A model generated the notes under the pieces. The model had not been told where the DNA came from and did not search any database. It worked only from the letters and a program-made list of their open reading frames with translations. A stretch of 64,000 nt of DNA from the NCBI RefSeq assembly GCF_900112305.1, contig NZ_FOKT01000005.1, positions 310,001 through 374,000 of the forward strand. Direction: 5' to 3'. Positions 1 through 64,000 of the stretch are shown one piece after another. This DNA is from Microbulbifer thermotolerans (GTDB taxonomy: Bacteria; Pseudomonadota; Gammaproteobacteria; Pseudomonadales; Cellvibrionaceae). Each line of letters starts with the position of its first letter. The stretch's first letter is position 1. The position numbers were made by a program, and so were the translations under genes.

Positions 1-403
1 TCTCTATATTTGAGTATTCAAATCCGAATTGTGATGAGATTAGTTCAAAGCTATTTTTTTTGAACGGTAGTTGTTCTATTTCAACATTAGGATGAAAGGT
101 TATTTCTGATAATATTTGGGTTAATTTTGGGTTTTTATTTGTCTTTTGGGGCGATATGCTGGCTAGATCTGCTGCGTGCACATCTACTTGTTTTTCTTGT
201 TTTCTTGCTTCATCAGCGATGATAATTGCTATGGCGCCATTACCTGAAGCTATATCTAGTACCCTAGAATTGTCATCTAGTGATTTTGCTGTTTCTCTCC
301 AAAATTCTTCTATAGCGCCCTTATAGCTATTAGGGAGCTCTTTGGCGAATGAAGTCGGGAAACCTTGCTGCCAAAATTGAGACCATGAGGTGTTGGAATT
401 CAT
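1..403 (-). CDS. class I SAM-dependent methyltransferase (partial, 5' part)
   Basis: The reading frame starts at an ATG (complement of 401-403) and runs off the left edge, so only about 134 N-terminal residues are visible. Residues ~43-55 contain VLDIASGNGAIA, the glycine-rich SAM-binding motif I of class I methyltransferases; the W and F-rich N-terminus (SWSQFWQQGFP) is typical of small-molecule methyltransferases. Substrate cannot be told. The Shine-Dalgarno GGAGG lies 8 nt before the ATG but inside the stem of the hairpin that also terminates the upstream receptor gene, so its translation may be limited by that fold. The gene is A+T-rich like the two receptors beside it. Confidence 0.75.
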   Translation of the reverse strand, partial: MNSNTSWSQFWQQGFPTSFAKELPNSYKGAIEEFWRETAKSLDDNSRVLDIASGNGAIAIIIADEARKQEKQVDVHAADLASISPQKTNKNPKLTQILSEITFHPNVEIEQLPFKKNSFELISSQFGFEYSNIE

Positions 404-406
404 AGA

Positions 407-430
407 AAAGGCCTCCATATAGGAGGCCTT
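407..430 (-). terminator. hairpin terminator of receptor gene, overlapping a ribosome-binding site
   Basis: The arms 408-416 and 422-430 are perfectly complementary (AAGGCCTCC / GGAGGCCTT) with a 5-nt loop, followed on the minus strand by TTTTCT. It lies ~45 nt after the stop codon of the receptor at 474-3101 and reads as a rho-independent terminator. The same arm supplies the GGAGG for the methyltransferase start at 403. Confidence 0.7.
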
Positions 431-473
431 ATCGTGCCAAGTAAAAGTTGAATAATCAACCTAGTTTGACAGC

Positions 474-3101
474 TTATAGGTCGACAGAGTACTCGGCAAA
501 GTAGACTCGACCAAAGTTGTTGTACAAGTCATAGTGATCGCGAGAGAACTCCCCATTCTTATCGAGTACGGGGTCTTCATCAAGCAGGTTGCGTACACCT
601 ACCCGGAAATTATGGTCATTATTGAAGGTATAGTTATACGCAACATTGTGCACCAGCCAGCTATCGAGCTCGCCTTCCGGCTTTAATGGCGGCAGTAGAG
701 AGCCATCTTCATCAATAAGATTCTCTGCTGCATGAGAGCCTGTGTAGGACATATACCAGTCGACACGGTGATTGCCCTGAGTCCAATTTAGCCCCAAGGT
801 TCCTTTCCACTCTGGGTACAGGTTCCAGCCCGCATGGTCTTGTACTTCTGCACCAAAGTAGGCTTGCTGACTGTATTCTATTAGATGGCTGAATAAAACA
901 TTGAAGCCAAATTCGCCAAACTCAGTCGCATAGGAGCCTTTCGCGCTAAAGTCGAGAGTTTGCAGCTCAAAACCTGGACCATTTACCGTGCCTGCACGGA
1001 TCTCATCGATTTGACCGTTACCAAGACGTGTGACGGTATGCGACAAACCGGCCAGCTCTGCAAAAATCATGTCTTGAGCGCCGACTGTTTGGATCACGTT
1101 ATCGACAGACAGATTAAAGTACTCAATGCCTAGGGTGATCATGTCATTTACGTCGTAGATCACGCCGGCAGTGTATGCCTCGGATTCCTCTGCGTCTAAG
1201 TCTGGGTTAGACCCAAAGTAGGTATCGAATTGTTCCTCAATGCAGCTATCAGAGGGGATACCGTTGGCCGCACAGTAGACGTAGTCGGTGGCGTCCTCTG
1301 CGGAGAAGGAGGTCACACCATACAAATCAGATAGAGCGGGCGCTTTGAAGCCTTGTCCCCAGGATGCCTTTAATGTCAGGTTATCCAGTGGGCGATAGTT
1401 GATTCCTACTTTAGGCGATGTTGCGCTGCCGAAATCGGAATAATCGTCGTAGCGTACAGCCAAGTTAACTTCAATGCTATCGGTTACAGGCAGCAAGAAT
1501 TCAGTAAAGATAGCATCCAAGTCGCGACTGCCTTGGGCGCTATTGCCTGCGCTGCCACCAATCCAGCCTGCTTCTGATTGTGCGTCCACTAAGGAAGAGT
1601 ACTCAATTTCCATATGCTCCAGGCCGATATAAGCCGAAGCTGTACCCCCAGGCATTTCCATAAAGTCGATTTGCGATCCCGCAAAAAGTTTGCGAGTGTC
1701 CATCTGCTCATCTGTTACAGTGGTCGCACGCAGGTTGGCGATAGCCTCTTCGCTATCCATGATCAGGTCACCATACCACTCATTGTTAATGGCGAGACCG
1801 CCATAGCTGAGATAGTTGCTGCCGATGCCTGTTGAAACGTATTTTCCGTACTGAGCGTAAACCTCGAGAGAAACAGCGTCGTTGATTTGACCCGTGATAC
1901 CGACGGTACCATCCATCATCAGGTCTTCAATTGTGTTATCTCGCGGTCCTAAGGTATCCCAACGCCATGTTGCGTATGTATCTTCACCTGTGGGGTTGTC
2001 GGGGTGGTTTGCTGGCATTGGGTCAAAGACAGCAGCAGGTGGTGCGTAGCGGCCGAAGGACTCTACGCGAGAGAAGAGAACATCTGTATAGGCTTTCCAG
2101 TTGTCATCGATATTGAATTCTGCACTGGTAAAGCTGTTTGCGCGTTTGAGAGATGCGCGGTTGGCAGAGATGAGGGCGTGTGCATAGCCGCAGACGTTGC
2201 CGCCTTTGTATTGCGCATTAATAAAGCCTTCACCAATGCTCTCACAGTCGGCGCCTTCCCATAATTCTGTAGTAGGATTCCAAGTGCTACCCGGGGCTGC
2301 CCAGGTGTTGTGTACCGGGTCCCAGATAGCGCGAGCGTAACGGCTTACACCTACAGTTTCGGTATCGATATCAATATAACCGTCACCATTCTCATCTGCC
2401 CAGCGGGCGGCAGTGTAGTCACGGTCTGCATCGTAAATTTCGTCACGTGAGTTAAACTCTAGCGCAGATGTTACGGAAACGCGATCGCCGGTGGCTCCGA
2501 AAACAAAACTAACGCTTTCTTCATCCCCACCTTCTTGGGATGGACGTCCAACGCGGGACTTGAATGAAACCCCTTCGAAGTTCTTGCGCATAATCAGGTT
2601 AACAACACCTGCAATAGCGTCAGAACCGTAAGTAGATGAAGCTCCATCTGCAAGGATTTCGATTCGCTCGACGGCATCCATCGGAATCATGTTTAAGTTG
2701 ACGGAACCACCGCCCCCCAGGGATGGAGAGCCTGTCACACGGCGTCCATTAATGAGTACCAAGGTACGATCTGAGCCTGCACCACGCAAGTTTACGGTTG
2801 CGTTCGATTGGGCTGAGCTACCCGAGCGCTCGCTAAATGAGCCTAGAGCATTTAAGGATGTTTCACGAAGCACGTCCGCGACAGACATGTTTCCAGAAAT
2901 ATCGATATCTGAGCGGTCAATGGTGACTGTTTGGCCTGCAGTGTTCAGTGTTTCACGTTTAATGCGTGAGCCGGTAACAACCACCTCTTCTACAAGCGCC
3001 GCATCGTCTTGTGCAAATGCAGGTGTAGTCGGAACCATTATTGCAGCCGCAGTCAGGCCCAAAGCCCCTTTTACAGCTACGGACAGGAGGTTCTTTTTCA
3101 T
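474..3101 (-). CDS. TonB-dependent outer-membrane receptor 1
   Basis: 875 residues. A signal peptide ends near residue 30 (AFA|QDD). A TonB box-like stretch (EEVVVTGSRI, ~37-47) is followed by the plug domain with NLRGAGSDRTLVLINGRR and YGSDAIAGVVNLIMRK, then a 22-strand-type beta-barrel ending in an aromatic/hydrophobic final strand (GRVYFAEYSVDL). It should import an unidentified nutrient, siderophore or oligosaccharide across the outer membrane, driven by TonB-ExbBD. An EF-hand-like loop (DENGDGYIDID) occurs near residue 240. Start: ATG with GAGG 7 nt upstream. Its leader and first ~17 codons are nearly identical to those of receptor 2, showing local duplication, while the mature parts differ strongly. 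Substrate unknown. Confidence 0.93.
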   Translation of the reverse strand: MKKNLLSVAVKGALGLTAAAIMVPTTPAFAQDDAALVEEVVVTGSRIKRETLNTAGQTVTIDRSDIDISGNMSVADVLRETSLNALGSFSERSGSSAQSNATVNLRGAGSDRTLVLINGRRVTGSPSLGGGGSVNLNMIPMDAVERIEILADGASSTYGSDAIAGVVNLIMRKNFEGVSFKSRVGRPSQEGGDEESVSFVFGATGDRVSVTSALEFNSRDEIYDADRDYTAARWADENGDGYIDIDTETVGVSRYARAIWDPVHNTWAAPGSTWNPTTELWEGADCESIGEGFINAQYKGGNVCGYAHALISANRASLKRANSFTSAEFNIDDNWKAYTDVLFSRVESFGRYAPPAAVFDPMPANHPDNPTGEDTYATWRWDTLGPRDNTIEDLMMDGTVGITGQINDAVSLEVYAQYGKYVSTGIGSNYLSYGGLAINNEWYGDLIMDSEEAIANLRATTVTDEQMDTRKLFAGSQIDFMEMPGGTASAYIGLEHMEIEYSSLVDAQSEAGWIGGSAGNSAQGSRDLDAIFTEFLLPVTDSIEVNLAVRYDDYSDFGSATSPKVGINYRPLDNLTLKASWGQGFKAPALSDLYGVTSFSAEDATDYVYCAANGIPSDSCIEEQFDTYFGSNPDLDAEESEAYTAGVIYDVNDMITLGIEYFNLSVDNVIQTVGAQDMIFAELAGLSHTVTRLGNGQIDEIRAGTVNGPGFELQTLDFSAKGSYATEFGEFGFNVLFSHLIEYSQQAYFGAEVQDHAGWNLYPEWKGTLGLNWTQGNHRVDWYMSYTGSHAAENLIDEDGSLLPPLKPEGELDSWLVHNVAYNYTFNNDHNFRVGVRNLLDEDPVLDKNGEFSRDHYDLYNNFGRVYFAEYSVDL

Positions 3102-3272
3102 TGTAAATCCTCTCTTGATCGTTGGATTTAAGTCTTTGCCTTGAATGGCGATAGTTGAAAGCGGCTACCCCCAAGTGGCCGCTTCCCTCCCAACACAGAT
3201 AATGACGACTGGGCGCGGAAGTCCCTCAAAAAAAACACGATTTTTTCTGTTTCTTCGTAATGTCAGGTTTGG
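3051..3272 (-). repeat. duplicated leader/signal-peptide segment, copy 1
   Basis: This stretch covers the first ~50 nt of receptor 1 and ~170 nt upstream. It matches 6288-6510 almost base for base for about 150 nt around the start codon, then with decreasing similarity up to a shared TGTCAGGTTT. It contains a hairpin (3160-3183; AGCGGC / GCCGCT arms) in the predicted 5' untranslated region that is kept in both copies. Confidence 0.85.
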
Positions 3273-3465
3273 GAGGGGTGGGTATGATCAAAAAATAATC
3301 TGATTTTGGTTATAAATTGAACGATCTGTCGCCTCACACCTATTGATGCCTTGACTTTTACTTGGGGCCTTAGTGTCTCGTGTTGCCAGTCGGATTGCCT
3401 GGCTCTCAATTAAAGAGGTGTCACCTTCGTTCAGGTGCCGGGTTTGCAGGTTTCGCCGAGCAAAC

Positions 3466-3490
3466 AAAAATGGGGCCCTTAAGGCCCCAT
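3466..3490 (-). terminator. rho-independent terminator of receptor 2
   Basis: On the minus strand an ATGGGGCC / GGCCCCAT stem (3470-3490) with a 5-nt loop is followed directly by TTTTTG. It stands ~23 nt after the stop codon of the receptor at 3513-6338. The 190 nt between this and the duplicated leader of receptor 1 shows no gene. Confidence 0.85.
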
Positions 3491-3512
3491 CCCTAGCATG
3501 TGCTAGTAAGTT

Positions 3513-6338
3513 TTAGAAGGTGACGGTAAAGCCTGTAAATACACGACGACCGATCACGTCATACATGCCCGGCTCGGTATTGGCGTTAAAGGCGCTATGG
3601 AATCGCGGGGCGTCTTCATCAGTAACGTTGTTGATCCCAAGAGAAAAGTTGATGTTCTGCCATGTGTAACTACCAATAAGGTCGTGATAGATAATATCTT
3701 CGGCAACAGCGTCGTCGGTGATAGAGGCAGGGCGCAGAGCATCAACAGTTTCGTCAATGTAGCGCATATCCCAATCCAGGGTCCAATTATCACCAAAGAT
3801 GCCTACGTTAGTGCTCCAGCGCCACTCAGGGAAAACTTCGAAGCCGTTTGCAGTACCAACCAGCTCACGGCTACCCGCCAGCGGGAACTCGCGTTCATAG
3901 CTTTCTACCAAAGTGCCAGTCCAGCTGAGCGTGTAGCCTTGAATGGGTCCTACACTCAGTTCTCCCTGGTACTTGGCTGCAAAATCGAAGCCGTCGGTGC
4001 GTAGGGTGCCCAAGTTACCAAAGGCACCAGATGCATCGTTGGGATACGGCATATAGCCCAGGGATGGATCGCTACTGTCTACTGGCACATCCAGGTATGG
4101 GTTTCCGCCAATGAACGCAGTGCAGGCGATAGAACTCAAATCTACGGAGTTCATGCACGCCGCATGTAGGTCGTTGATATCCTCAGCACCGATAACATTG
4201 TCGATTTCAATGTTCCAGTAGTCCACACTGAATGACAGGTTTTCCATAAAGGAGGGCGTGTATACAAAGCCCAAGTTGAAGGACTCAGATTCTTCTGGCT
4301 CCAGCGGTTTTTCTGGTGCCGAAGTTTCGTAATAGGATTGCCACGCGAAACCAAGTTCACCCGCATCCGTAGTGTTGATACCCAAAGCCTTACAGTTATC
4401 GTAAGCAACTTGTGAGATATCTCCGGCAGCGAGTCGGCGGTCGGCAAATTCACAGATAGGCTCTACAATTGGGAATCCACCAGATGCCCCTTGGTTTAGC
4501 TCGGAAATATTCGGTGCGCGAAAGCCTGTAGAAATGCCTGCCCTTACCCGCAGGTCATTGATAGGCTGATAGTCCATTCCCACTTTGAATGTGGTGGCTG
4601 ATCCTGCGGATGTGTCGTAATCAGAGTAGCGTGTAGAGGCGTTAAAGCTCAGGTTGTCGAGAACTGGTAGAAAGATTTCTCCGTACACTTCTGAGACGGA
4701 AAAATCACCTTCTTGCGGGTCCCCGGCACCACCGGTTGTGAGACCACCAGATATGAATTCATCAGGAACATAGGATCCCTGTTCGTGACGGTGTTCTAAG
4801 CCCAATGCCCAGCCGGCGGTACCGCCAGGCATGCTGAACATATCACCACTGAAGTTAAGGGCTGCCATTTCCAGGCGGCCTTTATATACATCCTTCAAAG
4901 AGCCTGCAGTTAGATAATCCATTTGCTCTTGAGTGATACTGCGATAGTCACCAAATGGGTTTAGAACCCCGGCTTCCGCACACACAGGATCAGCTGCACA
5001 TGCGTCTGGGTCTACTGCGATAGCCCAGCGATCAAAGCGACCATAATTGGTGGTTTCATCTGTAGTTTGGTTTTCAGCGAATGTATAGCTAAAATCCCAG
5101 TCAACGATGCCACCAAAATCACCTCTGATACCTGCTACCATCCTGTATGTATCCGCAGTCTGAGTAAACAGGCGACCACCGGACTCTTCGAAGCGGCGAT
5201 TAACCCTCACGTCTTGTCCAGATATTCCTAAATCATTTGCAGGGTTATCGCCAAAAGGATTGTATGGGTTGCTTGCAGGTACGAAATCGTTCATTTGCTC
5301 TCCATTGTTAGGAGTTTGAACTGTCGTTACTGCAAAGGAAGCATCAGGAGCCAACCGCTGATGCGAAGTTCGACGAGTATATAAAGCTTCGAAATACCCC
5401 TCTGTTTCATCAGTTATTTCGACATTGCCAATAGCGCCAAACTGCCAGCGTTTGTTCGGAGTGATCAGGGCATTAACAGGCGCATAATTGTATACATCCT
5501 CAGTTGTGAATGGGCGTGCTTTACCAAGCTCTTCGTCGTAAATAAAGGTACCTACACCCGGTACTGTGATTTTACGGCTATTCGAAGAACCAGAACCTAC
5601 CGCTTTAAATGTGCCGTCTTCTTGCAGTTGCGGATATAGAGCCTCTGTAGCCCAGGGACGCTCTGCTTGGTACATCTCATCTTGCTGAGAGTAACTTAAT
5701 GACATCAGCATGTGGCCCCGGTCACTTCCCAGGCCGGCCAGCATAGAGAAGCCACTATTTTGTGCTTGGCCGTCTTCGGTGCCTTGCCCAAAGTTGCCTT
5801 TTAGCTCAAAGCCTTCGAAATCATCTTTTAATACAAAGTTGACAACGCCAGCCAGTGCATCGGATCCGTAAATGGTGGAGGCGCCATCTTTCAACACTTC
5901 TACGCGCTCTATCATGGCTTCCGGTACAGTATTGATGTCTACAGCACCATCGCCATTTACGTCGCCAATGGTACGCCGGCCATTAATCAGTACCAGGGTT
6001 CGGTTAAAACCCAGTCCGCGCATATCGATTTTTTTTTGACCTTGGTCGCTCCCATTGTTTGTGGATGTGCCCATTTGGTAGCCGGTGAAGGCCGGGTCTT
6101 CTTTCAGGAATTCATCAATACTGGCTAAACCAGCTTTATCCAAATCTTCTGAGCCATAAGTGGAAATGGGACTAGAGGAACTAAAGTCGTCTCGGGCTAT
6201 GCGAGAGCCAGTAACAATAACTTCTTCTACTGTTGTCGCATTTTCTTGTGCAATGGTAGGCATAGCGGGAATCAAGACTGCAGCCGCAGTCAGGCCCAAA
6301 GCCCCTTTTACAGCTACGGACAGGAGGTTCTTTTTCAT
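3513..6338 (-). CDS. TonB-dependent outer-membrane receptor 2
   Basis: 941 residues. It shares the first ~20 residues (MKKNLLSVAVKGALGLTAAA) with receptor 1; signal peptidase cleavage is likely after residue 30 (TIA|QEN). TonB box VEEVIVTGSRIARDD, plug with MRGLGFNRTLVLINGRRTIG and IYGSDALAGVVNFVLKDDFEG, then a long barrel ending VFTGFTVTF with the expected C-terminal Phe. A DVNGDGAVDIN calcium-loop-like insert sits in the plug at about residues 125-135. Its length and the YGSDALAGVVN pattern put it with the large nutrient (oligopeptide/carbohydrate-type) receptors of marine gammaproteobacteria; the actual ligand is not known. It has its own terminator, so it is probably a single-gene transcript controlled by the duplicated leader upstream. 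Confidence 0.93.
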   Translation of the reverse strand: MKKNLLSVAVKGALGLTAAAVLIPAMPTIAQENATTVEEVIVTGSRIARDDFSSSSPISTYGSEDLDKAGLASIDEFLKEDPAFTGYQMGTSTNNGSDQGQKKIDMRGLGFNRTLVLINGRRTIGDVNGDGAVDINTVPEAMIERVEVLKDGASTIYGSDALAGVVNFVLKDDFEGFELKGNFGQGTEDGQAQNSGFSMLAGLGSDRGHMLMSLSYSQQDEMYQAERPWATEALYPQLQEDGTFKAVGSGSSNSRKITVPGVGTFIYDEELGKARPFTTEDVYNYAPVNALITPNKRWQFGAIGNVEITDETEGYFEALYTRRTSHQRLAPDASFAVTTVQTPNNGEQMNDFVPASNPYNPFGDNPANDLGISGQDVRVNRRFEESGGRLFTQTADTYRMVAGIRGDFGGIVDWDFSYTFAENQTTDETTNYGRFDRWAIAVDPDACAADPVCAEAGVLNPFGDYRSITQEQMDYLTAGSLKDVYKGRLEMAALNFSGDMFSMPGGTAGWALGLEHRHEQGSYVPDEFISGGLTTGGAGDPQEGDFSVSEVYGEIFLPVLDNLSFNASTRYSDYDTSAGSATTFKVGMDYQPINDLRVRAGISTGFRAPNISELNQGASGGFPIVEPICEFADRRLAAGDISQVAYDNCKALGINTTDAGELGFAWQSYYETSAPEKPLEPEESESFNLGFVYTPSFMENLSFSVDYWNIEIDNVIGAEDINDLHAACMNSVDLSSIACTAFIGGNPYLDVPVDSSDPSLGYMPYPNDASGAFGNLGTLRTDGFDFAAKYQGELSVGPIQGYTLSWTGTLVESYEREFPLAGSRELVGTANGFEVFPEWRWSTNVGIFGDNWTLDWDMRYIDETVDALRPASITDDAVAEDIIYHDLIGSYTWQNINFSLGINNVTDEDAPRFHSAFNANTEPGMYDVIGRRVFTGFTVTF

Positions 6339-6510
6339 TGTAAATCCTCTTTTGATCGTTGGATTTAAGTCTTTGTCATGAATGGCAATAGTTGAAAGCG
6401 GCTACCCCCCAAGTGGCCGCTTCTCTCCCAACAAAGACGAAGACGAATAGGCGAGTATTTCCCTCAAAAGAAGCGCAATTTATTATGTTTTTTCGTATTG
6501 TCAGGTTTTG
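6288..6510 (-). repeat. duplicated leader/signal-peptide segment, copy 2
   Basis: Partner of 3051-3272. It covers the start of receptor 2 and ~170 nt upstream. The conserved hairpin is at 6397-6421. Beyond 6510 the DNA is A+T-rich and no gene is convincing up to the mobile element at 6724. Confidence 0.85.
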
Positions 6511-6723
6511 AATGTTGTTCAGGTAAAAACTAATTTTTCAATTAATAAAAAATGATTGATTTTTTGTGAATGACCTTATATATGGGAGTTATATTATGCA
6601 TGAGAGTTTTGTTATATATGGGTGGTTGTTTGTAAAATATATTTTGCCAATTGGTCGCTTCGTGACTGAATTTTTTAACAGTAAGACCTTGGATCTTGTT
6701 TTTTGTATGTTGTTGCGTGACTG

Positions 6724-6944
6724 CTAAGGAACCTATGATTAATTCATTTCCTGGTGGCAGATGTTCTTCGGGGGCGGATGTGAAGCTCAGGTGATAGAGC
6801 GGATATTTCGAAACCGTCGGATACAAGGAGGTATCCGGCGGAGCTACAGGGAAGTACTCGTGCGTTTTCTAAATATCCGCCCTATTGCCTGAGTGCCCCG
6901 ATAGCTAACATTGTGTTCACGCGAATTAATCAGAGGTTCCCTAA
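6724..6944 (-). mobile_element. MITE-like element, copy A (221 bp)
   Basis: Both ends carry the family's inverted repeat: CTAAGGAACCTATGATTAAT on the left and the complement of TTAGGGAACCTCTGATTAAT on the right. The interior holds the family's hairpin GGATAC...GTATCC and no reading frame of substance. It is in reverse orientation to copies E and F and belongs with E to the subfamily with ATGTTCTTCGGGGGCGGATG. The flanking intervals 6511-6723 and 6945-7148 hold nothing recognisable. Confidence 0.85.
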
Positions 6945-7148
6945 TTTCACTGGGGAAACTAAAACGATTAGCTTTTAGTGCAGACCTATTTGCTATTACC
7001 TTGATCTGCATTGAGGGTTTCCTGTGCCATCTTAGATCTTATTTTGCTTCGTTTTTTCTAATCCGTATCAAGCTTCCTTATGAGGCATGTCCCAGACATC
7101 TCTCCCTTGGGTGCCAGCCAATAGCGGAGACGAAAAACTAACATCTTA

Positions 7149-7178
7149 TCCGGCCCCGCTGTCGCCAGCAGGGCCGGA
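7149..7178 (-). terminator. hairpin downstream of comEA-like gene
   Basis: Arms 7149-7161 and 7166-7178 pair over 13 positions with one mismatch and a TCGC loop, ~11 nt after the stop of the small HhH gene. On the minus strand the T-run follows only after ~13 nt, so termination efficiency is uncertain. Confidence 0.55.
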
Positions 7179-7189
7179 CTCCAGCTAGC

Positions 7190-7480
7190 TTAGAGCCGTA
7201 TTTTGTCGCGATTTTTGTCCAGAGTGGCCTGGCCGATTCCTTTGATTTCCAGCAATTGCTCCAGCGAGGTGAAAGGGCCGTGCTGGTCGCGGAACTGGAT
7301 GATCAGTTCCGCTTTGCTTTGGCCGATGCCGTCCAGTTTTTCAGCGAGTTCCTCTGCCGTGGCGGTATTGATGTTGACGGAGACGACATCATGTTCATCG
7401 GCGGCGAGGGTGGCGGCGGGGGCGCAGAGCAGGTATAGGGCTGCGAAGATGGCGGTGCAGTAGGCACGGATGGTTTTCAT
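7190..7480 (-). CDS. ComEA-family helix-hairpin-helix protein
   Basis: 96 residues from the ATG at 7480, chosen because GGAGG stands 7 nt upstream and because it opens directly with a signal peptide (MKTIRAYC...ATLAADEHD). The mature part is a single ComEA-type DNA-binding domain with tandem helix-hairpin-helix motifs: VNINTATAEELAEKLDGIG and LLEIKGIGQATLDKNR. ComEA homologues bind double-stranded DNA in the periplasm during natural transformation; small gammaproteobacterial versions may do the same or have other roles. It stands alone between a mobile element and receptor 3, with no other competence gene nearby. Confidence 0.85.
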   Translation of the reverse strand: MKTIRAYCTAIFAALYLLCAPAATLAADEHDVVSVNINTATAEELAEKLDGIGQSKAELIIQFRDQHGPFTSLEQLLEIKGIGQATLDKNRDKIRL

Positions 7481-7634
7481 TGTATTTCCTCCCTGTTGGT
7501 TGTTTTGCTTCCGGAACAGTCCCATTTCTCCGGAAGTGAAAACTCTACCAGCTCACCGAGATCTTGAAAGCAGTTTCCGATTACACGTTATTACACGGAG
7601 GAGAGGGCCCCACCCGGAAGGGTGGGGCTGAAGG

Positions 7635-10427
7635 TCAGAAGGATAGGGTGATGCTGCCGTAGAAGAAACGGCCGATAGTGTCGTAGTTCAGTGGCAGGGT
7701 ATTCATATCATCGTAGTTGGTGACGTAGGGTGGCTGTTGGTTCCAGACATTGCGGATGCCGCCGGAGATTTTCACGTCTTCCCAGCAGAAGTAGGCGGCG
7801 CGGATGTCCTGGTACCAGGTGGCGTCCACCTGGGTGGCTAGGTCTGCGGTATTGGGAGATATGTCATCGACGCTTCCTTCCATTCGGACAGTGGTGCCCA
7901 CGCTCCAGTAATCCGCCTCGTAGTCCGCGCTCATATAGAGCTTCCAGCGCGGGAAAGCGGCGATACGGGTGGTCACCGGGTCTGCGCCAAATTTGCCGGC
8001 GAGGTTGATTTCAGGGTCGAACGCACTGGCTTGGAACTTGTAATCGTGCAGGTAGGTGGCGAGGCCTTGCACGGCGATATTACCTTCCCAGAAATCCCAG
8101 TTGTAAAAGGCCCCCAGATCCACGCCATCTGTTTCAAAAGTGGAGATGTTTTGAGTAATGAGTGCTTGCCCGGCGATAGTGGCGTTGGCGGCGCGCCGGG
8201 GGCCAAACGCACCTGTTTGCTGGCCTACGGCTGTCGGGCCGAGGATCAGGTTGCAGAAGTCGTTGTTGGGGAAGCTGGCACTTGCGTAACAGTTGTCCAC
8301 TATCTGGTCGGTGGTGAAGGTGCCAATAGCGTCTTCAACATCGATGCGCCAGTAGTCCAAGGTAAAGCTGAGGTCCTCTACAAAGGTGGGTGTCCAGACA
8401 GCGCCCAGTGTCCAACTTTCAGACGTTTCCTTGTCGAGGTCGGGGTTACCGGCGAAGAATCCGGTGGCCTGCGGGCCGCCGGAGATCTGCGGTGAATTGA
8501 TGAGGGAAGGACTGTCGGCGTTGCAGTTGGCAATAACCGTTGGATCTGTCGCCTCGAAGCAGGGGTCGGAGTAGCGTTCGGCGGAGAGTTCTGCGGGGCT
8601 GAACAAGTCGTCTAGGCCGGGTGCGCGGAAGCCCTCGTTATAGCTGCCTCGGAACCGCAGTTCTTCGAAGGGGGCGTATTCGACAATTGCGGCGAAGGTG
8701 GTGTCGTCGCCGATGGTATCGTAGTCGGAGTAGCGCGCGGAGACTTCGAAAGCGAGCAGATCAGCCCAGCGCTGCCCTTCCAATACCGGGGCGCGAACTT
8801 CCACGTAGCCCTCGTCCACACTGTAGCTGCCGCTCCAGGGAGTTCCCTGGACGAAGTAAATTTGCCCCAGCTGGGCGGCGCCGTCCACAGTGACTTCGAC
8901 GGACTCTGAGCGGTGCTCATACCCAGCCGCCCAGGCCCAGGCTTCACTGGTGAGTGCGAAGCCGCCGAAGTCGCCGGTTACGTTGATCTGGAAGCTGCGC
9001 AGGGTTTCCTTTTCCACCGGTGAGTTGGTGACAAGCCCGAACTCGATCATATCTTCGGTCAAGGTGTCGGGATCGAAGGGGTTCCAAATACCGCAGTTGG
9101 GGTCTTCCGGGCAGTCTGCTGAGGCGAACTCTTCACCGATGATGTTGCCTTCGTCATCGCGGATAAAGTTGACTGAAGCGAGGAGCGTGTCCATATTCGT
9201 CTGATTAGCTCTGCCCCTGTCTATCTGGGGGTCTACCCAGCGGGCATAAGTGTAGGAAATATCCCAGAGCCAGTCGTTGCACCACTCTCCGTTGAAACCG
9301 ATCACACCTCGCCAGGTGCTGAGATCTTGAGTGAAGGAGCGGCCTCCCGCTTCCGTTAGGCGCCGGGTGACGAACACCGGTTCGCCGATGGGATTGAAGG
9401 GGTTGTCCGCCGCAATTCCCGGTCCCCAGAAGGTGCCCTCGGGGGCGAGTAGTTGATCGGACTGCCGGTTGGTATATAGCAGTTCCGAAAAGGCGTTGAT
9501 GGTGGTCAGGTTTTTGATATCCCAAAGTTCATGTTCGCCGTAGCCGTAAATACTGAACACTTCCTGCGGAGTGATCAGGTAGCTGAACTCGGCGAAATTG
9601 AAGCCGTCCGACGCTTGGAAGGGGCGCACTTGTCCGGTGGTCGGGTCCACGATAAAACCGGGGTCGTCCGGGTTGTCAGTGAAAAATTGTGCGGGTGTCG
9701 TGGTGCCACTGCCGAAGCAGAAAACCTGTCCTCCACCTTCAGCCAGCGGGCACTGTGAAAATTTGCGATCGCCCTGAAAAATGTCGTCGCGTTTGGTGTA
9801 TTCAACATTCAGCATGACATGACCTTTTTCGGTTTCGGCGCCAAAGGTCATGGAGGCGAGCCACTGTTCGCCATCGCTTTCGTCGGTAATGCCATAGTCG
9901 GCGCGGATCTGGGCACCTTCAAAATCTTTTTTGGTGATGATGTTGACGACCCCGGCGATGGCGTCGGAACCATAAATAGAGGATGCGCCGCTTTTTAAAA
10001 TCTCCACTCGATCAATGATGGAGATGGGGATGGTGTTCAAATCGACAGTTCCCGTCAGAGTTCCGGCGGATACCAGTCTGCGGCCATTGAGCAGTACCAG
10101 GCTGCGCGAAGAGCCCAGGCCGCGCAGGGATACCGTCGCCAAGCCAGGGTTGCCGTTATTGACGGATGAGCCGAACTGGCCGCCCGTCATGGAGGGTAGT
10201 TCCTGTAGGAAATCTTCGAGCGTGGTTTCACCGGAGTTTTCCAGAGCCGCGGCATCGAATACGGTGATGGGAACAGTGCTGGTGGCGTCAGTTGCGCGTT
10301 GGATACGCGTACCGGTAACGACGACTTCTTCCACTTCCTGAGCAAAGGACAAAGTGGCAAAACTGGCGGATACGGTGGCGGTTGCGATAGCGCCCTTAAT
10401 TGCCCGGGATAGATGGGATCTGTCCAT
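7635..10427 (-). CDS. TonB-dependent outer-membrane receptor 3
   Basis: 930 residues with a signal peptide ending near residue 29 (SFA|QEVEE), a TonB box (EEVVVTGTRIQRAT), a plug domain (SLRGLGSSRSLVLLNGRR; YGSDAIAGVVNIITKKDFEG) and a barrel ending in YGSITLSF with terminal Phe. ATG start with a GGAGAGG Shine-Dalgarno. It is not part of the duplicated pair and has a different signal peptide, and its base composition is higher in G+C than receptors 1 and 2. It is downstream of the FecIR-type unit on the same strand but separated from receptor 4 by ~290 nt of non-coding DNA (10428-10715), in which no clear promoter or terminator could be assigned. Ligand unknown. Confidence 0.92.
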   Translation of the reverse strand: MDRSHLSRAIKGAIATATVSASFATLSFAQEVEEVVVTGTRIQRATDATSTVPITVFDAAALENSGETTLEDFLQELPSMTGGQFGSSVNNGNPGLATVSLRGLGSSRSLVLLNGRRLVSAGTLTGTVDLNTIPISIIDRVEILKSGASSIYGSDAIAGVVNIITKKDFEGAQIRADYGITDESDGEQWLASMTFGAETEKGHVMLNVEYTKRDDIFQGDRKFSQCPLAEGGGQVFCFGSGTTTPAQFFTDNPDDPGFIVDPTTGQVRPFQASDGFNFAEFSYLITPQEVFSIYGYGEHELWDIKNLTTINAFSELLYTNRQSDQLLAPEGTFWGPGIAADNPFNPIGEPVFVTRRLTEAGGRSFTQDLSTWRGVIGFNGEWCNDWLWDISYTYARWVDPQIDRGRANQTNMDTLLASVNFIRDDEGNIIGEEFASADCPEDPNCGIWNPFDPDTLTEDMIEFGLVTNSPVEKETLRSFQINVTGDFGGFALTSEAWAWAAGYEHRSESVEVTVDGAAQLGQIYFVQGTPWSGSYSVDEGYVEVRAPVLEGQRWADLLAFEVSARYSDYDTIGDDTTFAAIVEYAPFEELRFRGSYNEGFRAPGLDDLFSPAELSAERYSDPCFEATDPTVIANCNADSPSLINSPQISGGPQATGFFAGNPDLDKETSESWTLGAVWTPTFVEDLSFTLDYWRIDVEDAIGTFTTDQIVDNCYASASFPNNDFCNLILGPTAVGQQTGAFGPRRAANATIAGQALITQNISTFETDGVDLGAFYNWDFWEGNIAVQGLATYLHDYKFQASAFDPEINLAGKFGADPVTTRIAAFPRWKLYMSADYEADYWSVGTTVRMEGSVDDISPNTADLATQVDATWYQDIRAAYFCWEDVKISGGIRNVWNQQPPYVTNYDDMNTLPLNYDTIGRFFYGSITLSF

Positions 10428-10715
10428 GGTATACCTCTCCTGATACCGGATCTAAACGCCGAATATGGCAGTGCCCTCCATGACAACTGCAAACTTCTAT
10501 CAACAGAGGCTTGCTAAAACACTAGAACATTTTTGTTGTAGGGGGAGTTTCCACCGAGCATTAATGCGCCGTTGGCGACTATTGTCGGTTTTTTTAGGTG
10601 TCAATGGTTTTTTTGGCTGTCAAAAAACGGAAAGTGGAGGAAAAAAGCGAGGCGTTTGATCGAAGGTTGTCCGAGTGGACTGCGGCTGCTGGCTATTGCT
10701 GGAGGAATGCCGCAA

Positions 10716-13613
10716 CTAAAGAGAATACGCCAAAGTGGTGTACCAATAGCGGCCGCTCAGGTCGTAGGTACGTCCGTCAAAGTTATCGTTGAAGGCTGTG
10801 GCGGCGAAAGGTGGTTCCCGGTCGAACAGGTTGTCGATACCGACGGCAATGCGCAGGCCGCCGGGCAGTGCGTAGGCAACTTGCAGATCGTGTGTCGTCC
10901 AGCTGTCTATTTCGCGGGTGATACGGGTGTTGTCGAGTGTGAAAGACTCCTCCAATGCACTGACAAAATGCACGGTATAGCCACCTTCCCAGGGGCCTTT
11001 TTTCCAGTAGATTCCGGTGTTGGCCTTCCATTTTGGCAGGGAACCGGCGCCGCCACTGGCGGCATCCACGAAGGTTCCCACCAAGTCTTCGGTTGCTTCA
11101 CCGGGTGCCGCCTGATTTAGGTAGCGCTGGATGTGGCTCGCGTTAAACGACCAGCGCAGCTGCCCCAGCATGTCTGAATTGTGCTCGTAGCGCATGGCTA
11201 GGTCTGCACCTCGTACTTCTCGGGCTCCGATATTGAGGCGCGTGGCGAGGATGGTAATGATTTCGCCCTGTTCATCCCGCTGCACACGGTCGGAGAAGAG
11301 GGCGTAAGAGGCGTTTTGGTCGATAAGGTATTGTGGGCTGGTATCGATGACATCGTTCTGGCGAATTTCGAAGAGGTCCAAGGTGGCGCTGAAGCCCTTT
11401 AATTTTGCCGGGGTCCACACGATCCCCAGGGACCTGTTATCAGAGGTTTCCGGCTGCAGATCCGGATTGCCGCCATACTCTGTCAAATATTGGATGCGAG
11501 CACCGTCCGCCTGGCCGCGGCAACCGGGCAGGGTGATGGCATCTCTACCGGTGCAAGGATCGAACAGGTATTCCTGGCTTTGATAACCACTCTGATTCAT
11601 GTCGATTAGAGTCGGTGCTTTGAAGCCTGTGGCGTAGCTGGCGCGCAGCATCAGAGACGGAAGAGCCCGGAACCGCAGGGCGACTTTGGGGTTGGCGGTG
11701 CTGCCGAAATCGCTGTAATTGGAGTAACGCAACGCGCCGTCCAGCCAAAAACGGTCCGCAACCAAGGGGAGTGAAATCTCGCCGAAAGTTTCGCTAATTA
11801 TGCGATGACCTTGTGCCGACCCGGCGGTGACCCCGCCAATATAGGAGAGGCCCATGGCGTCGTTGGAGCGAAAGTCGATGGCTTCGCGGCGGATTTCCAT
11901 TCCGAATGCGGCGAGGATATCGCCGGCACCACTGGTGCCAAGTGTGCCATTGGCGATATAAGTTAAAGATGTCATTCGGGTGATTCCGTCCACCAAACTT
12001 TCGGCGCGAATGTAATCGAGCTGTTCTGCATCGATACTGCCGCTGGGTCCCAGTAAATTAATGGGGATGCAGTCGCTCTCGGAATTGCAGATATCCGGGC
12101 CTTTGAGCCCGAGCGACAGGGCAAGGGGATCAATCAGGCTGCTGAGGCTTTCCGACGCGTGCGTATAGTGTTGCGCCGCGGTCAGCTCCCACTGCCAGCT
12201 GTTCAACATTCCAGTGAGCCCCAAATTGAGGCGCCAAGTCTCTGTGTCGTTGTTTTGTACACGCGGCCCCAATTCCAATACCCGCTTGCGGACATCGGTG
12301 ATTTCCTGCCCGAAAGGGTTGTAAATATTGTCCGCGGAAATTGTCAGGTCACCGTTGTCAAATCGCGTAAATACTGGTGTCGGTGCCAAAGTAGTCTCGG
12401 CCGAGGTCCTGATTCCCATAAGTTCTATAAACAGTTGGGAGTTGTCTCCCAGGTCCAGGTTACCTTCCAGGTAGGCCGATTGCCGCTCGGATGGTACCAG
12501 TGCGGTTGTGTATTCGCTGTAGTCGTAGCGGTCCTCTTGGGTCCAGGGGCGGTAGCTGCCGTCAGCGTTGGCGGTCAGGACGATGTCATCGCTCAAGGCG
12601 ATATAGCTGGAAGGCGATGCGGAGGAGCGATTGTCCGTGCCTCCGCGGCTGCGGTTGTCCGCAGTGGCAGAGATTTCCCTGTCGCGGCTCATCAGCGCAT
12701 CCTGGCGGTAATGGGCAAGGCTCAGCATCAAATGGCCGCGTTCGCCGTTCTTGCCCCAAGTCAGGTGATGGGATCCTGTCTGTTGATCGCCGCGCTGCGC
12801 TTCGCCGTAGTAACTGTTGACTGATAGGCCCTCGAAGTCCCGGCGCAGGATGATGTTGACCACTCCGGCAATGGCGTCGGAGCCGTAGACTGCCGATGCG
12901 CCGTCTTTGAGTATCTCTATACGGTCCACAGCGGACAGTGGAATGGTATTCAAGTCCGCCGCCTCGCCGCCGAAGCCATTATTGACGATACGCCGGCCGT
13001 TGATTAATACCAGTGTGTTGCTGGCGGGAAGGCCGCGCAAGGTGACAGTTGCAGTGCCATCGCCCCCATTAGTGACTGAGGTACTGGTGGAATTGCCGGA
13101 GACGGCGGGCAGGAATTTGAGCAGCTCGGAAACAGTCTGAGCACCTGTGATCTCCAGCTCCGGCTGGGCCAGAATGTCGATGGGCGCATAACTGTCCAAC
13201 TGAGGGTGACGCAGGTGGCTACCTGTCAGCATGCGGCCGGTAACGCTGATCTCTTCGGTATGTCCCTGCGAGAGCGCGCCCTGTTCTTCCGGCTCGGGCT
13301 TCCGGGGAACTACGGCTACCGCGCTCGGGCCAAGGAGCTCGTAGGTAAAAGGCAAATCTTGCAGCAGCTGACGCAATATCGGCTCAATATCGCCGTCATT
13401 AGTATTGAGTTGCTGCTTGGGCAGGGCGTAACTGGCCGCGGATGAGGCCTGTACAAGAACGGAGACTTGGCACTGACGACCGAGGGATATCAGAGCGCGG
13501 GACAGATTGCCCGCCGGGAGAGTGACACCGGATGTAGGGCAGGCGGCGATTGCCCCTTCGCAGAGCAACAACAGGATCGCCAGCGACAGTGTGGCCCGGT
13601 GCCGTAGATTCAA
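10716..13613 (-). CDS. FecA-type TonB-dependent transducer with N-terminal signalling domain (receptor 4)
   Basis: 965 residues. After the signal peptide (residues 1-23) comes a secretin/TonB N-terminal (STN) domain at ~30-105 (LPAGNLSRALISLGRQCQVSV ... LLQDLPFTYELLG), then a TonB box (EEISVTGRML), a plug (TLRGLPASNTLVLINGRR; VYGSDAIAGVVNIILRRDFEG) and a barrel. The STN domain is what talks to a FecR-type regulator, and fecR- and fecI-like genes lie directly upstream, so ligand binding here should switch on its own transcription. The only usable start is TTG at 13611-13613, because an in-frame TAG lies 15 nt upstream. It ends with TTLAYSL rather than a terminal Phe. Ligand unknown; a ferric complex is the classic case but polysaccharide-linked systems of the same design exist. 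Confidence 0.92.
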   Translation of the reverse strand: MNLRHRATLSLAILLLLCEGAIAACPTSGVTLPAGNLSRALISLGRQCQVSVLVQASSAASYALPKQQLNTNDGDIEPILRQLLQDLPFTYELLGPSAVAVVPRKPEPEEQGALSQGHTEEISVTGRMLTGSHLRHPQLDSYAPIDILAQPELEITGAQTVSELLKFLPAVSGNSTSTSVTNGGDGTATVTLRGLPASNTLVLINGRRIVNNGFGGEAADLNTIPLSAVDRIEILKDGASAVYGSDAIAGVVNIILRRDFEGLSVNSYYGEAQRGDQQTGSHHLTWGKNGERGHLMLSLAHYRQDALMSRDREISATADNRSRGGTDNRSSASPSSYIALSDDIVLTANADGSYRPWTQEDRYDYSEYTTALVPSERQSAYLEGNLDLGDNSQLFIELMGIRTSAETTLAPTPVFTRFDNGDLTISADNIYNPFGQEITDVRKRVLELGPRVQNNDTETWRLNLGLTGMLNSWQWELTAAQHYTHASESLSSLIDPLALSLGLKGPDICNSESDCIPINLLGPSGSIDAEQLDYIRAESLVDGITRMTSLTYIANGTLGTSGAGDILAAFGMEIRREAIDFRSNDAMGLSYIGGVTAGSAQGHRIISETFGEISLPLVADRFWLDGALRYSNYSDFGSTANPKVALRFRALPSLMLRASYATGFKAPTLIDMNQSGYQSQEYLFDPCTGRDAITLPGCRGQADGARIQYLTEYGGNPDLQPETSDNRSLGIVWTPAKLKGFSATLDLFEIRQNDVIDTSPQYLIDQNASYALFSDRVQRDEQGEIITILATRLNIGAREVRGADLAMRYEHNSDMLGQLRWSFNASHIQRYLNQAAPGEATEDLVGTFVDAASGGAGSLPKWKANTGIYWKKGPWEGGYTVHFVSALEESFTLDNTRITREIDSWTTHDLQVAYALPGGLRIAVGIDNLFDREPPFAATAFNDNFDGRTYDLSGRYWYTTLAYSL

Positions 13614-13746
13614 TGAGGTGCCCGCCTAGGTTTTGGTAGTGCTGCCCTGGCGCTGGGCCGGGCAACTTATTTTGTGGTTTTCGAGTGTTGTGGGCGGGTG
13701 AGACCGAGTTTATGCAATAAACAACCGCCCAGCGGGGTTTTATAAC

Positions 13747-14793
13747 CTAGATATGTTGAGGGGACAAGAGAGTCAGTTTAGGGTCGCTGTCATCCTGATA
13801 CAGGTCCAGTGCCGCGGCGATGGCCTTCAGCGTGTTGTCCGGGTCAGACAGCTCGAAGGTGCCGGATACCAAGCGGTCGCGCACGCGCGGATCCGCGGCA
13901 GCGGGAACTTTCAAGTAGCGGTTTAATTCTTCCAGTACCTCGGCAAGGGGGGTGTGTTCAAATACCAGCACACCGCGGGTCCAGTCCAGTGCTTCCTCCG
14001 CGGAGGTGCGGCCCACTTCGCTCAGTCCCCCGCTGGAAACGCTGATTTTCTGGTTTTTGGTCAATTTGACGGATTCGGGGTGGAGGCCTGAGCTACTTTC
14101 CGCTTCACTGACTGCCACCACGCCATCGGTTACGGATACGCGCGTATTTTCCGGGTTGCGCTCCACATTGAACTCGGTGCCGAGTACCCGGATGTTGGCC
14201 TTGCCCGCGGCCACTGTGAAGGGGCGCGCGGTCTGACGGACCACGTCGAAATAGGCCTCGCCGCGCAACAGGCGAGTGTGCCGCTCTTCCCGGCTGTAGG
14301 CCACGCGCAACTCAGTATTGGTATTGAGTTGTACCAGGGTGCCGTCGGCCAGGGTGACGGTGCGGGTCTCGCCAACCTGAGTGACATAAGTTTGTTCACG
14401 CAGGCCGCCGAAACTCCACGGGTTGCCCAGCCAAAGTGCAATCGCCAGACAGGCTGCGACCAGCCCTCCACTAATCGTCCACCGGGAAATAAAGCGTCGG
14501 CTGTCGGTGGCCGCGGTGCGGGCGTTCTTTTGCTGTTCAGAGGCGGGTTTTGGCGACGGCCGGCTTTCGGGGAACAGCTGGTCGATTGGCAGGTGGGCCA
14601 GGGCGCCCAGATCACCCCACAGCTCCGCCATCTGGTCGAAAGCACGGCGGTTTGCCGCGGACACAGAGAGCCATTTCGCGAATTCTCGGCGGTCGGTACT
14701 ACTGACTTTATCGGAGCGCAGACGTGCGATCCAGGCGCATGCCTGGTCCAGCTGCTCGTCGTTTGGTGCTTCTTGTACGCTCGCTGTAGTCAC
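13747..14793 (-). CDS. FecR-family anti-sigma factor / sigma regulator
   Basis: 348 residues from a GTG start. The cytoplasmic N-terminus (~15-60; ACAWIARLRSDKVSSTDRREF..W) is the DUF4880 sigma-binding part, a membrane segment lies at ~105-122 (ISGGLVAACLAIALWLG), and the periplasmic FecR domain follows (QVGETRTVTLADGTLVQLNTNT, GEAYFDV, FTVAAG, VLGTEFNV). The C-terminal part (VLVFEHTPLAEVLEELNRY) resembles the region that contacts the STN domain of the transducer. It would pass the ligand signal from receptor 4 to the sigma factor at 15207-15734. Confidence 0.92.
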   Translation of the reverse strand: MTTASVQEAPNDEQLDQACAWIARLRSDKVSSTDRREFAKWLSVSAANRRAFDQMAELWGDLGALAHLPIDQLFPESRPSPKPASEQQKNARTAATDSRRFISRWTISGGLVAACLAIALWLGNPWSFGGLREQTYVTQVGETRTVTLADGTLVQLNTNTELRVAYSREERHTRLLRGEAYFDVVRQTARPFTVAAGKANIRVLGTEFNVERNPENTRVSVTDGVVAVSEAESSSGLHPESVKLTKNQKISVSSGGLSEVGRTSAEEALDWTRGVLVFEHTPLAEVLEELNRYLKVPAAADPRVRDRLVSGTFELSDPDNTLKAIAAALDLYQDDSDPKLTLLSPQHI

Positions 14794-15206
14794 CGCTCTA
14801 TACCCTGTTTAGTCCGTGGTTGTCCTGTCTATTCTGTCTCTCGGTTAAATCCGTACTTCGCTCGTTTGTGGTGCATTTTATTCAAAGCTGCCGTTATGAC
14901 GCGATTTTTTTCGTGCACATGACTTGCTGCGCAATTACTTTTTCTTTTTGTGCGTCAAGTTGAACTTTTATATTTTCTTTCGCCAGTTTTTTGCGCTTGG
15001 ATGTCTCACCCTGATGTTAAGACGACCGGCAGTCCAAGTCCCTCAAGTAAATTTGTCGAAATATCAAAGTTGGCTTGCACAAAGCTTGTGCGCTGGCTCT
15101 CAATTCTGCAAATCCTTTGCGATAGAGCGGGGGAAAAATACGTCCAAGCAGTCAGCGTTTCACGCTGTTTGATTAGCTAATGACCAATCCGTTCCCCGGA
15201 TGCCTG
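14794..15206. other. 413-nt intergenic region between fecR-like and fecI-like genes
   Basis: A+T-rich in its middle part (14850-15000). No coding frame with family resemblance, no convincing hairpin and no consensus promoter were found. The sigma and anti-sigma genes are usually adjacent, so the gap implies that fecR here may have its own promoter, possibly read by the sigma factor itself. Confidence 0.5.
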
Positions 15207-15734
15207 TCAGTTCATATCGACACGGCGGCGGCATACCTTGAGAGCCTGCAGTATGTACTTCTCCACACTGCTTACCGAGGTGTTCATTTCCTGGGCGATT
15301 TCACTGTAGGACAGGCCTCGGGTGCGGTGTAAAAGAAAGGCTTGGCGGCATTTGAGGGGGAGACTGTCCATGGCGTCGTAGATGGATTGCAATTGCTGCC
15401 GGGCCGCCAGTACCCGTTCCGGGGACTGGTGGTCGGCTTGGTCGTCGCCGGGCAGCGTTTCCTCCTCGGCGGGCAGCTGCTGGTTGATGTACTCCATATG
15501 CAGCTTGCCGCGGCGCAGCTGATCCACGGCGAGATTGTTGGCGATCTGGTAGAGGTAGGCGCGCGGATTCTCCAGTTCCTTCTCGTCACTGAGCTTCTGC
15601 AGGCGAAGGTAAGCGTGCTGGGCTATGTCTTCGGCATCGTCGGTGTTGCGGACAATGCGGACCACGAAGCGCACCAGTGCCTGGCCGTGTTCGGCAAACA
15701 GCTTTTCCAGAAGCGTTTTCCGCGCTTTATTCAT
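15207..15734 (-). CDS. FecI-like ECF RNA polymerase sigma factor
   Basis: 175 residues from the ATG at 15734. Region 2 is visible at ~5-75 (LFAEHGQALVRFVVRI, DAEDIAQHAYLRL, NPRAYLYQIANNLAVDQLRR) and region 4 at ~115-165 (DSLPLKCRQAFLLHRTRGLSYSEIAQEMNTSVSSVEKYI). This is the iron-starvation/surface-signalling branch of ECF sigma factors. An upstream in-frame GTG at 15779 would add 15 residues but neither start has a good Shine-Dalgarno. With the FecR-like protein and receptor 4 it forms a complete trans-envelope signalling unit. No clear Fur box was found in front of it. Confidence 0.93.
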   Translation of the reverse strand: MNKARKTLLEKLFAEHGQALVRFVVRIVRNTDDAEDIAQHAYLRLQKLSDEKELENPRAYLYQIANNLAVDQLRRGKLHMEYINQQLPAEEETLPGDDQADHQSPERVLAARQQLQSIYDAMDSLPLKCRQAFLLHRTRGLSYSEIAQEMNTSVSSVEKYILQALKVCRRRVDMN

Positions 15735-15889
15735 TGATTGGAGGTGCCCCCTACTACGTGCGGCTTCGGCGATTATCACTTGTTGTTTTGATCGCGAGCT
15801 GGCGCACAGTTATAACACAGGCGCCGTGCGCCCGACGAGAGGTGGATGAGGCGGAGTGAATGTCCGCTGTGACTTGGCGCCTATGCCGG

Positions 15890-15895
15890 TATAAT
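15890..15895 (+). promoter_or_regulatory. candidate -10 box for dnaX
   Basis: A perfect TATAAT stands ~65 nt before the dnaX start in the region divergent from the sigma-factor gene. The hexamer 17 nt upstream (CTGTGA) is a poor -35, so this is a tentative sigma-70 promoter. Confidence 0.45.
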
Positions 15896-15960
15896 GGCGC
15901 CCGCGCCACCGGCGCTCGGATTGAATACAGAGAATGGCGCCGTCGGGCGCTGGAGAGTGG

Positions 15961-17919
15961 ATGAGCTATCAAGTACTGGCGCGCAAGTGGCGGCCGCGGC
16001 TGTTTCGGGAGATGGTGGGGCAGGAGCATGTGCTCCAGGCGCTGATCAATGCTCTGGACAACGGTCGCCTGCACCACGCTTACCTGTTTGCCGGTACCCG
16101 CGGCGTAGGTAAGACCACGATCGCGCGCATCCTGGCCAAATGCCTGAACTGTGAGAGTGGTGTCAGCTCCGAGCCCTGTGGCCAGTGTCTGGCCTGTACG
16201 GAGATCGCCGAGGGGCGCTTTGTTGACCTGATCGAAGTGGACGCCGCCTCCCGCACCAAGGTGGAGGACACGCGTGAACTGCTGGAAAATGTCCAGTATG
16301 CGCCGACCAAGGGGCGCTATAAGGTCTACCTGATCGACGAAGTCCATATGCTCTCCAACAGCTCCTTCAACGCGCTGTTGAAGACCCTTGAAGAGCCGCC
16401 ACCCCACGTCAAATTCCTGCTCGCCACCACCGACCCGCAAAAGCTGCCGGTCACGGTGCTTTCCCGTTGTCTTCAGTTCAATCTGAAAAACATGAGCCCG
16501 GAACGGGTGGTGGAGCACCTGCGTTTTGTGCTGGAGCAGGAAATGGTTCCCTTCGAGGAGGGAGCCCTATGGCTCCTGGGACGGGCCGCCGACGGCAGTA
16601 TGCGCGATGCCATGAGCCTCACCGACCAGGCGATCGCCTTTGGCGGAGGCAAAATCAGCGAGTCGGAAGTGCGGGCCATGCTCGGCAGCATCGATACCGG
16701 ATTGGTGTGGAAGCTGTTGCAGGCCTTGGCGGAGGAAAGCGCACCGGCCCTGTTTGCCGCCGTTGAGGAATTGGCGCAGCAGGCACCGGATTACAGTGCC
16801 GCACTGGCAGAACTGGCCAACAATCTGCACCGTATCGCCGTGGCTCAAGTGCTGCCGCAGTCTGCGGACAATGCTCTGGGCGACGGAGAGCGGCTTCGCG
16901 ATCTGGCCGGGCGCCTGGCCCCGGAAAACGTTCAACTCTACTACCAAATGGCGCTGCTCGCGCGCCGCGACCTGCCCCTGGCGCCCGATCCGCGCAGCGG
17001 CTTTGAGATGGCGCTTCTGCGCATGCTCGCCTTCCGCCCCCAGGGGGTGGCGGATGTGCCGCGAGCACGCCTGCAGGCAGACAGCGGGGGCGAGGTGGCA
17101 GCGCGGGAAAGCGCCGCTCAGGAGATGAACTCCACAAGAGCGGAGAGTCCTGAAGGAAAAAGGCCGCAACCTGATTTGACACCGGCTGAGCCGACAGCCG
17201 AGCCTATTCCTTCTCCGGCACTGGCACCCGCACCGGTAGCGCCGCTGGAACAAGCCCCCGCGAGTGCTTCGGGACCCGCCGAGCCGCCGCAGCCAACGGG
17301 CAGCCAGCCCCCGGCCCCTGGCAGCGATGATCGACCGGCTGATCCTGTACACACTGCACCAGAGCCTGAGCCCCCCGCCCAGGCGGCGGGAGACAAGGCC
17401 GCTTTACGCGAACAGCTGCGCCGACAGGTTGCCGAGGTTGAGGCGGGCCCGGCGCCAGCGCCAGAGGCTTCGCAGCCCGACAAGAGCACCCCGTCAGCCG
17501 AGAAACCGAAGGCGCGCCTCGACGCGCTGACACCCGGCAGCTGGCCCGCGCTTTACAGCCAGCTGGGCGTCAGCGGCATACTCCATTCCATCGCCTTCCA
17601 TCTGGAGCTGGTGGGAAGGCGGGACAATATACTGTCCTTTATCCTGGATGAGTCCTATAGCAGCTTGTATGACGAGGTGCACCAGCGCCGTTTGGCAGAT
17701 CTGCTCGGTGACTTTTTTCAGCAACCGGTTACTGTTCATATCCAGGTGGGCCAAGTACAGGGGCAGACGCCTGCACACTTGGCCGCGGCCACCAGGGAAG
17801 AACGCCTGGCCGCCGCGCGGGAAGCCTTGTCCAGCGACCCGCTGGTGCGGGAACTGCAGCAGGAGCTGGGTGCCGAACTGCTGCCGGATTCCGTGGAATC
17901 CTTGGTGGAAACCGAATAA
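15961..17919 (+). CDS. dnaX: DNA polymerase III subunits gamma/tau
   Basis: 652 residues. The start ATG at 15961 gives the classic N-terminus MSYQVLARKWRP. Clamp-loader ATPase features: Walker A GTRGVGKTTIAR (~44-55), a four-cysteine zinc module (CLNCESG..CGQCLAC, ~64-79), Walker B LIDEVHMLS, and the SRC sensor (TVLSRC). Residues ~370-540 are a Pro/Ala/Glu-rich linker, and the C-terminal ~110 residues are the tau-specific alpha-binding domain. It is the motor of the replicative clamp loader. First gene of the conserved dnaX-ybaB-recR cluster. No E. coli-type A6G slippery site is present; the longest A-run near the linker is five (17157-17161), so a separate gamma form by frameshifting is not supported. 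Confidence 0.97.
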   Translation: MSYQVLARKWRPRLFREMVGQEHVLQALINALDNGRLHHAYLFAGTRGVGKTTIARILAKCLNCESGVSSEPCGQCLACTEIAEGRFVDLIEVDAASRTKVEDTRELLENVQYAPTKGRYKVYLIDEVHMLSNSSFNALLKTLEEPPPHVKFLLATTDPQKLPVTVLSRCLQFNLKNMSPERVVEHLRFVLEQEMVPFEEGALWLLGRAADGSMRDAMSLTDQAIAFGGGKISESEVRAMLGSIDTGLVWKLLQALAEESAPALFAAVEELAQQAPDYSAALAELANNLHRIAVAQVLPQSADNALGDGERLRDLAGRLAPENVQLYYQMALLARRDLPLAPDPRSGFEMALLRMLAFRPQGVADVPRARLQADSGGEVAARESAAQEMNSTRAESPEGKRPQPDLTPAEPTAEPIPSPALAPAPVAPLEQAPASASGPAEPPQPTGSQPPAPGSDDRPADPVHTAPEPEPPAQAAGDKAALREQLRRQVAEVEAGPAPAPEASQPDKSTPSAEKPKARLDALTPGSWPALYSQLGVSGILHSIAFHLELVGRRDNILSFILDESYSSLYDEVHQRRLADLLGDFFQQPVTVHIQVGQVQGQTPAHLAAATREERLAAAREALSSDPLVRELQQELGAELLPDSVESLVETE

Positions 17920-18009
17920 CTAGCTATGCGGGAGCATTCGCCAAAGATTGCCGCCGCGCCGCAATTGAGACGGCAGGCGCCCGCAGCGAATCAATAGAAG
18001 AGGTTCATC

Positions 18010-18354
18010 ATGAAAGGTTTGGGCGATTTGATGCAGCAGGCCCAGAAGATGCAGGCCGAGATGCAGGAGAAAATGCAGAAGATACAGCAGGAGCTCGACG
18101 CTCTGCGTGTCTGCGGGGAGTCCGGTGCCGGAATGGTCAAGGTCACCATGAACGGTCGCCACGATGTCACATCGGTGGAAATCGATCCGGACCTGCTCGG
18201 TGAAGACAAGGAAATGCTTGAGGACCTGCTGGCCGCCGCAGTGAATGACGCGGTGCGTCGCGTTGAAGAAAAAACACAGGCGCTGCAGAAACAGCGGCTG
18301 GGTGATCTTGCCTCCGGTATCAGCCTGCCCGAAGGCTTTAAATTCCCTTTTTGA
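18010..18354 (+). CDS. ybaB: YbaB/EbfC family nucleoid-associated protein
   Basis: 114 residues. The N-terminal helix is rich in Met and Gln ([24 protein letters not shown]) and is followed by the conserved [21 protein letters not shown] core and the C-terminal helix ([15 protein letters not shown]). The family forms tweezer-like dimers that bind DNA. It sits 90 nt after dnaX and 29 nt before recR, the arrangement seen across bacteria, and is probably co-transcribed with both. Confidence 0.95.
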
Positions 18355-18383
18355 GCCGACCGCGGCGCTGAATCCCAGAATCT

Positions 18384-18977
18384 ATGTTTAGTCCCCTGAT
18401 TGAAGATCTCATCCGCGCCCTGCGCTGTCTGCCGGGCGTGGGGCCAAAGTCCGCTCAGCGCATGGCGATGTACCTGTTGGAAAAGGACCGGGACGCGGCG
18501 AGCGCACTGGTGCGCGCTCTGGAGCAGGCGGTGGAAAAAGTCGGGCGTTGCAGCCAGTGCCGTACCCTGACGGAACAAGAGGTCTGCGCTCTGTGTAACA
18601 ACCGTCATCGCGATCAGAAACTGCTGTGCGTTGTGGAGACTCCGGCGGATATTCTGGCGATAGAACAGGCGGGCAACTATCACGGCCGCTACTTTGTCCT
18701 GCACGGCCACCTGTCGCCGATCGACGGTGTGGGCCCGGCAAATCTGGGTATCGATCTGCTGGAGCAGCGCCTGGCCAGTGAACCGCTGGAGGAGCTGATT
18801 ATCGCCACTAACCCCACGGTCGAGGGTGAGGCCACGGCGCAATTTATCGCCGAGCGCGCCAGGGCCCGCGGCATTGCCGTGAGCCGTATCGCCCACGGCG
18901 TTCCCATTGGCGGCGAGTTGGAATATATCGACGGGGGCACCCTGGCACACGCCTTTAACAGCCGAACCGCATTTTAA
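18384..18977 (+). CDS. recR: recombination mediator RecR
   Basis: 197 residues, the normal length. N-terminal helix-hairpin-helix ([13 protein letters not shown], ~18-30), a C4 zinc finger ([16 protein letters not shown], ~54-69) and a Toprim domain ([17 protein letters not shown] ... [20 protein letters not shown]) followed by the Walker-like EGEAT motif. With RecF and RecO it loads RecA on gapped DNA. Third gene of the dnaX operon; rnd follows after 8 nt. Confidence 0.97.
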
Positions 18978-18985
18978 GAAAACGC

Positions 18986-20116
18986 ATGGTGAAAGTAGAT
19001 ACCACCCCCATCTGGATTGACAGCGGTGAACAGCTGGCCGAACTCTGTCAGCGCTGGCGTCGTCAGCAGGCGTTGGCACTGGATACAGAGTTTATGCGCA
19101 GCCGCACCTTCTATCCCCGGCCCGCCCTGGTGCAGGTGGGCGACGGTGAGCGCTGCTATCTGATCGACAACCTGGCCATTGACAATCTCGATCCCTTGCG
19201 TGAACTGCTGCTGGACACCCGCGTTACCAAGATCATGCACAGCTGCAGTGAAGATCTGGAAACACTGGAGCGGCTGTTGGGGGCCATCCCCGAGCCGGTC
19301 TTCGATACCCAGATCGCTGCCGCCCTGACCGGTATGGGTGCGGGTCTCGGATATGCCGCAGCGGTGAAGGAGCTGCTCAATATAGAGCTGCCAAAGAGCG
19401 AGACCCGCTCCGACTGGTTGCAGCGCCCGCTTTCCGAAGCGCAGAAAAAATACGCCGCGCTGGACGTGGCTTGGTTACCGCTGATGTACGGTGTGCTGAT
19501 CAAACGCCTGCGCGAGCGCGGGCGCCTGGAATGGCTGCAGGAAGACTGCGCGGCGTTGGTGTCCGCGGCCCGCAATCCGCAACCACCGGAACTTTACTAC
19601 CGCAAGGTAAAAGGCGCCTGGCGCTTGCGCGGCGCGCAGCTGGCGGCGTTGCAGGACCTGTGTGCCTGGCGCGAACGGGAGGCGCGCCTGCGCGACCTGC
19701 CCCGCAACCACCTGCTGAAGGAAAATGTTTGTATGAATCTTGCCCAGCGGCTGCCAAAGCACGTGGCTGCGCTGGCACAGCCGGGGTTTGAAGGGCGAGC
19801 GTTGCGTGAATACGGCGAGACACTGCTACAGATTATCCGGCGCGCGGCCGAACGCCAGGACCCGCCGCCGCCTCTGCCCCAGCCCCTCAATCGCCGCGAG
19901 GGAGAATGGCTGAAACTACTGCGCCAGTGCGTCAGCACCGTCGCCGAGCAGGAAGGGCTGCCTGCGGAAATACTGGTGCGCAAGAAGGAGTTGGAGACAT
20001 TGATACAGTCGCCCCGCCCCGAGTTGCAGGGGCGCCTGCGCGGCTGGCGTGCTCCAGTCATTGGCGAGCGGCTACTCAAAGTATTGAATGAGCTGCGCAA
20101 AGAGGAACCGAAGTGA
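18986..20116 (+). CDS. rnd: ribonuclease D
   Basis: 376 residues. The DEDD 3'-5' exonuclease residues are visible as DTEF (exo I, ~33), HSCSEDLETL (exo II, ~88) and YAALDVAWL (exo III), followed by HRDC domains in the C-terminal half (CAWREREARLRDLPRNHLL). It trims the 3' ends of tRNA and other structured RNAs. The stop codon overlaps the GTG start of the next gene (GTGA), so ycgL is translationally coupled, as in many gammaproteobacteria. Confidence 0.96.
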   Translation: MVKVDTTPIWIDSGEQLAELCQRWRRQQALALDTEFMRSRTFYPRPALVQVGDGERCYLIDNLAIDNLDPLRELLLDTRVTKIMHSCSEDLETLERLLGAIPEPVFDTQIAAALTGMGAGLGYAAAVKELLNIELPKSETRSDWLQRPLSEAQKKYAALDVAWLPLMYGVLIKRLRERGRLEWLQEDCAALVSAARNPQPPELYYRKVKGAWRLRGAQLAALQDLCAWREREARLRDLPRNHLLKENVCMNLAQRLPKHVAALAQPGFEGRALREYGETLLQIIRRAAERQDPPPPLPQPLNRREGEWLKLLRQCVSTVAEQEGLPAEILVRKKELETLIQSPRPELQGRLRGWRAPVIGERLLKVLNELRKEEPK

Positions 20117-20400
20117 AAAGCCTGTGCGATATTTACCGCAGTCCGCGCAAGGACGAAATGTATCTCTACGTGGACAAACGCGAAGGCACAGCCAAGGTGC
20201 CTGAAAAACTATTGCAACTGTTCGGCAAGCCGCAGCATGTAACCACACTGCTGCTGACGCCGGATAAGCGCCTGGCCCGCGCGGATGCGAACAAAGTCCT
20301 GAATGAAATCCGCGAGCACGGCTACTATTTGCAGATGCCTCCGGCAGTCGATTCAGAGATGAGCGCCATCGCCGCTAAAAACTGCAAGCTGCAGCGCTGA
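20113..20400 (+). CDS. ycgL: YcgL domain protein
   Basis: 95 residues starting at a GTG that overlaps the rnd stop codon. Family signatures: [21 protein letters not shown] at the N-terminus, [20 protein letters not shown] and [11 protein letters not shown]. YcgL proteins are small conserved gammaproteobacterial proteins nearly always linked to rnd; biochemical role not established. Confidence 0.93.
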
Positions 20401-20413
20401 GCGGGCGGCCGTG

Positions 20414-20863
20414 ATGGAAAAAAATTTCTGGCAGAGCAAATCCCTTGGGCAGATGAGTGACGCAGAGTGGGAAGCGCTCTGCGACCGCTGTGGCCGCTGC
20501 TGTCTACACCGGCTGGAGGATGAGGAAAGCGGTGAGATCTACAGCACCAACGTCGCCTGCCGGCTGCTGGACACTCACTCCTGCCGCTGTCGCGATTACG
20601 CCCAGCGCAAAAGAGAAGTGCCGGACTGCATTCAGTTGCGTGCGGTAAGCGGCGGGGGCTTCAGCTGGCTGCCGGCGACATGCGCCTACCGGACCCTGGC
20701 CGAGGGGCGCCAGCTGGCGGCGTGGCATCCATTGGTTTCGGGCCGCGCGGAATCAGTGCACGAGGCGGGCATCTCGGTGCGCGGCCGTGTGATTAGTGAA
20801 GAACTGGTGCATCCGGACGACTTTGAGGAGCATATCGTCCGCTGGGTAAGTGGCGAATGCTAA
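20414..20863 (+). CDS. ycgN: YcgN family cysteine-cluster protein (UPF0260)
   Basis: 149 residues from the ATG at 20414 (a GTG one codon earlier is also in frame). Cysteines are grouped as [13 protein letters not shown] (~20-32) and [21 protein letters not shown], the pattern of the YkgJ-type CxxCxxCC domain thought to bind zinc or iron-sulfur clusters. Conserved neighbour of ycgL. Function not established. Confidence 0.92.
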
Positions 20864-20917
20864 ATCTGTTTACAGGGCGGGTACTATGTCCGTCCTTGTT
20901 GGAAGTAAAGAAATACC

Positions 20918-21298
20918 ATGGCTGAAGAATACCGCATTGCCTGGACCATCTACACCGCTGCCACCCTGGTGCTGTTACTGGCTGGCTGGTGGTTCACGCG
21001 CACCTGGAGCTGGGCTTGGCTGCGCCGTCTGCTGCTGATCACCTTTGCCGCGGTGCTGCTGATGCCCGCGCGCCCTATGGCGCCCGATGCGGTGGCGGTC
21101 CCCGTGTTGCCCTTGTTTGTTTACCAGATGCTGTTTGAGGAGGAGGGCGCAGCGCCGGAAGTGACCGCCAACTTGGTGTTTGCCGCTGGCGGCGCCTTGA
21201 CGCTGATGGCCCTGTGGGGGCTCGCCGTCCTCTACCTGGGCTACCGCCGCGAAAAGCGCCAGCGCTTCCAGGAAGATCCCTATTTCGACGAGCAGTGA
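20918..21298 (+). CDS. small two-to-three-helix inner-membrane protein
   Basis: 126 residues, not recognised by name. Hydrophobic segments lie at ~8-26 (AWTIYTAATLVLLLAGWWF), ~34-52 (LRRLLLITFAAVLLMPARP) and ~85-107 (ANLVFAAGGALTLMALWGLAVLYLGY), with a charged C-terminal tail. It is followed on the same strand by another membrane protein, a MoxR ATPase and a VWA protein, and may be part of that group. Confidence 0.75.
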   Translation: MAEEYRIAWTIYTAATLVLLLAGWWFTRTWSWAWLRRLLLITFAAVLLMPARPMAPDAVAVPVLPLFVYQMLFEEEGAAPEVTANLVFAAGGALTLMALWGLAVLYLGYRREKRQRFQEDPYFDEQ

Positions 21299-21443
21299 CG
21301 GAGCATCCGATCAAAGGCGCCTTTTTCTCCCTCCTCCTCCACCGCAGGGGGCCGCAACTGCTATATCTATAAGGCTGGCCCTGCCATCGACGTGGATTCA
21401 AACAGAAAAATACCGGCGCTTCCTTGCCGGCAGAGGGACAGGG

Positions 21444-22124
21444 ATGCTCGACCATCTACTAATCCTGACGGCCGTAATGCTGGTCTCGGGTATTCTCGGC
21501 GGCCTGGTGAACTACTACCAGATGCTGTTTACCGAGGAGGACCCGGCGGGTCTGGCGCGTTGCCTGATTATGGGGCTGTGCGGCGCGCTGATGGTGCCGA
21601 TTTTCCTCAAATTCACCCAGAGCGATCTGTTGATAGAGATTCAGGGGGACCCCTCGCGTCTGCTGATCTTCACCGGCTATTGCCTGCTCGCCGCCATCGC
21701 CTCGCGCATGTTCGTATTCAACGCCGCACGCCGGCAACTGCGCGACGCCAGCATCGCCCGCGCCCGGGTGGAGCACTTGGAGCAAGAGCTGCGCGCAATG
21801 CAGTTAGAGATGCTGCCCTTGCTGGAGCACGAGATAGAGGGCGACCCGGAACAGGGGCCGACGCTGGACTTCAACCAGATCCGCAAGCTGGACGACAATG
21901 CACTGCAGGTGCTCAAACTGCTCAACAACAGCGACTGTGTCTTCCGAGCTCTGTCAGGCATGGTGCAGGAGGCGGGAATGGAAACCAACTCTGTCGCTCG
22001 CGCGCTGAACAACCTGCTGGTACTGGAGATGGTGGGCAAGATCCACAGCCATCTGGGCATCCGCTGGTATATCACCGACAAGGGCCGCCAAGTGGTCCAC
22101 CGCCGGAGCACTCAGGCCGCCTGA
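21444..22124 (+). CDS. membrane protein with C-terminal winged-helix-like region
   Basis: 226 residues. Three hydrophobic segments at the N-terminus (~5-25 ILTAVMLVSGILGGLVNYY; ~38-57; ~73-92) resemble the YEATS-associated helical membrane domain, but that resemblance is from memory of the family and moderate. A coiled-coil stretch (RARVEHLEQELRAMQLEM) leads to a C-terminal domain that reads like a winged helix (DDNALQVLKLLNNSDCVFRALSGMV..ARALNNLLVLEMV). It may be a membrane-anchored sensor or DNA-binding protein. Neighbouring MoxR/VWA genes suggest a joint role. Confidence 0.7.
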   Translation: MLDHLLILTAVMLVSGILGGLVNYYQMLFTEEDPAGLARCLIMGLCGALMVPIFLKFTQSDLLIEIQGDPSRLLIFTGYCLLAAIASRMFVFNAARRQLRDASIARARVEHLEQELRAMQLEMLPLLEHEIEGDPEQGPTLDFNQIRKLDDNALQVLKLLNNSDCVFRALSGMVQEAGMETNSVARALNNLLVLEMVGKIHSHLGIRWYITDKGRQVVHRRSTQAA

Positions 22125-22261
22125 GCCGGTTCGCCGGTCGGGTACGCCTGTAGCTCACAAGTCGTCAATGACATTGAGCACTCCCGTCTTCCATCCCTTT
22201 TGGCCGATCAATTAATATGCGCTTCTCACAGTAACCTGCGCGGAACCTGAGTGGAGCGACA

Positions 22262-23107
22262 ATGAAATTTACCGGCACTGAAAGCTATGTAGCCAGCGAA
22301 GACCTGCAGATGGCGGTGAACGCGGCGGTCACCCTGCAGCGGCCGTTGCTGATCAAGGGTGAGCCGGGCACAGGCAAGACACTGCTGGCCGAAGAGGTGG
22401 CCCGCAGCCTGGGTCTCCGCTTGATACAGTGGCATATCAAATCCACCACCAAGGCGCAGCAGGGGCTGTACGAATACGATGCCGTATCCCGCCTGCGGGA
22501 TTCCCAGTTGGGGGTGGACAAGGTCCACGATATCCGCAATTACATCAAGCGGGGTAAGCTGTGGGAGGCTTTTGAGTCCGAGGAGCGGGTGGTGCTCCTG
22601 ATTGATGAAATCGACAAGGCGGATATCGAGTTTCCCAACGATTTGCTGGTAGAGCTCGACCGCATGGAATTCTTCGTCTACGAAACCGGCGAGACGGTCA
22701 AGGCCAAACAGCGCCCCATTGTTATCATCACTTCCAACAATGAGAAGGAGCTGCCGGACGCTTTTTTGCGCCGCTGTTTCTTCCACTACATCAGTTTTCC
22801 GGATCGGGAGACGATGCACAAAATCGTCGAAGTGCACTTCCCCGGTATCAAGCGCCAATTAGTGGCGGAGGCAATGGATATTTTCTTCCAGCTGCGCGAA
22901 GTGCCGGGTTTGAAGAAAAAGCCTTCCACTTCCGAATTAATCGATTGGTTGAAACTCCTGCTGGCGGACGATATTCCCGAGGAGGTACTGAGAAGCCGTG
23001 ACAGCAGCAGTGCGATTCCGCCTTTGTACGGCGCTCTGCTGAAAAACGAGCAGGACGTGCATATGCTCGAGCGGTTGGCCTTTATGGCTCGCCGGGAAAA
23101 GCGTTAG
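22262..23107 (+). CDS. MoxR-family AAA+ ATPase
   Basis: 281 residues. Walker A GEPGTGKTLLAEEVA (~37-51), Walker B VVLLIDEIDKAD, sensor 1 IITSNNEKELPDAFLRRC with the arginine finger. MoxR ATPases act as chaperones or remodelers together with a VWA-domain partner, and one is encoded 44 nt downstream. Targets of this CoxD-like branch are unknown here; no carbon-monoxide dehydrogenase genes are nearby. Confidence 0.93.
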   Translation: MKFTGTESYVASEDLQMAVNAAVTLQRPLLIKGEPGTGKTLLAEEVARSLGLRLIQWHIKSTTKAQQGLYEYDAVSRLRDSQLGVDKVHDIRNYIKRGKLWEAFESEERVVLLIDEIDKADIEFPNDLLVELDRMEFFVYETGETVKAKQRPIVIITSNNEKELPDAFLRRCFFHYISFPDRETMHKIVEVHFPGIKRQLVAEAMDIFFQLREVPGLKKKPSTSELIDWLKLLLADDIPEEVLRSRDSSSAIPPLYGALLKNEQDVHMLERLAFMARREKR

Positions 23108-23151
23108 CCACTGTCGGCGACCCGGCTTTCACCCCGCGATAGAGGCGCAAT

Positions 23152-24333
23152 ATGCTGATCGGTTTTTTCCTGAGTCTGCGCCGGCATAAACTGCCGGTTT
23201 CCATTACTGAGCTGTTGTCTCTGCTGGAAGCCCTGCAGCAGCACTTGGTTTTTGCAGATATGGAAGCCTTTTATTTTCTCGCCCGCACCTGCCTGGTCAA
23301 GGATGAAAAGCATTTCGACAAGTTCGACCGGGCATTCGAGGCTTATTTTAAAGATTTGCAAACACTGGACGACATTCTCGAACAGTTGATTCCCGAGGAC
23401 TGGCTGCGCTCTGAATTCATCAGGCAGCTCTCGGAAGAGGAAAAAGCCAAAATCGACAGCCTCGGCGGCCTTGAAAAGCTGCTGGAAGAATTCCAAAAGC
23501 GCCTGCAGGAGCAGAAAAAGCGCCACAGCGGCGGCAATCGTTGGATAGGCACCGGTGGCACAAGTCCCTTCGGCAACAGCGGCTATCACCCGGAAGGCAT
23601 CCGCGTGGGGGGGAGCAGCCGCAACCGTTCTGCAGTCAAGGTGTGGCAGAAGCGGCAGTTCCGCAACCTGGACGACAGTGTCGCACTGGGCACACGCAAT
23701 ATTCAGATGGCGCTGCGCAAACTGCGCAAATTCGCCCGCGCCGGCGCTGCCGAGGAACTGGACTTGGACGGCACCATTGCATCGACAGCGCGCAACGCCG
23801 GCCTGCTGGATATCAAAATGGTGCCGGAGCGACACAATGCAGTAAAAGTGCTGATTTTCTTCGATGTGGGCGGTTCCATGGACATGCATGTGCGTGTGTG
23901 TGAAGAACTCTTCTCCGCCTGCCGCTCGGAGTTTAAGCACCTGGAATATTTTTATTTCCACAACTGCGTTTACGAACATGTGTGGAAGGACAACCAGCGC
24001 CGCTATGGGGAAACCACTCCCTTGCTGGAAGTGCTGCGCACCTATGGCAAAGACTACAAAATCATATTCGTAGGCGATGCCTCCATGGCGCCTTACGAGA
24101 TCACCAGCCGCTACGGTAGTGTCGAGCATATGAACGAAGAGCCGGGGGCAATGTGGTTGCAGCGGGTAGTGGATAACTACGACAGCCTGGTGTGGCTGAA
24201 CCCGGTCGACGAAGCTCACTGGCAATACACATCCAGCATCGGCCTGATTGAACGCCTGGTTGGTGGGCATATGTATCCCATGACCTTGGAGGGACTGGAC
24301 CGGGCCATTGCCTACCTGGTGAAGGGGCGCTGA
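23152..24333 (+). CDS. CoxE-like von Willebrand factor A domain protein
   Basis: 393 residues. The N-terminal half is helical and charged (RLQEQKKRHSGGNRW), and the VWA domain occupies ~225-390 with a MIDAS-type motif FFDVGGSMDMHV (~241), where the usual second Ser of DxSxS is preceded by Gly (DVGGS). It pairs with the MoxR ATPase upstream, the standard MoxR-VWA module. The stop codon abuts the eroded mobile-element copy B. Confidence 0.9.
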   Translation: MLIGFFLSLRRHKLPVSITELLSLLEALQQHLVFADMEAFYFLARTCLVKDEKHFDKFDRAFEAYFKDLQTLDDILEQLIPEDWLRSEFIRQLSEEEKAKIDSLGGLEKLLEEFQKRLQEQKKRHSGGNRWIGTGGTSPFGNSGYHPEGIRVGGSSRNRSAVKVWQKRQFRNLDDSVALGTRNIQMALRKLRKFARAGAAEELDLDGTIASTARNAGLLDIKMVPERHNAVKVLIFFDVGGSMDMHVRVCEELFSACRSEFKHLEYFYFHNCVYEHVWKDNQRRYGETTPLLEVLRTYGKDYKIIFVGDASMAPYEITSRYGSVEHMNEEPGAMWLQRVVDNYDSLVWLNPVDEAHWQYTSSIGLIERLVGGHMYPMTLEGLDRAIAYLVKGR

Positions 24334-24438
24334 CCGAGTATCCGGAGGTTTCGAAATATCCATCCCATCGTCTGAGTGCCTCATCCAGCTTCGAGGAAGC
24401 TTTACCGTCAAGAGGTGAATGCATCAGTGGTGCCCTAG
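24334..24438 (+). mobile_element. MITE-like element remnant, copy B
   Basis: This matches the right half of copy F (GTATCCG...GGTTTCGAAAT...CTGAG...TTTACCGTCA...GTGAAT) and ends in CCCTAG, but has lost its left half and much of the terminal repeat (GTGCATCAGTGGTGCCCTAG region). It begins right behind the VWA stop codon. Confidence 0.6.
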
Positions 24439-24533
24439 TTGCCACGAAGCAAGCTCATCCGAGTTTCCTCGAGCACAGATTCCCAAGCGCTTTTACTGCG
24501 GCGCCGCTGACTGTGCCGATGCGGAGAGACGGG

Positions 24534-24539
24534 TATAAT
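24534..24539 (+). promoter_or_regulatory. candidate -10 box for hrpA
   Basis: TATAAT, which would start transcription near 24546 and leave a ~22-nt leader before the ATG at 24568. That makes the in-frame TTG at 24547 an unlikely start. No good -35 at 17 nt. Confidence 0.45.
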
Positions 24540-24567
24540 TGCCGGTTTGCAGTGGCAAAGCGAACCC

Positions 24568-27500
24568 ATGAAACACCCTGAGACCGCAACCTCCCCCACC
24601 GCTGTGGAAAGCCGCATCGCCCAGTGTATGGGGCGCGATCGCTACCGCCTGCGTAAGTCTCTCAGTAACGCGCGCAGGCGAATCAAGGCGGGCAAACCGG
24701 CCGACCGCATGCTTGCGCAAATCAAGGAACAGCTCGAGACGTCTCTGGCACTGGTGGAGGCGCGCCGGCAGAAAGTGCCGGAAATACGCTGGCCGGAAGG
24801 GCTTCCAGTGGTGGCCCGGCGCGATGAAATCGCCGAGCTGATCGCCAAACACCAAGTGGTTGTTGTCGCCGGGGAAACCGGATCGGGAAAAACTACCCAG
24901 TTGCCGAAAATCTGCCTGCAACTTGGCCGCGGTATCACCGGCCAGATCGGCCATACCCAGCCGCGCCGTATCGCCGCGCGCACCGTTGCCAATCGCATTG
25001 CCGAGGAGTTGGGGCAGCCGTTGGGGGAATCCGTCGGCTACCAGGTGCGCTTTACCGACCACAGCAGCGAGCACACCCATATCAAGTTGATGACCGACGG
25101 CATACTGCTGGCGGAAATCCAGCGCGATCCGTTGCTGAATCAATACGACACTCTGATTGTGGACGAAGCCCATGAGCGCAGTCTGAATATCGATTTCCTG
25201 CTGGGCTATTTGAAAACCCTGCTGCCGAAGCGTCCGGATCTTAAACTGATCATCACATCAGCTACCATCGACCTGGAAAAATTTTCCCAGCACTTCGACG
25301 GTGCACCGATCATTGAGGTCTCCGGGCGCACCTACCCGGTAGAGATCCGCTATCGCCCGCCGCTCGACAGTGACCAGGATTTGAACGAGCAGGTTGTCGC
25401 CGCGGTGGAGGAGCTTCTGGAGGGGGAAAAATCCAGCGGCAGGCGCGGCGGCGATATCCTGGTATTTATGAGTGGTGAGCGCGAAATCCGCGAATGTCAC
25501 AAAGCGCTGCGCGATGCGCAGTTGGCGAATATTGAGATACTCCCGCTCTATGCGCGCCTCAGTCTGGCGGAGCAGGCCAAGGTTTTTCACGGTCACAAGG
25601 GCCGCAGGATAGTCCTCGCCACTAACGTGGCGGAGACCTCGATTACCGTGCCCGGGATTCGCTATGTGATCGATCCCGGCACAGCGCGAATCAGCCGCTA
25701 CAGTTACCGCAGCAAAATTCAACGGCTGCCGGTGGAACCCATTTCCCAGGCCAGCGCCAATCAGCGCGCCGGCCGCTGTGGCCGCGTCAGTGCCGGTATC
25801 TGTGTGCGGCTCTACGACGAAAAGGACTTCGAGCAGCGGGCACAATTTACCGATGCGGAGATACTGCGCACCAATCTGGCTGCGGTTATTCTGCAAATGT
25901 TGCAGCTCAGAATTGGTGATATCCGCGACTTTCCGTTTGTTGATCCGCCGGACCAACGCCTGATTAACGACGGTTACAAATTGTTACAGGAATTGCAGGC
26001 GCTGGACGCGCGCGGCAAGGTGACGCCGCTCGGGCGCACTCTGTCGCGCCTGCCACTGGACCCGCGTCTCGGTCGTATGCTGGCGGCCGCCGCGGCGCGC
26101 GGCAGCCTGCGGGAAATACTGATTATTGTCAGTGCGCTTGCGGTGCAAGACCCACGCGAGCGCCCGGCGGAAAAGCGGCAGGCAGCGGATGAAAAGCACA
26201 GGCAGTGGCAGCACCAGGAATCGGATTTTCTCTCCTATGTGCAGCTGTGGGAGGCTTTTGAAGCACAGCGCCAGGCCCTGAGCCAGAACCAGCTGCGCAA
26301 ATGGTGTCAGAGAAACTTTCTGTCCTGGTTGCGTATGCGCGAGTGGCGGGATATACACCACCAACTGCGCCTGGCCTGTCGTGAGTTGAAACTGAAGGAA
26401 AATGCTGAGGCGGCGGATTACGCTGCGGTGCACGCGGCCATTGTGCCCGGCTTGCTGGGCAATATCGGTGTGCGGGATGAAAATAAAGAATTTCTCGGTT
26501 GTCGCAACCGGCGTTTCCATATTTTTCCCGGATCAGGCCAATTCAAAAAACCTCCGCGTTGGGTTGTCGCCGCGCAGTTGCTGGAAACCAGCCGGCTATT
26601 CGCGCACACCGTGGCAAAAATCGAGCCGGACTGGGTGCTTGCGGCGGCGGAGCACCTCGTCAAGCGCAACTATTCCGAACCCCACTACGATACCCGTTCC
26701 GGCCGGGTGATGGCGTTTGAAAAAATCTCCCTCTACGGTCTGGTGCTGGTGGAAAAACGCCGCGTCCACTTTGGAAAACTGGACCCGAAAATATCCCGTG
26801 AGGTCTTTATTCGCCAGGCACTGGTGGAGCAGCGCTACCGGGGCAAGGGCGGATTTTTCGAACACTACCGGGAGCTGCTGGCGGAATTGGAGGATTTGGA
26901 GGCCAAGTCCCGCCGCCGCGATATCCTGGTAGATGACGAAGTGATTTTCCGCTTTTTCGACGAGCGAGTGCCTGGGGACATCATAAACCTGGCCGGTTTT
27001 GAGCACTGGCGCAAGCGGGCGGAGGAAAAGGAGCCGCATCTGCTCTACGTCCCCCGTGAACTTTTGATGCAGCACACCGCATCCAATATCGGTGAGGCTC
27101 AATTCCCCGATGAACTGTCCACCGGCGGCATGGTGTTTCCGCTCGCCTACCACTTCGAGCCTGGAGCGGAAGATGACGGTGTCAGTGTTCAGGTGCCCGT
27201 GGGCGCACTGCACCAAGTCCCTGCGGCGCGGCTTACCTGGCTGGTACCAGGGCTGTTGCGCGACAAATGCATAGCGCTGATCAAGGCACTGCCCAAACAA
27301 TGGCGCAAATATTTTGTGCCTGTGCCCGCGGCGGTGGACAAGGCGTTGCCCCGCCTACAGCCGGACCAGTTGCCCTTGTGGCAGGCGTTGGCGCAGGAAC
27401 TCAAACGTCAAACCGCGCAGGAAGTGCCGGATTCCGCCTGGGAAGCGGCGGAAGCATCTCTCGAAGATTTTTACCGTTTCAATATCCAGGTGCTGGACGA

Positions 27501-28482
27501 GGAGGGTGAACTGCTCGATCAGGGGCGGAATCTGCCTGAGTTGCAGGCGCGCTACAAGGACCGGGTACAAAAGGAACTGGCCACTGCCGGCGATGACTTC
27601 GAGCGCGAAGGGATCACCCACTGGGATTTCGGCGATCTGCCCGAAATCCACATATTGCAACAGGGTGCCTTGAAAGTACGCGCCTATCCAACCTTGATAG
27701 AGGCGCAAGACAGCGTTTCCCTCAAGCTGTTGGATAATCCCTATGAAGCGCAACGGCAGAGTCGCGCGGGTATCTGTCGTCTGGCGCTACTCCACCTGCC
27801 CGAGCCGGTCAAATACCTGCGCAAAGAGTTGTTGCGCGGCAAGGAATTGGGGCTTTCCGCTGCGGACCTGGGTAAGCGGGAAGACGTGGCGGACGACATT
27901 CTGCTGGCCGCCGCACGCGAGCTTTTCTGGCCGGACGAACAATGGCCGCGCACTGAGGCGGATTTTCTCTCCGCATTGGAAAAGAGTGGGGAACTGGTAT
28001 CGGTGGCTCAGGAGATCGCCGACCTGCTGGTAAAAGCGCTGGCTCAGTTGGTACCACTGCGCAAGCTGATCAAACAGCAGAAAAATCTGGCCCTGGCCAT
28101 GGCGGTGGGGGATATCCAGCAGCAACTGGCGGGACTCTTTTACCGCGGCTTTTTGTTCGATACTCCACTGGAGTGGCTGCGCCAATACAGCCGTTATCTT
28201 AAAGGGATCTCTCTGCGTCTGGAAAAGGCGGCTCTGGACCCAAACCGCGACCGCCGTTTGCAGGCAGAGCTTCACGGGACCGCAGAACCTTATCTCGCCT
28301 TGGCGGAGCGCCATACCCCGAGATCGCTGGCCGCGGATACTCAGCTGGCACAGTACCGTTGGATGTTGGAAGAATTCCGCGTCTCACTCTTTGCCCAGAC
28401 TTTAAAAACTCTGAGGCCGGTATCCGCCAAGCGCCTGCGCAAGCTGTGGGAGGAAATAGAACCCGCCGTTTGCCGTTTCTGA
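24568..28482 (+). CDS. hrpA: ATP-dependent RNA helicase HrpA
   Basis: 1304 residues. Helicase motifs in order: Walker A AGETGSGKTTQLP (~103), TQPRRIAARTVA, DEAH box VDEAHERSLNIDFLL, SAT motif ITSATIDLEKF, and motif VI QRAGRCGRVSAGICVRLY. The HA2/OB region follows, and the long C-terminal half (from ~600) is the DUF3418-type extension specific to HrpA. It unwinds RNA structures and in E. coli rescues stalled ribosomes and affects mRNA processing. Size matches E. coli HrpA. Single gene. Confidence 0.96.
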   Translation: MKHPETATSPTAVESRIAQCMGRDRYRLRKSLSNARRRIKAGKPADRMLAQIKEQLETSLALVEARRQKVPEIRWPEGLPVVARRDEIAELIAKHQVVVVAGETGSGKTTQLPKICLQLGRGITGQIGHTQPRRIAARTVANRIAEELGQPLGESVGYQVRFTDHSSEHTHIKLMTDGILLAEIQRDPLLNQYDTLIVDEAHERSLNIDFLLGYLKTLLPKRPDLKLIITSATIDLEKFSQHFDGAPIIEVSGRTYPVEIRYRPPLDSDQDLNEQVVAAVEELLEGEKSSGRRGGDILVFMSGEREIRECHKALRDAQLANIEILPLYARLSLAEQAKVFHGHKGRRIVLATNVAETSITVPGIRYVIDPGTARISRYSYRSKIQRLPVEPISQASANQRAGRCGRVSAGICVRLYDEKDFEQRAQFTDAEILRTNLAAVILQMLQLRIGDIRDFPFVDPPDQRLINDGYKLLQELQALDARGKVTPLGRTLSRLPLDPRLGRMLAAAAARGSLREILIIVSALAVQDPRERPAEKRQAADEKHRQWQHQESDFLSYVQLWEAFEAQRQALSQNQLRKWCQRNFLSWLRMREWRDIHHQLRLACRELKLKENAEAADYAAVHAAIVPGLLGNIGVRDENKEFLGCRNRRFHIFPGSGQFKKPPRWVVAAQLLETSRLFAHTVAKIEPDWVLAAAEHLVKRNYSEPHYDTRSGRVMAFEKISLYGLVLVEKRRVHFGKLDPKISREVFIRQALVEQRYRGKGGFFEHYRELLAELEDLEAKSRRRDILVDDEVIFRFFDERVPGDIINLAGFEHWRKRAEEKEPHLLYVPRELLMQHTASNIGEAQFPDELSTGGMVFPLAYHFEPGAEDDGVSVQVPVGALHQVPAARLTWLVPGLLRDKCIALIKALPKQWRKYFVPVPAAVDKALPRLQPDQLPLWQALAQELKRQTAQEVPDSAWEAAEASLEDFYRFNIQVLDEEGELLDQGRNLPELQARYKDRVQKELATAGDDFEREGITHWDFGDLPEIHILQQGALKVRAYPTLIEAQDSVSLKLLDNPYEAQRQSRAGICRLALLHLPEPVKYLRKELLRGKELGLSAADLGKREDVADDILLAAARELFWPDEQWPRTEADFLSALEKSGELVSVAQEIADLLVKALAQLVPLRKLIKQQKNLALAMAVGDIQQQLAGLFYRGFLFDTPLEWLRQYSRYLKGISLRLEKAALDPNRDRRLQAELHGTAEPYLALAERHTPRSLAADTQLAQYRWMLEEFRVSLFAQTLKTLRPVSAKRLRKLWEEIEPAVCRF

Positions 28483-28707
28483 AAAAATCCCGCCGTAGGT
28501 GTAATAAACCCCGCCAAACAGCGACCAACCATTCGAGAACGGGGTCACGGTTTGGACATTATTCCGCTGGAGAGTGGAAATTTCGTTCTTCGATCCTGTC
28601 TCAGTGCGCGACTGTTTTGCAGTTGGTGGCACTATACTCCTCCTGGAAAACTGTCGCGCTGTGGCGTTTGTTTTCCATTACTCAGGATTTTTATCAGGAG
28701 ATCCGTT
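28483..28707 (+). promoter_or_regulatory. upstream region of the RiPP operon
   Basis: 225 nt between hrpA and the precursor gene. A -10-like TATACT lies at 28633-28638 with only weak -35 candidates (GACTGT at 17 nt); no sigma-54 or Fur site is convincing. The minus strand of 28489-28560 could encode a beta-strand-like peptide, probably by chance. Confidence 0.35.
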
Positions 28708-29001
28708 ATGTCCAAGAAGAATCTTTCCCCGGTAGCAGCTGCGGTTGGCGCGGCTTTTCTGGCCTCTGCGGCGATAAATGTTTCCGCGTCTGTCGGCAAT
28801 GCCAATCCCTTTGCCGCCGAGGAGCTCTCCTCCGGCTATAACCTTGCCATGCAGCAGGGAGAGGACAAGAAAAAGGAAGGCAAATGCGGCGAGGGTAAAT
28901 GCGGCGAAGGCAAGAAGAAAGAAGGCAAGTGCGGCGAGGGTAAATGCGGAGAAGGTAAGAAAAAGGAAGGTAAATGCGGCGAGGGTAAATGCGGCGGATA
29001 A
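28708..29001 (+). CDS. hvfA: HvfA-type RiPP metallophore precursor with six EGKCG repeats
   Basis: 97 residues; ATG at 28708 with AGGAG 7 nt upstream. Residues 1-~30 form a Sec-type signal peptide (KKNLSPVAAAVGAAFLASAA). The stretch NPFAAEELSSGYNLA is the conserved segment that precedes the core in this family. From residue ~52 the protein is only Lys, Glu, Gly and Cys: three blocks of KKKEGKCGEGKCG, giving six EGKCG motifs and exactly six cysteines, none elsewhere. In the HvfA/bufferin families such cysteines are converted by a DUF692 iron oxygenase into oxazolone/thioamide or thiooxazole groups that bind copper. The modifying enzyme and its partner lie downstream. The product would be exported to the periplasm and is inferred to sequester copper or another metal. 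Confidence 0.9.
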   Translation: MSKKNLSPVAAAVGAAFLASAAINVSASVGNANPFAAEELSSGYNLAMQQGEDKKKEGKCGEGKCGEGKKKEGKCGEGKCGEGKKKEGKCGEGKCGG

Positions 29002-29022
29002 TTCGCTATTTCCCTCGCGGGA

Positions 29023-29065
29023 ATCGGCCCTGTCGTTTTTGCATGGAACCGCTGCCAGGGCCGAT
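29023..29065 (+). other. 10-bp stem between hvfA and hvfB
   Basis: Perfect inverted repeat ATCGGCCCTG (29023-29032) and CAGGGCCGAT (29056-29065) around a 23-nt loop, 21 nt after the hvfA stop codon. There is no following T-run, so it is more likely an RNA stabiliser or partial attenuator that raises precursor over enzyme levels than a strict terminator. The remaining 29066-29251 shows no gene. Confidence 0.6.
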
Positions 29066-29251
29066 ATCCGCAAAAGTCAAGAAGCCGTGGGGACACGGAT
29101 GCATTCCCCCTGAGCGCAGAAAGGTTCCAGGTGCGCTCGAGATCCGTCATCCGCTGGTTTCGAAATCCTTCAGCTCATCAATTGCGCTTCCCGTCTATAG
29201 TGGCACATTTCTATAAGCCCGGGAGCGGGTGATACAGAGGTTTCTCACAGA

Positions 29252-30109
29252 ATGCAGGAAGATACCTTTTATCCGGTTAACGGTGCCGGCCTGGGGTTGC
29301 GGCGCTCTATGATGGGGGAGGAACTTCCCGATGAGTCTGTGGATTTTCTCGAAGTGGCGCCGGAAAACTGGATAGGTGTTGGCGGGCGCTTCGGGCGTTG
29401 GTTCCGCAGCTATACTGAAAGGTTTCCCTTCGTTACCCACGGCCTGTCCCTGTCGATCGGTTCGCCCGCTCCCCTGGATCTGGAACTGGTCAAATCCATC
29501 AAAAAGTTTATTCGCGATCACGAAATCCGCTGTTATAGCGAGCATCTGAGCTACTGTTCCGACCACGGCCACCTCTACGACCTGTTGCCGATCCCCTTCA
29601 CCGCTGAAGCGGTCACCTACGTGGCGGGGCGGATACGCACAGTGCAGGATATTCTCGAACAGCGAATCGCCATGGAAAATGTGTCTTACTATGCCGCGCC
29701 GGGCCAGGAGATGACGGAGCTGGAATTCCTCAATGCGGTGCTCGAAGAGGCGGACTGTGACCTGCTGCTGGACGTGAACAACGTCTACGTCAATTCCGTA
29801 AACCACAATTACGATCCGCTGCACTTTCTGCAGGGGCTGCCCAACACACGCATCCGCTACGTCCATGTGGCCGGGCACTACGATGAGGCCGAGGACTTAA
29901 AAGTGGATACGCACGGCGCGCCGGTAATCGACCCGGTATGGCAGTTGCTGGAACGGGCTTATGAAATTCACGGCAGAATGCCGACCTTACTGGAGCGGGA
30001 CTTCAATATACCGCCGCTGCCCGAATTGTTGTGCGAGGTGGCGCGGATCAGATCTATCCAGGCCGCTTACACAGCGGGGGAGGTGCATCATGCCTTCAGT
30101 CACGGGTAA
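29252..30109 (+). CDS. hvfB: HvfB-type DUF692 multinuclear non-heme iron oxygenase (RiPP maturase)
   Basis: 285 residues, TIM-barrel DUF692 family. Conserved metal-site stretches are visible: [10 protein letters not shown] (~30), HGLSLSIGS (~65), CYSEHLSY (~92), MENVSYYA (~138), [15 protein letters not shown] (~170), HVAGHYDE (~205) and LLERDFNIP (~246). These His, Glu and Asp residues hold the 2-3 iron ions that oxidise cysteines of the precursor. It follows the Cys-rich precursor gene after 250 nt and overlaps hvfC by 20 nt, the standard order precursor-MNIO-partner. Assignment to HvfB rather than BufB rests on the EGKCG precursor. Confidence 0.93.
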
Positions 30110-30881
30110 CCCCAGGCACTTTCAAAGTCTGCAGCGGGCATTTGCCGCACATTTGCGCGCGCCAGACGCCTGTGTGGCGCCCGAAGGGATTGAAGATCGC
30201 CGTATGGGCATCTACCGGGATCTGATTTACAGCAATATCGAGTCTTTTATTGCCGATGGCTTTCCGGTGTTGCGCAGTGTATACCGCGAAGGTGGCGGCG
30301 CTGTGGGAGACGAGCACTGGCACGCCATGGTGCGCGATTTTGTCCGGCATCACGCGTCCCGCAGCCCGTACTTTTTACAAATCAGCGAGGAGTTTTTGCA
30401 CTATCTGCAGCACGAGCGGGGACTGCGCGCCGACGATCCGCCTTTCCTGCTGGAGCTGGCCCACTATGAATGGGTGGAATTGGCCTTGGACGTCAATGAG
30501 GCGGAGTTTCCGCAGGCGTTGATGCAAACAGGGGATGTGCTGGTGCAGGTGCCGGTGGTTTCTCCCCTGGTGTGGTCCCTCAATTACCGCTATCCGGTGC
30601 ATCGGATCGGACCGGCCTACCAGCCGCAGGAGCCGCCGCCGGAACCGACGTTCCTTCTGGTCTATCGCGACCGCAGTGACCGGGTTCGCTTTATGGAAAT
30701 CAATGCAGTGACTGCGCGCTTGCTACAGTTGCTACAAGAGGGAGAGCGGAACGGGGGGCAGGTGTTGGAAATTCTGGCAGAGGAAATTGGGCAGGTGGAC
30801 CAGAAGTCAATGTTGGTATTCGGGCGCGAGCTGTTGGAAAAACTGCTGCGCATCGGTGTCATCGCCGGGCTAAAGCCCTGA
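30090..30881 (+). CDS. hvfC: HvfC-type DUF2063 partner protein of the iron oxygenase
   Basis: 263 residues from the ATG at 30090, supported by GGAGG 6-7 nt upstream. The N-terminal DUF2063 domain is visible at ~8-100 ([14 protein letters not shown] ... [27 protein letters not shown] ... [23 protein letters not shown]); the C-terminal domain (~110-263) resembles the family's NGO1945-like part ([27 protein letters not shown]). HvfC/BufC proteins bind the precursor and present it to the oxygenase. The 20-nt overlap with hvfB implies coupled translation. Confidence 0.92.
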
Positions 30882-30912
30882 CACTTGCCGGAATCTCTTC
30901 AATTCTTGACTA

Positions 30913-30954
30913 AAACCGCCCAGTCCCCAGCTGCTATGCTGCCCAGGGTGGTTT
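30913..30954 (+). terminator. possible terminator hairpin after hvfC
   Basis: AAACCGCCC (30913-30921) can pair with GGGTGGTTT (30946-30954), nine pairs including one G-U, 31 nt after the hvfC stop. The distal arm ends in TTT only, so this is a weak call. Confidence 0.4.
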
Positions 30955-30993
30955 ACCTACTGTGGGGGCGTTAAAATCCTCGCAATTGTAACT

Positions 30994-31929
30994 ATGACGA
31001 AGAGGAGCAGGGTTTTGCTGGGACGCAGTTTCATTTCCCCCTGGATGTTTGCAACCATGCTTTGCGCCGCTTCTGCGCTGGCACAGGAGCCTTTTGCAGA
31101 GCCGGAACAAGAGGTCGTTGCGCCCCAGACAACATCCGGCGAGCAAGACATACAGCCTTCTGCAGAGAGCGAAGACCCCTTTGCCGCAGATGGAAACGAT
31201 GCTGAAAGCGAGGCTGAGGCCTCGACGCTGGAAGATGAATACGGTTTCGATCCGGCGGAGGAGTTCGCCAGCGAGGAGGAACCGGCTCAGCGTGACCCCT
31301 GGGAGGGCTTCAACCGCGCCGTATTCCGCTTTAACGATACCGCTGACCGATGGGTGCTGAAGCCGGTTGCCACCAGTTACCGCCAGATCACCCCAATATT
31401 TATGCAAACCGGTATCAGCAACTTTTTCGGGAACTTGCGCGAGATCACAAACTCCTTCAACAGCCTTTTGCAGGGAAAGTGGGGGCAGGCGGGTAACGAC
31501 GCAGGGCGCTTCCTGGTTAATAGTACCGTAGGCGTGGCAGGCCTTTTTGATGTGGCCAAGCACGTGGGCCTGGAATCCGGTGAAGGGGAAGACTTCGGCC
31601 AGACGCTGGCGGTTTGGGGCATGCCCTCCGGGCCCTATGTGGTGCTGCCCTTTATGGGACCCTCCACCCTGCGGGATGCCCCCGGAGGGGTGGTAGACTG
31701 GTATACCAACCCGCTTACCTACATCAATCACGATCAGACCAGCTATGCATTTAAGTTCACCGATTTGGTTCAGACACGTGCCGGTCTGCTGCAGGCGGAA
31801 ACCCTGTTGCACGGTGACCGCTATATCCTATTGCGGGATGCCTATCTGCAGCGGCGCGACTATCTGATTCGAGACGGTGAATTGGAGGATGATTTCGGCA
31901 GCGATTCCGATGAAGAGTTTGACTTCTGA
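30994..31929 (+). CDS. mlaA: MlaA/VacJ-family phospholipid transport protein
   Basis: 311 residues. A signal peptide (residues ~14-35, cleavage near SALA|QEP) is followed by ~70 acidic, low-complexity residues (EPEQEVVAPQ..SEDPFAADGNDAESEAEA). The MlaA domain begins at RDPWEGFNRAVFRFNDTADRWVLKPVA (~102) and includes GISNFFGNLREI, GRFLVNSTVGVAGLFDVA, LAVWGMPSGPYVVLPFMGPSTLRD. MlaA removes misplaced phospholipids from the outer leaflet of the outer membrane. Oddities: no lipobox (TMLCAAS lacks the usual small residue before Cys), although most family members are lipoproteins, and an acidic tail (DDFGSDSDEEFDF). Confidence 0.92.
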   Translation: MTKRSRVLLGRSFISPWMFATMLCAASALAQEPFAEPEQEVVAPQTTSGEQDIQPSAESEDPFAADGNDAESEAEASTLEDEYGFDPAEEFASEEEPAQRDPWEGFNRAVFRFNDTADRWVLKPVATSYRQITPIFMQTGISNFFGNLREITNSFNSLLQGKWGQAGNDAGRFLVNSTVGVAGLFDVAKHVGLESGEGEDFGQTLAVWGMPSGPYVVLPFMGPSTLRDAPGGVVDWYTNPLTYINHDQTSYAFKFTDLVQTRAGLLQAETLLHGDRYILLRDAYLQRRDYLIRDGELEDDFGSDSDEEFDF

Positions 31930-31968
31930 TTGTTCCCCAGCCGCCGCCGGGTGTCGGCGAGTCGCGCC

Positions 31969-33150
31969 ATGGCTGACCGCAGAAATGTACTGCTGATCGA
32001 AAGTGAGCTGCGTTCCCGCGACTATGTGCGCGGCGCATTGTCGCGTCTCGGCTACGAGGTCGTGGTGGCGGAGAGTGGCGTCGAGGGCATCGGTCGCTTC
32101 ACCCCGCGGATTTTCCATTTGGTGATTGTCGACCTCAATTTGCCGGACATGGATGGCCTGGAGGTGCTGCGCAAGATCAAGCGCTTGTCCTCGGAAACCG
32201 CAGTGATTGTGCTCTCGTCTAATAGCGACGTCGGCGACGCAGTGAAGGCGCTGCGCCTCGGTGCTGCAGACTACCTGCTCAAACCCCTCGAAGATACGGC
32301 GGTCATTGACCACGCCATCTGCCGCATTGCCAATGCCGAAACTCTGGAGACCCAAAACCGCGAGTACCGCGAAGAACTGGAGCGGCGCAACCGCGAATTG
32401 CGCGATCACGTGGAACTCTTGCAGCAGGACCACCAGGCCGGGCGCCTGTTGCAGCAGCACCTGTTGCCCCGTACCCCCTATCGCTACCCCGGCGGTATAG
32501 AAGCCGCTTACCGCCTGGTTCCCTCCCTTTACCTCAGTGGCGACTTTGTCGACTATGGCCTATTCGGAGGGCGCTTTGTCGCCTTCTATCTGACGGATGT
32601 GTCCGGGCACGGTGTCTCCTCGGCGCTGGTGACGGCGCTGATCAAGAACAGCATCATGCACGAATTGCGCGAGCGGTCGCTGTTTGTGCAGCAGGAGAGG
32701 CTGGGCACTGATCTGCTCGATATTCTCAGCATGATCAATCGGGAGCTGCTTTCCACACGCCTGGAAAAGCATGCCAGTATGTTCGTCGGGGTGGTGGATA
32801 CCAAAACGGACCAGCTGCACTATGCCGTTGCGGGGCAGGTGCCCATGCCGGCACTGCTGACTGACGAGGGCGCCGAATGGCTGCCCGGTAAGGGACGGCC
32901 TCTGGGGCTCTTTGAGCAGGGGGACTGGTCGGTGCTGTGTGCCAAATTGCCGGCTAAATGGTGTCTGGTCACTTGCTCCGACGGTGTGCTGGAGCTTTTG
33001 CGGGGAGACCTGTTAAAGCGGGAAGAGCAGCTACTGCAGGCAATCCAACGCAGCTGCGGTGACCTGGATGCCCTCTGTGCCGAGCTGCATGTGGACACGT
33101 CCGACGCGTTGCCGGACGACGTCACTATACTCACATTGAGGCAGGGCTGA
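31969..33150 (+). CDS. response regulator with PP2C-type (SpoIIE) phosphatase domain, HsbR-like
   Basis: 393 residues from the ATG at 31969. Receiver domain at ~5-120 with the phospho-Asp in VIVDLNLPDMDGLEV and the Lys in LLKPLED; the N-terminal acidic pair is changed (LIESELR). A coiled coil (NREYREELERRNRELRDHVELLQQ, ~135-165) links to a PP2C phosphatase (SGDFVDYGLFGGRFVAFYLTDVSGHGVSSALVTALIKN; LVTCSDGVLEL). The family dephosphorylates a STAS anti-sigma antagonist; such a protein is encoded next (33478-33993), like HsbR-HsbA of Pseudomonas, which controls FlgM and biofilm choice. Confidence 0.9.
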   Translation: MADRRNVLLIESELRSRDYVRGALSRLGYEVVVAESGVEGIGRFTPRIFHLVIVDLNLPDMDGLEVLRKIKRLSSETAVIVLSSNSDVGDAVKALRLGAADYLLKPLEDTAVIDHAICRIANAETLETQNREYREELERRNRELRDHVELLQQDHQAGRLLQQHLLPRTPYRYPGGIEAAYRLVPSLYLSGDFVDYGLFGGRFVAFYLTDVSGHGVSSALVTALIKNSIMHELRERSLFVQQERLGTDLLDILSMINRELLSTRLEKHASMFVGVVDTKTDQLHYAVAGQVPMPALLTDEGAEWLPGKGRPLGLFEQGDWSVLCAKLPAKWCLVTCSDGVLELLRGDLLKREEQLLQAIQRSCGDLDALCAELHVDTSDALPDDVTILTLRQG

Positions 33151-33477
33151 TATAACCGGCATAGCGGTTTGCCGGTAGCTCGGCGCTAGGCGTGGGTGGC
33201 GGTTGCCGGCCTGACCCAACAAAGGTGGATACCGGTCTGGGATGGACTTTTCGCCGCTTGGCATACTGGAATAATGCCAGCAATGACCGGAGAGTCCATT
33301 CGATCGATTTTGGTACCCTTGCCACTGCCGGTGCGCAGGAGTAAGCTCCGCCCACTTTACGCACAAACCGCTTGATCTGCGCTATCTGACAATCAACGGT
33401 TGTGCTCTCTGTAAGTGAACTATCGCCATCTGCCCGCGCGCAATAGCTGCCGCAGCGTGGATGTGCCAGGGGTTGTT
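33151..33477. other. 327-nt intergenic region
   Basis: Between the phosphatase and STAS genes. Contains several short GC-rich inverted stretches but no consensus promoter or coding frame with family resemblance. Its length is unusual for genes expected to be an operon. Confidence 0.4.
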
Positions 33478-33993
33478 ATGCAGTCCGGGCAAATTATGGT
33501 TGGAGCCCACGAGGGTGTGTACGTCATCAAAATGGTGGGTGATGTGCGCCTCAATTTGTGTGCTTCCTTCGATGACTTTATCGACAGCATGTTTAAGCGC
33601 GATGATTTCACCGACGTAGTATTCGACCTGCACGGCGCTGAATGTGTGGACAGTACCACTTTGGGGTTGATGGCTAAGATTGCCATTCGCGCCCTGGAGC
33701 GGGGCCGCCCAAAACCGCTCGCCCTGTCCGCTGATGAGGGTATCCGCCACTTGCTGGATGCGATGGGTTTTGAGTCGCTCATCGAAGTCAGCGATGAGCG
33801 CCGCGACTTGGCCGAGACCGAGGCCCTCAAGTGCGAGTCTCCGGATGAATACGCGGCGCGGGAGAAGGTGCTGGAGGCCCACCGCGTGTTAATGAGCATG
33901 AATGCGCGCAACGAGGAGGCCTTCCGCGATCTGGTTCACTCCCTGGAGCTGGAGTGCGATCCAATTGGCAAGCCTTCCGCGCGGATGCACTGA
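33478..33993 (+). CDS. STAS-domain anti-sigma factor antagonist, HsbA-like
   Basis: 171 residues; the ATG at 33478 has AGGGG 7 nt upstream and the STAS domain starts right after it. The phosphorylatable Ser is in GAECVDSTTLGLMAKIA (Ser ~59), the canonical position. The C-terminal ~60 residues (ERRDLAETEALKCESPDEYAARE..HRVLMSMNARNEEAFRDLV) are a helical extension also seen in HsbA-type proteins. Partner switching with the upstream phosphatase is inferred. The anti-sigma target (FlgM in Pseudomonas) is encoded in this window at 60216-60488. Confidence 0.88.
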   Translation: MQSGQIMVGAHEGVYVIKMVGDVRLNLCASFDDFIDSMFKRDDFTDVVFDLHGAECVDSTTLGLMAKIAIRALERGRPKPLALSADEGIRHLLDAMGFESLIEVSDERRDLAETEALKCESPDEYAAREKVLEAHRVLMSMNARNEEAFRDLVHSLELECDPIGKPSARMH

Positions 33994-34037
33994 TGATGCA
34001 TACGCGCTTTGCGGCTTTGCCGTGTTAGCCGGCAAGG

Positions 34038-34535
34038 CTATCTTTCCTTTCCCATTCCTTTGGGGTCATCCCTTTGCTCCCGTTGGCGCAGCTCTCTCGC
34101 CTCTGCCCGAGCTCGCGTAAAGCGTCCGTGGGGCAGGTGGATCAGCTCCGCCACCCGACGGATCAGGTGCTCTTCGAAGGGTTCTATGACATTGTCGGAA
34201 AAAGCCACCTGCCACATCTGTAACACCAGCGCGTATTTTTCCCTGTCGCTGAACTGTGCATTCACCGTCTGGGTGAATTCGTACAGGGATGTGGCCCGGT
34301 CGCGGTGAGCCAGGGCTTCAGTGACCAGCGTCTCTGCGGCGCTGGAATCCAGCTGGTAGTGGCTTTGCAGCAGGCGGGTCAGGGTGGCTCGCTCGCGCTG
34401 GTCCAGCTTCTGATCGACGGTGGCGACTTCCGCCAGCAAAGCGGCACTGATCATACGCACGTCTTTGTCAACGCTGACTTCGACATCGGCGCCGCGGCCT
34501 ATTTGCTCGAACAGCTTACGGATTTGTTGCAGCAT
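34038..34535 (-). CDS. TerB-family protein
   Basis: 165 residues, all helical. TerB-like core ~22-140: [28 protein letters not shown] ... [52 protein letters not shown]. The paired acidic residues ([13 protein letters not shown]) match the metal-binding pattern of TerB/DUF533-like proteins. Despite the name no tellurite link is known for stand-alone copies. Its first 20 nt overlap the 3' end of the transaldolase gene on the same strand, so the two are co-transcribed. Confidence 0.85.
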
Positions 34536-35505
34536 TTGTTTCCGTGCGCCCTATCAAATGTGTCTGCAGAAGAAGCTCCAGCCGCTCCTGATCCTGTACA
34601 AAATTGCGGATACCCTCGGCCAGCTTTTCAGTGGCCATAGCATCACTGTTAAGTTGGTAACGGAACTCGGCTTCGCCCAGAGCTCGGTTTGGGCGCGCCA
34701 GGGGTTCCGTTTGCTCGGGCAGCCCCCCGGTCAGGTTGCCGTCATCCTCCTCCAGGGCTTGCAATAGCTGTGGGCTGATGGTCAGGCGGTCACAGCCGGC
34801 CAGGGCTTCAATTTCACCAGTGTTGCGAAAACTGGCGGCCATAACCACCGTGTCGTAACCGCGGGACTTGTAGTAATGGTAGATGTTGCGCACCGACAGT
34901 ACGCCGGGATCCTCCTCGGCGGTAAAATCTTCGCGGCCGCTGTGTGCTTTATGCCAGTCGAGAATGCGGCCCACAAAAGGGGAAATCAGCGTAACGCCCG
35001 CTTCGGCGCAGGCCACTGCCTGGCAGAAGCTGAACAGCAGCGTCAGATTGCAGTGGATGCCCTCCCGCTCGAGGACCGATGCCGCCGTTATCCCTTCCCA
35101 GGTGGAAGCGATCTTGATCAGCACCCGTTCCCGCGGCACGCCAGCCTGTTCGTAGAGCGAGATCAGACGGCGCGCGTAGTCGATGGTGGCGCGGGTGTCG
35201 AAGGAGAGGCGCGCGTCCACCTCGGTAGAGACCACGCCCGGTACCAACTGCAGTATCTCCGCACCTATGGCCACGGCCAGTTTGATCGCCGCCTGCCCGG
35301 GGATGGACGCATCGTCGTGGCAATGGCGCTTAGCCCAATCCAGGGACTCGCCGATCAGTGCCTGGTACTGAGGCAACTGCGCGGCCTTGAACAGTAGTGA
35401 CGGGTTGGTGGTGGCGTCCTGGGGGTGATAGCGTTGAATCGCCGCTATGTCTCCGGTGTCCGCAACCACCTGGCTGCGCGCCTTTAATTGTTCGAGCTTG
35501 TTCAT
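34516..35505 (-). CDS. tal: transaldolase
   Basis: 329 residues from the ATG at 35505 ([19 protein letters not shown]). Classical TalB-type motifs: [27 protein letters not shown], the Schiff-base Lys in [42 protein letters not shown]. Transfers dihydroxyacetone units in the non-oxidative pentose phosphate pathway, in the cytoplasm. Normal length. Confidence 0.96.
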
Positions 35506-35604
35506 TTCAGTCCCTCGATTTACTGAATTGGTTCTTGAGTAGCGCATGCCCGCCCCAGTAGCCGAGCGCTCTTGGATCGGAATCGCGCCCGGGAGGCTGC
35601 ACCC

Positions 35605-36582
35605 CTAGGCGGCTTGAGTCACTTGCGCCAAGGCTTGCTCAACCACTTCCGGACCGGCCCCATCGCGGTGCGCATTTTCGCTCAAGTGGCGGCGGAAGCG
35701 GCGCGCACCCGGAAGCCCTTGAAAGAGCCCCAGCATATGGCGGGTAATATGGTTCAGGCGTGCCCCCAGTGCCAGCTGGCGCTCGATGTAGGGCAGCATC
35801 TGTTCAACCACCCGGGCGGCGCCGGGTCCCGGTTCACCGCTGAACAGTTCACTGTCCACTTGCGCGAGCAGCGCCGGGGTCTGGTAGGCGGCGCGACCGA
35901 GCATAACGCCGTCCACATGGCGCAGATGTCGCCGACAGGCCTCGATGGAGTCGATACCACCGTTGATGACAATCTCCAGCTGCGGATAGTCCCTTTTCAA
36001 CTGGTAGACCATATCGTAGTTGAGTGGTGGAATTTCGCGGTTTTCCTTCGGACTGAGTCCCTTTAGCCAGGCCTTGCGCGCGTGCACGATAAAGGTGCTG
36101 ACACCCGCGGCGGCCTGGTGTTCCACAAAGCGGGTGAGGCCGGGATAGTCTTCCATATCGTCGATGCCGATGCGGTGCTTGACGGTGACCGGGATGGAAA
36201 CGGCCGCACGCATGGCCGCCAACCCCTCAGCCACCAATTCTGGCTCCGCCATCAGACAGGCGCCGAAGCGGCCCGATTGCACCCGGTCACTGGGACAGCC
36301 GCAGTTCAGGTTGATTTCGTCGTAGCCCCAGTCTTCGGCGATACGGGCGCACTCAGCCAGCTCGCGCGGGTCGCTGCCCCCGATCTGCAGCGCAACGGGG
36401 TGCTCAGCGGCGTCGAACTGTAAGTATCGCTTTCTGTCACCGTGCAAAATCGCACCGGTTGTCACCATCTCTGAGTAGAGCATTGCGCGCTTACTCAGCA
36501 GGCGCCACATATAGCGGCAGTGCCTGTCGCTCCAGTCCAGCAGGGGGGCAGTACAGAATCGGTGTGGGGAGTGATTGGGCAT
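35605..36582 (-). CDS. dusA: tRNA-dihydrouridine(20/20a) synthase
   Basis: 325 residues. FMN barrel with [19 protein letters not shown] at the N-terminus, the catalytic Cys in [21 protein letters not shown] (~95), [28 protein letters not shown] and [12 protein letters not shown]. The [15 protein letters not shown] signature marks the DusA branch, which reduces U20/U20a of tRNA. Ends with a helical recognition domain ([19 protein letters not shown]). Single gene by spacing. Confidence 0.95.
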
Positions 36583-36695
36583 GTCTCAACTATCGGTTGT
36601 GGCGGCCGCGGGGCGCGCAGGTCCACCATTGCGAACGGGGGACATATTATCCCCATCGGGCTGGCGAAAGCACTATGGCGCTTTGGATTAATTTA

Positions 36696-36915
36696 CTAGG
36701 GAACCTCTGATTAATTCACTTCCTGACGTAAAAACGCTTTGGAGCCAGATGAGAAGCTCAGGTGATAGGAGGGGTATTTCCAAACCGTCGGATGCAGGGA
36801 TGTATCCGTCGGAGCTACAGGGAAGTACTCGTGCGTTTTCGAAATGGCCAGCCTATTGCCTGAGCGCCCCGGAAGCGACCATAGTGTTGACGCGAACTAA
36901 TCAGAGGTCCCCTAG
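36696..36915 (-). mobile_element. MITE-like element, copy C (220 bp)
   Basis: Bounded by CTAG on both sides with long inverted ends (GGGAACCTCTGATTAATTC and its near complement). Interior holds GGATGCAGG..TGTATCCGTC hairpin. Same orientation as A and D, same subfamily as F (ACTTCCTGACGTAAAAAC). The rest of the 538-nt gap around it (36583-36695, 36916-37120) shows no gene; 36916-37100 is lower in G+C than its surroundings. Confidence 0.88.
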
Positions 36916-37120
36916 TACTTCCCTGTCGCTTCCCTCGCTCTAGAAATACCCACAGCTGCACCTGGGCTTCTTATCTGGAGCCGGGTGCATTGCGCTGCAT
37001 GGAGCGGGTAGCGCAATGAGCGAAGCAGGATTTTAGCGCCGAATTTGTGAACGGTTGATTGTTTTAAATAAACGCAGCTTTTTACACTGTTTTCCTTCTG
37101 GATTTCCATGGAAAAGGACT

Positions 37121-37975
37121 ATGAAGACTCAGATGAAATTGACCGGATCGGTCGGCTTTCGGGCCCAAAACTTCCGCGATGACGTGCGGCTGGTGCAGGA
37201 GCTGCTGAACAGAGCTACCCGCGTTCCCTGGACATTGCTTGCCGTGGATGGCTTGGCTGGCCCGAACACCATCAACCGCATCAAGGATTTTCAGAGAAAT
37301 GTAGTCGGTTTCTCCAAGCCCGATGGCCGGGTGGATGTGGGCGGCAGAACCTGGCGCAGTCTGGCGCGCTATGCGGAGGAAACGCCGGCACATTTCCGCG
37401 GTACCTTCTCGGTGCACCCGACGGAAACCGGTGTGCGCGCTGCGGAACCTGCCGCCCGCCCGGCGACCGACGCGATTGCCTGGGGCGCCAAGGTATCTCC
37501 CGCGTTCAAGCGCCGGGTCAGGGAGGTCGCCGCTAACCTCGGTATATCACCAGACTTCCTCATGTCCTGCATGGCTTTTGAAACTGGCGAAACCTTCAGT
37601 CCTTCAATTAAGAATGCCGCTGGCAGTGGCGCCACGGGGTTGATCCAGTTTATGCCGCGGACTGCCAAGGGACTGGGTACAACCACCGAAGCCCTGGCCA
37701 AAATGACCGCAGAAAAACAGCTGGATTACGTCGAAAAATATTTCCTGCCCTACAAAGGCAAGTTGAAGACATTGGAGGATATCTATATGGCGATTCTGTA
37801 TCCGGCTGCGATCGGTATGGACCCCGCCGCCGCATTGTTCCGCCAGGGGAGTAAAACCTACGAGCAGAACTCGGGCTTTGACAAGAATAGGGACGGCGTC
37901 ATTACGCCAGCCGAGATTTCGGTCAAAGTGCGGCAGAAATACGAAAAGGGACTGCAAAAGGGGTATCTGGGATGA
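37121..37975 (+). CDS. peptidoglycan-binding lysozyme/lytic transglycosylase-like protein
   Basis: 284 residues; ATG at 37121 follows GAAAAGGACT. No signal peptide. Residues ~15-75 look like a peptidoglycan-binding domain (FRDDVRLVQELLNRA ... LAVDGLAGPNTINRIKDFQ ... VDVGGRTWRSLA). A lysozyme-like SLT domain at ~120-235 contains the likely catalytic Glu in MSCMAFETGETFSPS, followed by AAGSGATGLIQFMPRTAKGLG. An EF-hand-like loop (DKNRDGVITPAE, ~254-265) is near the C-terminus. It overlaps the next gene, a small lipoprotein, by ATGA. Lack of a signal peptide plus a coupled periplasmic partner fits a type VI-type effector with immunity protein; a phage-derived endolysin is the alternative. No T6SS or phage gene is in the window. 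Confidence 0.82.
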   Translation: MKTQMKLTGSVGFRAQNFRDDVRLVQELLNRATRVPWTLLAVDGLAGPNTINRIKDFQRNVVGFSKPDGRVDVGGRTWRSLARYAEETPAHFRGTFSVHPTETGVRAAEPAARPATDAIAWGAKVSPAFKRRVREVAANLGISPDFLMSCMAFETGETFSPSIKNAAGSGATGLIQFMPRTAKGLGTTTEALAKMTAEKQLDYVEKYFLPYKGKLKTLEDIYMAILYPAAIGMDPAAALFRQGSKTYEQNSGFDKNRDGVITPAEISVKVRQKYEKGLQKGYLG

Positions 37976-38424
37976 GCACTACAATGGCTATGATAAAAAA
38001 GTTCTCGATCACGGCGTTTTGCGCCTTACTGTTCGCCCTCGCCGCTTGCCAGTCCCGTGCGGACTGGGAGGGGGTCTATCTGTTCAGCGAATCCCTGGGA
38101 GAGGACCCCGGCGGGGCGGTTATGCTGGTGGAGTATCGTCTGGAGCTTGGGGATGACCGCTGCCTGCTGGCGATCAGCGGCTACCAGTCAGACTCCCGTA
38201 TTCGCTGTACGCTCGATGCCGGTGCTGAATCGGCGACAGTGCGCTTTCGCTCCTACGGCAATGGCGAAGTGAAAAATATCTACGGGGTGCAGGTCTATCA
38301 AGTGGACGAGCCGCTGTTCACGTTGCGTCACACACGTGATTCTGGGGTTCTGATTACCGAATGGGGCGCCCTGACGCCGGACTCGGTAGAGGAAAAAACG
38401 GGTAACTATTTCGTCCGTCAGTGA
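37972..38424 (+). CDS. small lipoprotein, candidate immunity partner
   Basis: 150 residues, start overlapping the upstream stop codon (ATGA). Lipoprotein signal peptide with lipobox ALAAC (Cys 26); the mature protein begins DWEGVYLFSESLGEDPGGAVMLVEYRLEL and continues as beta-rich sequence ending NYFVRQ. It resembles the DUF5991-like family of small secreted proteins, a resemblance I cannot verify here. Coupling with the lysozyme-like gene suggests it protects the cell wall from that enzyme in the periplasm. Confidence 0.75.
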   Translation: MSTTMAMIKKFSITAFCALLFALAACQSRADWEGVYLFSESLGEDPGGAVMLVEYRLELGDDRCLLAISGYQSDSRIRCTLDAGAESATVRFRSYGNGEVKNIYGVQVYQVDEPLFTLRHTRDSGVLITEWGALTPDSVEEKTGNYFVRQ

Positions 38425-38443
38425 TTGTGATGCCACGGGGGCA

Positions 38444-39652
38444 TTAAAGGTTGCGCTCCTTTTCCGAAAGGCCAGTGGGAGAGGTGTGCGCCGCCTTCCC
38501 GCCGTCCCCGGTATCGTCCTCCTCCAGTGTTAGACGCAATTTTTTCACAACCTTGCGCGCCGTTGCCCGGTAGCTGGTGAGCTTTCCGCCAGCCACCGCC
38601 ACTACCCGGGGCCGTTTTTCATTGTCGCTACAGATAAGTGTTTCCCGCGGCCGGGAAAAGGGGTTTTTTTCCATTTTCGGCAGTACCCGCAATCCGGTAA
38701 AACTATTGCAAATATCTTGTGTCTGCAGCGCGCGGGTCTGGGGAAAGTAGCGTTGCACCGTGCTCAGCAGGTAGCGTTCCTCCTCAATGGTGGGGGCCAC
38801 GTCCCGCGGATCCCCGGAATAGTTGCGCTCAGTGGTGCCCACCAGCGTTCCGCCCCGCCAGGGCATAACGAACACCGCGCGTCCGTCCTCGGCTTCCACA
38901 TAGAAGATCTGTTCACCCAGGGATAGGGGGAGCTCTATATGGGTGCCGGCCACCAGCTCGATTGCCGGCAGTCGTGCCTCCGGCGAGCAGAGCGCGTTGG
39001 TGCTTTCCACCCAGGGGCCGGAGCAGTTGACCAGAGCGCGGGTGCGCAGTGTGTTGAGCTGACCTTCAGAAAAGTAATCGACGCGCAAGCCGTTGCCGGA
39101 CAGTTCGGCGCCGATCAGGCTGCCGGGGCAGATAAGCCGGGCGCCGAGTGCGACTGCTGAGTCCACCACATTGCGTGTGAGGGCGGCGTCATCGGTTTGC
39201 GCGTCGTAGTAGCTGAAGACCGCAACCAGTCCCTCGCGGTCGAGACCGGCGAGCCCATCCCATTCAGATTGCGGCACGGTGCGGAAGCGGGAATAGGCAC
39301 CGGTCGCGCCGGTCAGCAGAGAGTAGAGGGTTAATCCCAGGCGCAGCACCCACGCAGACCTTTTACTGTGGCGGTACACGGGAATATAGAAGGGCACCAT
39401 GCGCACCAGCTGCGGTTTGTGGTCGAGCAACCAGCGCCGCTCGCGCAGACATTCATAGACCAACTGGAACTGACCGCTTTCCAGATAGCGCAGACCGCCG
39501 TGGATGAGTTTGGAGGAACGGGAAGAGGTGGCCGCGGCTACGCCTACCTGCTCGAGGATCGCTACCCGATAACCGGCCTTTGCCAGCGCTTCTGCGGCAC
39601 CGGCGCCCTGTATGCCCGCCCCCACCACCAGGACATCAAAATTCATAGACAT
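38444..39652 (-). CDS. FAD-dependent glycerol-3-phosphate dehydrogenase-like oxidoreductase
   Basis: 402 residues. FAD-binding GAGIQGAGAAEALAKAGYRVAILEQ at the N-terminus, then SSRSSKLIHGGLRYLESGQFQLV, the hallmark of GlpD/GlpA proteins, and GTLVGTTERNYSGDP, SFTGLRVLP, GGKLTSYRATA. It lacks the C-terminal ~100-residue domain of E. coli GlpD (501 residues), so it is a short form. Likely oxidises glycerol-3-phosphate to dihydroxyacetone phosphate. Its start overlaps the end of the GDPD-like gene by 17 nt, consistent with a pathway that releases and then oxidises glycerol phosphate. Confidence 0.87.
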   Translation of the reverse strand: MSMNFDVLVVGAGIQGAGAAEALAKAGYRVAILEQVGVAAATSSRSSKLIHGGLRYLESGQFQLVYECLRERRWLLDHKPQLVRMVPFYIPVYRHSKRSAWVLRLGLTLYSLLTGATGAYSRFRTVPQSEWDGLAGLDREGLVAVFSYYDAQTDDAALTRNVVDSAVALGARLICPGSLIGAELSGNGLRVDYFSEGQLNTLRTRALVNCSGPWVESTNALCSPEARLPAIELVAGTHIELPLSLGEQIFYVEAEDGRAVFVMPWRGGTLVGTTERNYSGDPRDVAPTIEEERYLLSTVQRYFPQTRALQTQDICNSFTGLRVLPKMEKNPFSRPRETLICSDNEKRPRVVAVAGGKLTSYRATARKVVKKLRLTLEEDDTGDGGKAAHTSPTGLSEKERNL

Positions 39653-40397
39653 CGCTGGCTTCCCGGGATCGCATCAGCAACGGCAGGTTGCCGGTGAGAA
39701 TATGGTGGGCGCCGCGGGTGCGCCAGTGCACGGCTTCCTCGGCGGAGTTGATCTCATAGACCACCCACTGCCAGGGGCCCGGTGGCAACTTAGCCGTTTC
39801 TACACGCTTGTCGCGGATCAAAAGGTAGTCCGGCGCCAGAGTGACCACCTCGGGAGACAGGCAGCGTGCCACACGGTCCACTTTCAGTGCCACCCGGTGC
39901 CAGTTGCGGCTGCGCGCCAAGCGCAGGCAGTGGTGGTTTCCGGTTAGCAGAGCAAAGGAGTCTCTCTCGGCCCGCAGCAGTTCCATCAGTGTCTCCACGA
40001 CCCGCGCAGTACCTAATCGCGTAAGGCAAGTGGCGCTCACTTCGATAAACCAGTCCAGGTGCCGGTGGCAGCTGGCCCAGTCGACCACTTGAATAAGGGG
40101 ATTTAACGGTAGCTGGCGCAATTCCCGGTCGTGCAGCTGATGAAAGGCGCGCGTGCTGCTGTGGCCGGGCAGCTGAACTTGGTCGTCGTGGAAGCACCAG
40201 GGCGTTCCATCGGCACTGAAGCGGACATCTATTTGAATGGCGCAGGTGCCCAGGCCGTGAGCGGCCTCGAAGGCGGCGATGGTGTTTGCCGGTTGGCGGA
40301 CTTTGTCGCCTCGGTGCGCAATCAGCATAAACGTCAGGTCCGGATAGCGGGTGTTATTGTCTTCTCGGCGCGAGTGGCAGAGAAATCGCAGGTCCAT
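39636..40397 (-). CDS. glycerophosphodiester phosphodiesterase-like protein
   Basis: 253 residues from 40397; the HRG motif normally lies near the N-terminus, so the in-frame ATG at 40328 (MLIAHRGDK) is an equally good start, and neither has a clear Shine-Dalgarno. Family motifs: HRGDKVRQPANTIAAFEAA, then CAIQIDVRFSADGTPWCFHDD. The usual metal-ligand Glu of ExD is Gln here (IQID), and the later IEIK motif reads IEVSA, so catalytic activity is doubtful. The mobile-element remnant D begins at the base next to the upstream ATG and may have replaced its promoter. Coupled with the GlpD-like gene downstream. Confidence 0.78.
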   Translation of the reverse strand: MDLRFLCHSRREDNNTRYPDLTFMLIAHRGDKVRQPANTIAAFEAAHGLGTCAIQIDVRFSADGTPWCFHDDQVQLPGHSSTRAFHQLHDRELRQLPLNPLIQVVDWASCHRHLDWFIEVSATCLTRLGTARVVETLMELLRAERDSFALLTGNHHCLRLARSRNWHRVALKVDRVARCLSPEVVTLAPDYLLIRDKRVETAKLPPGPWQWVVYEINSAEEAVHWRTRGAHHILTGNLPLLMRSREASDVYEF

Positions 40398-40527
40398 CTA
40401 GGGAAGCTCTGATTCGGTCGCCTCGCGATGGTAAAGATACTTTGAGGCTGGATGAGACACCCATCCTGTTGCCTGAGTGCCCCGAAGCCCATGACAGCTC
40501 CTGTGGGAATAAATCAGAGGTTCCCCA
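40398..40527 (-). mobile_element. MITE-like element, internally deleted copy D (~130 bp)
   Basis: Starts at CTAGGGAAGCTCTGATT and ends with ATCAGAGGTTCCCC, so both ends survive but ~90 bp of the interior are missing. Same orientation as A and C. It abuts the GDPD-like start codon. Confidence 0.72.
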
Positions 40528-40674
40528 AAACGGCTTGGCGGTGGCCGCCGGCCTTACTGGAAAAATAGCTGGTGGTGGTGATGTTGCAAGCAGGGGTGGG
40601 CCCCGTTTGCAACGCCTGGACAGTCTGTGCCGCCGCGCAGCGAGCATGCGCGCGACTTTTTCTGCCGCCGACCC

Positions 40675-40701
40675 TCAAGCCCGCCGCCCGTCCGCCGATA
40701 G
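40675..40701 (+). promoter_or_regulatory. sigma-28 (FliA) promoter for motA-che genes
   Basis: TCAA (40675-40678), 15 nt, then GCCGATAG (40694-40701), against the FliA pattern TAAA-N15-GCCGATAA. Transcription would begin ~40708, leaving a ~38-nt leader to the GTG at 40746. It rules out motA starts upstream of about 40710. Confidence 0.72.
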
Positions 40702-40745
40702 ACAGGCTAAAGGCAGTGTATGCAGTCAGCGGAGGGATGCCGGTT

Positions 40746-41609
40746 GTGTTGATAGTTCTCGGATTTCTTATTGTCGCCCTCTCGGTATTCGGGGGCTTTT
40801 CTCTGTCCGGCGGGCACCTTGGGCCGCTGTATCAACCGATGGAAATTCTGATCATCGTTGGTGCGGCGCTGGGGTCCTTTATTGCGGGCAACAATGGCAA
40901 AGCCATCAAGGCCACTTTGCGTACCCTTTCGCGCATGAGGCGTACAGGCAAGTACGACAAAGACACTTATATGGACCTGATGGCGTTGCAGTACAAACTG
41001 CTCACCAAGATGCGCCGCGACGGTGTTATCGGTATCGAAAACGATATCGAAAACCCGCGAGACAGTGCGCTGTTTGCTGAGCACCCGCGCATTCTGAATG
41101 ATCCTCTGATCATGGGATTTATTACCGATTATCTGCGCTTGATGGTGAGCGGCAGCATGGATCCTCTGGAGCTCGACGAATTGATGATGCACGAAATAGA
41201 GGCTTTCGAGCACGAAGCGCGGATTCCCGCCGATGCGCTGTTTAAAGTGGGTGATGGTCTGCCCGCCTTTGGCATTATCGCCGCGGTCCTGGGGGTGGTG
41301 AATGCTCTGGGGGCGGCGGATTCCGGCGTCGCCCAGATCGGGGTCATGGTGGCCCACGCTCTGGTGGGTACCTTTATGGGGATTTTGCTCGCCTATGGCT
41401 TTGTCAATCCCACGGCCAGCCGTATCGAGCGTCAGACGCGGGAGCTGGTGAAAATGCTGCAGTGCATTCGCGTCACGCTGCTGGCCAGCCTCAATGGCTA
41501 TGCGCCGCAGCTGGCTGTGGAATTCGGTCGTAAAACTTTGGATACCGCCGAGAGACCTACCTTCGATGAGTTGGAGGGGTATGTGCGGTCCGGTCTGGTC
41601 AGTGCGTGA
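40746..41609 (+). CDS. motA: flagellar motor stator protein MotA
   Basis: 287 residues from a GTG at 40746, chosen because GGAGGG ends 9 nt upstream and the result (MLIVLGFLIVALSVFGGF) matches family N-termini; the ATG at 40737 touches the Shine-Dalgarno. Four membrane helices are visible (LIVLGFLIVALSVFGGF; PMEILIIVGAALGSFIA; DGLPAFGIIAAVLGVVNAL; MVAHALVGTFMGILLAYGFV) plus the large cytoplasmic loop with RR..LEL..HEIEA charged residues that contact FliG. The Pro of the second pair (GDGLPAFGI) is the conserved force-generating one. First gene of the motility operon. Confidence 0.94.
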   Translation: MLIVLGFLIVALSVFGGFSLSGGHLGPLYQPMEILIIVGAALGSFIAGNNGKAIKATLRTLSRMRRTGKYDKDTYMDLMALQYKLLTKMRRDGVIGIENDIENPRDSALFAEHPRILNDPLIMGFITDYLRLMVSGSMDPLELDELMMHEIEAFEHEARIPADALFKVGDGLPAFGIIAAVLGVVNALGAADSGVAQIGVMVAHALVGTFMGILLAYGFVNPTASRIERQTRELVKMLQCIRVTLLASLNGYAPQLAVEFGRKTLDTAERPTFDELEGYVRSGLVSA

Positions 41610-42472
41610 TTGCCGTGGACAAGGTGGAACGCCGCATCGTTATCCGCCGCCCGCGCAAAGGGGAAGAGGCGTATCACGGTGGGAGCTGGAAAATCGCGCT
41701 CGCGGATCTGATGACGGCATTAATGTCGCTCTTCCTGGTGCTGTGGATTATCTCCGCTGCTTCTCCTCAGCAACTTGCGGGGCTGGCGGAATATTTCCGT
41801 ACCCCCCTGGCGGTCGCGCTCAGCAAAGGTGATCGCGACAGCGCCAGCACCAGTGTAATCCCCGGAGGCGGTACGGATCCGGCCCATGTGGACGGTGAAC
41901 GGGCGCGTGTGGATATGCGTACCCAACGACTGCCCACGGATGTGCGTCGCAGTCTGCTCGAACTGCGCCACCGCATAGAAACGGTGATGGAGGCCAAGGC
42001 AGAGCTGCGCGATTTACGCGAACAGACCCGCTTCGAAATGACCCCCGAGGGCATGCGTATCCAGCTGCTGGATACCGAGAGTCGCCCCATGTTCCGCCTC
42101 GGCAGTGATCGGGTGGAGCCCTATATGCGGGACTTGCTGCGCACCATGGCGCCGCTGCTCAATGAGCTGCCCAACCAATTGGCGATCAGTGGCCATACCG
42201 ACAGTCTCACCTATGCCGCGGGCGATATTGGGTACAGCAACTGGGAATTGTCCGCAGACAGGGCCAACGCCTCGCGCAGGGAGCTGGTGGCTGGCGGTCT
42301 GGACAGCGCCAAATTGTTGCGTGTCACCGGTATGGGCGACCGTGTGCCCATACCGGGCAGTGCTCCCGGCGATCCTGTAAACCGGCGTATCAGCATCATG
42401 GTACTCAGCGATCAGGCAGCGGCGCGGATATTGGCCGGGCACTGGTCCGCTCCCCTCCAAGTGCGTAAGTAA
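41606..42472 (+). CDS. motB: flagellar motor stator protein MotB
   Basis: 288 residues from a GTG that overlaps the motA stop (GTGA). Single membrane helix at ~31-51 (LADLMTALMSLFLVLWIIS) with the essential proton-binding Asp in LADLM. A plug/linker region follows, and the OmpA-like peptidoglycan-binding domain (~180-270) shows LAISGHTDSLTYA and NWELSADRANASRREL. Forms the MotA4-5/MotB2 proton channel anchored to the cell wall. Confidence 0.95.
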   Translation: MIAVDKVERRIVIRRPRKGEEAYHGGSWKIALADLMTALMSLFLVLWIISAASPQQLAGLAEYFRTPLAVALSKGDRDSASTSVIPGGGTDPAHVDGERARVDMRTQRLPTDVRRSLLELRHRIETVMEAKAELRDLREQTRFEMTPEGMRIQLLDTESRPMFRLGSDRVEPYMRDLLRTMAPLLNELPNQLAISGHTDSLTYAAGDIGYSNWELSADRANASRRELVAGGLDSAKLLRVTGMGDRVPIPGSAPGDPVNRRISIMVLSDQAAARILAGHWSAPLQVRK

Positions 42473-42474
42473 AG

Positions 42475-44565
42475 ATGGATATAACAGAATTTTACGACAC
42501 CTTTTTCGAGGAGGCCGGTGAACTCCTGGCGGAGATGGAAACCCATCTGCTGGAGCTGGATGTGGACGCTCCCGACCCGGAACAGCTGAATGCCATCTTC
42601 CGCGCTGCCCATTCGATCAAGGGCGGTGCGGGCACCTTCGGTTTCGAGGCGCTGCAACGCACCACACACCTGCTGGAGAACCTGCTCGACTACACCCGCC
42701 GCGGCGAGCTGGCCCTGCGCCGCGACATAGTGGATACCTTTTTGGAAGCCAAAGACATGCTGAACGACCAACTGGAAGCCTATCGCAGCGGCTCCGAGCC
42801 GGACCCGGAGGCGTTGGAGCGGATATGTCAGACGCTGCAGCAGCTGGCTCTGGAGGAAATCGGTGAAGTTGCGGATGTGAACGGTGCTGCGCCGAAGCCT
42901 GCAGCTGTAGAAGCAGTGCCGAAGCCCGCAGCTGGAGAAGCTGGGCAGCCGCAGTCCGACGGTGCCGGTGGAGGCTACCGAGTGGTGTTCCTCAATGTGG
43001 CCGAAAAGGACCGTCAGCTGCTGATCGAAGAGTTGGGCAACCTGGGGGATATCAAGGGTCAGTCCGGCGGCGCCGAGCGCTACGAGGTGACCCTGTCCAC
43101 CTCTCTGAGTGCGGATGATATTGAAGCGGTAATGTGTTTTATCGCCGAGCCGGAGCAGTTGGAGATCAGCCCCTTGGCGCAGGCCGGAGCCGCCGCGGAT
43201 ACCGGTAACGCCGGGCAAGCGACTGCGGGCACCGCCGAGGAAAAATCCTCTGAGAAAGTTGAAGAGAAAAAGGCGGCGTCCCCAAAGACATCGAAGCCGG
43301 GGCGGAGCGCTGCGGCGAAGGGCGCCGGAGGCGGCGAGTCCACCTCCATCCGCGTGCCGGTAACCAAAGTGGACCAGATCATCAACTTGGTGGGCGAGCT
43401 GATCATTACCCAGTCGATGCTCAACCAGGTGGCGTCGGAAGCCGGCGATCAGGTCCACGGGAAGCTGGAACACGGCCTCAATCTGCTAGCCCGCACTGCC
43501 CGCGACCTGCAGGAGGCGGTGATGTCGGTGCGCATGGTCCCCATGGACTATGTGTTCAGCCGCTTTCCGCGCCTGGTGCGCGATCTGGCCGGCAAGCTCG
43601 ACAAAGAAGTGGAGCTGGTCACCGAGGGAAGATCCACCGAACTCGACAAGGGGCTCACCGAGCGCATTATCGACCCGCTCACGCACCTGGTGCGCAACAG
43701 CCTGGACCACGGCATCGAGTCGCCGGAGCGCCGCGAAGCCGCCGGCAAACCGCGTTGTGGCCGCCTGACCCTGTCCGCCACCCACCAGGGCGGCAACATT
43801 TTGATCGAAGTGAGCGACGACGGCGCAGGGTTGAACCGCGACAAAATACTCGCCAAAGCGCGCAGCAACGGTCTTCCGGTAACCGACAATATGCCCGACG
43901 ACGAAGTGTGGCAGCTGATTTTCGCCCCCGGGTTCTCCACCGCCGAGGAGGTCAGCGATGTGTCGGGACGGGGCGTGGGCATGGACGTGGTCAAGCGCAA
44001 TATCCAGTCCATGGGCGGTCACGTGGATATCCTCTCCCAGCCGGGGCAGGGCACCACCATCCGTATTGTGTTGCCGCTGACCCTGGCGATCCTCGACGGC
44101 ATGTTGATCCGTGTGGGCGATGAAACCTTCATTCTGCCGATCAGCGGTGTCATTGAATCCCTGCAGCCACAAAAGGAAGACCTCTACCCCAGAACCGGTG
44201 GCGACCTGCTGCTCAAGGTGCGGGAAGACTACCTGCCGGTGGTGGCGGTGCACCGGGTTATGGATGTGCGCGGCGCCGTCGAAGACCCCACCGCCGCCAT
44301 CGCGGTAATCGTGCAGGGCAAAGGGCGTCGCTACGCCCTGCAGGTGGATGAGCTGGTCGGCCAGCAGCAGGTAGTGGTCAAGAACCTGGAAACCAATTAC
44401 CGCCGGGTCCCTGGCGTGTCCGCCGCGACCATTCTCGGCGACGGCAGCGTGGCTCTGATTCTCGACATCGCCGATCTGCACCGCCTCAGCCAGAGCATAA
44501 AAGAAAATCCCATCTTCGGGGCGCACGAAGCGGCCCGGAGCCGACAGGAGGCAGAAACAGTATGA
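42475..44565 (+). CDS. cheA: chemotaxis histidine kinase CheA
   Basis: 696 residues. Hpt domain with the phospho-His in [17 protein letters not shown] (~45), a variable Ala/Pro-rich linker with a P2-like module (~160-225, [24 protein letters not shown]), dimerisation helices ([27 protein letters not shown]), HATPase domain ([38 protein letters not shown]) and CheW-like P5 domain. Phosphorylates CheY and CheB in response to receptor signals. Overlaps cheW by ATGA. The linker's [12 protein letters not shown] repeats indicate recent local expansion. Confidence 0.97.
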
Positions 44566-45065
44566 CCAACACCAGCGCACAGGAGATCGCCGCCGCTGAG
44601 AGCGGCAACCGGGAGTTTCTGGTTTTCTCCCTAGGGGATGAGGAATACGCCATCGATATCCTCAAGGTGCAGGAAATCCGCGGCTACGACAACGTCACCC
44701 GCATTGCCAATGCCCCGGACTTTATCAAGGGTGTGGCCAATCTGCGCGGTGTGATCGTTCCGATTGTGGATTTGCGCATCAAGTTCCGCCTGTCCAGCGC
44801 CGAGTATGACGCGCAGACCGTGGTGATCGTCGTCAACATCGCCGAGCGGGTGGTGGGCATGGTGGTGGACCGTGTCTCCGACGTGATGACGCTGAGTGGC
44901 GAGCAAATCAAGGCGGCGCCGGAATTCGGTGTCGGCCTGCCATTGGCTTATATCGAGGGGCTGGGCAATCTGGGTGAGCGCATGCTGGTGCTGGTGGATA
45001 TAGAAAAGTTGCTCACCAGCGAGGAAATGGCGCTGGTGGATAAGGCCGAGGAGAATCAACAATGA
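44562..45065 (+). CDS. cheW: chemotaxis coupling protein CheW
   Basis: 167 residues. CheW fold: [73 protein letters not shown], and the receptor-binding Arg within NLRGVI. Connects receptors to CheA. Overlaps both neighbours (ATGA at each junction). Confidence 0.96.
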
Positions 45066-46720
45066 GAAACAATCAGCCGGTCACCCAGCGAGAATACCTA
45101 CTCAGGGATGACGACATTCTGATTTCCCGCACCGACTTGCGCGGCAAGATCACATACGCCAACCCCGCCTTCGTGGAAGTCAGCGGATACAGTCGCGAAG
45201 AGCTGATCGGTGCTCCTCACAATCTGATCCGCCATCCGGATATGCCACCGGAGGCATTCAAGAACTTGTGGGAGACCATCGAGCGTGGGGAGCCGTGGAT
45301 CGGTCTGGTTAAAAACCGGCGCAAAAACGGCGACCACTACTGGGTCCGGGCCCACGTTACTCCGGTGATCGAAGAGGGGCGCATTGTGAGCTATGTGTCA
45401 GTGCGCACCAAGATCGACCGCGACACCTCCGCGCGGGCGGAGGAGCAGTACCGCGCATTGCGCGAAGGCCGCGGCGGCCATCTGGCACTGGACCGGGGGA
45501 AGGTGGTACCGCGCGGTCCGCGCGGTTGGTTGCGCCATCTCAGCCTTGCTTCCTTAAAGGTCCGCGTGGCGGCGTTGATAGCGGCGGCGGTATTGCTGCT
45601 AGGTGGCAGCGTCGTCCTCGGATGGCACGCGCTGGGGGCGACAGCCGAAGAGACCGCCAAGCTGATATTCGGCGGCCAGCTGGCGCTGTTGCTCCTCGGG
45701 GTGCCTCTGCTGGGATTGCAGGCGTTCTTTATCGGGCGCGGCGTGTTGCAGCCGATGCAGGAGGCGGAGACCTTCGCCTTTCATATCGCCGCTGGCAACC
45801 TGGACATGTGCCCGCCCAAGGCCGCTCGCGGCGAAGTGGGCCGTCTGGTGAGTGCGCAGGACATTATGCGGCGCAGCCTTGCCAATATCGTAAAAGAGGT
45901 CAACAAGAGTGTCGCCGTGGTATCTCCGGCCGCGCGGGATATCGCCATGAGTAATGAAGACCTGTCCCACCGCTCCGAACAACAGGCGGCCTCTCTACAG
46001 CAGACCGCATCGAGTATGGAGGAAATGACCGCCACTGTGGGCCAGAACGCGGACAATGCGCGCCAGGCCAGTGACCTGGCTGTGGATGCGTCACAGATGG
46101 TACGGGAGAGTGGCACCGCCATGGGCCAGGTTGTGGAGACCATGGGGCGGATCACTGCCAGTTCGGAAAAAATGGCGGCCATTATTGAGACCATCGACAG
46201 CATCGCCTTCCAGACCAATATCCTCGCTCTGAACGCCTCGGTGGAGGCGGCCCGGGCCGGCGAGCATGGGCGCGGTTTTGCGGTGGTGGCCCAGGAAGTG
46301 CGCAGCCTGGCCGGCCGTTCTGCCGACGCGGCGCAGGAAATCCGCAGCCTGATCGACAGCTCCGCACGGGAGATCGACAGTGGTGCCAGCCTGGTGCGGC
46401 GCGCGGAATCCTCAATCGCGGCGGTGGTGGAGTCCGTCACCCGGGTGAGCGATATCATGCAGGAAATTTCCACCGCCTCCTCCGAACAGAGTACCGGAAT
46501 TAACCAGATCAACCAGGCGGTGGCGCAGATGGATGACATGACTCAGAAGAACGCCGAGCACGTCCAGTCCTCGGCGCGCACAGCCACCGCTCTGCAGTCC
46601 CGTGTCGAACAGCTCGCCCAGGCCATATCCGTCTTCCGCATGCCGGAGTTCAATGCAGCGGCAGCACCGCGGCGCGACTTTCCGGCCGATCGTTTGTCGG
46701 AGCAGACTGCCACGGAGTAA
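45062..46720 (+). CDS. Aer-like PAS-domain methyl-accepting chemotaxis protein
   Basis: 552 residues. N-terminal PAS domain (~8-125: [58 protein letters not shown]) of the Aer/energy-taxis type, two close membrane segments (~170-190, ~200-222), then a HAMP-like stretch and the receptor signalling domain with the hairpin tip [20 protein letters not shown] ([35 protein letters not shown]). No periplasmic sensor, so it reads internal redox or oxygen state; an FAD cofactor is inferred. No CheR-docking pentapeptide at the C-terminus (EQTATE). Confidence 0.94.
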
Positions 46721-46725
46721 TCGCG

Positions 46726-47586
46726 TTGACTGCCATTTTATCCGCAACCGCCCCACAGCTTGGGGCGGATGTTCCTGTTGAGCGGGACCTGATACTCACT
46801 GACACAGACTTTGCCCGCATTCGCGATCTGATCGCTCAGCGCGCAGGTATTGTGCTCACAGAGCACAAGCGTGACATGGTGTACAGCCGCATTGGGCGGA
46901 GAGTGCGTCAGCGTGGTCTGACGCACTTTGCCGACTATTTGGCAGAGCTGGAGCGGTACCCTGATGGCCCGGAGTGGGAATCCTTTGTCAACGCGCTTAC
47001 CACCAACCTGACCGGATTCTTCCGCGAGGCGCACCATTTCCACCTACTGGCGGAGCACTTCCGCGGCCGCCGCGGACCTGTGCGGGTATGGAGCGCCGGT
47101 GCTTCCACCGGAGAGGAGCCCTATTCCATCGCCATGACGCTGGTAGAGACACTGGGGGATAGCGCCGATATCCGCATCCTGGGAACGGATATTGATACCG
47201 ATGCGCTCGCCCGGGCGCGGGCAGCCGTCTACCCGGAAAAGCAGGTGCGCATGCAGGTGTCCAGCGCGCGGATACAGCGTTTTTTTCTCAAGGGAACAGG
47301 GGATCGCGCCGGCTTGGTGCGGGTGCGCCCACAGTTGGCCGGGCGGGTGCGCTTCGAAAAGCTCAATTTGGTTCAGGGCAGCTGGCCGATCAAGGGCAGT
47401 CTGGACGCTATTTTCTGCCGCAACGTGATGATTTATTTCGATAAGGCTGCCCAGGCGCGGATGCTGGAGCGTTTTGCCCCTTTGCTCAAACCTGACGGCC
47501 TGTTGTTTGTCGGGCACTCGGAGAATTTTACTCAGCTCAGCAAACACTTTCGTCTACGAGGGCAGACGGTATACACCCTGGCGTGA
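46726..47586 (+). CDS. cheR: chemotaxis protein methyltransferase CheR
   Basis: 286 residues starting at TTG (46726), with GGAG 9 nt upstream. N-terminal helical domain (FARIRDLIAQRAGIVLTEHKRDMVYSRIGRRVR) and SAM-binding domain (RVWSAGASTGEEPYSIAM, GTDIDTDALARARA, IFCRNVMIYFD, GLLFVGHSENFT). Methylates glutamates of receptors using S-adenosylmethionine. It may dock on the xWxxF tail of the receptor at 48811-50571. Confidence 0.96.
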   Translation: MTAILSATAPQLGADVPVERDLILTDTDFARIRDLIAQRAGIVLTEHKRDMVYSRIGRRVRQRGLTHFADYLAELERYPDGPEWESFVNALTTNLTGFFREAHHFHLLAEHFRGRRGPVRVWSAGASTGEEPYSIAMTLVETLGDSADIRILGTDIDTDALARARAAVYPEKQVRMQVSSARIQRFFLKGTGDRAGLVRVRPQLAGRVRFEKLNLVQGSWPIKGSLDAIFCRNVMIYFDKAAQARMLERFAPLLKPDGLLFVGHSENFTQLSKHFRLRGQTVYTLA

Positions 47587-47633
47587 AGATGATCATCTGT
47601 GAGGCGGTTGAAGCGAGTTATTGAAAAGCCGGC

Positions 47634-47660
47634 TAAAGAGGTACGCCACACGGCCGATGA
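47634..47660 (+). promoter_or_regulatory. sigma-28 (FliA) promoter before cheB
   Basis: TAAA (47634-47637), 15 nt, GCCGATGA (47653-47660). One mismatch to the FliA consensus. It would give cheB-MCP-cheY-cheZ an extra internal promoter inside the motility operon. Confidence 0.72.
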
Positions 47661-47708
47661 ATAACAACGTGGTGCAGTGCCGATAAGGGCCGCGAGGAGA
47701 GAATTGAT

Positions 47709-48767
47709 TTGCCCAAGGAAAAAATCAAGGTCCTGTGTGTGGACGATTCGGCACTGATCCGTGGCTTGATGAGCGAAATCATCAACAGCCAGCCGGATAT
47801 GGAGGTAGTGGCGGTGGCGCCGGACCCCTTGGTGGCACGGGATCTGATCAAGCGCCATAACCCGGATGTACTGACGCTGGACGTGGAAATGCCGCGCATG
47901 GACGGCCTGGATTTTCTGGAGCGCTTGATGCGGCTGCGGCCAATGCCGGTACTGATGGTGTCCTCACTGACCCGGTCCGGGTCCGAAATCACTCTGAGAG
48001 CGCTCGAACTGGGCGCGGTGGATTTTGTGCAGAAGCCGGAAATGGGCATCCGCAGCGGCATGCTGGAGTACAGCGAACTGATCGCCGACAAGCTGCGCGC
48101 CGCCGCCCGTGTACAGCCGCGCCGTGTCGAGGCCCGGCGCCCGGCGCCGGAAGCGCTCAAACCGGTGATGGTATCGAGCGAGAAACTGGTGATTCTGGGG
48201 GCTTCCACCGGCGGTCCGGAAGCGATTCGGCGGGTGCTGGAACCGCTGCCAGCCAACTGTCCGGCAATTTTGATTGCCCAGCATATGCCGCCCGGTTTTA
48301 CGCGCTCATTCGCGGAGCGGCTCAACCGGCTCTGTCGCGTGGGCGTCAAGGAGGCCGAAGACGGAGAGCGGGTGCTGCCGGGACATGTGTATATCGCCCC
48401 GGGCGACCACCATCTGCTGCTGGACCGCAGTGGTGCCAATTACCAGGTACGGCTGGATTCGGGGCCGCCGGTCAACCGTCACCGCCCGTCTGTGGATGTG
48501 CTCTTTCACTCCGCAGCGGAACTGGCGGGCCGCAACGCCATCGGTGTGCTCTTGACCGGAATGGGCAAGGACGGCGCCGCGGGATTGTTGGCAATGCGCG
48601 ACGCCGGTGCCCCGACCTTGGCCCAGGACGAAGAAACATCACTGGTTTACGGCATGCCGCGCGAGGCCGCAGCCCTGGGCGCCGCTTCGGAAATCGTCTC
48701 CCTGGAGACAGTGGCCCCGCGCATTCTGACACTGGCCGCGGCCTCCGGGCGCGCGCAACGGGTATAG
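47709..48767 (+). CDS. cheB: chemotaxis methylesterase/response regulator CheB
   Basis: 352 residues from a TTG start with GAGGAG 9 nt upstream. Receiver domain ([14 protein letters not shown], phospho-Asp in [15 protein letters not shown]) and C-terminal esterase with the Ser-His-Asp triad in [20 protein letters not shown] and [14 protein letters not shown]. Removes methyl groups from receptors when phosphorylated by CheA. No cheD lies between cheR and cheB. Confidence 0.96.
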
Positions 48768-48810
48768 AGAACGAGAACTCTGGAGGACGGACGAGGAGGA
48801 TACGCCGCCC

Positions 48811-50571
48811 ATGAAGAACCTGATCCGCAATCTCAATATCAACGCGATAGTGGCGGGGGTGCTGGTGTGTTGCACTCTGCTGATGGCGGCCCAGGCCGCA
48901 CTCCGCGTCGCCACCAATCAAATTGGCGAGGAATCCATTCGCTCCCTGCACCGGATCAACGTGGAGGAACTTCACGAAATATTCCGCGCTATTACGCAGC
49001 TTAATCAGGGCCGAATAGAGATGAACCTGGGCGCCGATGAGCTGTCTGCCGGGCGCAAGTTGAGCGCCGGGACCTATCTGGAAGAGGCCGGCCCCCTGCT
49101 CAATAGCGCCGGTGAGAAGTTTGCCGCTGTCAGCAAAGCGCACACAGAAAAAGGGACGTCGGATGAATTTGAGCAACTGGCCGCTGCCTTCCCGGAACTG
49201 CTCGGCGAGGTGCAGGCCCAGTACGACATGCTGAGTCAGGACAAGCCGGATTTGGACGGCTTCCGGGAAGTGCAAGAGGATGTGAGCTTCCTATACGACG
49301 ATCTCAACTCGGCGTTAATCGACTATCTGGAAAAGGCGGGAGAGAACAGCGCCGCCATTATGGCGGTCTATCAGGATACGAGCGAAAGCTACGGCATCAT
49401 CGGCACCGCAGTACTGGCTGCGGTGGTTGTGATTTTGGCACTTATCTACCTGCTGCTGCGCAACGCTGTGGTCAAGCCCCTGGATGAAGCAGTGGATAAC
49501 CTGCAGTGCATCGCCCAGGCAGACTTGTCTCATCCTATCAGTGACCACGGTCGCAACGAGATCGGCAAGTTGTTCAATGCCATGCGCGAGGTGCAGGACA
49601 GCCTTGGCGACATCGTCGTGCAGGTGCGCGCGGGCAGCAACTCCATCTACACCGGCTCCGGGGAAATCGCCCGCGGCAACGCCGACTTGTCCGTGCGCAC
49701 CGAGCAGCAGGCGGCTTCTCTGGAAGAAACTGCCGCCAGCATGGAGCAACTCACCGCCACGGTGAAGCAGAATGCCGACAATGCGCGTCAGGCCAGCGGT
49801 TTGGCCAATGACGCCTCCGGCACCGCGAGTCGCGGTGGCGAGGTGATGCAGCAGGTCTCCAGCAAAATGCAGGGTATCACCGAGAGTTCGCGCAAGGTGG
49901 CGGAGATCACCGGCATGATCGACTCCATTGCCTTCCAGACCAATATTCTCGCTCTCAATGCCTCTGTTGAGGCGGCTCGTGCGGGCGAACAGGGCCGCGG
50001 TTTTGCCGTGGTGGCGGGGGAAGTCCGCAATCTGGCAGGCAACAGCGCCGACGCCGCGCGGCAAATCAAGGCGCTGATCGAGCGCTCCGTCAGTGAAGTC
50101 GAAGAGGGGTCCTTCCTGGTGGCGCAGGCCGGTGAAACCATGCAGGAAGTGGTGGCCGCGGTGAAAAGGGTCACCGACATAATGGACGAGATTTCCGCCG
50201 CCTCTCAGGAACAGAGCAGTGGTATCGAGCAGGTCAGTCGCGCTGTCAGCCAGATGGAAGAAACCACTCAGCAGAACTCGGCACTGGTGGAAGAAGCGTC
50301 TGCCGCTGCGGCCTCTTTGGAGGAGCAGGCGCGGCGTTTGGAAGAGGCAGTTGCTGTGTTCCGTCTGTCCGCCGAGCATGAGTTCAGTGCTCCGGCCCGA
50401 AATGATACCGACGAACCGCAACTGTCGGTGAGCCGTGATGCCGGCCAGGCGCTTGCGGAAAGTAACGGTCAGGATACTGCGGTGCGCCGTGAATCCAAGG
50501 CCGCCACACCGGTGGAGAGTTCGCGGCGGGAAACCGTAGCCGCGACGGATGACGAATGGGAAGAGTTTTAA
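48811..50571 (+). CDS. methyl-accepting chemotaxis protein with periplasmic four-helix sensor and WEEF tail
   Basis: 586 residues. Membrane segments at ~10-31 ([20 protein letters not shown]) and ~196-216 ([22 protein letters not shown]) enclose a helical periplasmic Tar-like sensor of ~165 residues; HAMP ~217-270; signalling domain with the conserved tip ([34 protein letters not shown]). Ends EWEEF, matching the C-terminal xWxxF pentapeptide that tethers CheR and CheB. Ligand unknown. Confidence 0.95.
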
Positions 50572-50595
50572 TCGACGACCGAGTGAGAAGTACAA

Positions 50596-50982
50596 ATGGA
50601 TAAGGGTATGAGAATTTTGGTGGTGGACGACTTCCCCACCATGCGCCGGATCATCCGCAGCCTCTTGAAGGAATTGGGCTTTACCAATGTGGAGGAGGCA
50701 GAGGATGGCCAAGAGGCATTGTCCAAACTCGCCGCTGGCGGCTTCGAGTTTGTGGTATCGGACTGGAACATGCCCAACCTCAACGGCCTCGATATGCTCA
50801 AGCAGATCCGCGCTGATGAGGCCACCAAATCGCTGCCGGTACTGATGGTTACCGCCGAGGCGAAGAAAGACAACATAGTGGCGGCCGCCCAGGCCGGTGC
50901 CAACGGTTACATTGTCAAGCCGTTCACCGCCGCCACCCTGGAAGAGAAACTCAGCAAGATTTTTGAGAAGTTGGGAAAATAG
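50596..50982 (+). CDS. cheY: chemotaxis response regulator CheY
   Basis: 128 residues, single receiver domain. Acid pair DDF, phospho-Asp in [16 protein letters not shown] (~57), Thr/Ala in [10 protein letters not shown] and Lys in [15 protein letters not shown]. Binds FliM to change rotation. 24 nt after the receptor gene and 29 nt before cheZ. Confidence 0.97.
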
Positions 50983-51011
50983 CGCCCACCTTACCCTGAG
51001 GAGACGTGATT

Positions 51012-51704
51012 ATGAGTGGTGAGGCTCGGCAACCGGCGGCCCCTGAAAACGCGCAGAGCGACGACCTGGTCCAGCGTATCGGCCAACTTACCCGTATGCT
51101 GCGGGACAGCATGCGCGAGCTGGGCTTGGATAAGGAAGTGGAAAAGGCCGCCCAGGCCATCCCCGATGCCCGCGACCGGCTCAATTATGTGGCCGCGATG
51201 ACAGAGCAGGCGGCGGACCGGGCCCTCAATGCGGTGGACCGGGCGCAGCCGCTGCAAAACGAAATCGAATCCCGCGCCGAGGCCCTGGACAAGCGGTGGC
51301 AGGACTGGTTTGAAAACCCGAAAGAGTTGGATGAAGCCCGGGAACTGGTCAAGGAGACCCGCGCCTATCTGCAAGCGGTGCCGGCCATGGCTCGCGAGAC
51401 CAGTAAGGAACTGCTGGAAATCATGATGGCCCAGGACTTTCAGGATCTGACCGGCCAGGTGATCAAAAAAATGATGGAAGTCATCCAGGAAGTGGAGCGC
51501 CAGTTGCTGCAGGTGCTGCTGGAAAGCGTGCCCGAGGGTGAGGAGCGAGAGGCTCTGAGGCAACGCCTGGAGAAAAACGCCGCAGAGAGCCGCAAGCGCG
51601 AGGAGGATACACTGGTGAACGGCCCTCAGATCCACAGCGATGGCGAGGACATTGTCAGTAACCAGAATCAGGTGGATGATCTGCTCAATGAACTGGGCTT
51701 CTAG
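51012..51704 (+). CDS. cheZ: CheY-P phosphatase CheZ
   Basis: 230 residues from the ATG at 51012 (GAGGAG 8 nt upstream; a GTG at 51006 is too close to it). The catalytic helix reads [18 protein letters not shown] with the Asp and Gln that dephosphorylate CheY-P, and the C-terminal CheY-binding tail is DDLLNELGF. The TAG stop codon is the left border (CTAG) of mobile-element copy E, so the insertion fell exactly in the stop codon and kept it. Confidence 0.96.
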
Positions 51705-51921
51705 GGAACCTCTGCTTAATTCGCGTGAACACAATGGTAGGTTCTGGGGCGCTCAGGCAGTAGGACGGATATTTCGAAAGCGCACGAGTACTTCCCTGTA
51801 GCTCCGCCGGATACCGCCTTGTATCCGACGGGTTCGAAATATCCGTCCTATCATCTGAGCTTCACATCCGCCCCCGAAGAACCTCTGCCACCAGGAAATG
51901 AATTAATCAGAGGCTCCCTAG
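51701..51921 (+). mobile_element. MITE-like element, copy E (221 bp)
   Basis: CTAG at both borders, left end GGGAACCTCTGCTTAATTC and right end the complement of GGAGCCTCTGATTAATTC. Interior has the hairpin CGGATACCGCC..GTATCCG. Same subfamily as A but opposite orientation. Lies directly after cheZ. Confidence 0.88.
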
Positions 51922-51959
51922 TAATGCACTGATGCATGCTCAGGTGTGTTTTGCGTGTC

Positions 51960-52029
51960 TCCGGGGGCGAGACAGCGGGAAAGTCGTTCGAAAACGTACA
52001 AATTTCTCTCTGTAGTGCACGCCCCCGGA
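51960..52029. other. long-range inverted repeat upstream of flhB
   Basis: TCCGGGGGCG (51960-51969) and CGCCCCCGGA (52020-52029) pair perfectly over 10 bp around a 50-nt loop. It may be an RNA structure or a regulator site for flhB, whose promoter should lie in 51922-52191. No clear sigma-54 site (GG-N10-GC) was found. Confidence 0.45.
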
Positions 52030-52191
52030 CTCAACGGATTATTCCCCCATACGATGTTGTACTTCTAAACCGCGACGCCAACGCACCCTCCCTTCCCGAA
52101 TAAGCGCCCGCAAACCCCCGCTTATCGTGCCTTTGCCCGCGGCTGCCATGCCCGACAATGGCCGTCACCCGAGCAATCCCCCCGATGCCCA

Positions 52192-53328
52192 ATGGCCGAC
52201 GAGACGGAAGACCAGGAAAAAACAGAAGCGGCCACGCCCCGACGCCTGCAAAAAGCCCGCGAGGAAGGGCAGGTGGCCCGCTCGCGTGAATTGGCCACAG
52301 TGATGCTGCTGGCCGCCGGTGTCGGTGGACTCTGGGCCCTTGGGCCTCACCTGTTTAGCCGGGTGGGCCTGGTTATGGAACAGTCGTTTCTATTCGAGCG
52401 CCGGGAAGCTTTCGACAGTACCGCTATGATCGCCAGCGCCGCCGATTTGGGGGCGCGCATGCTCACCGGACTGTTGCCCTTGTTCGTGTTGCTGGCTGCC
52501 GTCGCCTTGGCGGCTCCCAACCTGCTGGGTGGATTTCTCATTTCCGCCAAATCCCTAAAGCCGCAGTTTTCGAAACTGAATCCGATCAAAGGTCTTAAGC
52601 GGCAGTTCTCCTCCCAGGCGCTGGCGGAACTGGCCAAGGCAATCGCCAAGTCGCTCTTGGTGGGCAGTGTGGTCGCCGCCTTTCTGATGACCCGCCGCGG
52701 CGAGTTTATGGCGCTTATGGACATGCCGAGGGAGCAGGCCTTGGCTGCCGCGCTGCGGCTTGCGGCCCAGGCCTGCGGCCTGATGGTGTTGTCGCTGATC
52801 GTGGTGATACTGATCGACGTGCCCTACCAACTGTGGAGCCACGCCAAAAAGCTGCGTATGAGCAAGGAGGAAATCCGCCGGGAGCACAAGGAAACCGAGG
52901 GGGACCCGCAGCTCAAGGCCCGCATCCGCCAGCAACAGCAGGCCATGGCCCGCAGCCGAATGATGAGCAAGGTGCCGGAAGCGGATGTGATTGTCACCAA
53001 CCCGACCCACTACGCCGTCGCGCTGCGTTACGACGAAACCCGCATGGCGGCACCGCGGGTGGTGGCCAAGGGGGTGGACGCGGTGGCCGCGCGCATTCGC
53101 GAACTGGGGGCGGAACACGATGTGCCCTTGCTCGAGGCTCCGCCACTGGCGCGTGCCCTTTACCGCCATGTGGACCTGGACCGGGAAATTCCCGGTCAGC
53201 TCTATACCGCTGTCGCGGAAGTATTGGTGTGGGCTATACGCCTGCGCCGCGCCCGCAACGGTGATGGTGAATTCCCCGAGACGCCGGCCGATTTGCCGGT
53301 TCCTGAAGAGATGGAGGTTACCCCGTGA
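52192..53328 (+). CDS. flhB: flagellar type III export protein FlhB
   Basis: 378 residues. N-terminal EKTEAATPRRLQKAREEGQVARSRE, four membrane segments within ~30-215, then the cytoplasmic domain with the autocleavage motif NPTH (VIVTNPTHYAVALRY, ~265). FlhB switches export from hook to filament subunits. The stop overlaps the flhA start (GTGA). Confidence 0.97.
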   Translation: MADETEDQEKTEAATPRRLQKAREEGQVARSRELATVMLLAAGVGGLWALGPHLFSRVGLVMEQSFLFERREAFDSTAMIASAADLGARMLTGLLPLFVLLAAVALAAPNLLGGFLISAKSLKPQFSKLNPIKGLKRQFSSQALAELAKAIAKSLLVGSVVAAFLMTRRGEFMALMDMPREQALAAALRLAAQACGLMVLSLIVVILIDVPYQLWSHAKKLRMSKEEIRREHKETEGDPQLKARIRQQQQAMARSRMMSKVPEADVIVTNPTHYAVALRYDETRMAAPRVVAKGVDAVAARIRELGAEHDVPLLEAPPLARALYRHVDLDREIPGQLYTAVAEVLVWAIRLRRARNGDGEFPETPADLPVPEEMEVTP

Positions 53329-55406
53329 ATCCGATGAGCCGGTATCTGGGTATGGAGGGGCTTGGCAGCCCCGGCGGCAAACTGCTGGCGGGGCCGGTGC
53401 TGATCCTGTTGATCATGGCAATGCTGATACTGCCGTTGCCACCCTTTGCCCTGGACCTGTTCTTCACTTTCAATATCGCGCTGTCACTGATGGTGCTGCT
53501 GGTGAGCATGTTTACACTGCGGGCGCTGGACTTTGCCGCCTTCCCGGCAGTGCTGCTGTTTACCACCCTGTTGCGTCTGGCCCTGAACGTCGCCTCCACC
53601 CGTGTCGTTTTGATGGAAGGACACCAGGGGGGCGCCGCTGCGGGCAAGGTGATCGAAGCCTTCGGCCAGTTCCTTGTGGGGGGCAACTTCGCCGTGGGGC
53701 TGGTGGTCTTCCTGATTCTGGTAGTCATCAATTTCATGGTGATTACCAAGGGGGCCGGCCGCATCGCCGAGGTGGGGGCGCGCTTTATGCTCGACGCCAT
53801 GCCCGGTAAGCAGATGGCGATAGACGCCGACCTCAACGCGGGTCTGATCGGTGAGGAAGAAGCCCGCGCGCGCCGCGCCGAGGTGGCGCGGGAAGCGGAT
53901 TTCTACGGTTCCATGGACGGCGCCAGTAAATTCGTGCGCGGCGACGCTGTCGCGGGTCTGGTGATCATGGCCGTGAACATTATCGGTGGCTTGCTGATCG
54001 GCACCATGCAGCACGATATGTCATTTGCCGATGCCGCGCGCACCTATACCCTGCTGACGATCGGCGACGGTCTGGTGGCACAGATTCCGGCCCTGGTGAT
54101 CTCCACCGCCGCTGGTGTCACCGTGTCCCGCGTCAATACCGACCAGGACGTGGGGCAGCAGATGATCGACCAGCTGCTCACCAATCCCAAAGTACTTTTT
54201 CTTGCCGCTGGTGTCATGGGGCTGTTGGGACTGGTGCCGGGCATGCCGAATTTTGTTTTCCTGCTGTTCACCGTCTTGCTTGCCGGCATGGCATGGATGA
54301 TTGGCCGCAGGCGGGACGACCGCCTGGCGGAAGAGCAGATGCAGGCGGAAGCGCCGCAGCAGCAGGAGCCTCCCGAGGCGAGCTGGGACGACGTGGAACT
54401 GATCGATACCCTGGGCCTGGAAGTGGGGCACCGCCTGATTCCCCTGGTGGACCAGCGCCAGAAAGGCGAGCTGCTGGGACGGATTAAAAGCGTGCGCAAG
54501 AAATTCGCCCGCGAGGTGGGCTTCCTGCCGCCGGTTGTGCATATCCGCGACAACCTGGAACTGGGACCCAACACCTATGTGGTTACCCTCAAGGGGGCCG
54601 AAGTGGGCCGCGGGGAGTCTTTCCCCGGGAAGTGGCTAGCCATCAACCCCGGCCAGGTTACCGGCGAGCTGGCGGGCACCCCTACCGAAGACCCGGCGTT
54701 TGGCCTGCCGGCGGTGTGGATCGACGACGATCAGCGCGAGCACGCCCAGGTATATGGCTACACAGTGGTGGACGCCGGCACCGTGGTGGCGACCCATTTC
54801 AATCACTTGCTGCACCGCCACGCTGCCGAGATGCTCGGCCGACAGGAGGTGCAGCAACTGCTCGACAAGCTCGCGGGCGAAAACAAGAGTCTGGTGGAGG
54901 AAGTGGTGCCCAAGGTGGTGTCCCTGACAGTTCTGCAGCGCATCTTGCAGAACTTGTTGGACGAGGATGTCCCCATCCGCGATCTGCGCAGCATCCTCGA
55001 TACCTTGGCGGATTGCGAGGGGCAGCAGCAGGACCCCATGGGTCTCACCGCACGGGTCCGCCTGGCCTTGGGGCGGGCCATTATCCACCACTGGTTCCCG
55101 GGGCGGGATGAGCTGCGGGTGATCGGCCTGGACAGTCGCCTGGAGCAGGTACTGACCCAGGCACTAGAAGGAGGCGGTGCCCTGGAACCGGGACTGGCGG
55201 ATACCCTGATGGCACAGGCCGCGGCGGCGCTGGAGCGCCAGGAGACCGCCGGCGAGCCGCCGGTGTTGGTGGTGCCCCACGGGCTGCGCCCGCTGCTGGC
55301 GCATTTCCTGCGCCGGCGCCTGCGCCACCTGACGGTGATATCCCAGGCGGAGATCCCCGACGACCGCCACCTGCGCGTGACCAACCTGATTGGCGGCGCG
55401 GCCTAA
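53325..55406 (+). CDS. flhA: flagellar type III export protein FlhA
   Basis: 693 residues from a GTG overlapping the flhB stop. Eight membrane segments fill ~20-320; the FHIPEP signature region is visible as TTLLRLALNVASTRVVL and GDAVAGLVIMAVNIIGG. The C-terminal half is the cytosolic ring that docks chaperone-substrate complexes (KGAEVGRGESFPGKWLAINPG; VVATHFNHLLHRHAAEMLGRQEVQ). Export-gate core component. Confidence 0.97.
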   Translation: MNPMSRYLGMEGLGSPGGKLLAGPVLILLIMAMLILPLPPFALDLFFTFNIALSLMVLLVSMFTLRALDFAAFPAVLLFTTLLRLALNVASTRVVLMEGHQGGAAAGKVIEAFGQFLVGGNFAVGLVVFLILVVINFMVITKGAGRIAEVGARFMLDAMPGKQMAIDADLNAGLIGEEEARARRAEVAREADFYGSMDGASKFVRGDAVAGLVIMAVNIIGGLLIGTMQHDMSFADAARTYTLLTIGDGLVAQIPALVISTAAGVTVSRVNTDQDVGQQMIDQLLTNPKVLFLAAGVMGLLGLVPGMPNFVFLLFTVLLAGMAWMIGRRRDDRLAEEQMQAEAPQQQEPPEASWDDVELIDTLGLEVGHRLIPLVDQRQKGELLGRIKSVRKKFAREVGFLPPVVHIRDNLELGPNTYVVTLKGAEVGRGESFPGKWLAINPGQVTGELAGTPTEDPAFGLPAVWIDDDQREHAQVYGYTVVDAGTVVATHFNHLLHRHAAEMLGRQEVQQLLDKLAGENKSLVEEVVPKVVSLTVLQRILQNLLDEDVPIRDLRSILDTLADCEGQQQDPMGLTARVRLALGRAIIHHWFPGRDELRVIGLDSRLEQVLTQALEGGGALEPGLADTLMAQAAAALERQETAGEPPVLVVPHGLRPLLAHFLRRRLRHLTVISQAEIPDDRHLRVTNLIGGAA

Positions 55407-55625
55407 GATGCCGCGCCCTCCCGCGCTTCGCCCCGCGGCAAGGTTGAGATCTCCACTGTGGGCGAGAGTGACCGCCAGCGGGTGAACTTTCAAATAGCCA
55501 GCAACAATTCCCTCTATTCCCCGCATAGAAATTGTCACCGACTGCAAATAATGGTTCCTCTCCCGCCTGTTTCAGCCGGGCGCAGAGGCAGTTAGAGGAG
55601 ACAGTAGCACAAGCCGGGGAATCGC

Positions 55626-56327
55626 ATGTATACGGCACAGGGAAAAATAAAACGAGACACATTGCTGGAAGAACACCTGCCCATGATCCGGCGCCAGGCG
55701 TTGGCCTTGCAGGTAAAACTGCCCTCGGGGATAGATCTGGATGACCTGATCCAGGCTGGTACCCTGGGCTTGCTCGACGCGCTGCAGCGTTTCGATCCCA
55801 GTGCCGGAGCCAGCTTCTCCACTTTCGCCAGCCAGCGCGTCCGCGGCGCGATGATCGACGAACTCCGTACCCGAGATTGGTTGCCGCGCAGTGTGCGCCG
55901 CAATGCTCGGGCAGTCGAGCAACAGTTGTACAAACTCGAGCAGCGTCTTGGCCGCCCCGCCAGCGAGCGGGAGATTGCCGCGGAAATGGGTATGAGCCTG
56001 CAGGAGTATCGCCAGTTGCTCAGCGATACCAACAACGGTCATTTGCTCCCCTATGAGGAGTTGGTGGCGGAGAACGGTGAACCGGAAGCCGGTCCGGAAG
56101 GGCCCATGTCTCCCTTTGCTGCTCTGCTGGACAGGGAGCAGCGCGAGCTTCTGATAACTGCGATAGATGCGCTGCCTGAGCGGGAAAAGCTGCTGATGGC
56201 CCTCTACTACCAGGAAGAATTGAATTTGAAGGAAATTGGCGCCATTCTCGGTGTCACTGAATCCCGTGTCTGCCAGTTGCACAGTCAGGCAATCAAACGT
56301 TTGCGCGCTCGGCTGGCAGCCTTGTAG
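55626..56327 (+). CDS. fliA: RNA polymerase sigma-28 factor FliA
   Basis: 233 residues. Region 2 (PMIRRQALALQVKLPSGIDLDDLIQAGTLGLLDAL..RFDP), SFSTFASQRVRGAMIDELR and region 4 (LPEREKLLMALYYQEELNLKEIGAILGVTESRVCQLHSQAI). Transcribes late flagellar and chemotaxis genes; four matching promoters are seen in the window. In many gammaproteobacteria flhF and flhG sit between flhA and fliA, but here the 219-nt gap holds no gene. Confidence 0.96.
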   Translation: MYTAQGKIKRDTLLEEHLPMIRRQALALQVKLPSGIDLDDLIQAGTLGLLDALQRFDPSAGASFSTFASQRVRGAMIDELRTRDWLPRSVRRNARAVEQQLYKLEQRLGRPASEREIAAEMGMSLQEYRQLLSDTNNGHLLPYEELVAENGEPEAGPEGPMSPFAALLDREQRELLITAIDALPEREKLLMALYYQEELNLKEIGAILGVTESRVCQLHSQAIKRLRARLAAL

Positions 56328-56333
56328 GGCGGT

Positions 56334-56352
56334 GACGGGCGGTCTGCCCGTC
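56334..56352 (+). terminator. hairpin after fliA
   Basis: GACGGGC / GCCCGTC, seven perfect pairs with a 5-nt loop, 7 nt after the fliA stop codon; no T-run follows. It separates fliA from the convergent TraF-like gene. Confidence 0.45.
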
Positions 56353-56448
56353 CCGGCTAGATCCTCTCACAGGATGGAAGGAGGAAGGACGGCCGCTGCG
56401 CGGGTCATGCTCTACCGTGCAGCGACCGCTCCAATCCCCTGTTTTTGA

Positions 56449-57600
56449 TTACAGATCCACCCCGAACTCCAGTGCCGCACCCAGGGTATCGTCCGAAGAC
56501 TTGATTGCGGCCAGATGCAGATGTAGCACGTCGAAGGGGGAAAAGCCGATGCCGGCGCTGATGGTATCGTCGACTGTACCCTCCAGGTCGTGGCGATAGC
56601 CCAGGCGCAGTTGCGCCCAGTCCGCCATATCCAGTTCGACCCCCGCTCGAGCGAACCGGGCCTCCTCGCCTCCGGGCAGTCGGCTGGCGGTGAAGTCCAG
56701 ATCAAACAGAGCGGTCAGGATGTCGCCGTTGTAACCGATGCCGCCGCTGACCAGGGTTTCCAGCGGGACAGGATTGCCGCCGACAGTTTCGTAGTCCTTC
56801 TCCACCAGATTGCGCGCTGAGAGGCCGAAGCGTGTTTTGCGCCAGGTCAGGGTAGCGCCCAGGTCCAGGTTTAAGTCGCTGTCCTCGGTGGTATAGGTGT
56901 CCGCATCCAGCTCATCGATATCGTAGTCCGCGGCCGTGGCCGTGTACTCGATAGTCTCTATTGTCTGGTGCTTGGGGGTTATTCCCAGGGACAACTGCCA
57001 GTCGGGGTTGCCGATGGGAATGGTGCGCGCCAGGACAAGCCCCAGTTCGCGAACCGCATAGCCGCTGGCGGTGGCGGATGATGTCAGGTTGTCCTCCAGA
57101 AAGGGCTCAAGCTGCAGGTTATCTAGGTAATTGCGGTCCTCGTCGCTGTAGTCAAAAGTGGCGGAGAGCAGCAGGTTCTGCCGCGCGTAGAGCACGGCGC
57201 TGACCAGCTCGTTGGGGATCGCCACACTGAATTGCGCGCCGAATTCGCCGCTGAGCGCGCCTTCTGACAATTCGGAGAGCAGCGCTGAAACACCCTGTGC
57301 GTCTTCGACAGTCACCAAAGCGCCATCCAACTGATCGAGACGCTCCTGCAGTTCATCGCCCACATCCAGAAAGTCATTGCGCTCGTCGGCGATGGCGCCA
57401 AAGTTCAGAAAAGTGCCGAAGTCGTCGCCGTCGCGGAAATGGATCGCGTTGGCCGGATTGAGGATAGCGCTGGTAGTGTAGTCACCCCCAGCTACGCCGG
57501 CACCACCCATGGCGCTGGCGCGGCCGCTGAAGATCTCGGCACTGGCGGTGCCCGATACAAGAAACAGGGCACCGGACAGTGTGGCCAGTTTTTTTGTCAT
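56449..57600 (-). CDS. TraF-like outer-membrane beta-barrel protein
   Basis: 383 residues from the ATG at 57600 (GAGG 5 nt upstream; the ATG just before it is too close). Signal peptide to ~residue 21 (TASA|EIFSG). The mature start GRASAMGGAGVAGGDYTTSAILNPA is the hallmark of the FadL/TraF-like (conjugal transfer TraF, PF13729-type) barrel family; the rest alternates beta-strands and ends GAALEFGVDL. Function unknown; chromosomal members are not tied to conjugation. It lies 16 nt after the TonB-type gene and both are downstream of a sigma-28 promoter, so a role linked to motility or envelope is inferred. Confidence 0.83.
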   Translation of the reverse strand: MTKKLATLSGALFLVSGTASAEIFSGRASAMGGAGVAGGDYTTSAILNPANAIHFRDGDDFGTFLNFGAIADERNDFLDVGDELQERLDQLDGALVTVEDAQGVSALLSELSEGALSGEFGAQFSVAIPNELVSAVLYARQNLLLSATFDYSDEDRNYLDNLQLEPFLEDNLTSSATASGYAVRELGLVLARTIPIGNPDWQLSLGITPKHQTIETIEYTATAADYDIDELDADTYTTEDSDLNLDLGATLTWRKTRFGLSARNLVEKDYETVGGNPVPLETLVSGGIGYNGDILTALFDLDFTASRLPGGEEARFARAGVELDMADWAQLRLGYRHDLEGTVDDTISAGIGFSPFDVLHLHLAAIKSSDDTLGAALEFGVDL

Positions 57601-57616
57601 CATTTCCTCGCTCCGA

Positions 57617-57979
57617 TCAGCTGGAAAGTTTGAAGTTGATGGGTACGACAAACTCATAGCTGTCGATTCCCAGCTCAGCCGGGATGGCAGGGTAAGGGTT
57701 GGCGCTCTCAACACTGCGCAAGGCCGCCCGGTTCAGGCTGGAGTAGTTGGATTCTTTTAGTACCTGGATGTTTTGCACCTGACCTTGGGCGTCGATAGTG
57801 ACCTGCAGCTGTACCACGCCCTCCCATTTGCGCTCCTGCGCGCGCCGGGGATAACGGACGTGCTGGGCGGTGTGCTTCTTCAATTGGGTTGCGTATTGGT
57901 TGAGCGCGTCGTTGGCGCTTGCAGTGTTCGATGCCGCGGCGGTTACTGCCAGGACAAATAGGAGTTTGAGCAGTTTCAT
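57617..57979 (-). CDS. periplasmic TonB C-terminal domain protein
   Basis: 120 residues from the ATG at 57979. A signal peptide (MKLLKLLFVLAVTAAASNTASA) is followed by a TonB C-terminal fold: QHVRYPRRAQERKWEGVVQLQVTIDAQGQVQNIQVLKESNYSSLNRAALRSV. It has no membrane anchor helix or Pro-rich spacer, so it cannot work as a classical energy transducer. It precedes the TraF-like barrel gene and stands ~100 nt downstream of a sigma-28 promoter. Confidence 0.85.
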   Translation of the reverse strand: MKLLKLLFVLAVTAAASNTASANDALNQYATQLKKHTAQHVRYPRRAQERKWEGVVQLQVTIDAQGQVQNIQVLKESNYSSLNRAALRSVESANPYPAIPAELGIDSYEFVVPINFKLSS

Positions 57980-58079
57980 GGCTTGATTCCCCGGTGAAAG
58001 TGTTTCGGACTTGAGTCTTAGGAGATGTGAAATTGCGGCGCCAAGCGACGCCGGTGGGCCGAAACGGTCCACACTTTCA

Positions 58080-58106
58080 CTATCGGCGGAATAAAAGCGG
58101 GCTTTA
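58080..58106 (-). promoter_or_regulatory. sigma-28 (FliA) promoter before the TonB/TraF-like pair
   Basis: Read on the minus strand: TAAA (58103-58106), 15 nt, GCCGATAG (58080-58087). Only the last base differs from consensus. The start of transcription would be ~58073, ~95 nt before the TonB-type gene. Confidence 0.75.
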
Positions 58107-58137
58107 GTAGAGAATTGGGGCGCAGCCGATAATTCGC

Positions 58138-58357
58138 TTAGGGAACCTCTGATTAATTCGCGCGAACACTATGGTAGCTTCCGGGGCGCTCAGGCAATAG
58201 GATAGCCATTTCGAGAACGCATGAGTACTTTCCTGAGGCTCCGACGGATACATCCCTGTATCCGACGGTTTCGAAATGGCCAGCCTACACCTGAGCTTCT
58301 CTTCTGGCTTCAAAGAGTTTTTACCGTCAGGAAGTGAATTAATCAGAGGTTCTTTAG
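58138..58357 (+). mobile_element. MITE-like element, copy F (220 bp)
   Basis: TTAG at each border with ends GGGAACCTCTGATTAATTC and GAATTAATCAGAGGTTC. Interior hairpin CGGATACATC..TGTATCCG. Same orientation as E, same subfamily as C. It separates the sigma-28 promoter region from the EAL/HDOD gene; 58358-58456 holds nothing recognisable. Confidence 0.88.
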
Positions 58358-58456
58358 GGAAGTCAAAACACTGCGCCCTGAACCTGTCTGGAACCGTCAG
58401 AGCGCTCGTGGGCTCCGCAGTGGCTGCTCACCGGGGCGGAGCCGGGAGGCTATGTG

Positions 58457-59701
58457 TCAGTCCGCGGAGCTCATCGCTTTCTGAACCTGTTGCGCCCAGC
58501 CAATGGCGTGGCGGTAGGCGGCCTCGTAGAACCGGGTATCTTTCAGCAGGGTGAGTTCATCGAAGAGGCCCTGCTCGTAGCGTTCCACCTCACCGAGGAC
58601 TTCACCCAAGCTGCCGCCGCGCGCCAACAGGGCGCTTTTGACTTCTTTGCTCAGGGGTACCTGCTCCATCAGTTCCGGCATGGAAATATCCATCAGTGCA
58701 TCCAGCTGCGACAGCAGGCCGACAATAAAATAGTTAACAGTGTCGCTGTGCCCGGCAATTTCCGCCAGAACCTCGCACATGCGGCCGCGCACCAGCATAC
58801 TGCGGGTGAGTGCTTCCGGCTTGTTGTGCTCACCGGATACCAGGAATAAGTTGGCCCAGCGCTTGATCTCTTCAAGGCCTACAAGTGCGATGGCATGGGA
58901 TAAGGAGCGTACTTCACGGCGCAGACCCATGGCGGCGGAGTTGACGACCTTCAATATGCGGTAGGTGAGGTTGGCGTCCTTGAGCGCGATTTGCTCCAGA
59001 CGCATTGGCGATGCTTCCGGGCTGTGTAGCTCTGACAACAGTTGCAGTAGCAGTACCTTGTTACCGCTGATCTTCTTGCCCTTGATTGGGGTGGGGGCGC
59101 TGAGAAAATTGCCTTGGTAGTAGTCGAACCCCAGATCCGCACAGCGCTCGAACTGCTCGCGGTTGTCGACCTTGTCCGCCAGAATCTTTACGCCATTTGC
59201 CCGCAGTTTGCGTACCGCCCGGTCGAGGGCAGCGTCGTTTAATTGCCGGGTGTCCACCTTGACGATATGCACTAGCTCCACCAGTACATCCAGTTCGACG
59301 TCGTCGGGGTCGTAACCCGCCATTGCGAGGCGGTAACCGCGCTGAGCCAGGAGTTTAAGCTGTTCTACACGCTCGGAAGTGAGCAGCATACCTTCCGGCA
59401 CTTCCAGAATATATTGATCCTTGGGCAGGTCCGGAAGCTCGGGGGCCAGGATCACTTCATCGGTGACTTTGAGGAAGCCGGGTACCCGTTGCATGCGGCC
59501 GTCCTGGAACAGCTGGGTATAGGTGCCGAGAATGACTGCACTGCTGGCTTCTATATCCGATAGCGTCGCCCCGAGGGATGGCTGCTCTCCCTGCACCAGC
59601 AGGTCAAGGGCGACAACCTCCTGGCCGCGGTTATACACGGGTCGGCAGGCCAGACTCACTTCCAGCAGATCATCATCAATAACATCTGGTAATCGTGTCA
59701 C
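58457..59701 (-). CDS. EAL-HDOD signalling protein with degenerate EAL
   Basis: 414 residues from a GTG start. Residues ~15-190 have the EAL fold (CRPVYNRGQEVVALDLLVQG, VILEVPEGML-like stretch, VKVDTRQLND, ILADKVDNREQFERCADLGFDYYQGNFLSAP), but the EAL signature is replaced by ALDLL, so it is probably not an active c-di-GMP phosphodiesterase. HDOD domain at ~200-390 (LLQLLSELHSPEASPMRLEQIALKDANLTYRILKVVNSA). Related to CdgJ of Vibrio, which affects motility. Lies 60 nt after flgN on the same strand and is probably transcribed with flgMN. Confidence 0.9.
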   Translation of the reverse strand: MTRLPDVIDDDLLEVSLACRPVYNRGQEVVALDLLVQGEQPSLGATLSDIEASSAVILGTYTQLFQDGRMQRVPGFLKVTDEVILAPELPDLPKDQYILEVPEGMLLTSERVEQLKLLAQRGYRLAMAGYDPDDVELDVLVELVHIVKVDTRQLNDAALDRAVRKLRANGVKILADKVDNREQFERCADLGFDYYQGNFLSAPTPIKGKKISGNKVLLLQLLSELHSPEASPMRLEQIALKDANLTYRILKVVNSAAMGLRREVRSLSHAIALVGLEEIKRWANLFLVSGEHNKPEALTRSMLVRGRMCEVLAEIAGHSDTVNYFIVGLLSQLDALMDISMPELMEQVPLSKEVKSALLARGGSLGEVLGEVERYEQGLFDELTLLKDTRFYEAAYRHAIGWAQQVQKAMSSAD

Positions 59702-59761
59702 GCTGTCGACTCTCCTGGCGCTGACATAAAGAGTAAATCGGGGAAGGGGGCCAAGCCGGCC

Positions 59762-60211
59762 TTATGCCCGCGAGTTGATGCGCCCGGATTGGGCCTGGGC
59801 CCGGCCGTCCGGGCCGTAGAGATCTTTACCCGCTGCTGCCTGAAGGAAATCCAGCAGGCGGCGGTTGTGTTCCGCTCGAAGATCGATCAGGGCGCCGTTG
59901 CCCCGGTTGAGTTCCGCCACCTCGGCGGCGCATTCGCAAATGGCGCGCCATAGCGGCAGGCAGCCGGCGTCGTTGGCGGCGCGCTCGTCCCCCTCGCGAT
60001 TGTCGCTGTAACCCAGGCGGAGCAGAGCCTGGCGGCGATGGCGTTCAAAATCTTCCACTGCCCCGAGCTGCGCCTGCTTTCGCTCCGCCAGCTGTGACAG
60101 CCTAGTGCCGTCCACTCGGCCTTCCAGCAGCACGCCGCGCTCTTCCCGCAACAGTTCCAACAGCTGTTGCAAGCGGGTCATCTGTTGTTCCAGGTGGTCC
60201 GCCAGTGCCAT
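59762..60211 (-). CDS. flgN: flagellar export chaperone FlgN
   Basis: 149 residues, helical: LEQQMTRLQQLLELLREERGVLLEGRVDGTRLSQLAERKQAQLGAV, LEFLQAAAG-type C-terminal part (NRRLLDFLQAAAGKDLYGPDG). Chaperone for hook-associated proteins FlgK and FlgL. Four nt after flgM on the same strand. Confidence 0.9.
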   Translation of the reverse strand: MALADHLEQQMTRLQQLLELLREERGVLLEGRVDGTRLSQLAERKQAQLGAVEDFERHRRQALLRLGYSDNREGDERAANDAGCLPLWRAICECAAEVAELNRGNGALIDLRAEHNRRLLDFLQAAAGKDLYGPDGRAQAQSGRINSRA

Positions 60212-60215
60212 GGCG

Positions 60216-60488
60216 TCACGTTTCCACCAGTTCGCGAAGGCTTTGAATCAGGCCGTCGGCAATCTTGTCCGCGCGGATTTCCAGGCGTCCTTCGGCAATG
60301 GCCTGGCGCAACTCTTCCACCCGCACGGTGTCGATATCTTGACTGTTGTCGGCGCTCGCCTGACGCAGGCGGCTGACATCGGCGGAGGCTTCCGCCGCTT
60401 CGGTTTTGGGCGCCGGTGCTGTTTCGTTGCGTCCGCCCTCGTGCGGAGCCTTGGCGGCGGTCAACTGGGCGATATTGTCGATTTTCAA
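60216..60488 (-). CDS. flgM: anti-sigma-28 factor FlgM
   Basis: 90 residues from a TTG start at 60488, with GGAG 8 nt upstream (complement). N-terminus MKIDNIAQLTA is family-typical; the C-terminal helices that hold sigma-28 are DTVRVEELRQAIAEGRLEIRADKIADGLIQSLREL. Blocks FliA until exported through the finished hook. Its own sigma-28 promoter lies 30 nt upstream. Confidence 0.93.
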   Translation of the reverse strand: MKIDNIAQLTAAKAPHEGGRNETAPAPKTEAAEASADVSRLRQASADNSQDIDTVRVEELRQAIAEGRLEIRADKIADGLIQSLRELVET

Positions 60489-60517
60489 GGGGGAATCTCC
60501 ATCATGTTTCGTTGGCT

Positions 60518-60544
60518 ATATCGGCCCGTTTTAACGCTTCTTTA
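60518..60544 (-). promoter_or_regulatory. sigma-28 (FliA) promoter for flgMN
   Basis: On the minus strand TAAA (60541-60544), 15 nt, GCCGATAT (60518-60525). Transcription would begin ~60511, ~22 nt before the flgM TTG start. Controls flgM-flgN and probably the EAL/HDOD gene. Confidence 0.8.
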
Positions 60545-60588
60545 ACTGACAGCTGTGGCGTTTGTCGCAAATCCGGCGTGATCTGGCG

Positions 60589-61266
60589 CTAAAAATTGAC
60601 CTGTGCCTGCCCCGGGCCACTTACCACTGCAAATATTTGTCTTCTGTCCGCCAGACGCACCCGTATTTTTTCACCGAGTGCACCCTCCTCCAGGGCGATC
60701 CCTTCGCGGGCGATGCGGAATCCCTGGCCGCGCGCCTCGACGGTTACCGGTTGGCGCCGCAGCACCAGGGGAACAGGCTTTAGCTGCTGTTCTTGCAGCA
60801 CCGTACCGGCATTCAATGGACGGCTCGCGATTTGCCCGACTATCTGCTCCCGCTCCAGCACTGCGCCCCGGGGCAGGTTGCTCAGATCACCTCTGGTTCT
60901 GCGCAGCATGTCCGCGTCGATCCGGGTGCCGGCCTCTATCCGCCGGGCGCTCACCCAGTAGTCACCGATGATCGATATCTTTGCCTGCAGGTAGCGGACT
61001 CTGCCGTCGGCGCCGCAGCGCACGCCGACGGTGACCAGGCCGCGTAGCTGTTGCCCCTTGCCAGGCAGGAAAGGCCTTGGATTTTCACAGTGCGGCAGTC
61101 GCGCGGGTGCCGGTTGTACTTCAATCCGCACTTCCCGGCCCGGTTGTGTGGCCTGCCGGCTGAGAAATTTGCGCACGGCATCTGTCGCCGGGTCCGTTGT
61201 CGCGGCGGCACAGAGGGACTGCGCGAACAATAGCAGTGCGATCAGCGGACCGCGGAGTTCGTTCAT
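60589..61266 (-). CDS. flgA: flagellar P-ring assembly chaperone FlgA
   Basis: 225 residues. Signal peptide (PLIALLLFAQSLCAAA), then the family's EVRIEVQPAPARLPHCENPRPFLPG, SAF-type domain (YWVSARRIEAGTRIDADMLRRTRGDLSNLPRGAVLEREQIVGQIASRPLNAGTVL) and the C-terminal QPVTVEARGQGFRIAREGIALEEGALGEKIRV. Needed for P-ring formation by FlgI in the periplasm. Divergent from flgB. Confidence 0.95.
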   Translation of the reverse strand: MNELRGPLIALLLFAQSLCAAATTDPATDAVRKFLSRQATQPGREVRIEVQPAPARLPHCENPRPFLPGKGQQLRGLVTVGVRCGADGRVRYLQAKISIIGDYWVSARRIEAGTRIDADMLRRTRGDLSNLPRGAVLEREQIVGQIASRPLNAGTVLQEQQLKPVPLVLRRQPVTVEARGQGFRIAREGIALEEGALGEKIRVRLADRRQIFAVVSGPGQAQVNF

Positions 61267-61422
61267 CTAATTGGCTGCTTATCAGTTTGGGCAGATTGTA
61301 AGTGGCGGAGGCTGGGATGAAGAGCGGAAATGGGGGCAAAACCCCGGCTTGTTTTTCCCTTTGGCTTTGCTTTCTCGGCGGTAGCCTCGAATGTGACCAA
61401 GTAAGACTCTGGGAGTTACGGC

Positions 61423-61833
61423 ATGATCGATCGACTCGCCGCCACCCTGAATTTCGATCGGGAGGCGCTCAATCTGCGCCACGAGCGCCAGAAGGTGCTG
61501 GCCGGCAATATCGCCAACGCGGATACGCCCACCTACAAGGCCCGGGATTTTGATTTTTCCCGGGAGCTGGCGCGCGCTGTAGAGCGGGGAGGCGCGGAAG
61601 GGGGCCTGACGGCGCGTACCACCTCGCCGCGACATCTGTCCGCAAGCGCATCATCGACGACATCCCTGGATTTGCTGTACCGGGTTCCCGATCAACCGAG
61701 CCTCGATGGCAACACGGTCAATATGGATGTGGAGCGGAGCTACTTTGCGGACAACTCGGTCCGTTATCAGGCCGCGCTGACCATCCTCAACGGCCGTATC
61801 CAGGGGCTGAAGTCCGCCATGCAGTCGGAATAA
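61423..61833 (+). CDS. flgB: flagellar proximal rod protein FlgB
   Basis: 136 residues. Rod-protein N-terminus with NLRHERQKVLAGNIANADTPTYKARDFDF and C-terminus GNTVNMDVERSYFADNSVRYQAALTILNGRI. First gene of the flgBCDE operon; the 156-nt region shared with flgA shows no clear sigma-54 or sigma-28 site. Confidence 0.95.
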   Translation: MIDRLAATLNFDREALNLRHERQKVLAGNIANADTPTYKARDFDFSRELARAVERGGAEGGLTARTTSPRHLSASASSTTSLDLLYRVPDQPSLDGNTVNMDVERSYFADNSVRYQAALTILNGRIQGLKSAMQSE

Positions 61834-61851
61834 AAGGGGTAGGAGAGGCCA

Positions 61852-62253
61852 ATGTCAATGTTTTCGATTTTTGAGATTTCCGGTTCGGCCATGACCGCCC
61901 AGGCCCAACGCATGAATGTGACCGCCAGTAACCTGGCCAATGCGGACAGCGTGGCCGGTCCGGATGGCCAGCCCTACCGCGCCAAACAATTGATATTTGA
62001 AGCGCGCGGCCGCGAAGGTATGGGTGGCGTGTCGGTGCGTGGCCTGGTTGAGGATCCGTCGCCGCTGCGGCTCGAATACCGCCCGGACCACCCGTTGGCA
62101 GACGACGATGGCTATGTGCAAATGCCGAATGTGGATCCGGTTGGCGAGATGGTCAACATGATTTCCGCTTCCCGTTCATACCAGGCCAACGTGGAGGTAA
62201 TGAACACCAGTAAGCAATTGATGCTGAAAACCCTGACCCTGGGAGAAAACTGA
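61852..62253 (+). CDS. flgC: flagellar proximal rod protein FlgC
   Basis: 133 residues. [39 protein letters not shown] at the N-terminus and [37 protein letters not shown] at the C-terminus. The stop TGA shares a base with the flgD start (TGATG). Confidence 0.96.
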
Positions 62254-62933
62254 TGGCTGTCACTAATGTGATCGACAGCGCGGTGCGCGACGCGCTCAAC
62301 ACCACCGCAGGCGCTTCGACCCAAAACGCCGGGCTGGAGCTGCAGGAGAGTTTTATGACGTTGCTGGTGGCCCAGCTGCAAAACCAGGATCCGATGAATC
62401 CGATGGAAAACGCGGAGATGACCTCCCAGCTGGCGCAGATCAATACCGTCACTGGTATCCAGAATTTGAACGACACGCTGGAGGGCATCACCGGGCAGCT
62501 GGATGCCAGCCAGTTGATGCAGGCCACCAGCCTGATCGGCAAAGGCGTACTGGTACCCGGTGACCGGGTGTTGGTGGGAGAGGAGGGTGTTACCACGCCC
62601 TTCGGTATAGAGCTGCCGGCAGGCGCCGATGATGTGCGTATCACCATCCGCGACGGCAACGGGGAGGTGGTGCGCAGTTTCGAACCCTTCTCCCTTTCTG
62701 CCGGTACCGAATCCTTTACCTGGGATGGTACTACCGATGAGGGCACCCTTGTCGCGGAGGGCGCCTATACGGTTTCCGTGCAAGCCTACGCCAATGGTGA
62801 GCCGGTGGATGCAACTGTACTCAACTATGCCCTGGTCAATGGCGTCAGCCTGGACGACCAGGGCGCGCCGCTGCTGGATCTGGGCGGTGTTTCCGAACCT
62901 GTCGATCTGAGCGACATACGTCAAATTCTCTGA
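62253..62933 (+). CDS. flgD: flagellar hook capping protein FlgD
   Basis: 226 residues. N-terminal export region followed by SFMTLLVAQLQNQDPMNPMENAEMTSQLAQINTVTGI, then beta-rich domains (SLIGKGVLVPGD, RITIRDGNGEVVRSFE, FTWDGTTDEGTLVAEGAYTVSV). Scaffold for hook assembly. Confidence 0.95.
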   Translation: MAVTNVIDSAVRDALNTTAGASTQNAGLELQESFMTLLVAQLQNQDPMNPMENAEMTSQLAQINTVTGIQNLNDTLEGITGQLDASQLMQATSLIGKGVLVPGDRVLVGEEGVTTPFGIELPAGADDVRITIRDGNGEVVRSFEPFSLSAGTESFTWDGTTDEGTLVAEGAYTVSVQAYANGEPVDATVLNYALVNGVSLDDQGAPLLDLGGVSEPVDLSDIRQIL

Positions 62934-62955
62934 TAAACATTTCAAGGAGCAAACC

Positions 62956-64000
62956 ATGGGATTTTCGCAGGCGCTGAGCGGCCTTAACGCCGCCGCCACC
63001 AACCTGGATGTGGTGGGAAACAATATCGCCAACTCGGCAACGGTCGGCTTTAAGAGCTCCAGTGTGCAATTCGCCGATGTCTACACCGGCGCCCTTGCCG
63101 GGCAGGGCACCCGGGTTTCCGCGGTGTTGCAGGACTTCTCTAACGGCACCTTGGAATCCACGGGTCGTAACCTGGATCTGGGGATCAACGGTAGTGGCTT
63201 CTTCCGCTTCACTCAGGGTGGAGAGGTGCTCTATTCGCGCAACGGCCAGCTGATTCTGACCAGCGACGGTTATCTGGAAAATGCCCAGGGGGCGCGCCTG
63301 ACCGGCTTCCCCGCAGGCGTTGGCACTGGCGGCCAGCCGGAAGAGCTGCAAGTCCCCGCGGGGGCAATGCCGGCTTCAGCCACAACGGAGGTGGAGGCAT
63401 CGTTTAACCTCGACGCGACCGTCAGCATTATCGATCGCGCAATCACCCCATTTAGTGTGGCGGACGCTGACAGTTACTCCTACGCCAACACCGGGACCGC
63501 CTATGACTCACTGGGTGTGCAACACACCATGACAACCTATTTCACCAAGACGGCGGACAATACCTGGGAAGTGCGCGTGGCGGTGGACGGTGTCGATGAT
63601 ACCGTCAACGTGGGGCAGCTGATTTTCACCAGTAACGGTACCCTGGATGTCGCTTCGAGCACCTTCCCCACATACAGCTTCACCCCGGCTGGTGGCGCTG
63701 ATCCACTTAATTTCACCATCGCCTTCGATGGCACCACGCAGTTTGGCAACGATTTCTCCCTGGATTCCCTGAGTCAGAACGGCTACACGTCCGGCGCTCT
63801 GGTGGGCATCAGCTTCGATGAAGACGGCAATATCATCGGTAACTACGCCAACGAGCAGAGTCAGGTGCTGGGTACCGTGGCGCTGGCCAATTTCCGCAAC
63901 GAAGAGGGGTTGACCCCGGCAGGCGACAACGTCTGGGTGGAATCCGGCAGCTCCGGTCAGCCGCTCTTGGGGCTGGCCGGAACCGGGCAGTTCGGCACCC
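62956..64000 (+). CDS. flgE: flagellar hook protein FlgE (partial, cut by window edge)
   Basis: 348 visible residues. Starts MGFSQALSGLNAAATNLDVVGNNIANSATVGFK with AAGGAG upstream, then the hook-protein domains (NLDLGINGSGFFRF, SRNGQLILTSDGYLENAQG, TAYDSLGVQHTMTTYF). The C-terminal part lies beyond the window. Confidence 0.95.
   Translation, partial: MGFSQALSGLNAAATNLDVVGNNIANSATVGFKSSSVQFADVYTGALAGQGTRVSAVLQDFSNGTLESTGRNLDLGINGSGFFRFTQGGEVLYSRNGQLILTSDGYLENAQGARLTGFPAGVGTGGQPEELQVPAGAMPASATTEVEASFNLDATVSIIDRAITPFSVADADSYSYANTGTAYDSLGVQHTMTTYFTKTADNTWEVRVAVDGVDDTVNVGQLIFTSNGTLDVASSTFPTYSFTPAGGADPLNFTIAFDGTTQFGNDFSLDSLSQNGYTSGALVGISFDEDGNIIGNYANEQSQVLGTVALANFRNEEGLTPAGDNVWVESGSSGQPLLGLAGTGQFGT

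Follow-up and report, generated by a model that had tools for sequence, protein, structure and literature searches.

Among described proteins, TonB-type C-terminal domains with a link to motility occur in the polar PocA-PocB-TonB3 complex of Pseudomonas and in the AgmX/PglI proteins (GltJ/GltG) of Myxococcus gliding, which are anchored and composed of several domains. The stretch of Microbulbifer thermotolerans DNA analysed here (64,000 nt, referred to as the window) carries a gene (57617..57979, minus strand) whose 120-aa product belongs to the same domain family (PF03544, 5.4e-20, above the gathering score). It can be likened to these motility proteins by domain type and motility link, not by orthology, and its match to the AgmX/PglI tail profile was weak (E 2.3e-4). 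Family and fold are shared with the TonB/TolA proteins as well, but here the domain stands alone, lacking a transmembrane anchor or linker and preceded by a predicted cleavable signal peptide. Although non-structural genes under FliA (sigma-28) are an already known kind, the usual products of FliA class-3 genes do not include a TonB C-terminal domain, and a conserved lone TonB tail in the FliA regulon was not described in the literature that we searched (most subscription journals lay outside its scope).

The short TonB_C orthologues in Microbulbifer are 120-132 aa long, with a signal-peptide-like N terminus followed directly by the domain; signal peptides, here and for the TraF_2 protein discussed below, were read from the sequence. 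Neither an inner-membrane anchor nor a Pro-rich linker was found in the sequence of the protein, and therefore it cannot act alone as the energy transducer of an ExbB-ExbD-TonB system. An AF2 model (mean pLDDT 84.5) resembled 6sly, a TonB C-terminal domain (Z 11.2), then domain III of TolA (Z about 10), and also the TonB C-terminal domains solved with transporters (2gsk, 2grx, 6i97).

The gene is followed after 13 nt by a second minus-strand gene (56449..57603) encoding a 384-aa protein with a signal peptide, which was assigned to TraF_2 (PF13729, 2.5e-43; 148.6 bits against a gathering score of 25). The assignments of the sequence-only reading, a TonB C-domain gene paired with a TraF-like gene, were thus confirmed by Pfam; we take the TraF_2 family to be different from the thioredoxin-like TraF of the F plasmid. 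The TraF_2 product is probably an outer-membrane barrel, as suggested by weak matches to PorP/PorV profiles; a sequence search against the PDB gave no match, and its AF2 model, built from two sequences only, had a mean pLDDT of 29.5. Convergent with this operon lies fliA (55626..56327, plus strand; NCBIfam FliA, 7.8e-90). Upstream of the operon, on its own (minus) strand, are genes for an EAL-HDOD protein (58457..59701), flgN (59762..60211; Pfam FlgN, 1.9e-26), flgM for the anti-sigma-28 factor (60216..60488; NCBIfam FlgM, 4.4e-15) and flgA. The pair had been placed between fliA and flgMN, which is right only loosely, because the EAL-HDOD gene separates it from flgN-flgM; this synteny is kept in all flagellate relatives. 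A search with PF18393 for the motor accessory MotY gave no match in the M. thermotolerans genome, nor in the controls.

On the minus strand, positions 58106 to 58080 read TAAA-GCCCGCTTTTATTCC-GCCGATAG, in which the -35 element TAAA (58103..58106) and the -10 element GCCGATAG (58080..58087) are separated by a spacer of 15 nt, and the ATG of the TonB_C gene lies 100 nt downstream. A sigma-28 promoter TAAA-N15-GCCGATAG in front of 57979-56449 had been proposed from the sequence, and the site was borne out: TAAA-N14-16-GCCGATA was found twice in the window against 0.03 expected. The second occurrence, TAAA-N15-GCCGATAT before flgM (60518..60544, minus strand), served as an internal comparison. The same form, TAAAG-N14-GCCGAT, is shared with the class-3 promoters of flgM, fliC, fliD and cheB in this genome and cluster; the cheB site (TAAAG-N14-GCCGATGA, 47634-47660) lies 48 nt before a TTG start, flaG is preceded by such a site as fliD is, and fliC has a form with one mismatch. 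Genome-wide, the loose form of the site matched 17 times in 3.9 Mb, and those whose spacer is 15 nt are concentrated in flagellar DNA at C5:368-405 kb (TonB_C, flgM, flaG, fliD and a fimbrial locus).

At the fimbrial locus, which lies where the flagellar cluster ends, a perfect sigma-28 site (TAAAT-N14-GCCGATAA at L080:11160-11186, G000:C5:405159) stands before the genes for a small exported protein and a chaperone of the PapD type, and a CS1-type usher is encoded close by on the opposite strand. Control of these fimbriae by FliA is possible.

A MITE-like element with terminal inverted repeats (58138..58362, no strand assigned) ends about 32 bp upstream of the -35 box; the genome has about 40 nearly complete copies with 87-93% identity. 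Directly after the expected transcript start of the TonB_C operon lies a stem-loop (58054..58072, minus strand). In single folds, each of the nine TonB_C leaders of the genus formed a stem-loop that begins at most a few nt from the expected start and whose sequence differs between leaders, while no comparable one was found in four flgM leaders; alignment-based covariation support was weak. This stem-loop may stabilise the mRNA. The terminator scan was empty.

Conservation was assessed in 48 Microbulbifer genomes, comprising the source genome of the window (G000) and, among others, M. harenosus (G001), M. litoralis (G016), M. aggregans (G019), strain HZ11 (G024) and an uncultured isolate (G285). 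The fliA gene was found in 8 of the 48 genomes. All eight also have the short TonB_C gene, which was absent from the 40 genomes without fliA (Fisher 2.7e-9), and in all eight it lies beside fliA in convergent orientation, with TraF_2 in M. thermotolerans and M. litoralis as the only intervening gene. The eight genomes hold nine TonB_C copies, since M. aggregans has a tandem pair. Each copy is preceded, 66 to 106 nt before its ATG, by a sigma-28 site with at most one mismatch, in which TAAAG, GCCGAT and the 15-nt spacer are invariant (TAAAG-N14-GCCGAT). In a 127-column alignment of the nine sites, the 12 columns of the two boxes averaged 1.80 bits of information, the remaining columns 0.45. The background frequency of sites with a 15-nt spacer and up to one mismatch was 0.008 per kb-strand (counted over 249 kb of non-flagellar Microbulbifer loci), corresponding to about 0.002 chance sites per 250 nt upstream of a gene. 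The clearest single piece of evidence is the tandem pair of M. aggregans, where each copy has a sigma-28 site of its own. Conservation of the site upstream of orthologues, which had been suggested as a check on the promoter, was therefore found for TonB_C at 9 of 9 copies in eight genomes. These comparisons strongly support the TonB_C gene as a conserved sigma-28 (late) gene, and its control by sigma-28 is, from the sequence evidence, almost certain.

In the gene tree of the genus, fliA is scattered, with seven changes, and TonB_C agrees with fliA in each of the five independent pairs that have support (sign test on these five pairs, p = 0.0625). Linkage within the flagellar block would by itself yield co-occurrence of fliA and TonB_C; therefore, the argument is carried by selection and by the promoter footprint. 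Judging from dN/dS values of 0.03-0.19, with dS near saturation in most pairs, the TonB_C protein is under purifying selection. The arrangement appears restricted to the genus, as none of about 15 flagellate genomes from other families had a TonB_C gene beside fliA. Short TonB_C proteins of another family in the order (G123, G151, G177 and G242) were considered and rejected: their genes are linked to proS, non-flagellar and have no good site.

The sequence-only reading had treated both genes as a new late flagellar regulon member, perhaps serving envelope passage of the flagellum or a surface function. For TonB_C the regulon assignment stands, whereas TraF_2 as a general FliA regulon member in the genus is not supported by the comparison of loci. 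Among flagellate genomes, TraF_2 belongs to the TonB_C operon only in M. thermotolerans and M. litoralis; in the others checked it adjoins phoR-phoB-ubiA (for example L151 in G180), and the phoR loci of the two operon genomes have no TraF_2. In the tree, the two copies found in the operon form the sister group of those at phoR (100/99). The phoR-locus copies, for which conservation of the site was likewise looked for, have no TAAA box and no good sigma-28 site, the best candidates having 1-4 mismatches, fliA-less genomes included. Instead, most of these genomes, with or without fliA, have a palindromic block TTATTTTGGCGCCGCC(G/A)ATAA at phoR, roughly 100-130 nt upstream of where TraF_2 begins (L087-L093, L146, L148 and L149). 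Two phoR-locus sites with one mismatch (G017 and G285) were rejected as sigma-28 sites once the alignment had shown this block. Since the palindrome has no TAAA box and is shared with fliA-less genomes, it is more likely the operator of a regulator than a sigma-28 site, and such an operator is the probable role of the block. These facts indicate that recruitment of TraF_2 to the sigma-28 promoter happened in a single lineage and that the gene is a lineage-specific passenger of the operon. That TraF_2 joined the operon in one lineage only is a caution against treating operon partners as one unit.

A common action of the two proteins at the outer membrane, in adhesion, export or passage of the flagellum through the envelope, would agree with the 13-nt gap and single promoter common to M. 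thermotolerans and M. litoralis. TraF_2 was also present in 8 of 8 genomes with fliA versus 5 of 40 without it (Fisher 3.4e-6), a lean towards flagellates that keeps a functional link of TraF_2 with the flagellum possible. Against it, TraF_2 lies outside the operon in every other flagellate, is retained in five fliA-less genomes, and has its own palindromic upstream element rather than a good sigma-28 site at phoR where checked. We consider joint action of the pair unlikely.

The closest relative of the short TonB_C protein is the last domain of a fusion with a chalcone-isomerase-like domain (PF16036), a protein of about 390 aa with a signal peptide, a Pro/Glu-rich linker and no obvious membrane anchor. 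This CHI-TonB_C fusion is present in nearly all Microbulbifer genomes, fliA-less species included (the M. thermotolerans copy is at C12:20409, L095), and, unlike the short gene, it is not linked to flagella. The TonB_C domains of the two are about 43-56% identical and their first 30 residues are similar; the short proteins form a single clade apart from the CHI-TonB_C domains (support 100/100). Just after the signal peptide, APRLNGVKQQ corresponds to APLLNGLALEQQ in the comparison of short protein and fusion, a resemblance which suggests that the short gene arose from the CHI-TonB_C gene by duplication and internal deletion. This kinship with a near-universal protein, down to the first residues, would also fit a gene that sits in the flagellar block and is expressed from a sigma-28 promoter but has a general role in the envelope, for instance as a backup for the CHI-TonB_C paralogue. 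A general role is made improbable by the absence of the gene from 40 of 40 non-flagellate genomes, the conserved sigma-28 site at every copy and the strong purifying selection.

Over-expression of a periplasmic TonB C-terminal domain inhibits uptake, and the short protein, secreted and unanchored, matches the fold of the domains solved with transporters. It might thus be a decoy and not a flagellar part, filling the TonB boxes of outer-membrane transporters and so reducing TonB-dependent uptake, or phage and colicin entry, in swimming cells. However, it has NPYPxIP in place of the WRFxP region of classical TonB, and nothing connects the flagellated state with a need for reduced uptake, which leaves a decoy distinctly improbable. 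Lastly, a match with one mismatch at a single locus would be inconclusive, and the genome has loose matches at other places, but a coincidental site with the pair transcribed in some other way is hardly credible and is in practice refuted by the footprint, invariant at nine of nine orthologous positions with diverged flanks. A scan of 56300-58500 found no sigma-70-type promoter, which also speaks against it.

The preferred reading is that the site is a genuine FliA class-3 promoter driving a lone TonB C-terminal domain protein. Export of FlgM would free FliA and lead to late expression of TonB_C, whose product would be exported by Sec, cleaved and kept in the periplasm as a soluble protein. 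Lacking both anchor and linker, it would not transduce the proton-motive force through ExbBD by itself; its binding face, of the TonB/TolA-III type, could hold peptidoglycan or an outer-membrane or lipoprotein partner around the flagellar base. In M. thermotolerans and M. litoralis, the recruited TraF_2 may be the outer-membrane partner. Peptidoglycan binding by dimers of TonB C-terminal domains is discussed in the literature (PMC9022066). A function related to the flagellum or motility is likely, and we lean towards a periplasmic accessory that is FliA-driven, specific to Microbulbifer and tied to the flagellated state. Promoter conservation, co-occurrence with fliA, fold and purifying selection were shown directly, while its binding partner and phenotype are what we infer. 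The mechanism of a periplasmic binder is somewhat doubtful. Only tentatively do we propose the full reading, in which an unanchored TonB_C derived from CHI-TonB_C by internal deletion became, under FliA, a dedicated late flagellar accessory, perhaps a peptidoglycan or outer-membrane binder at the rod or motor. Strain HZ11 counts against the flagellar-accessory reading: it has been published as non-motile and without flagella (PMC11678492), yet fliA, flgM, flgN, flgA and a TonB_C gene preceded by the site are all present in its genome (L086 and L101).

The analysis turns a guess about a single site into a testable claim, namely that Microbulbifer would have a conserved, genus-specific protein of the flagellated state that is driven by sigma-28 and consists of a TonB tail. 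Lineage-specific periplasmic parts of unknown origin are present in many flagellar motors, and in this case it is possible to trace the probable parent gene, the promoter and the loss of the gene together with the flagellum.
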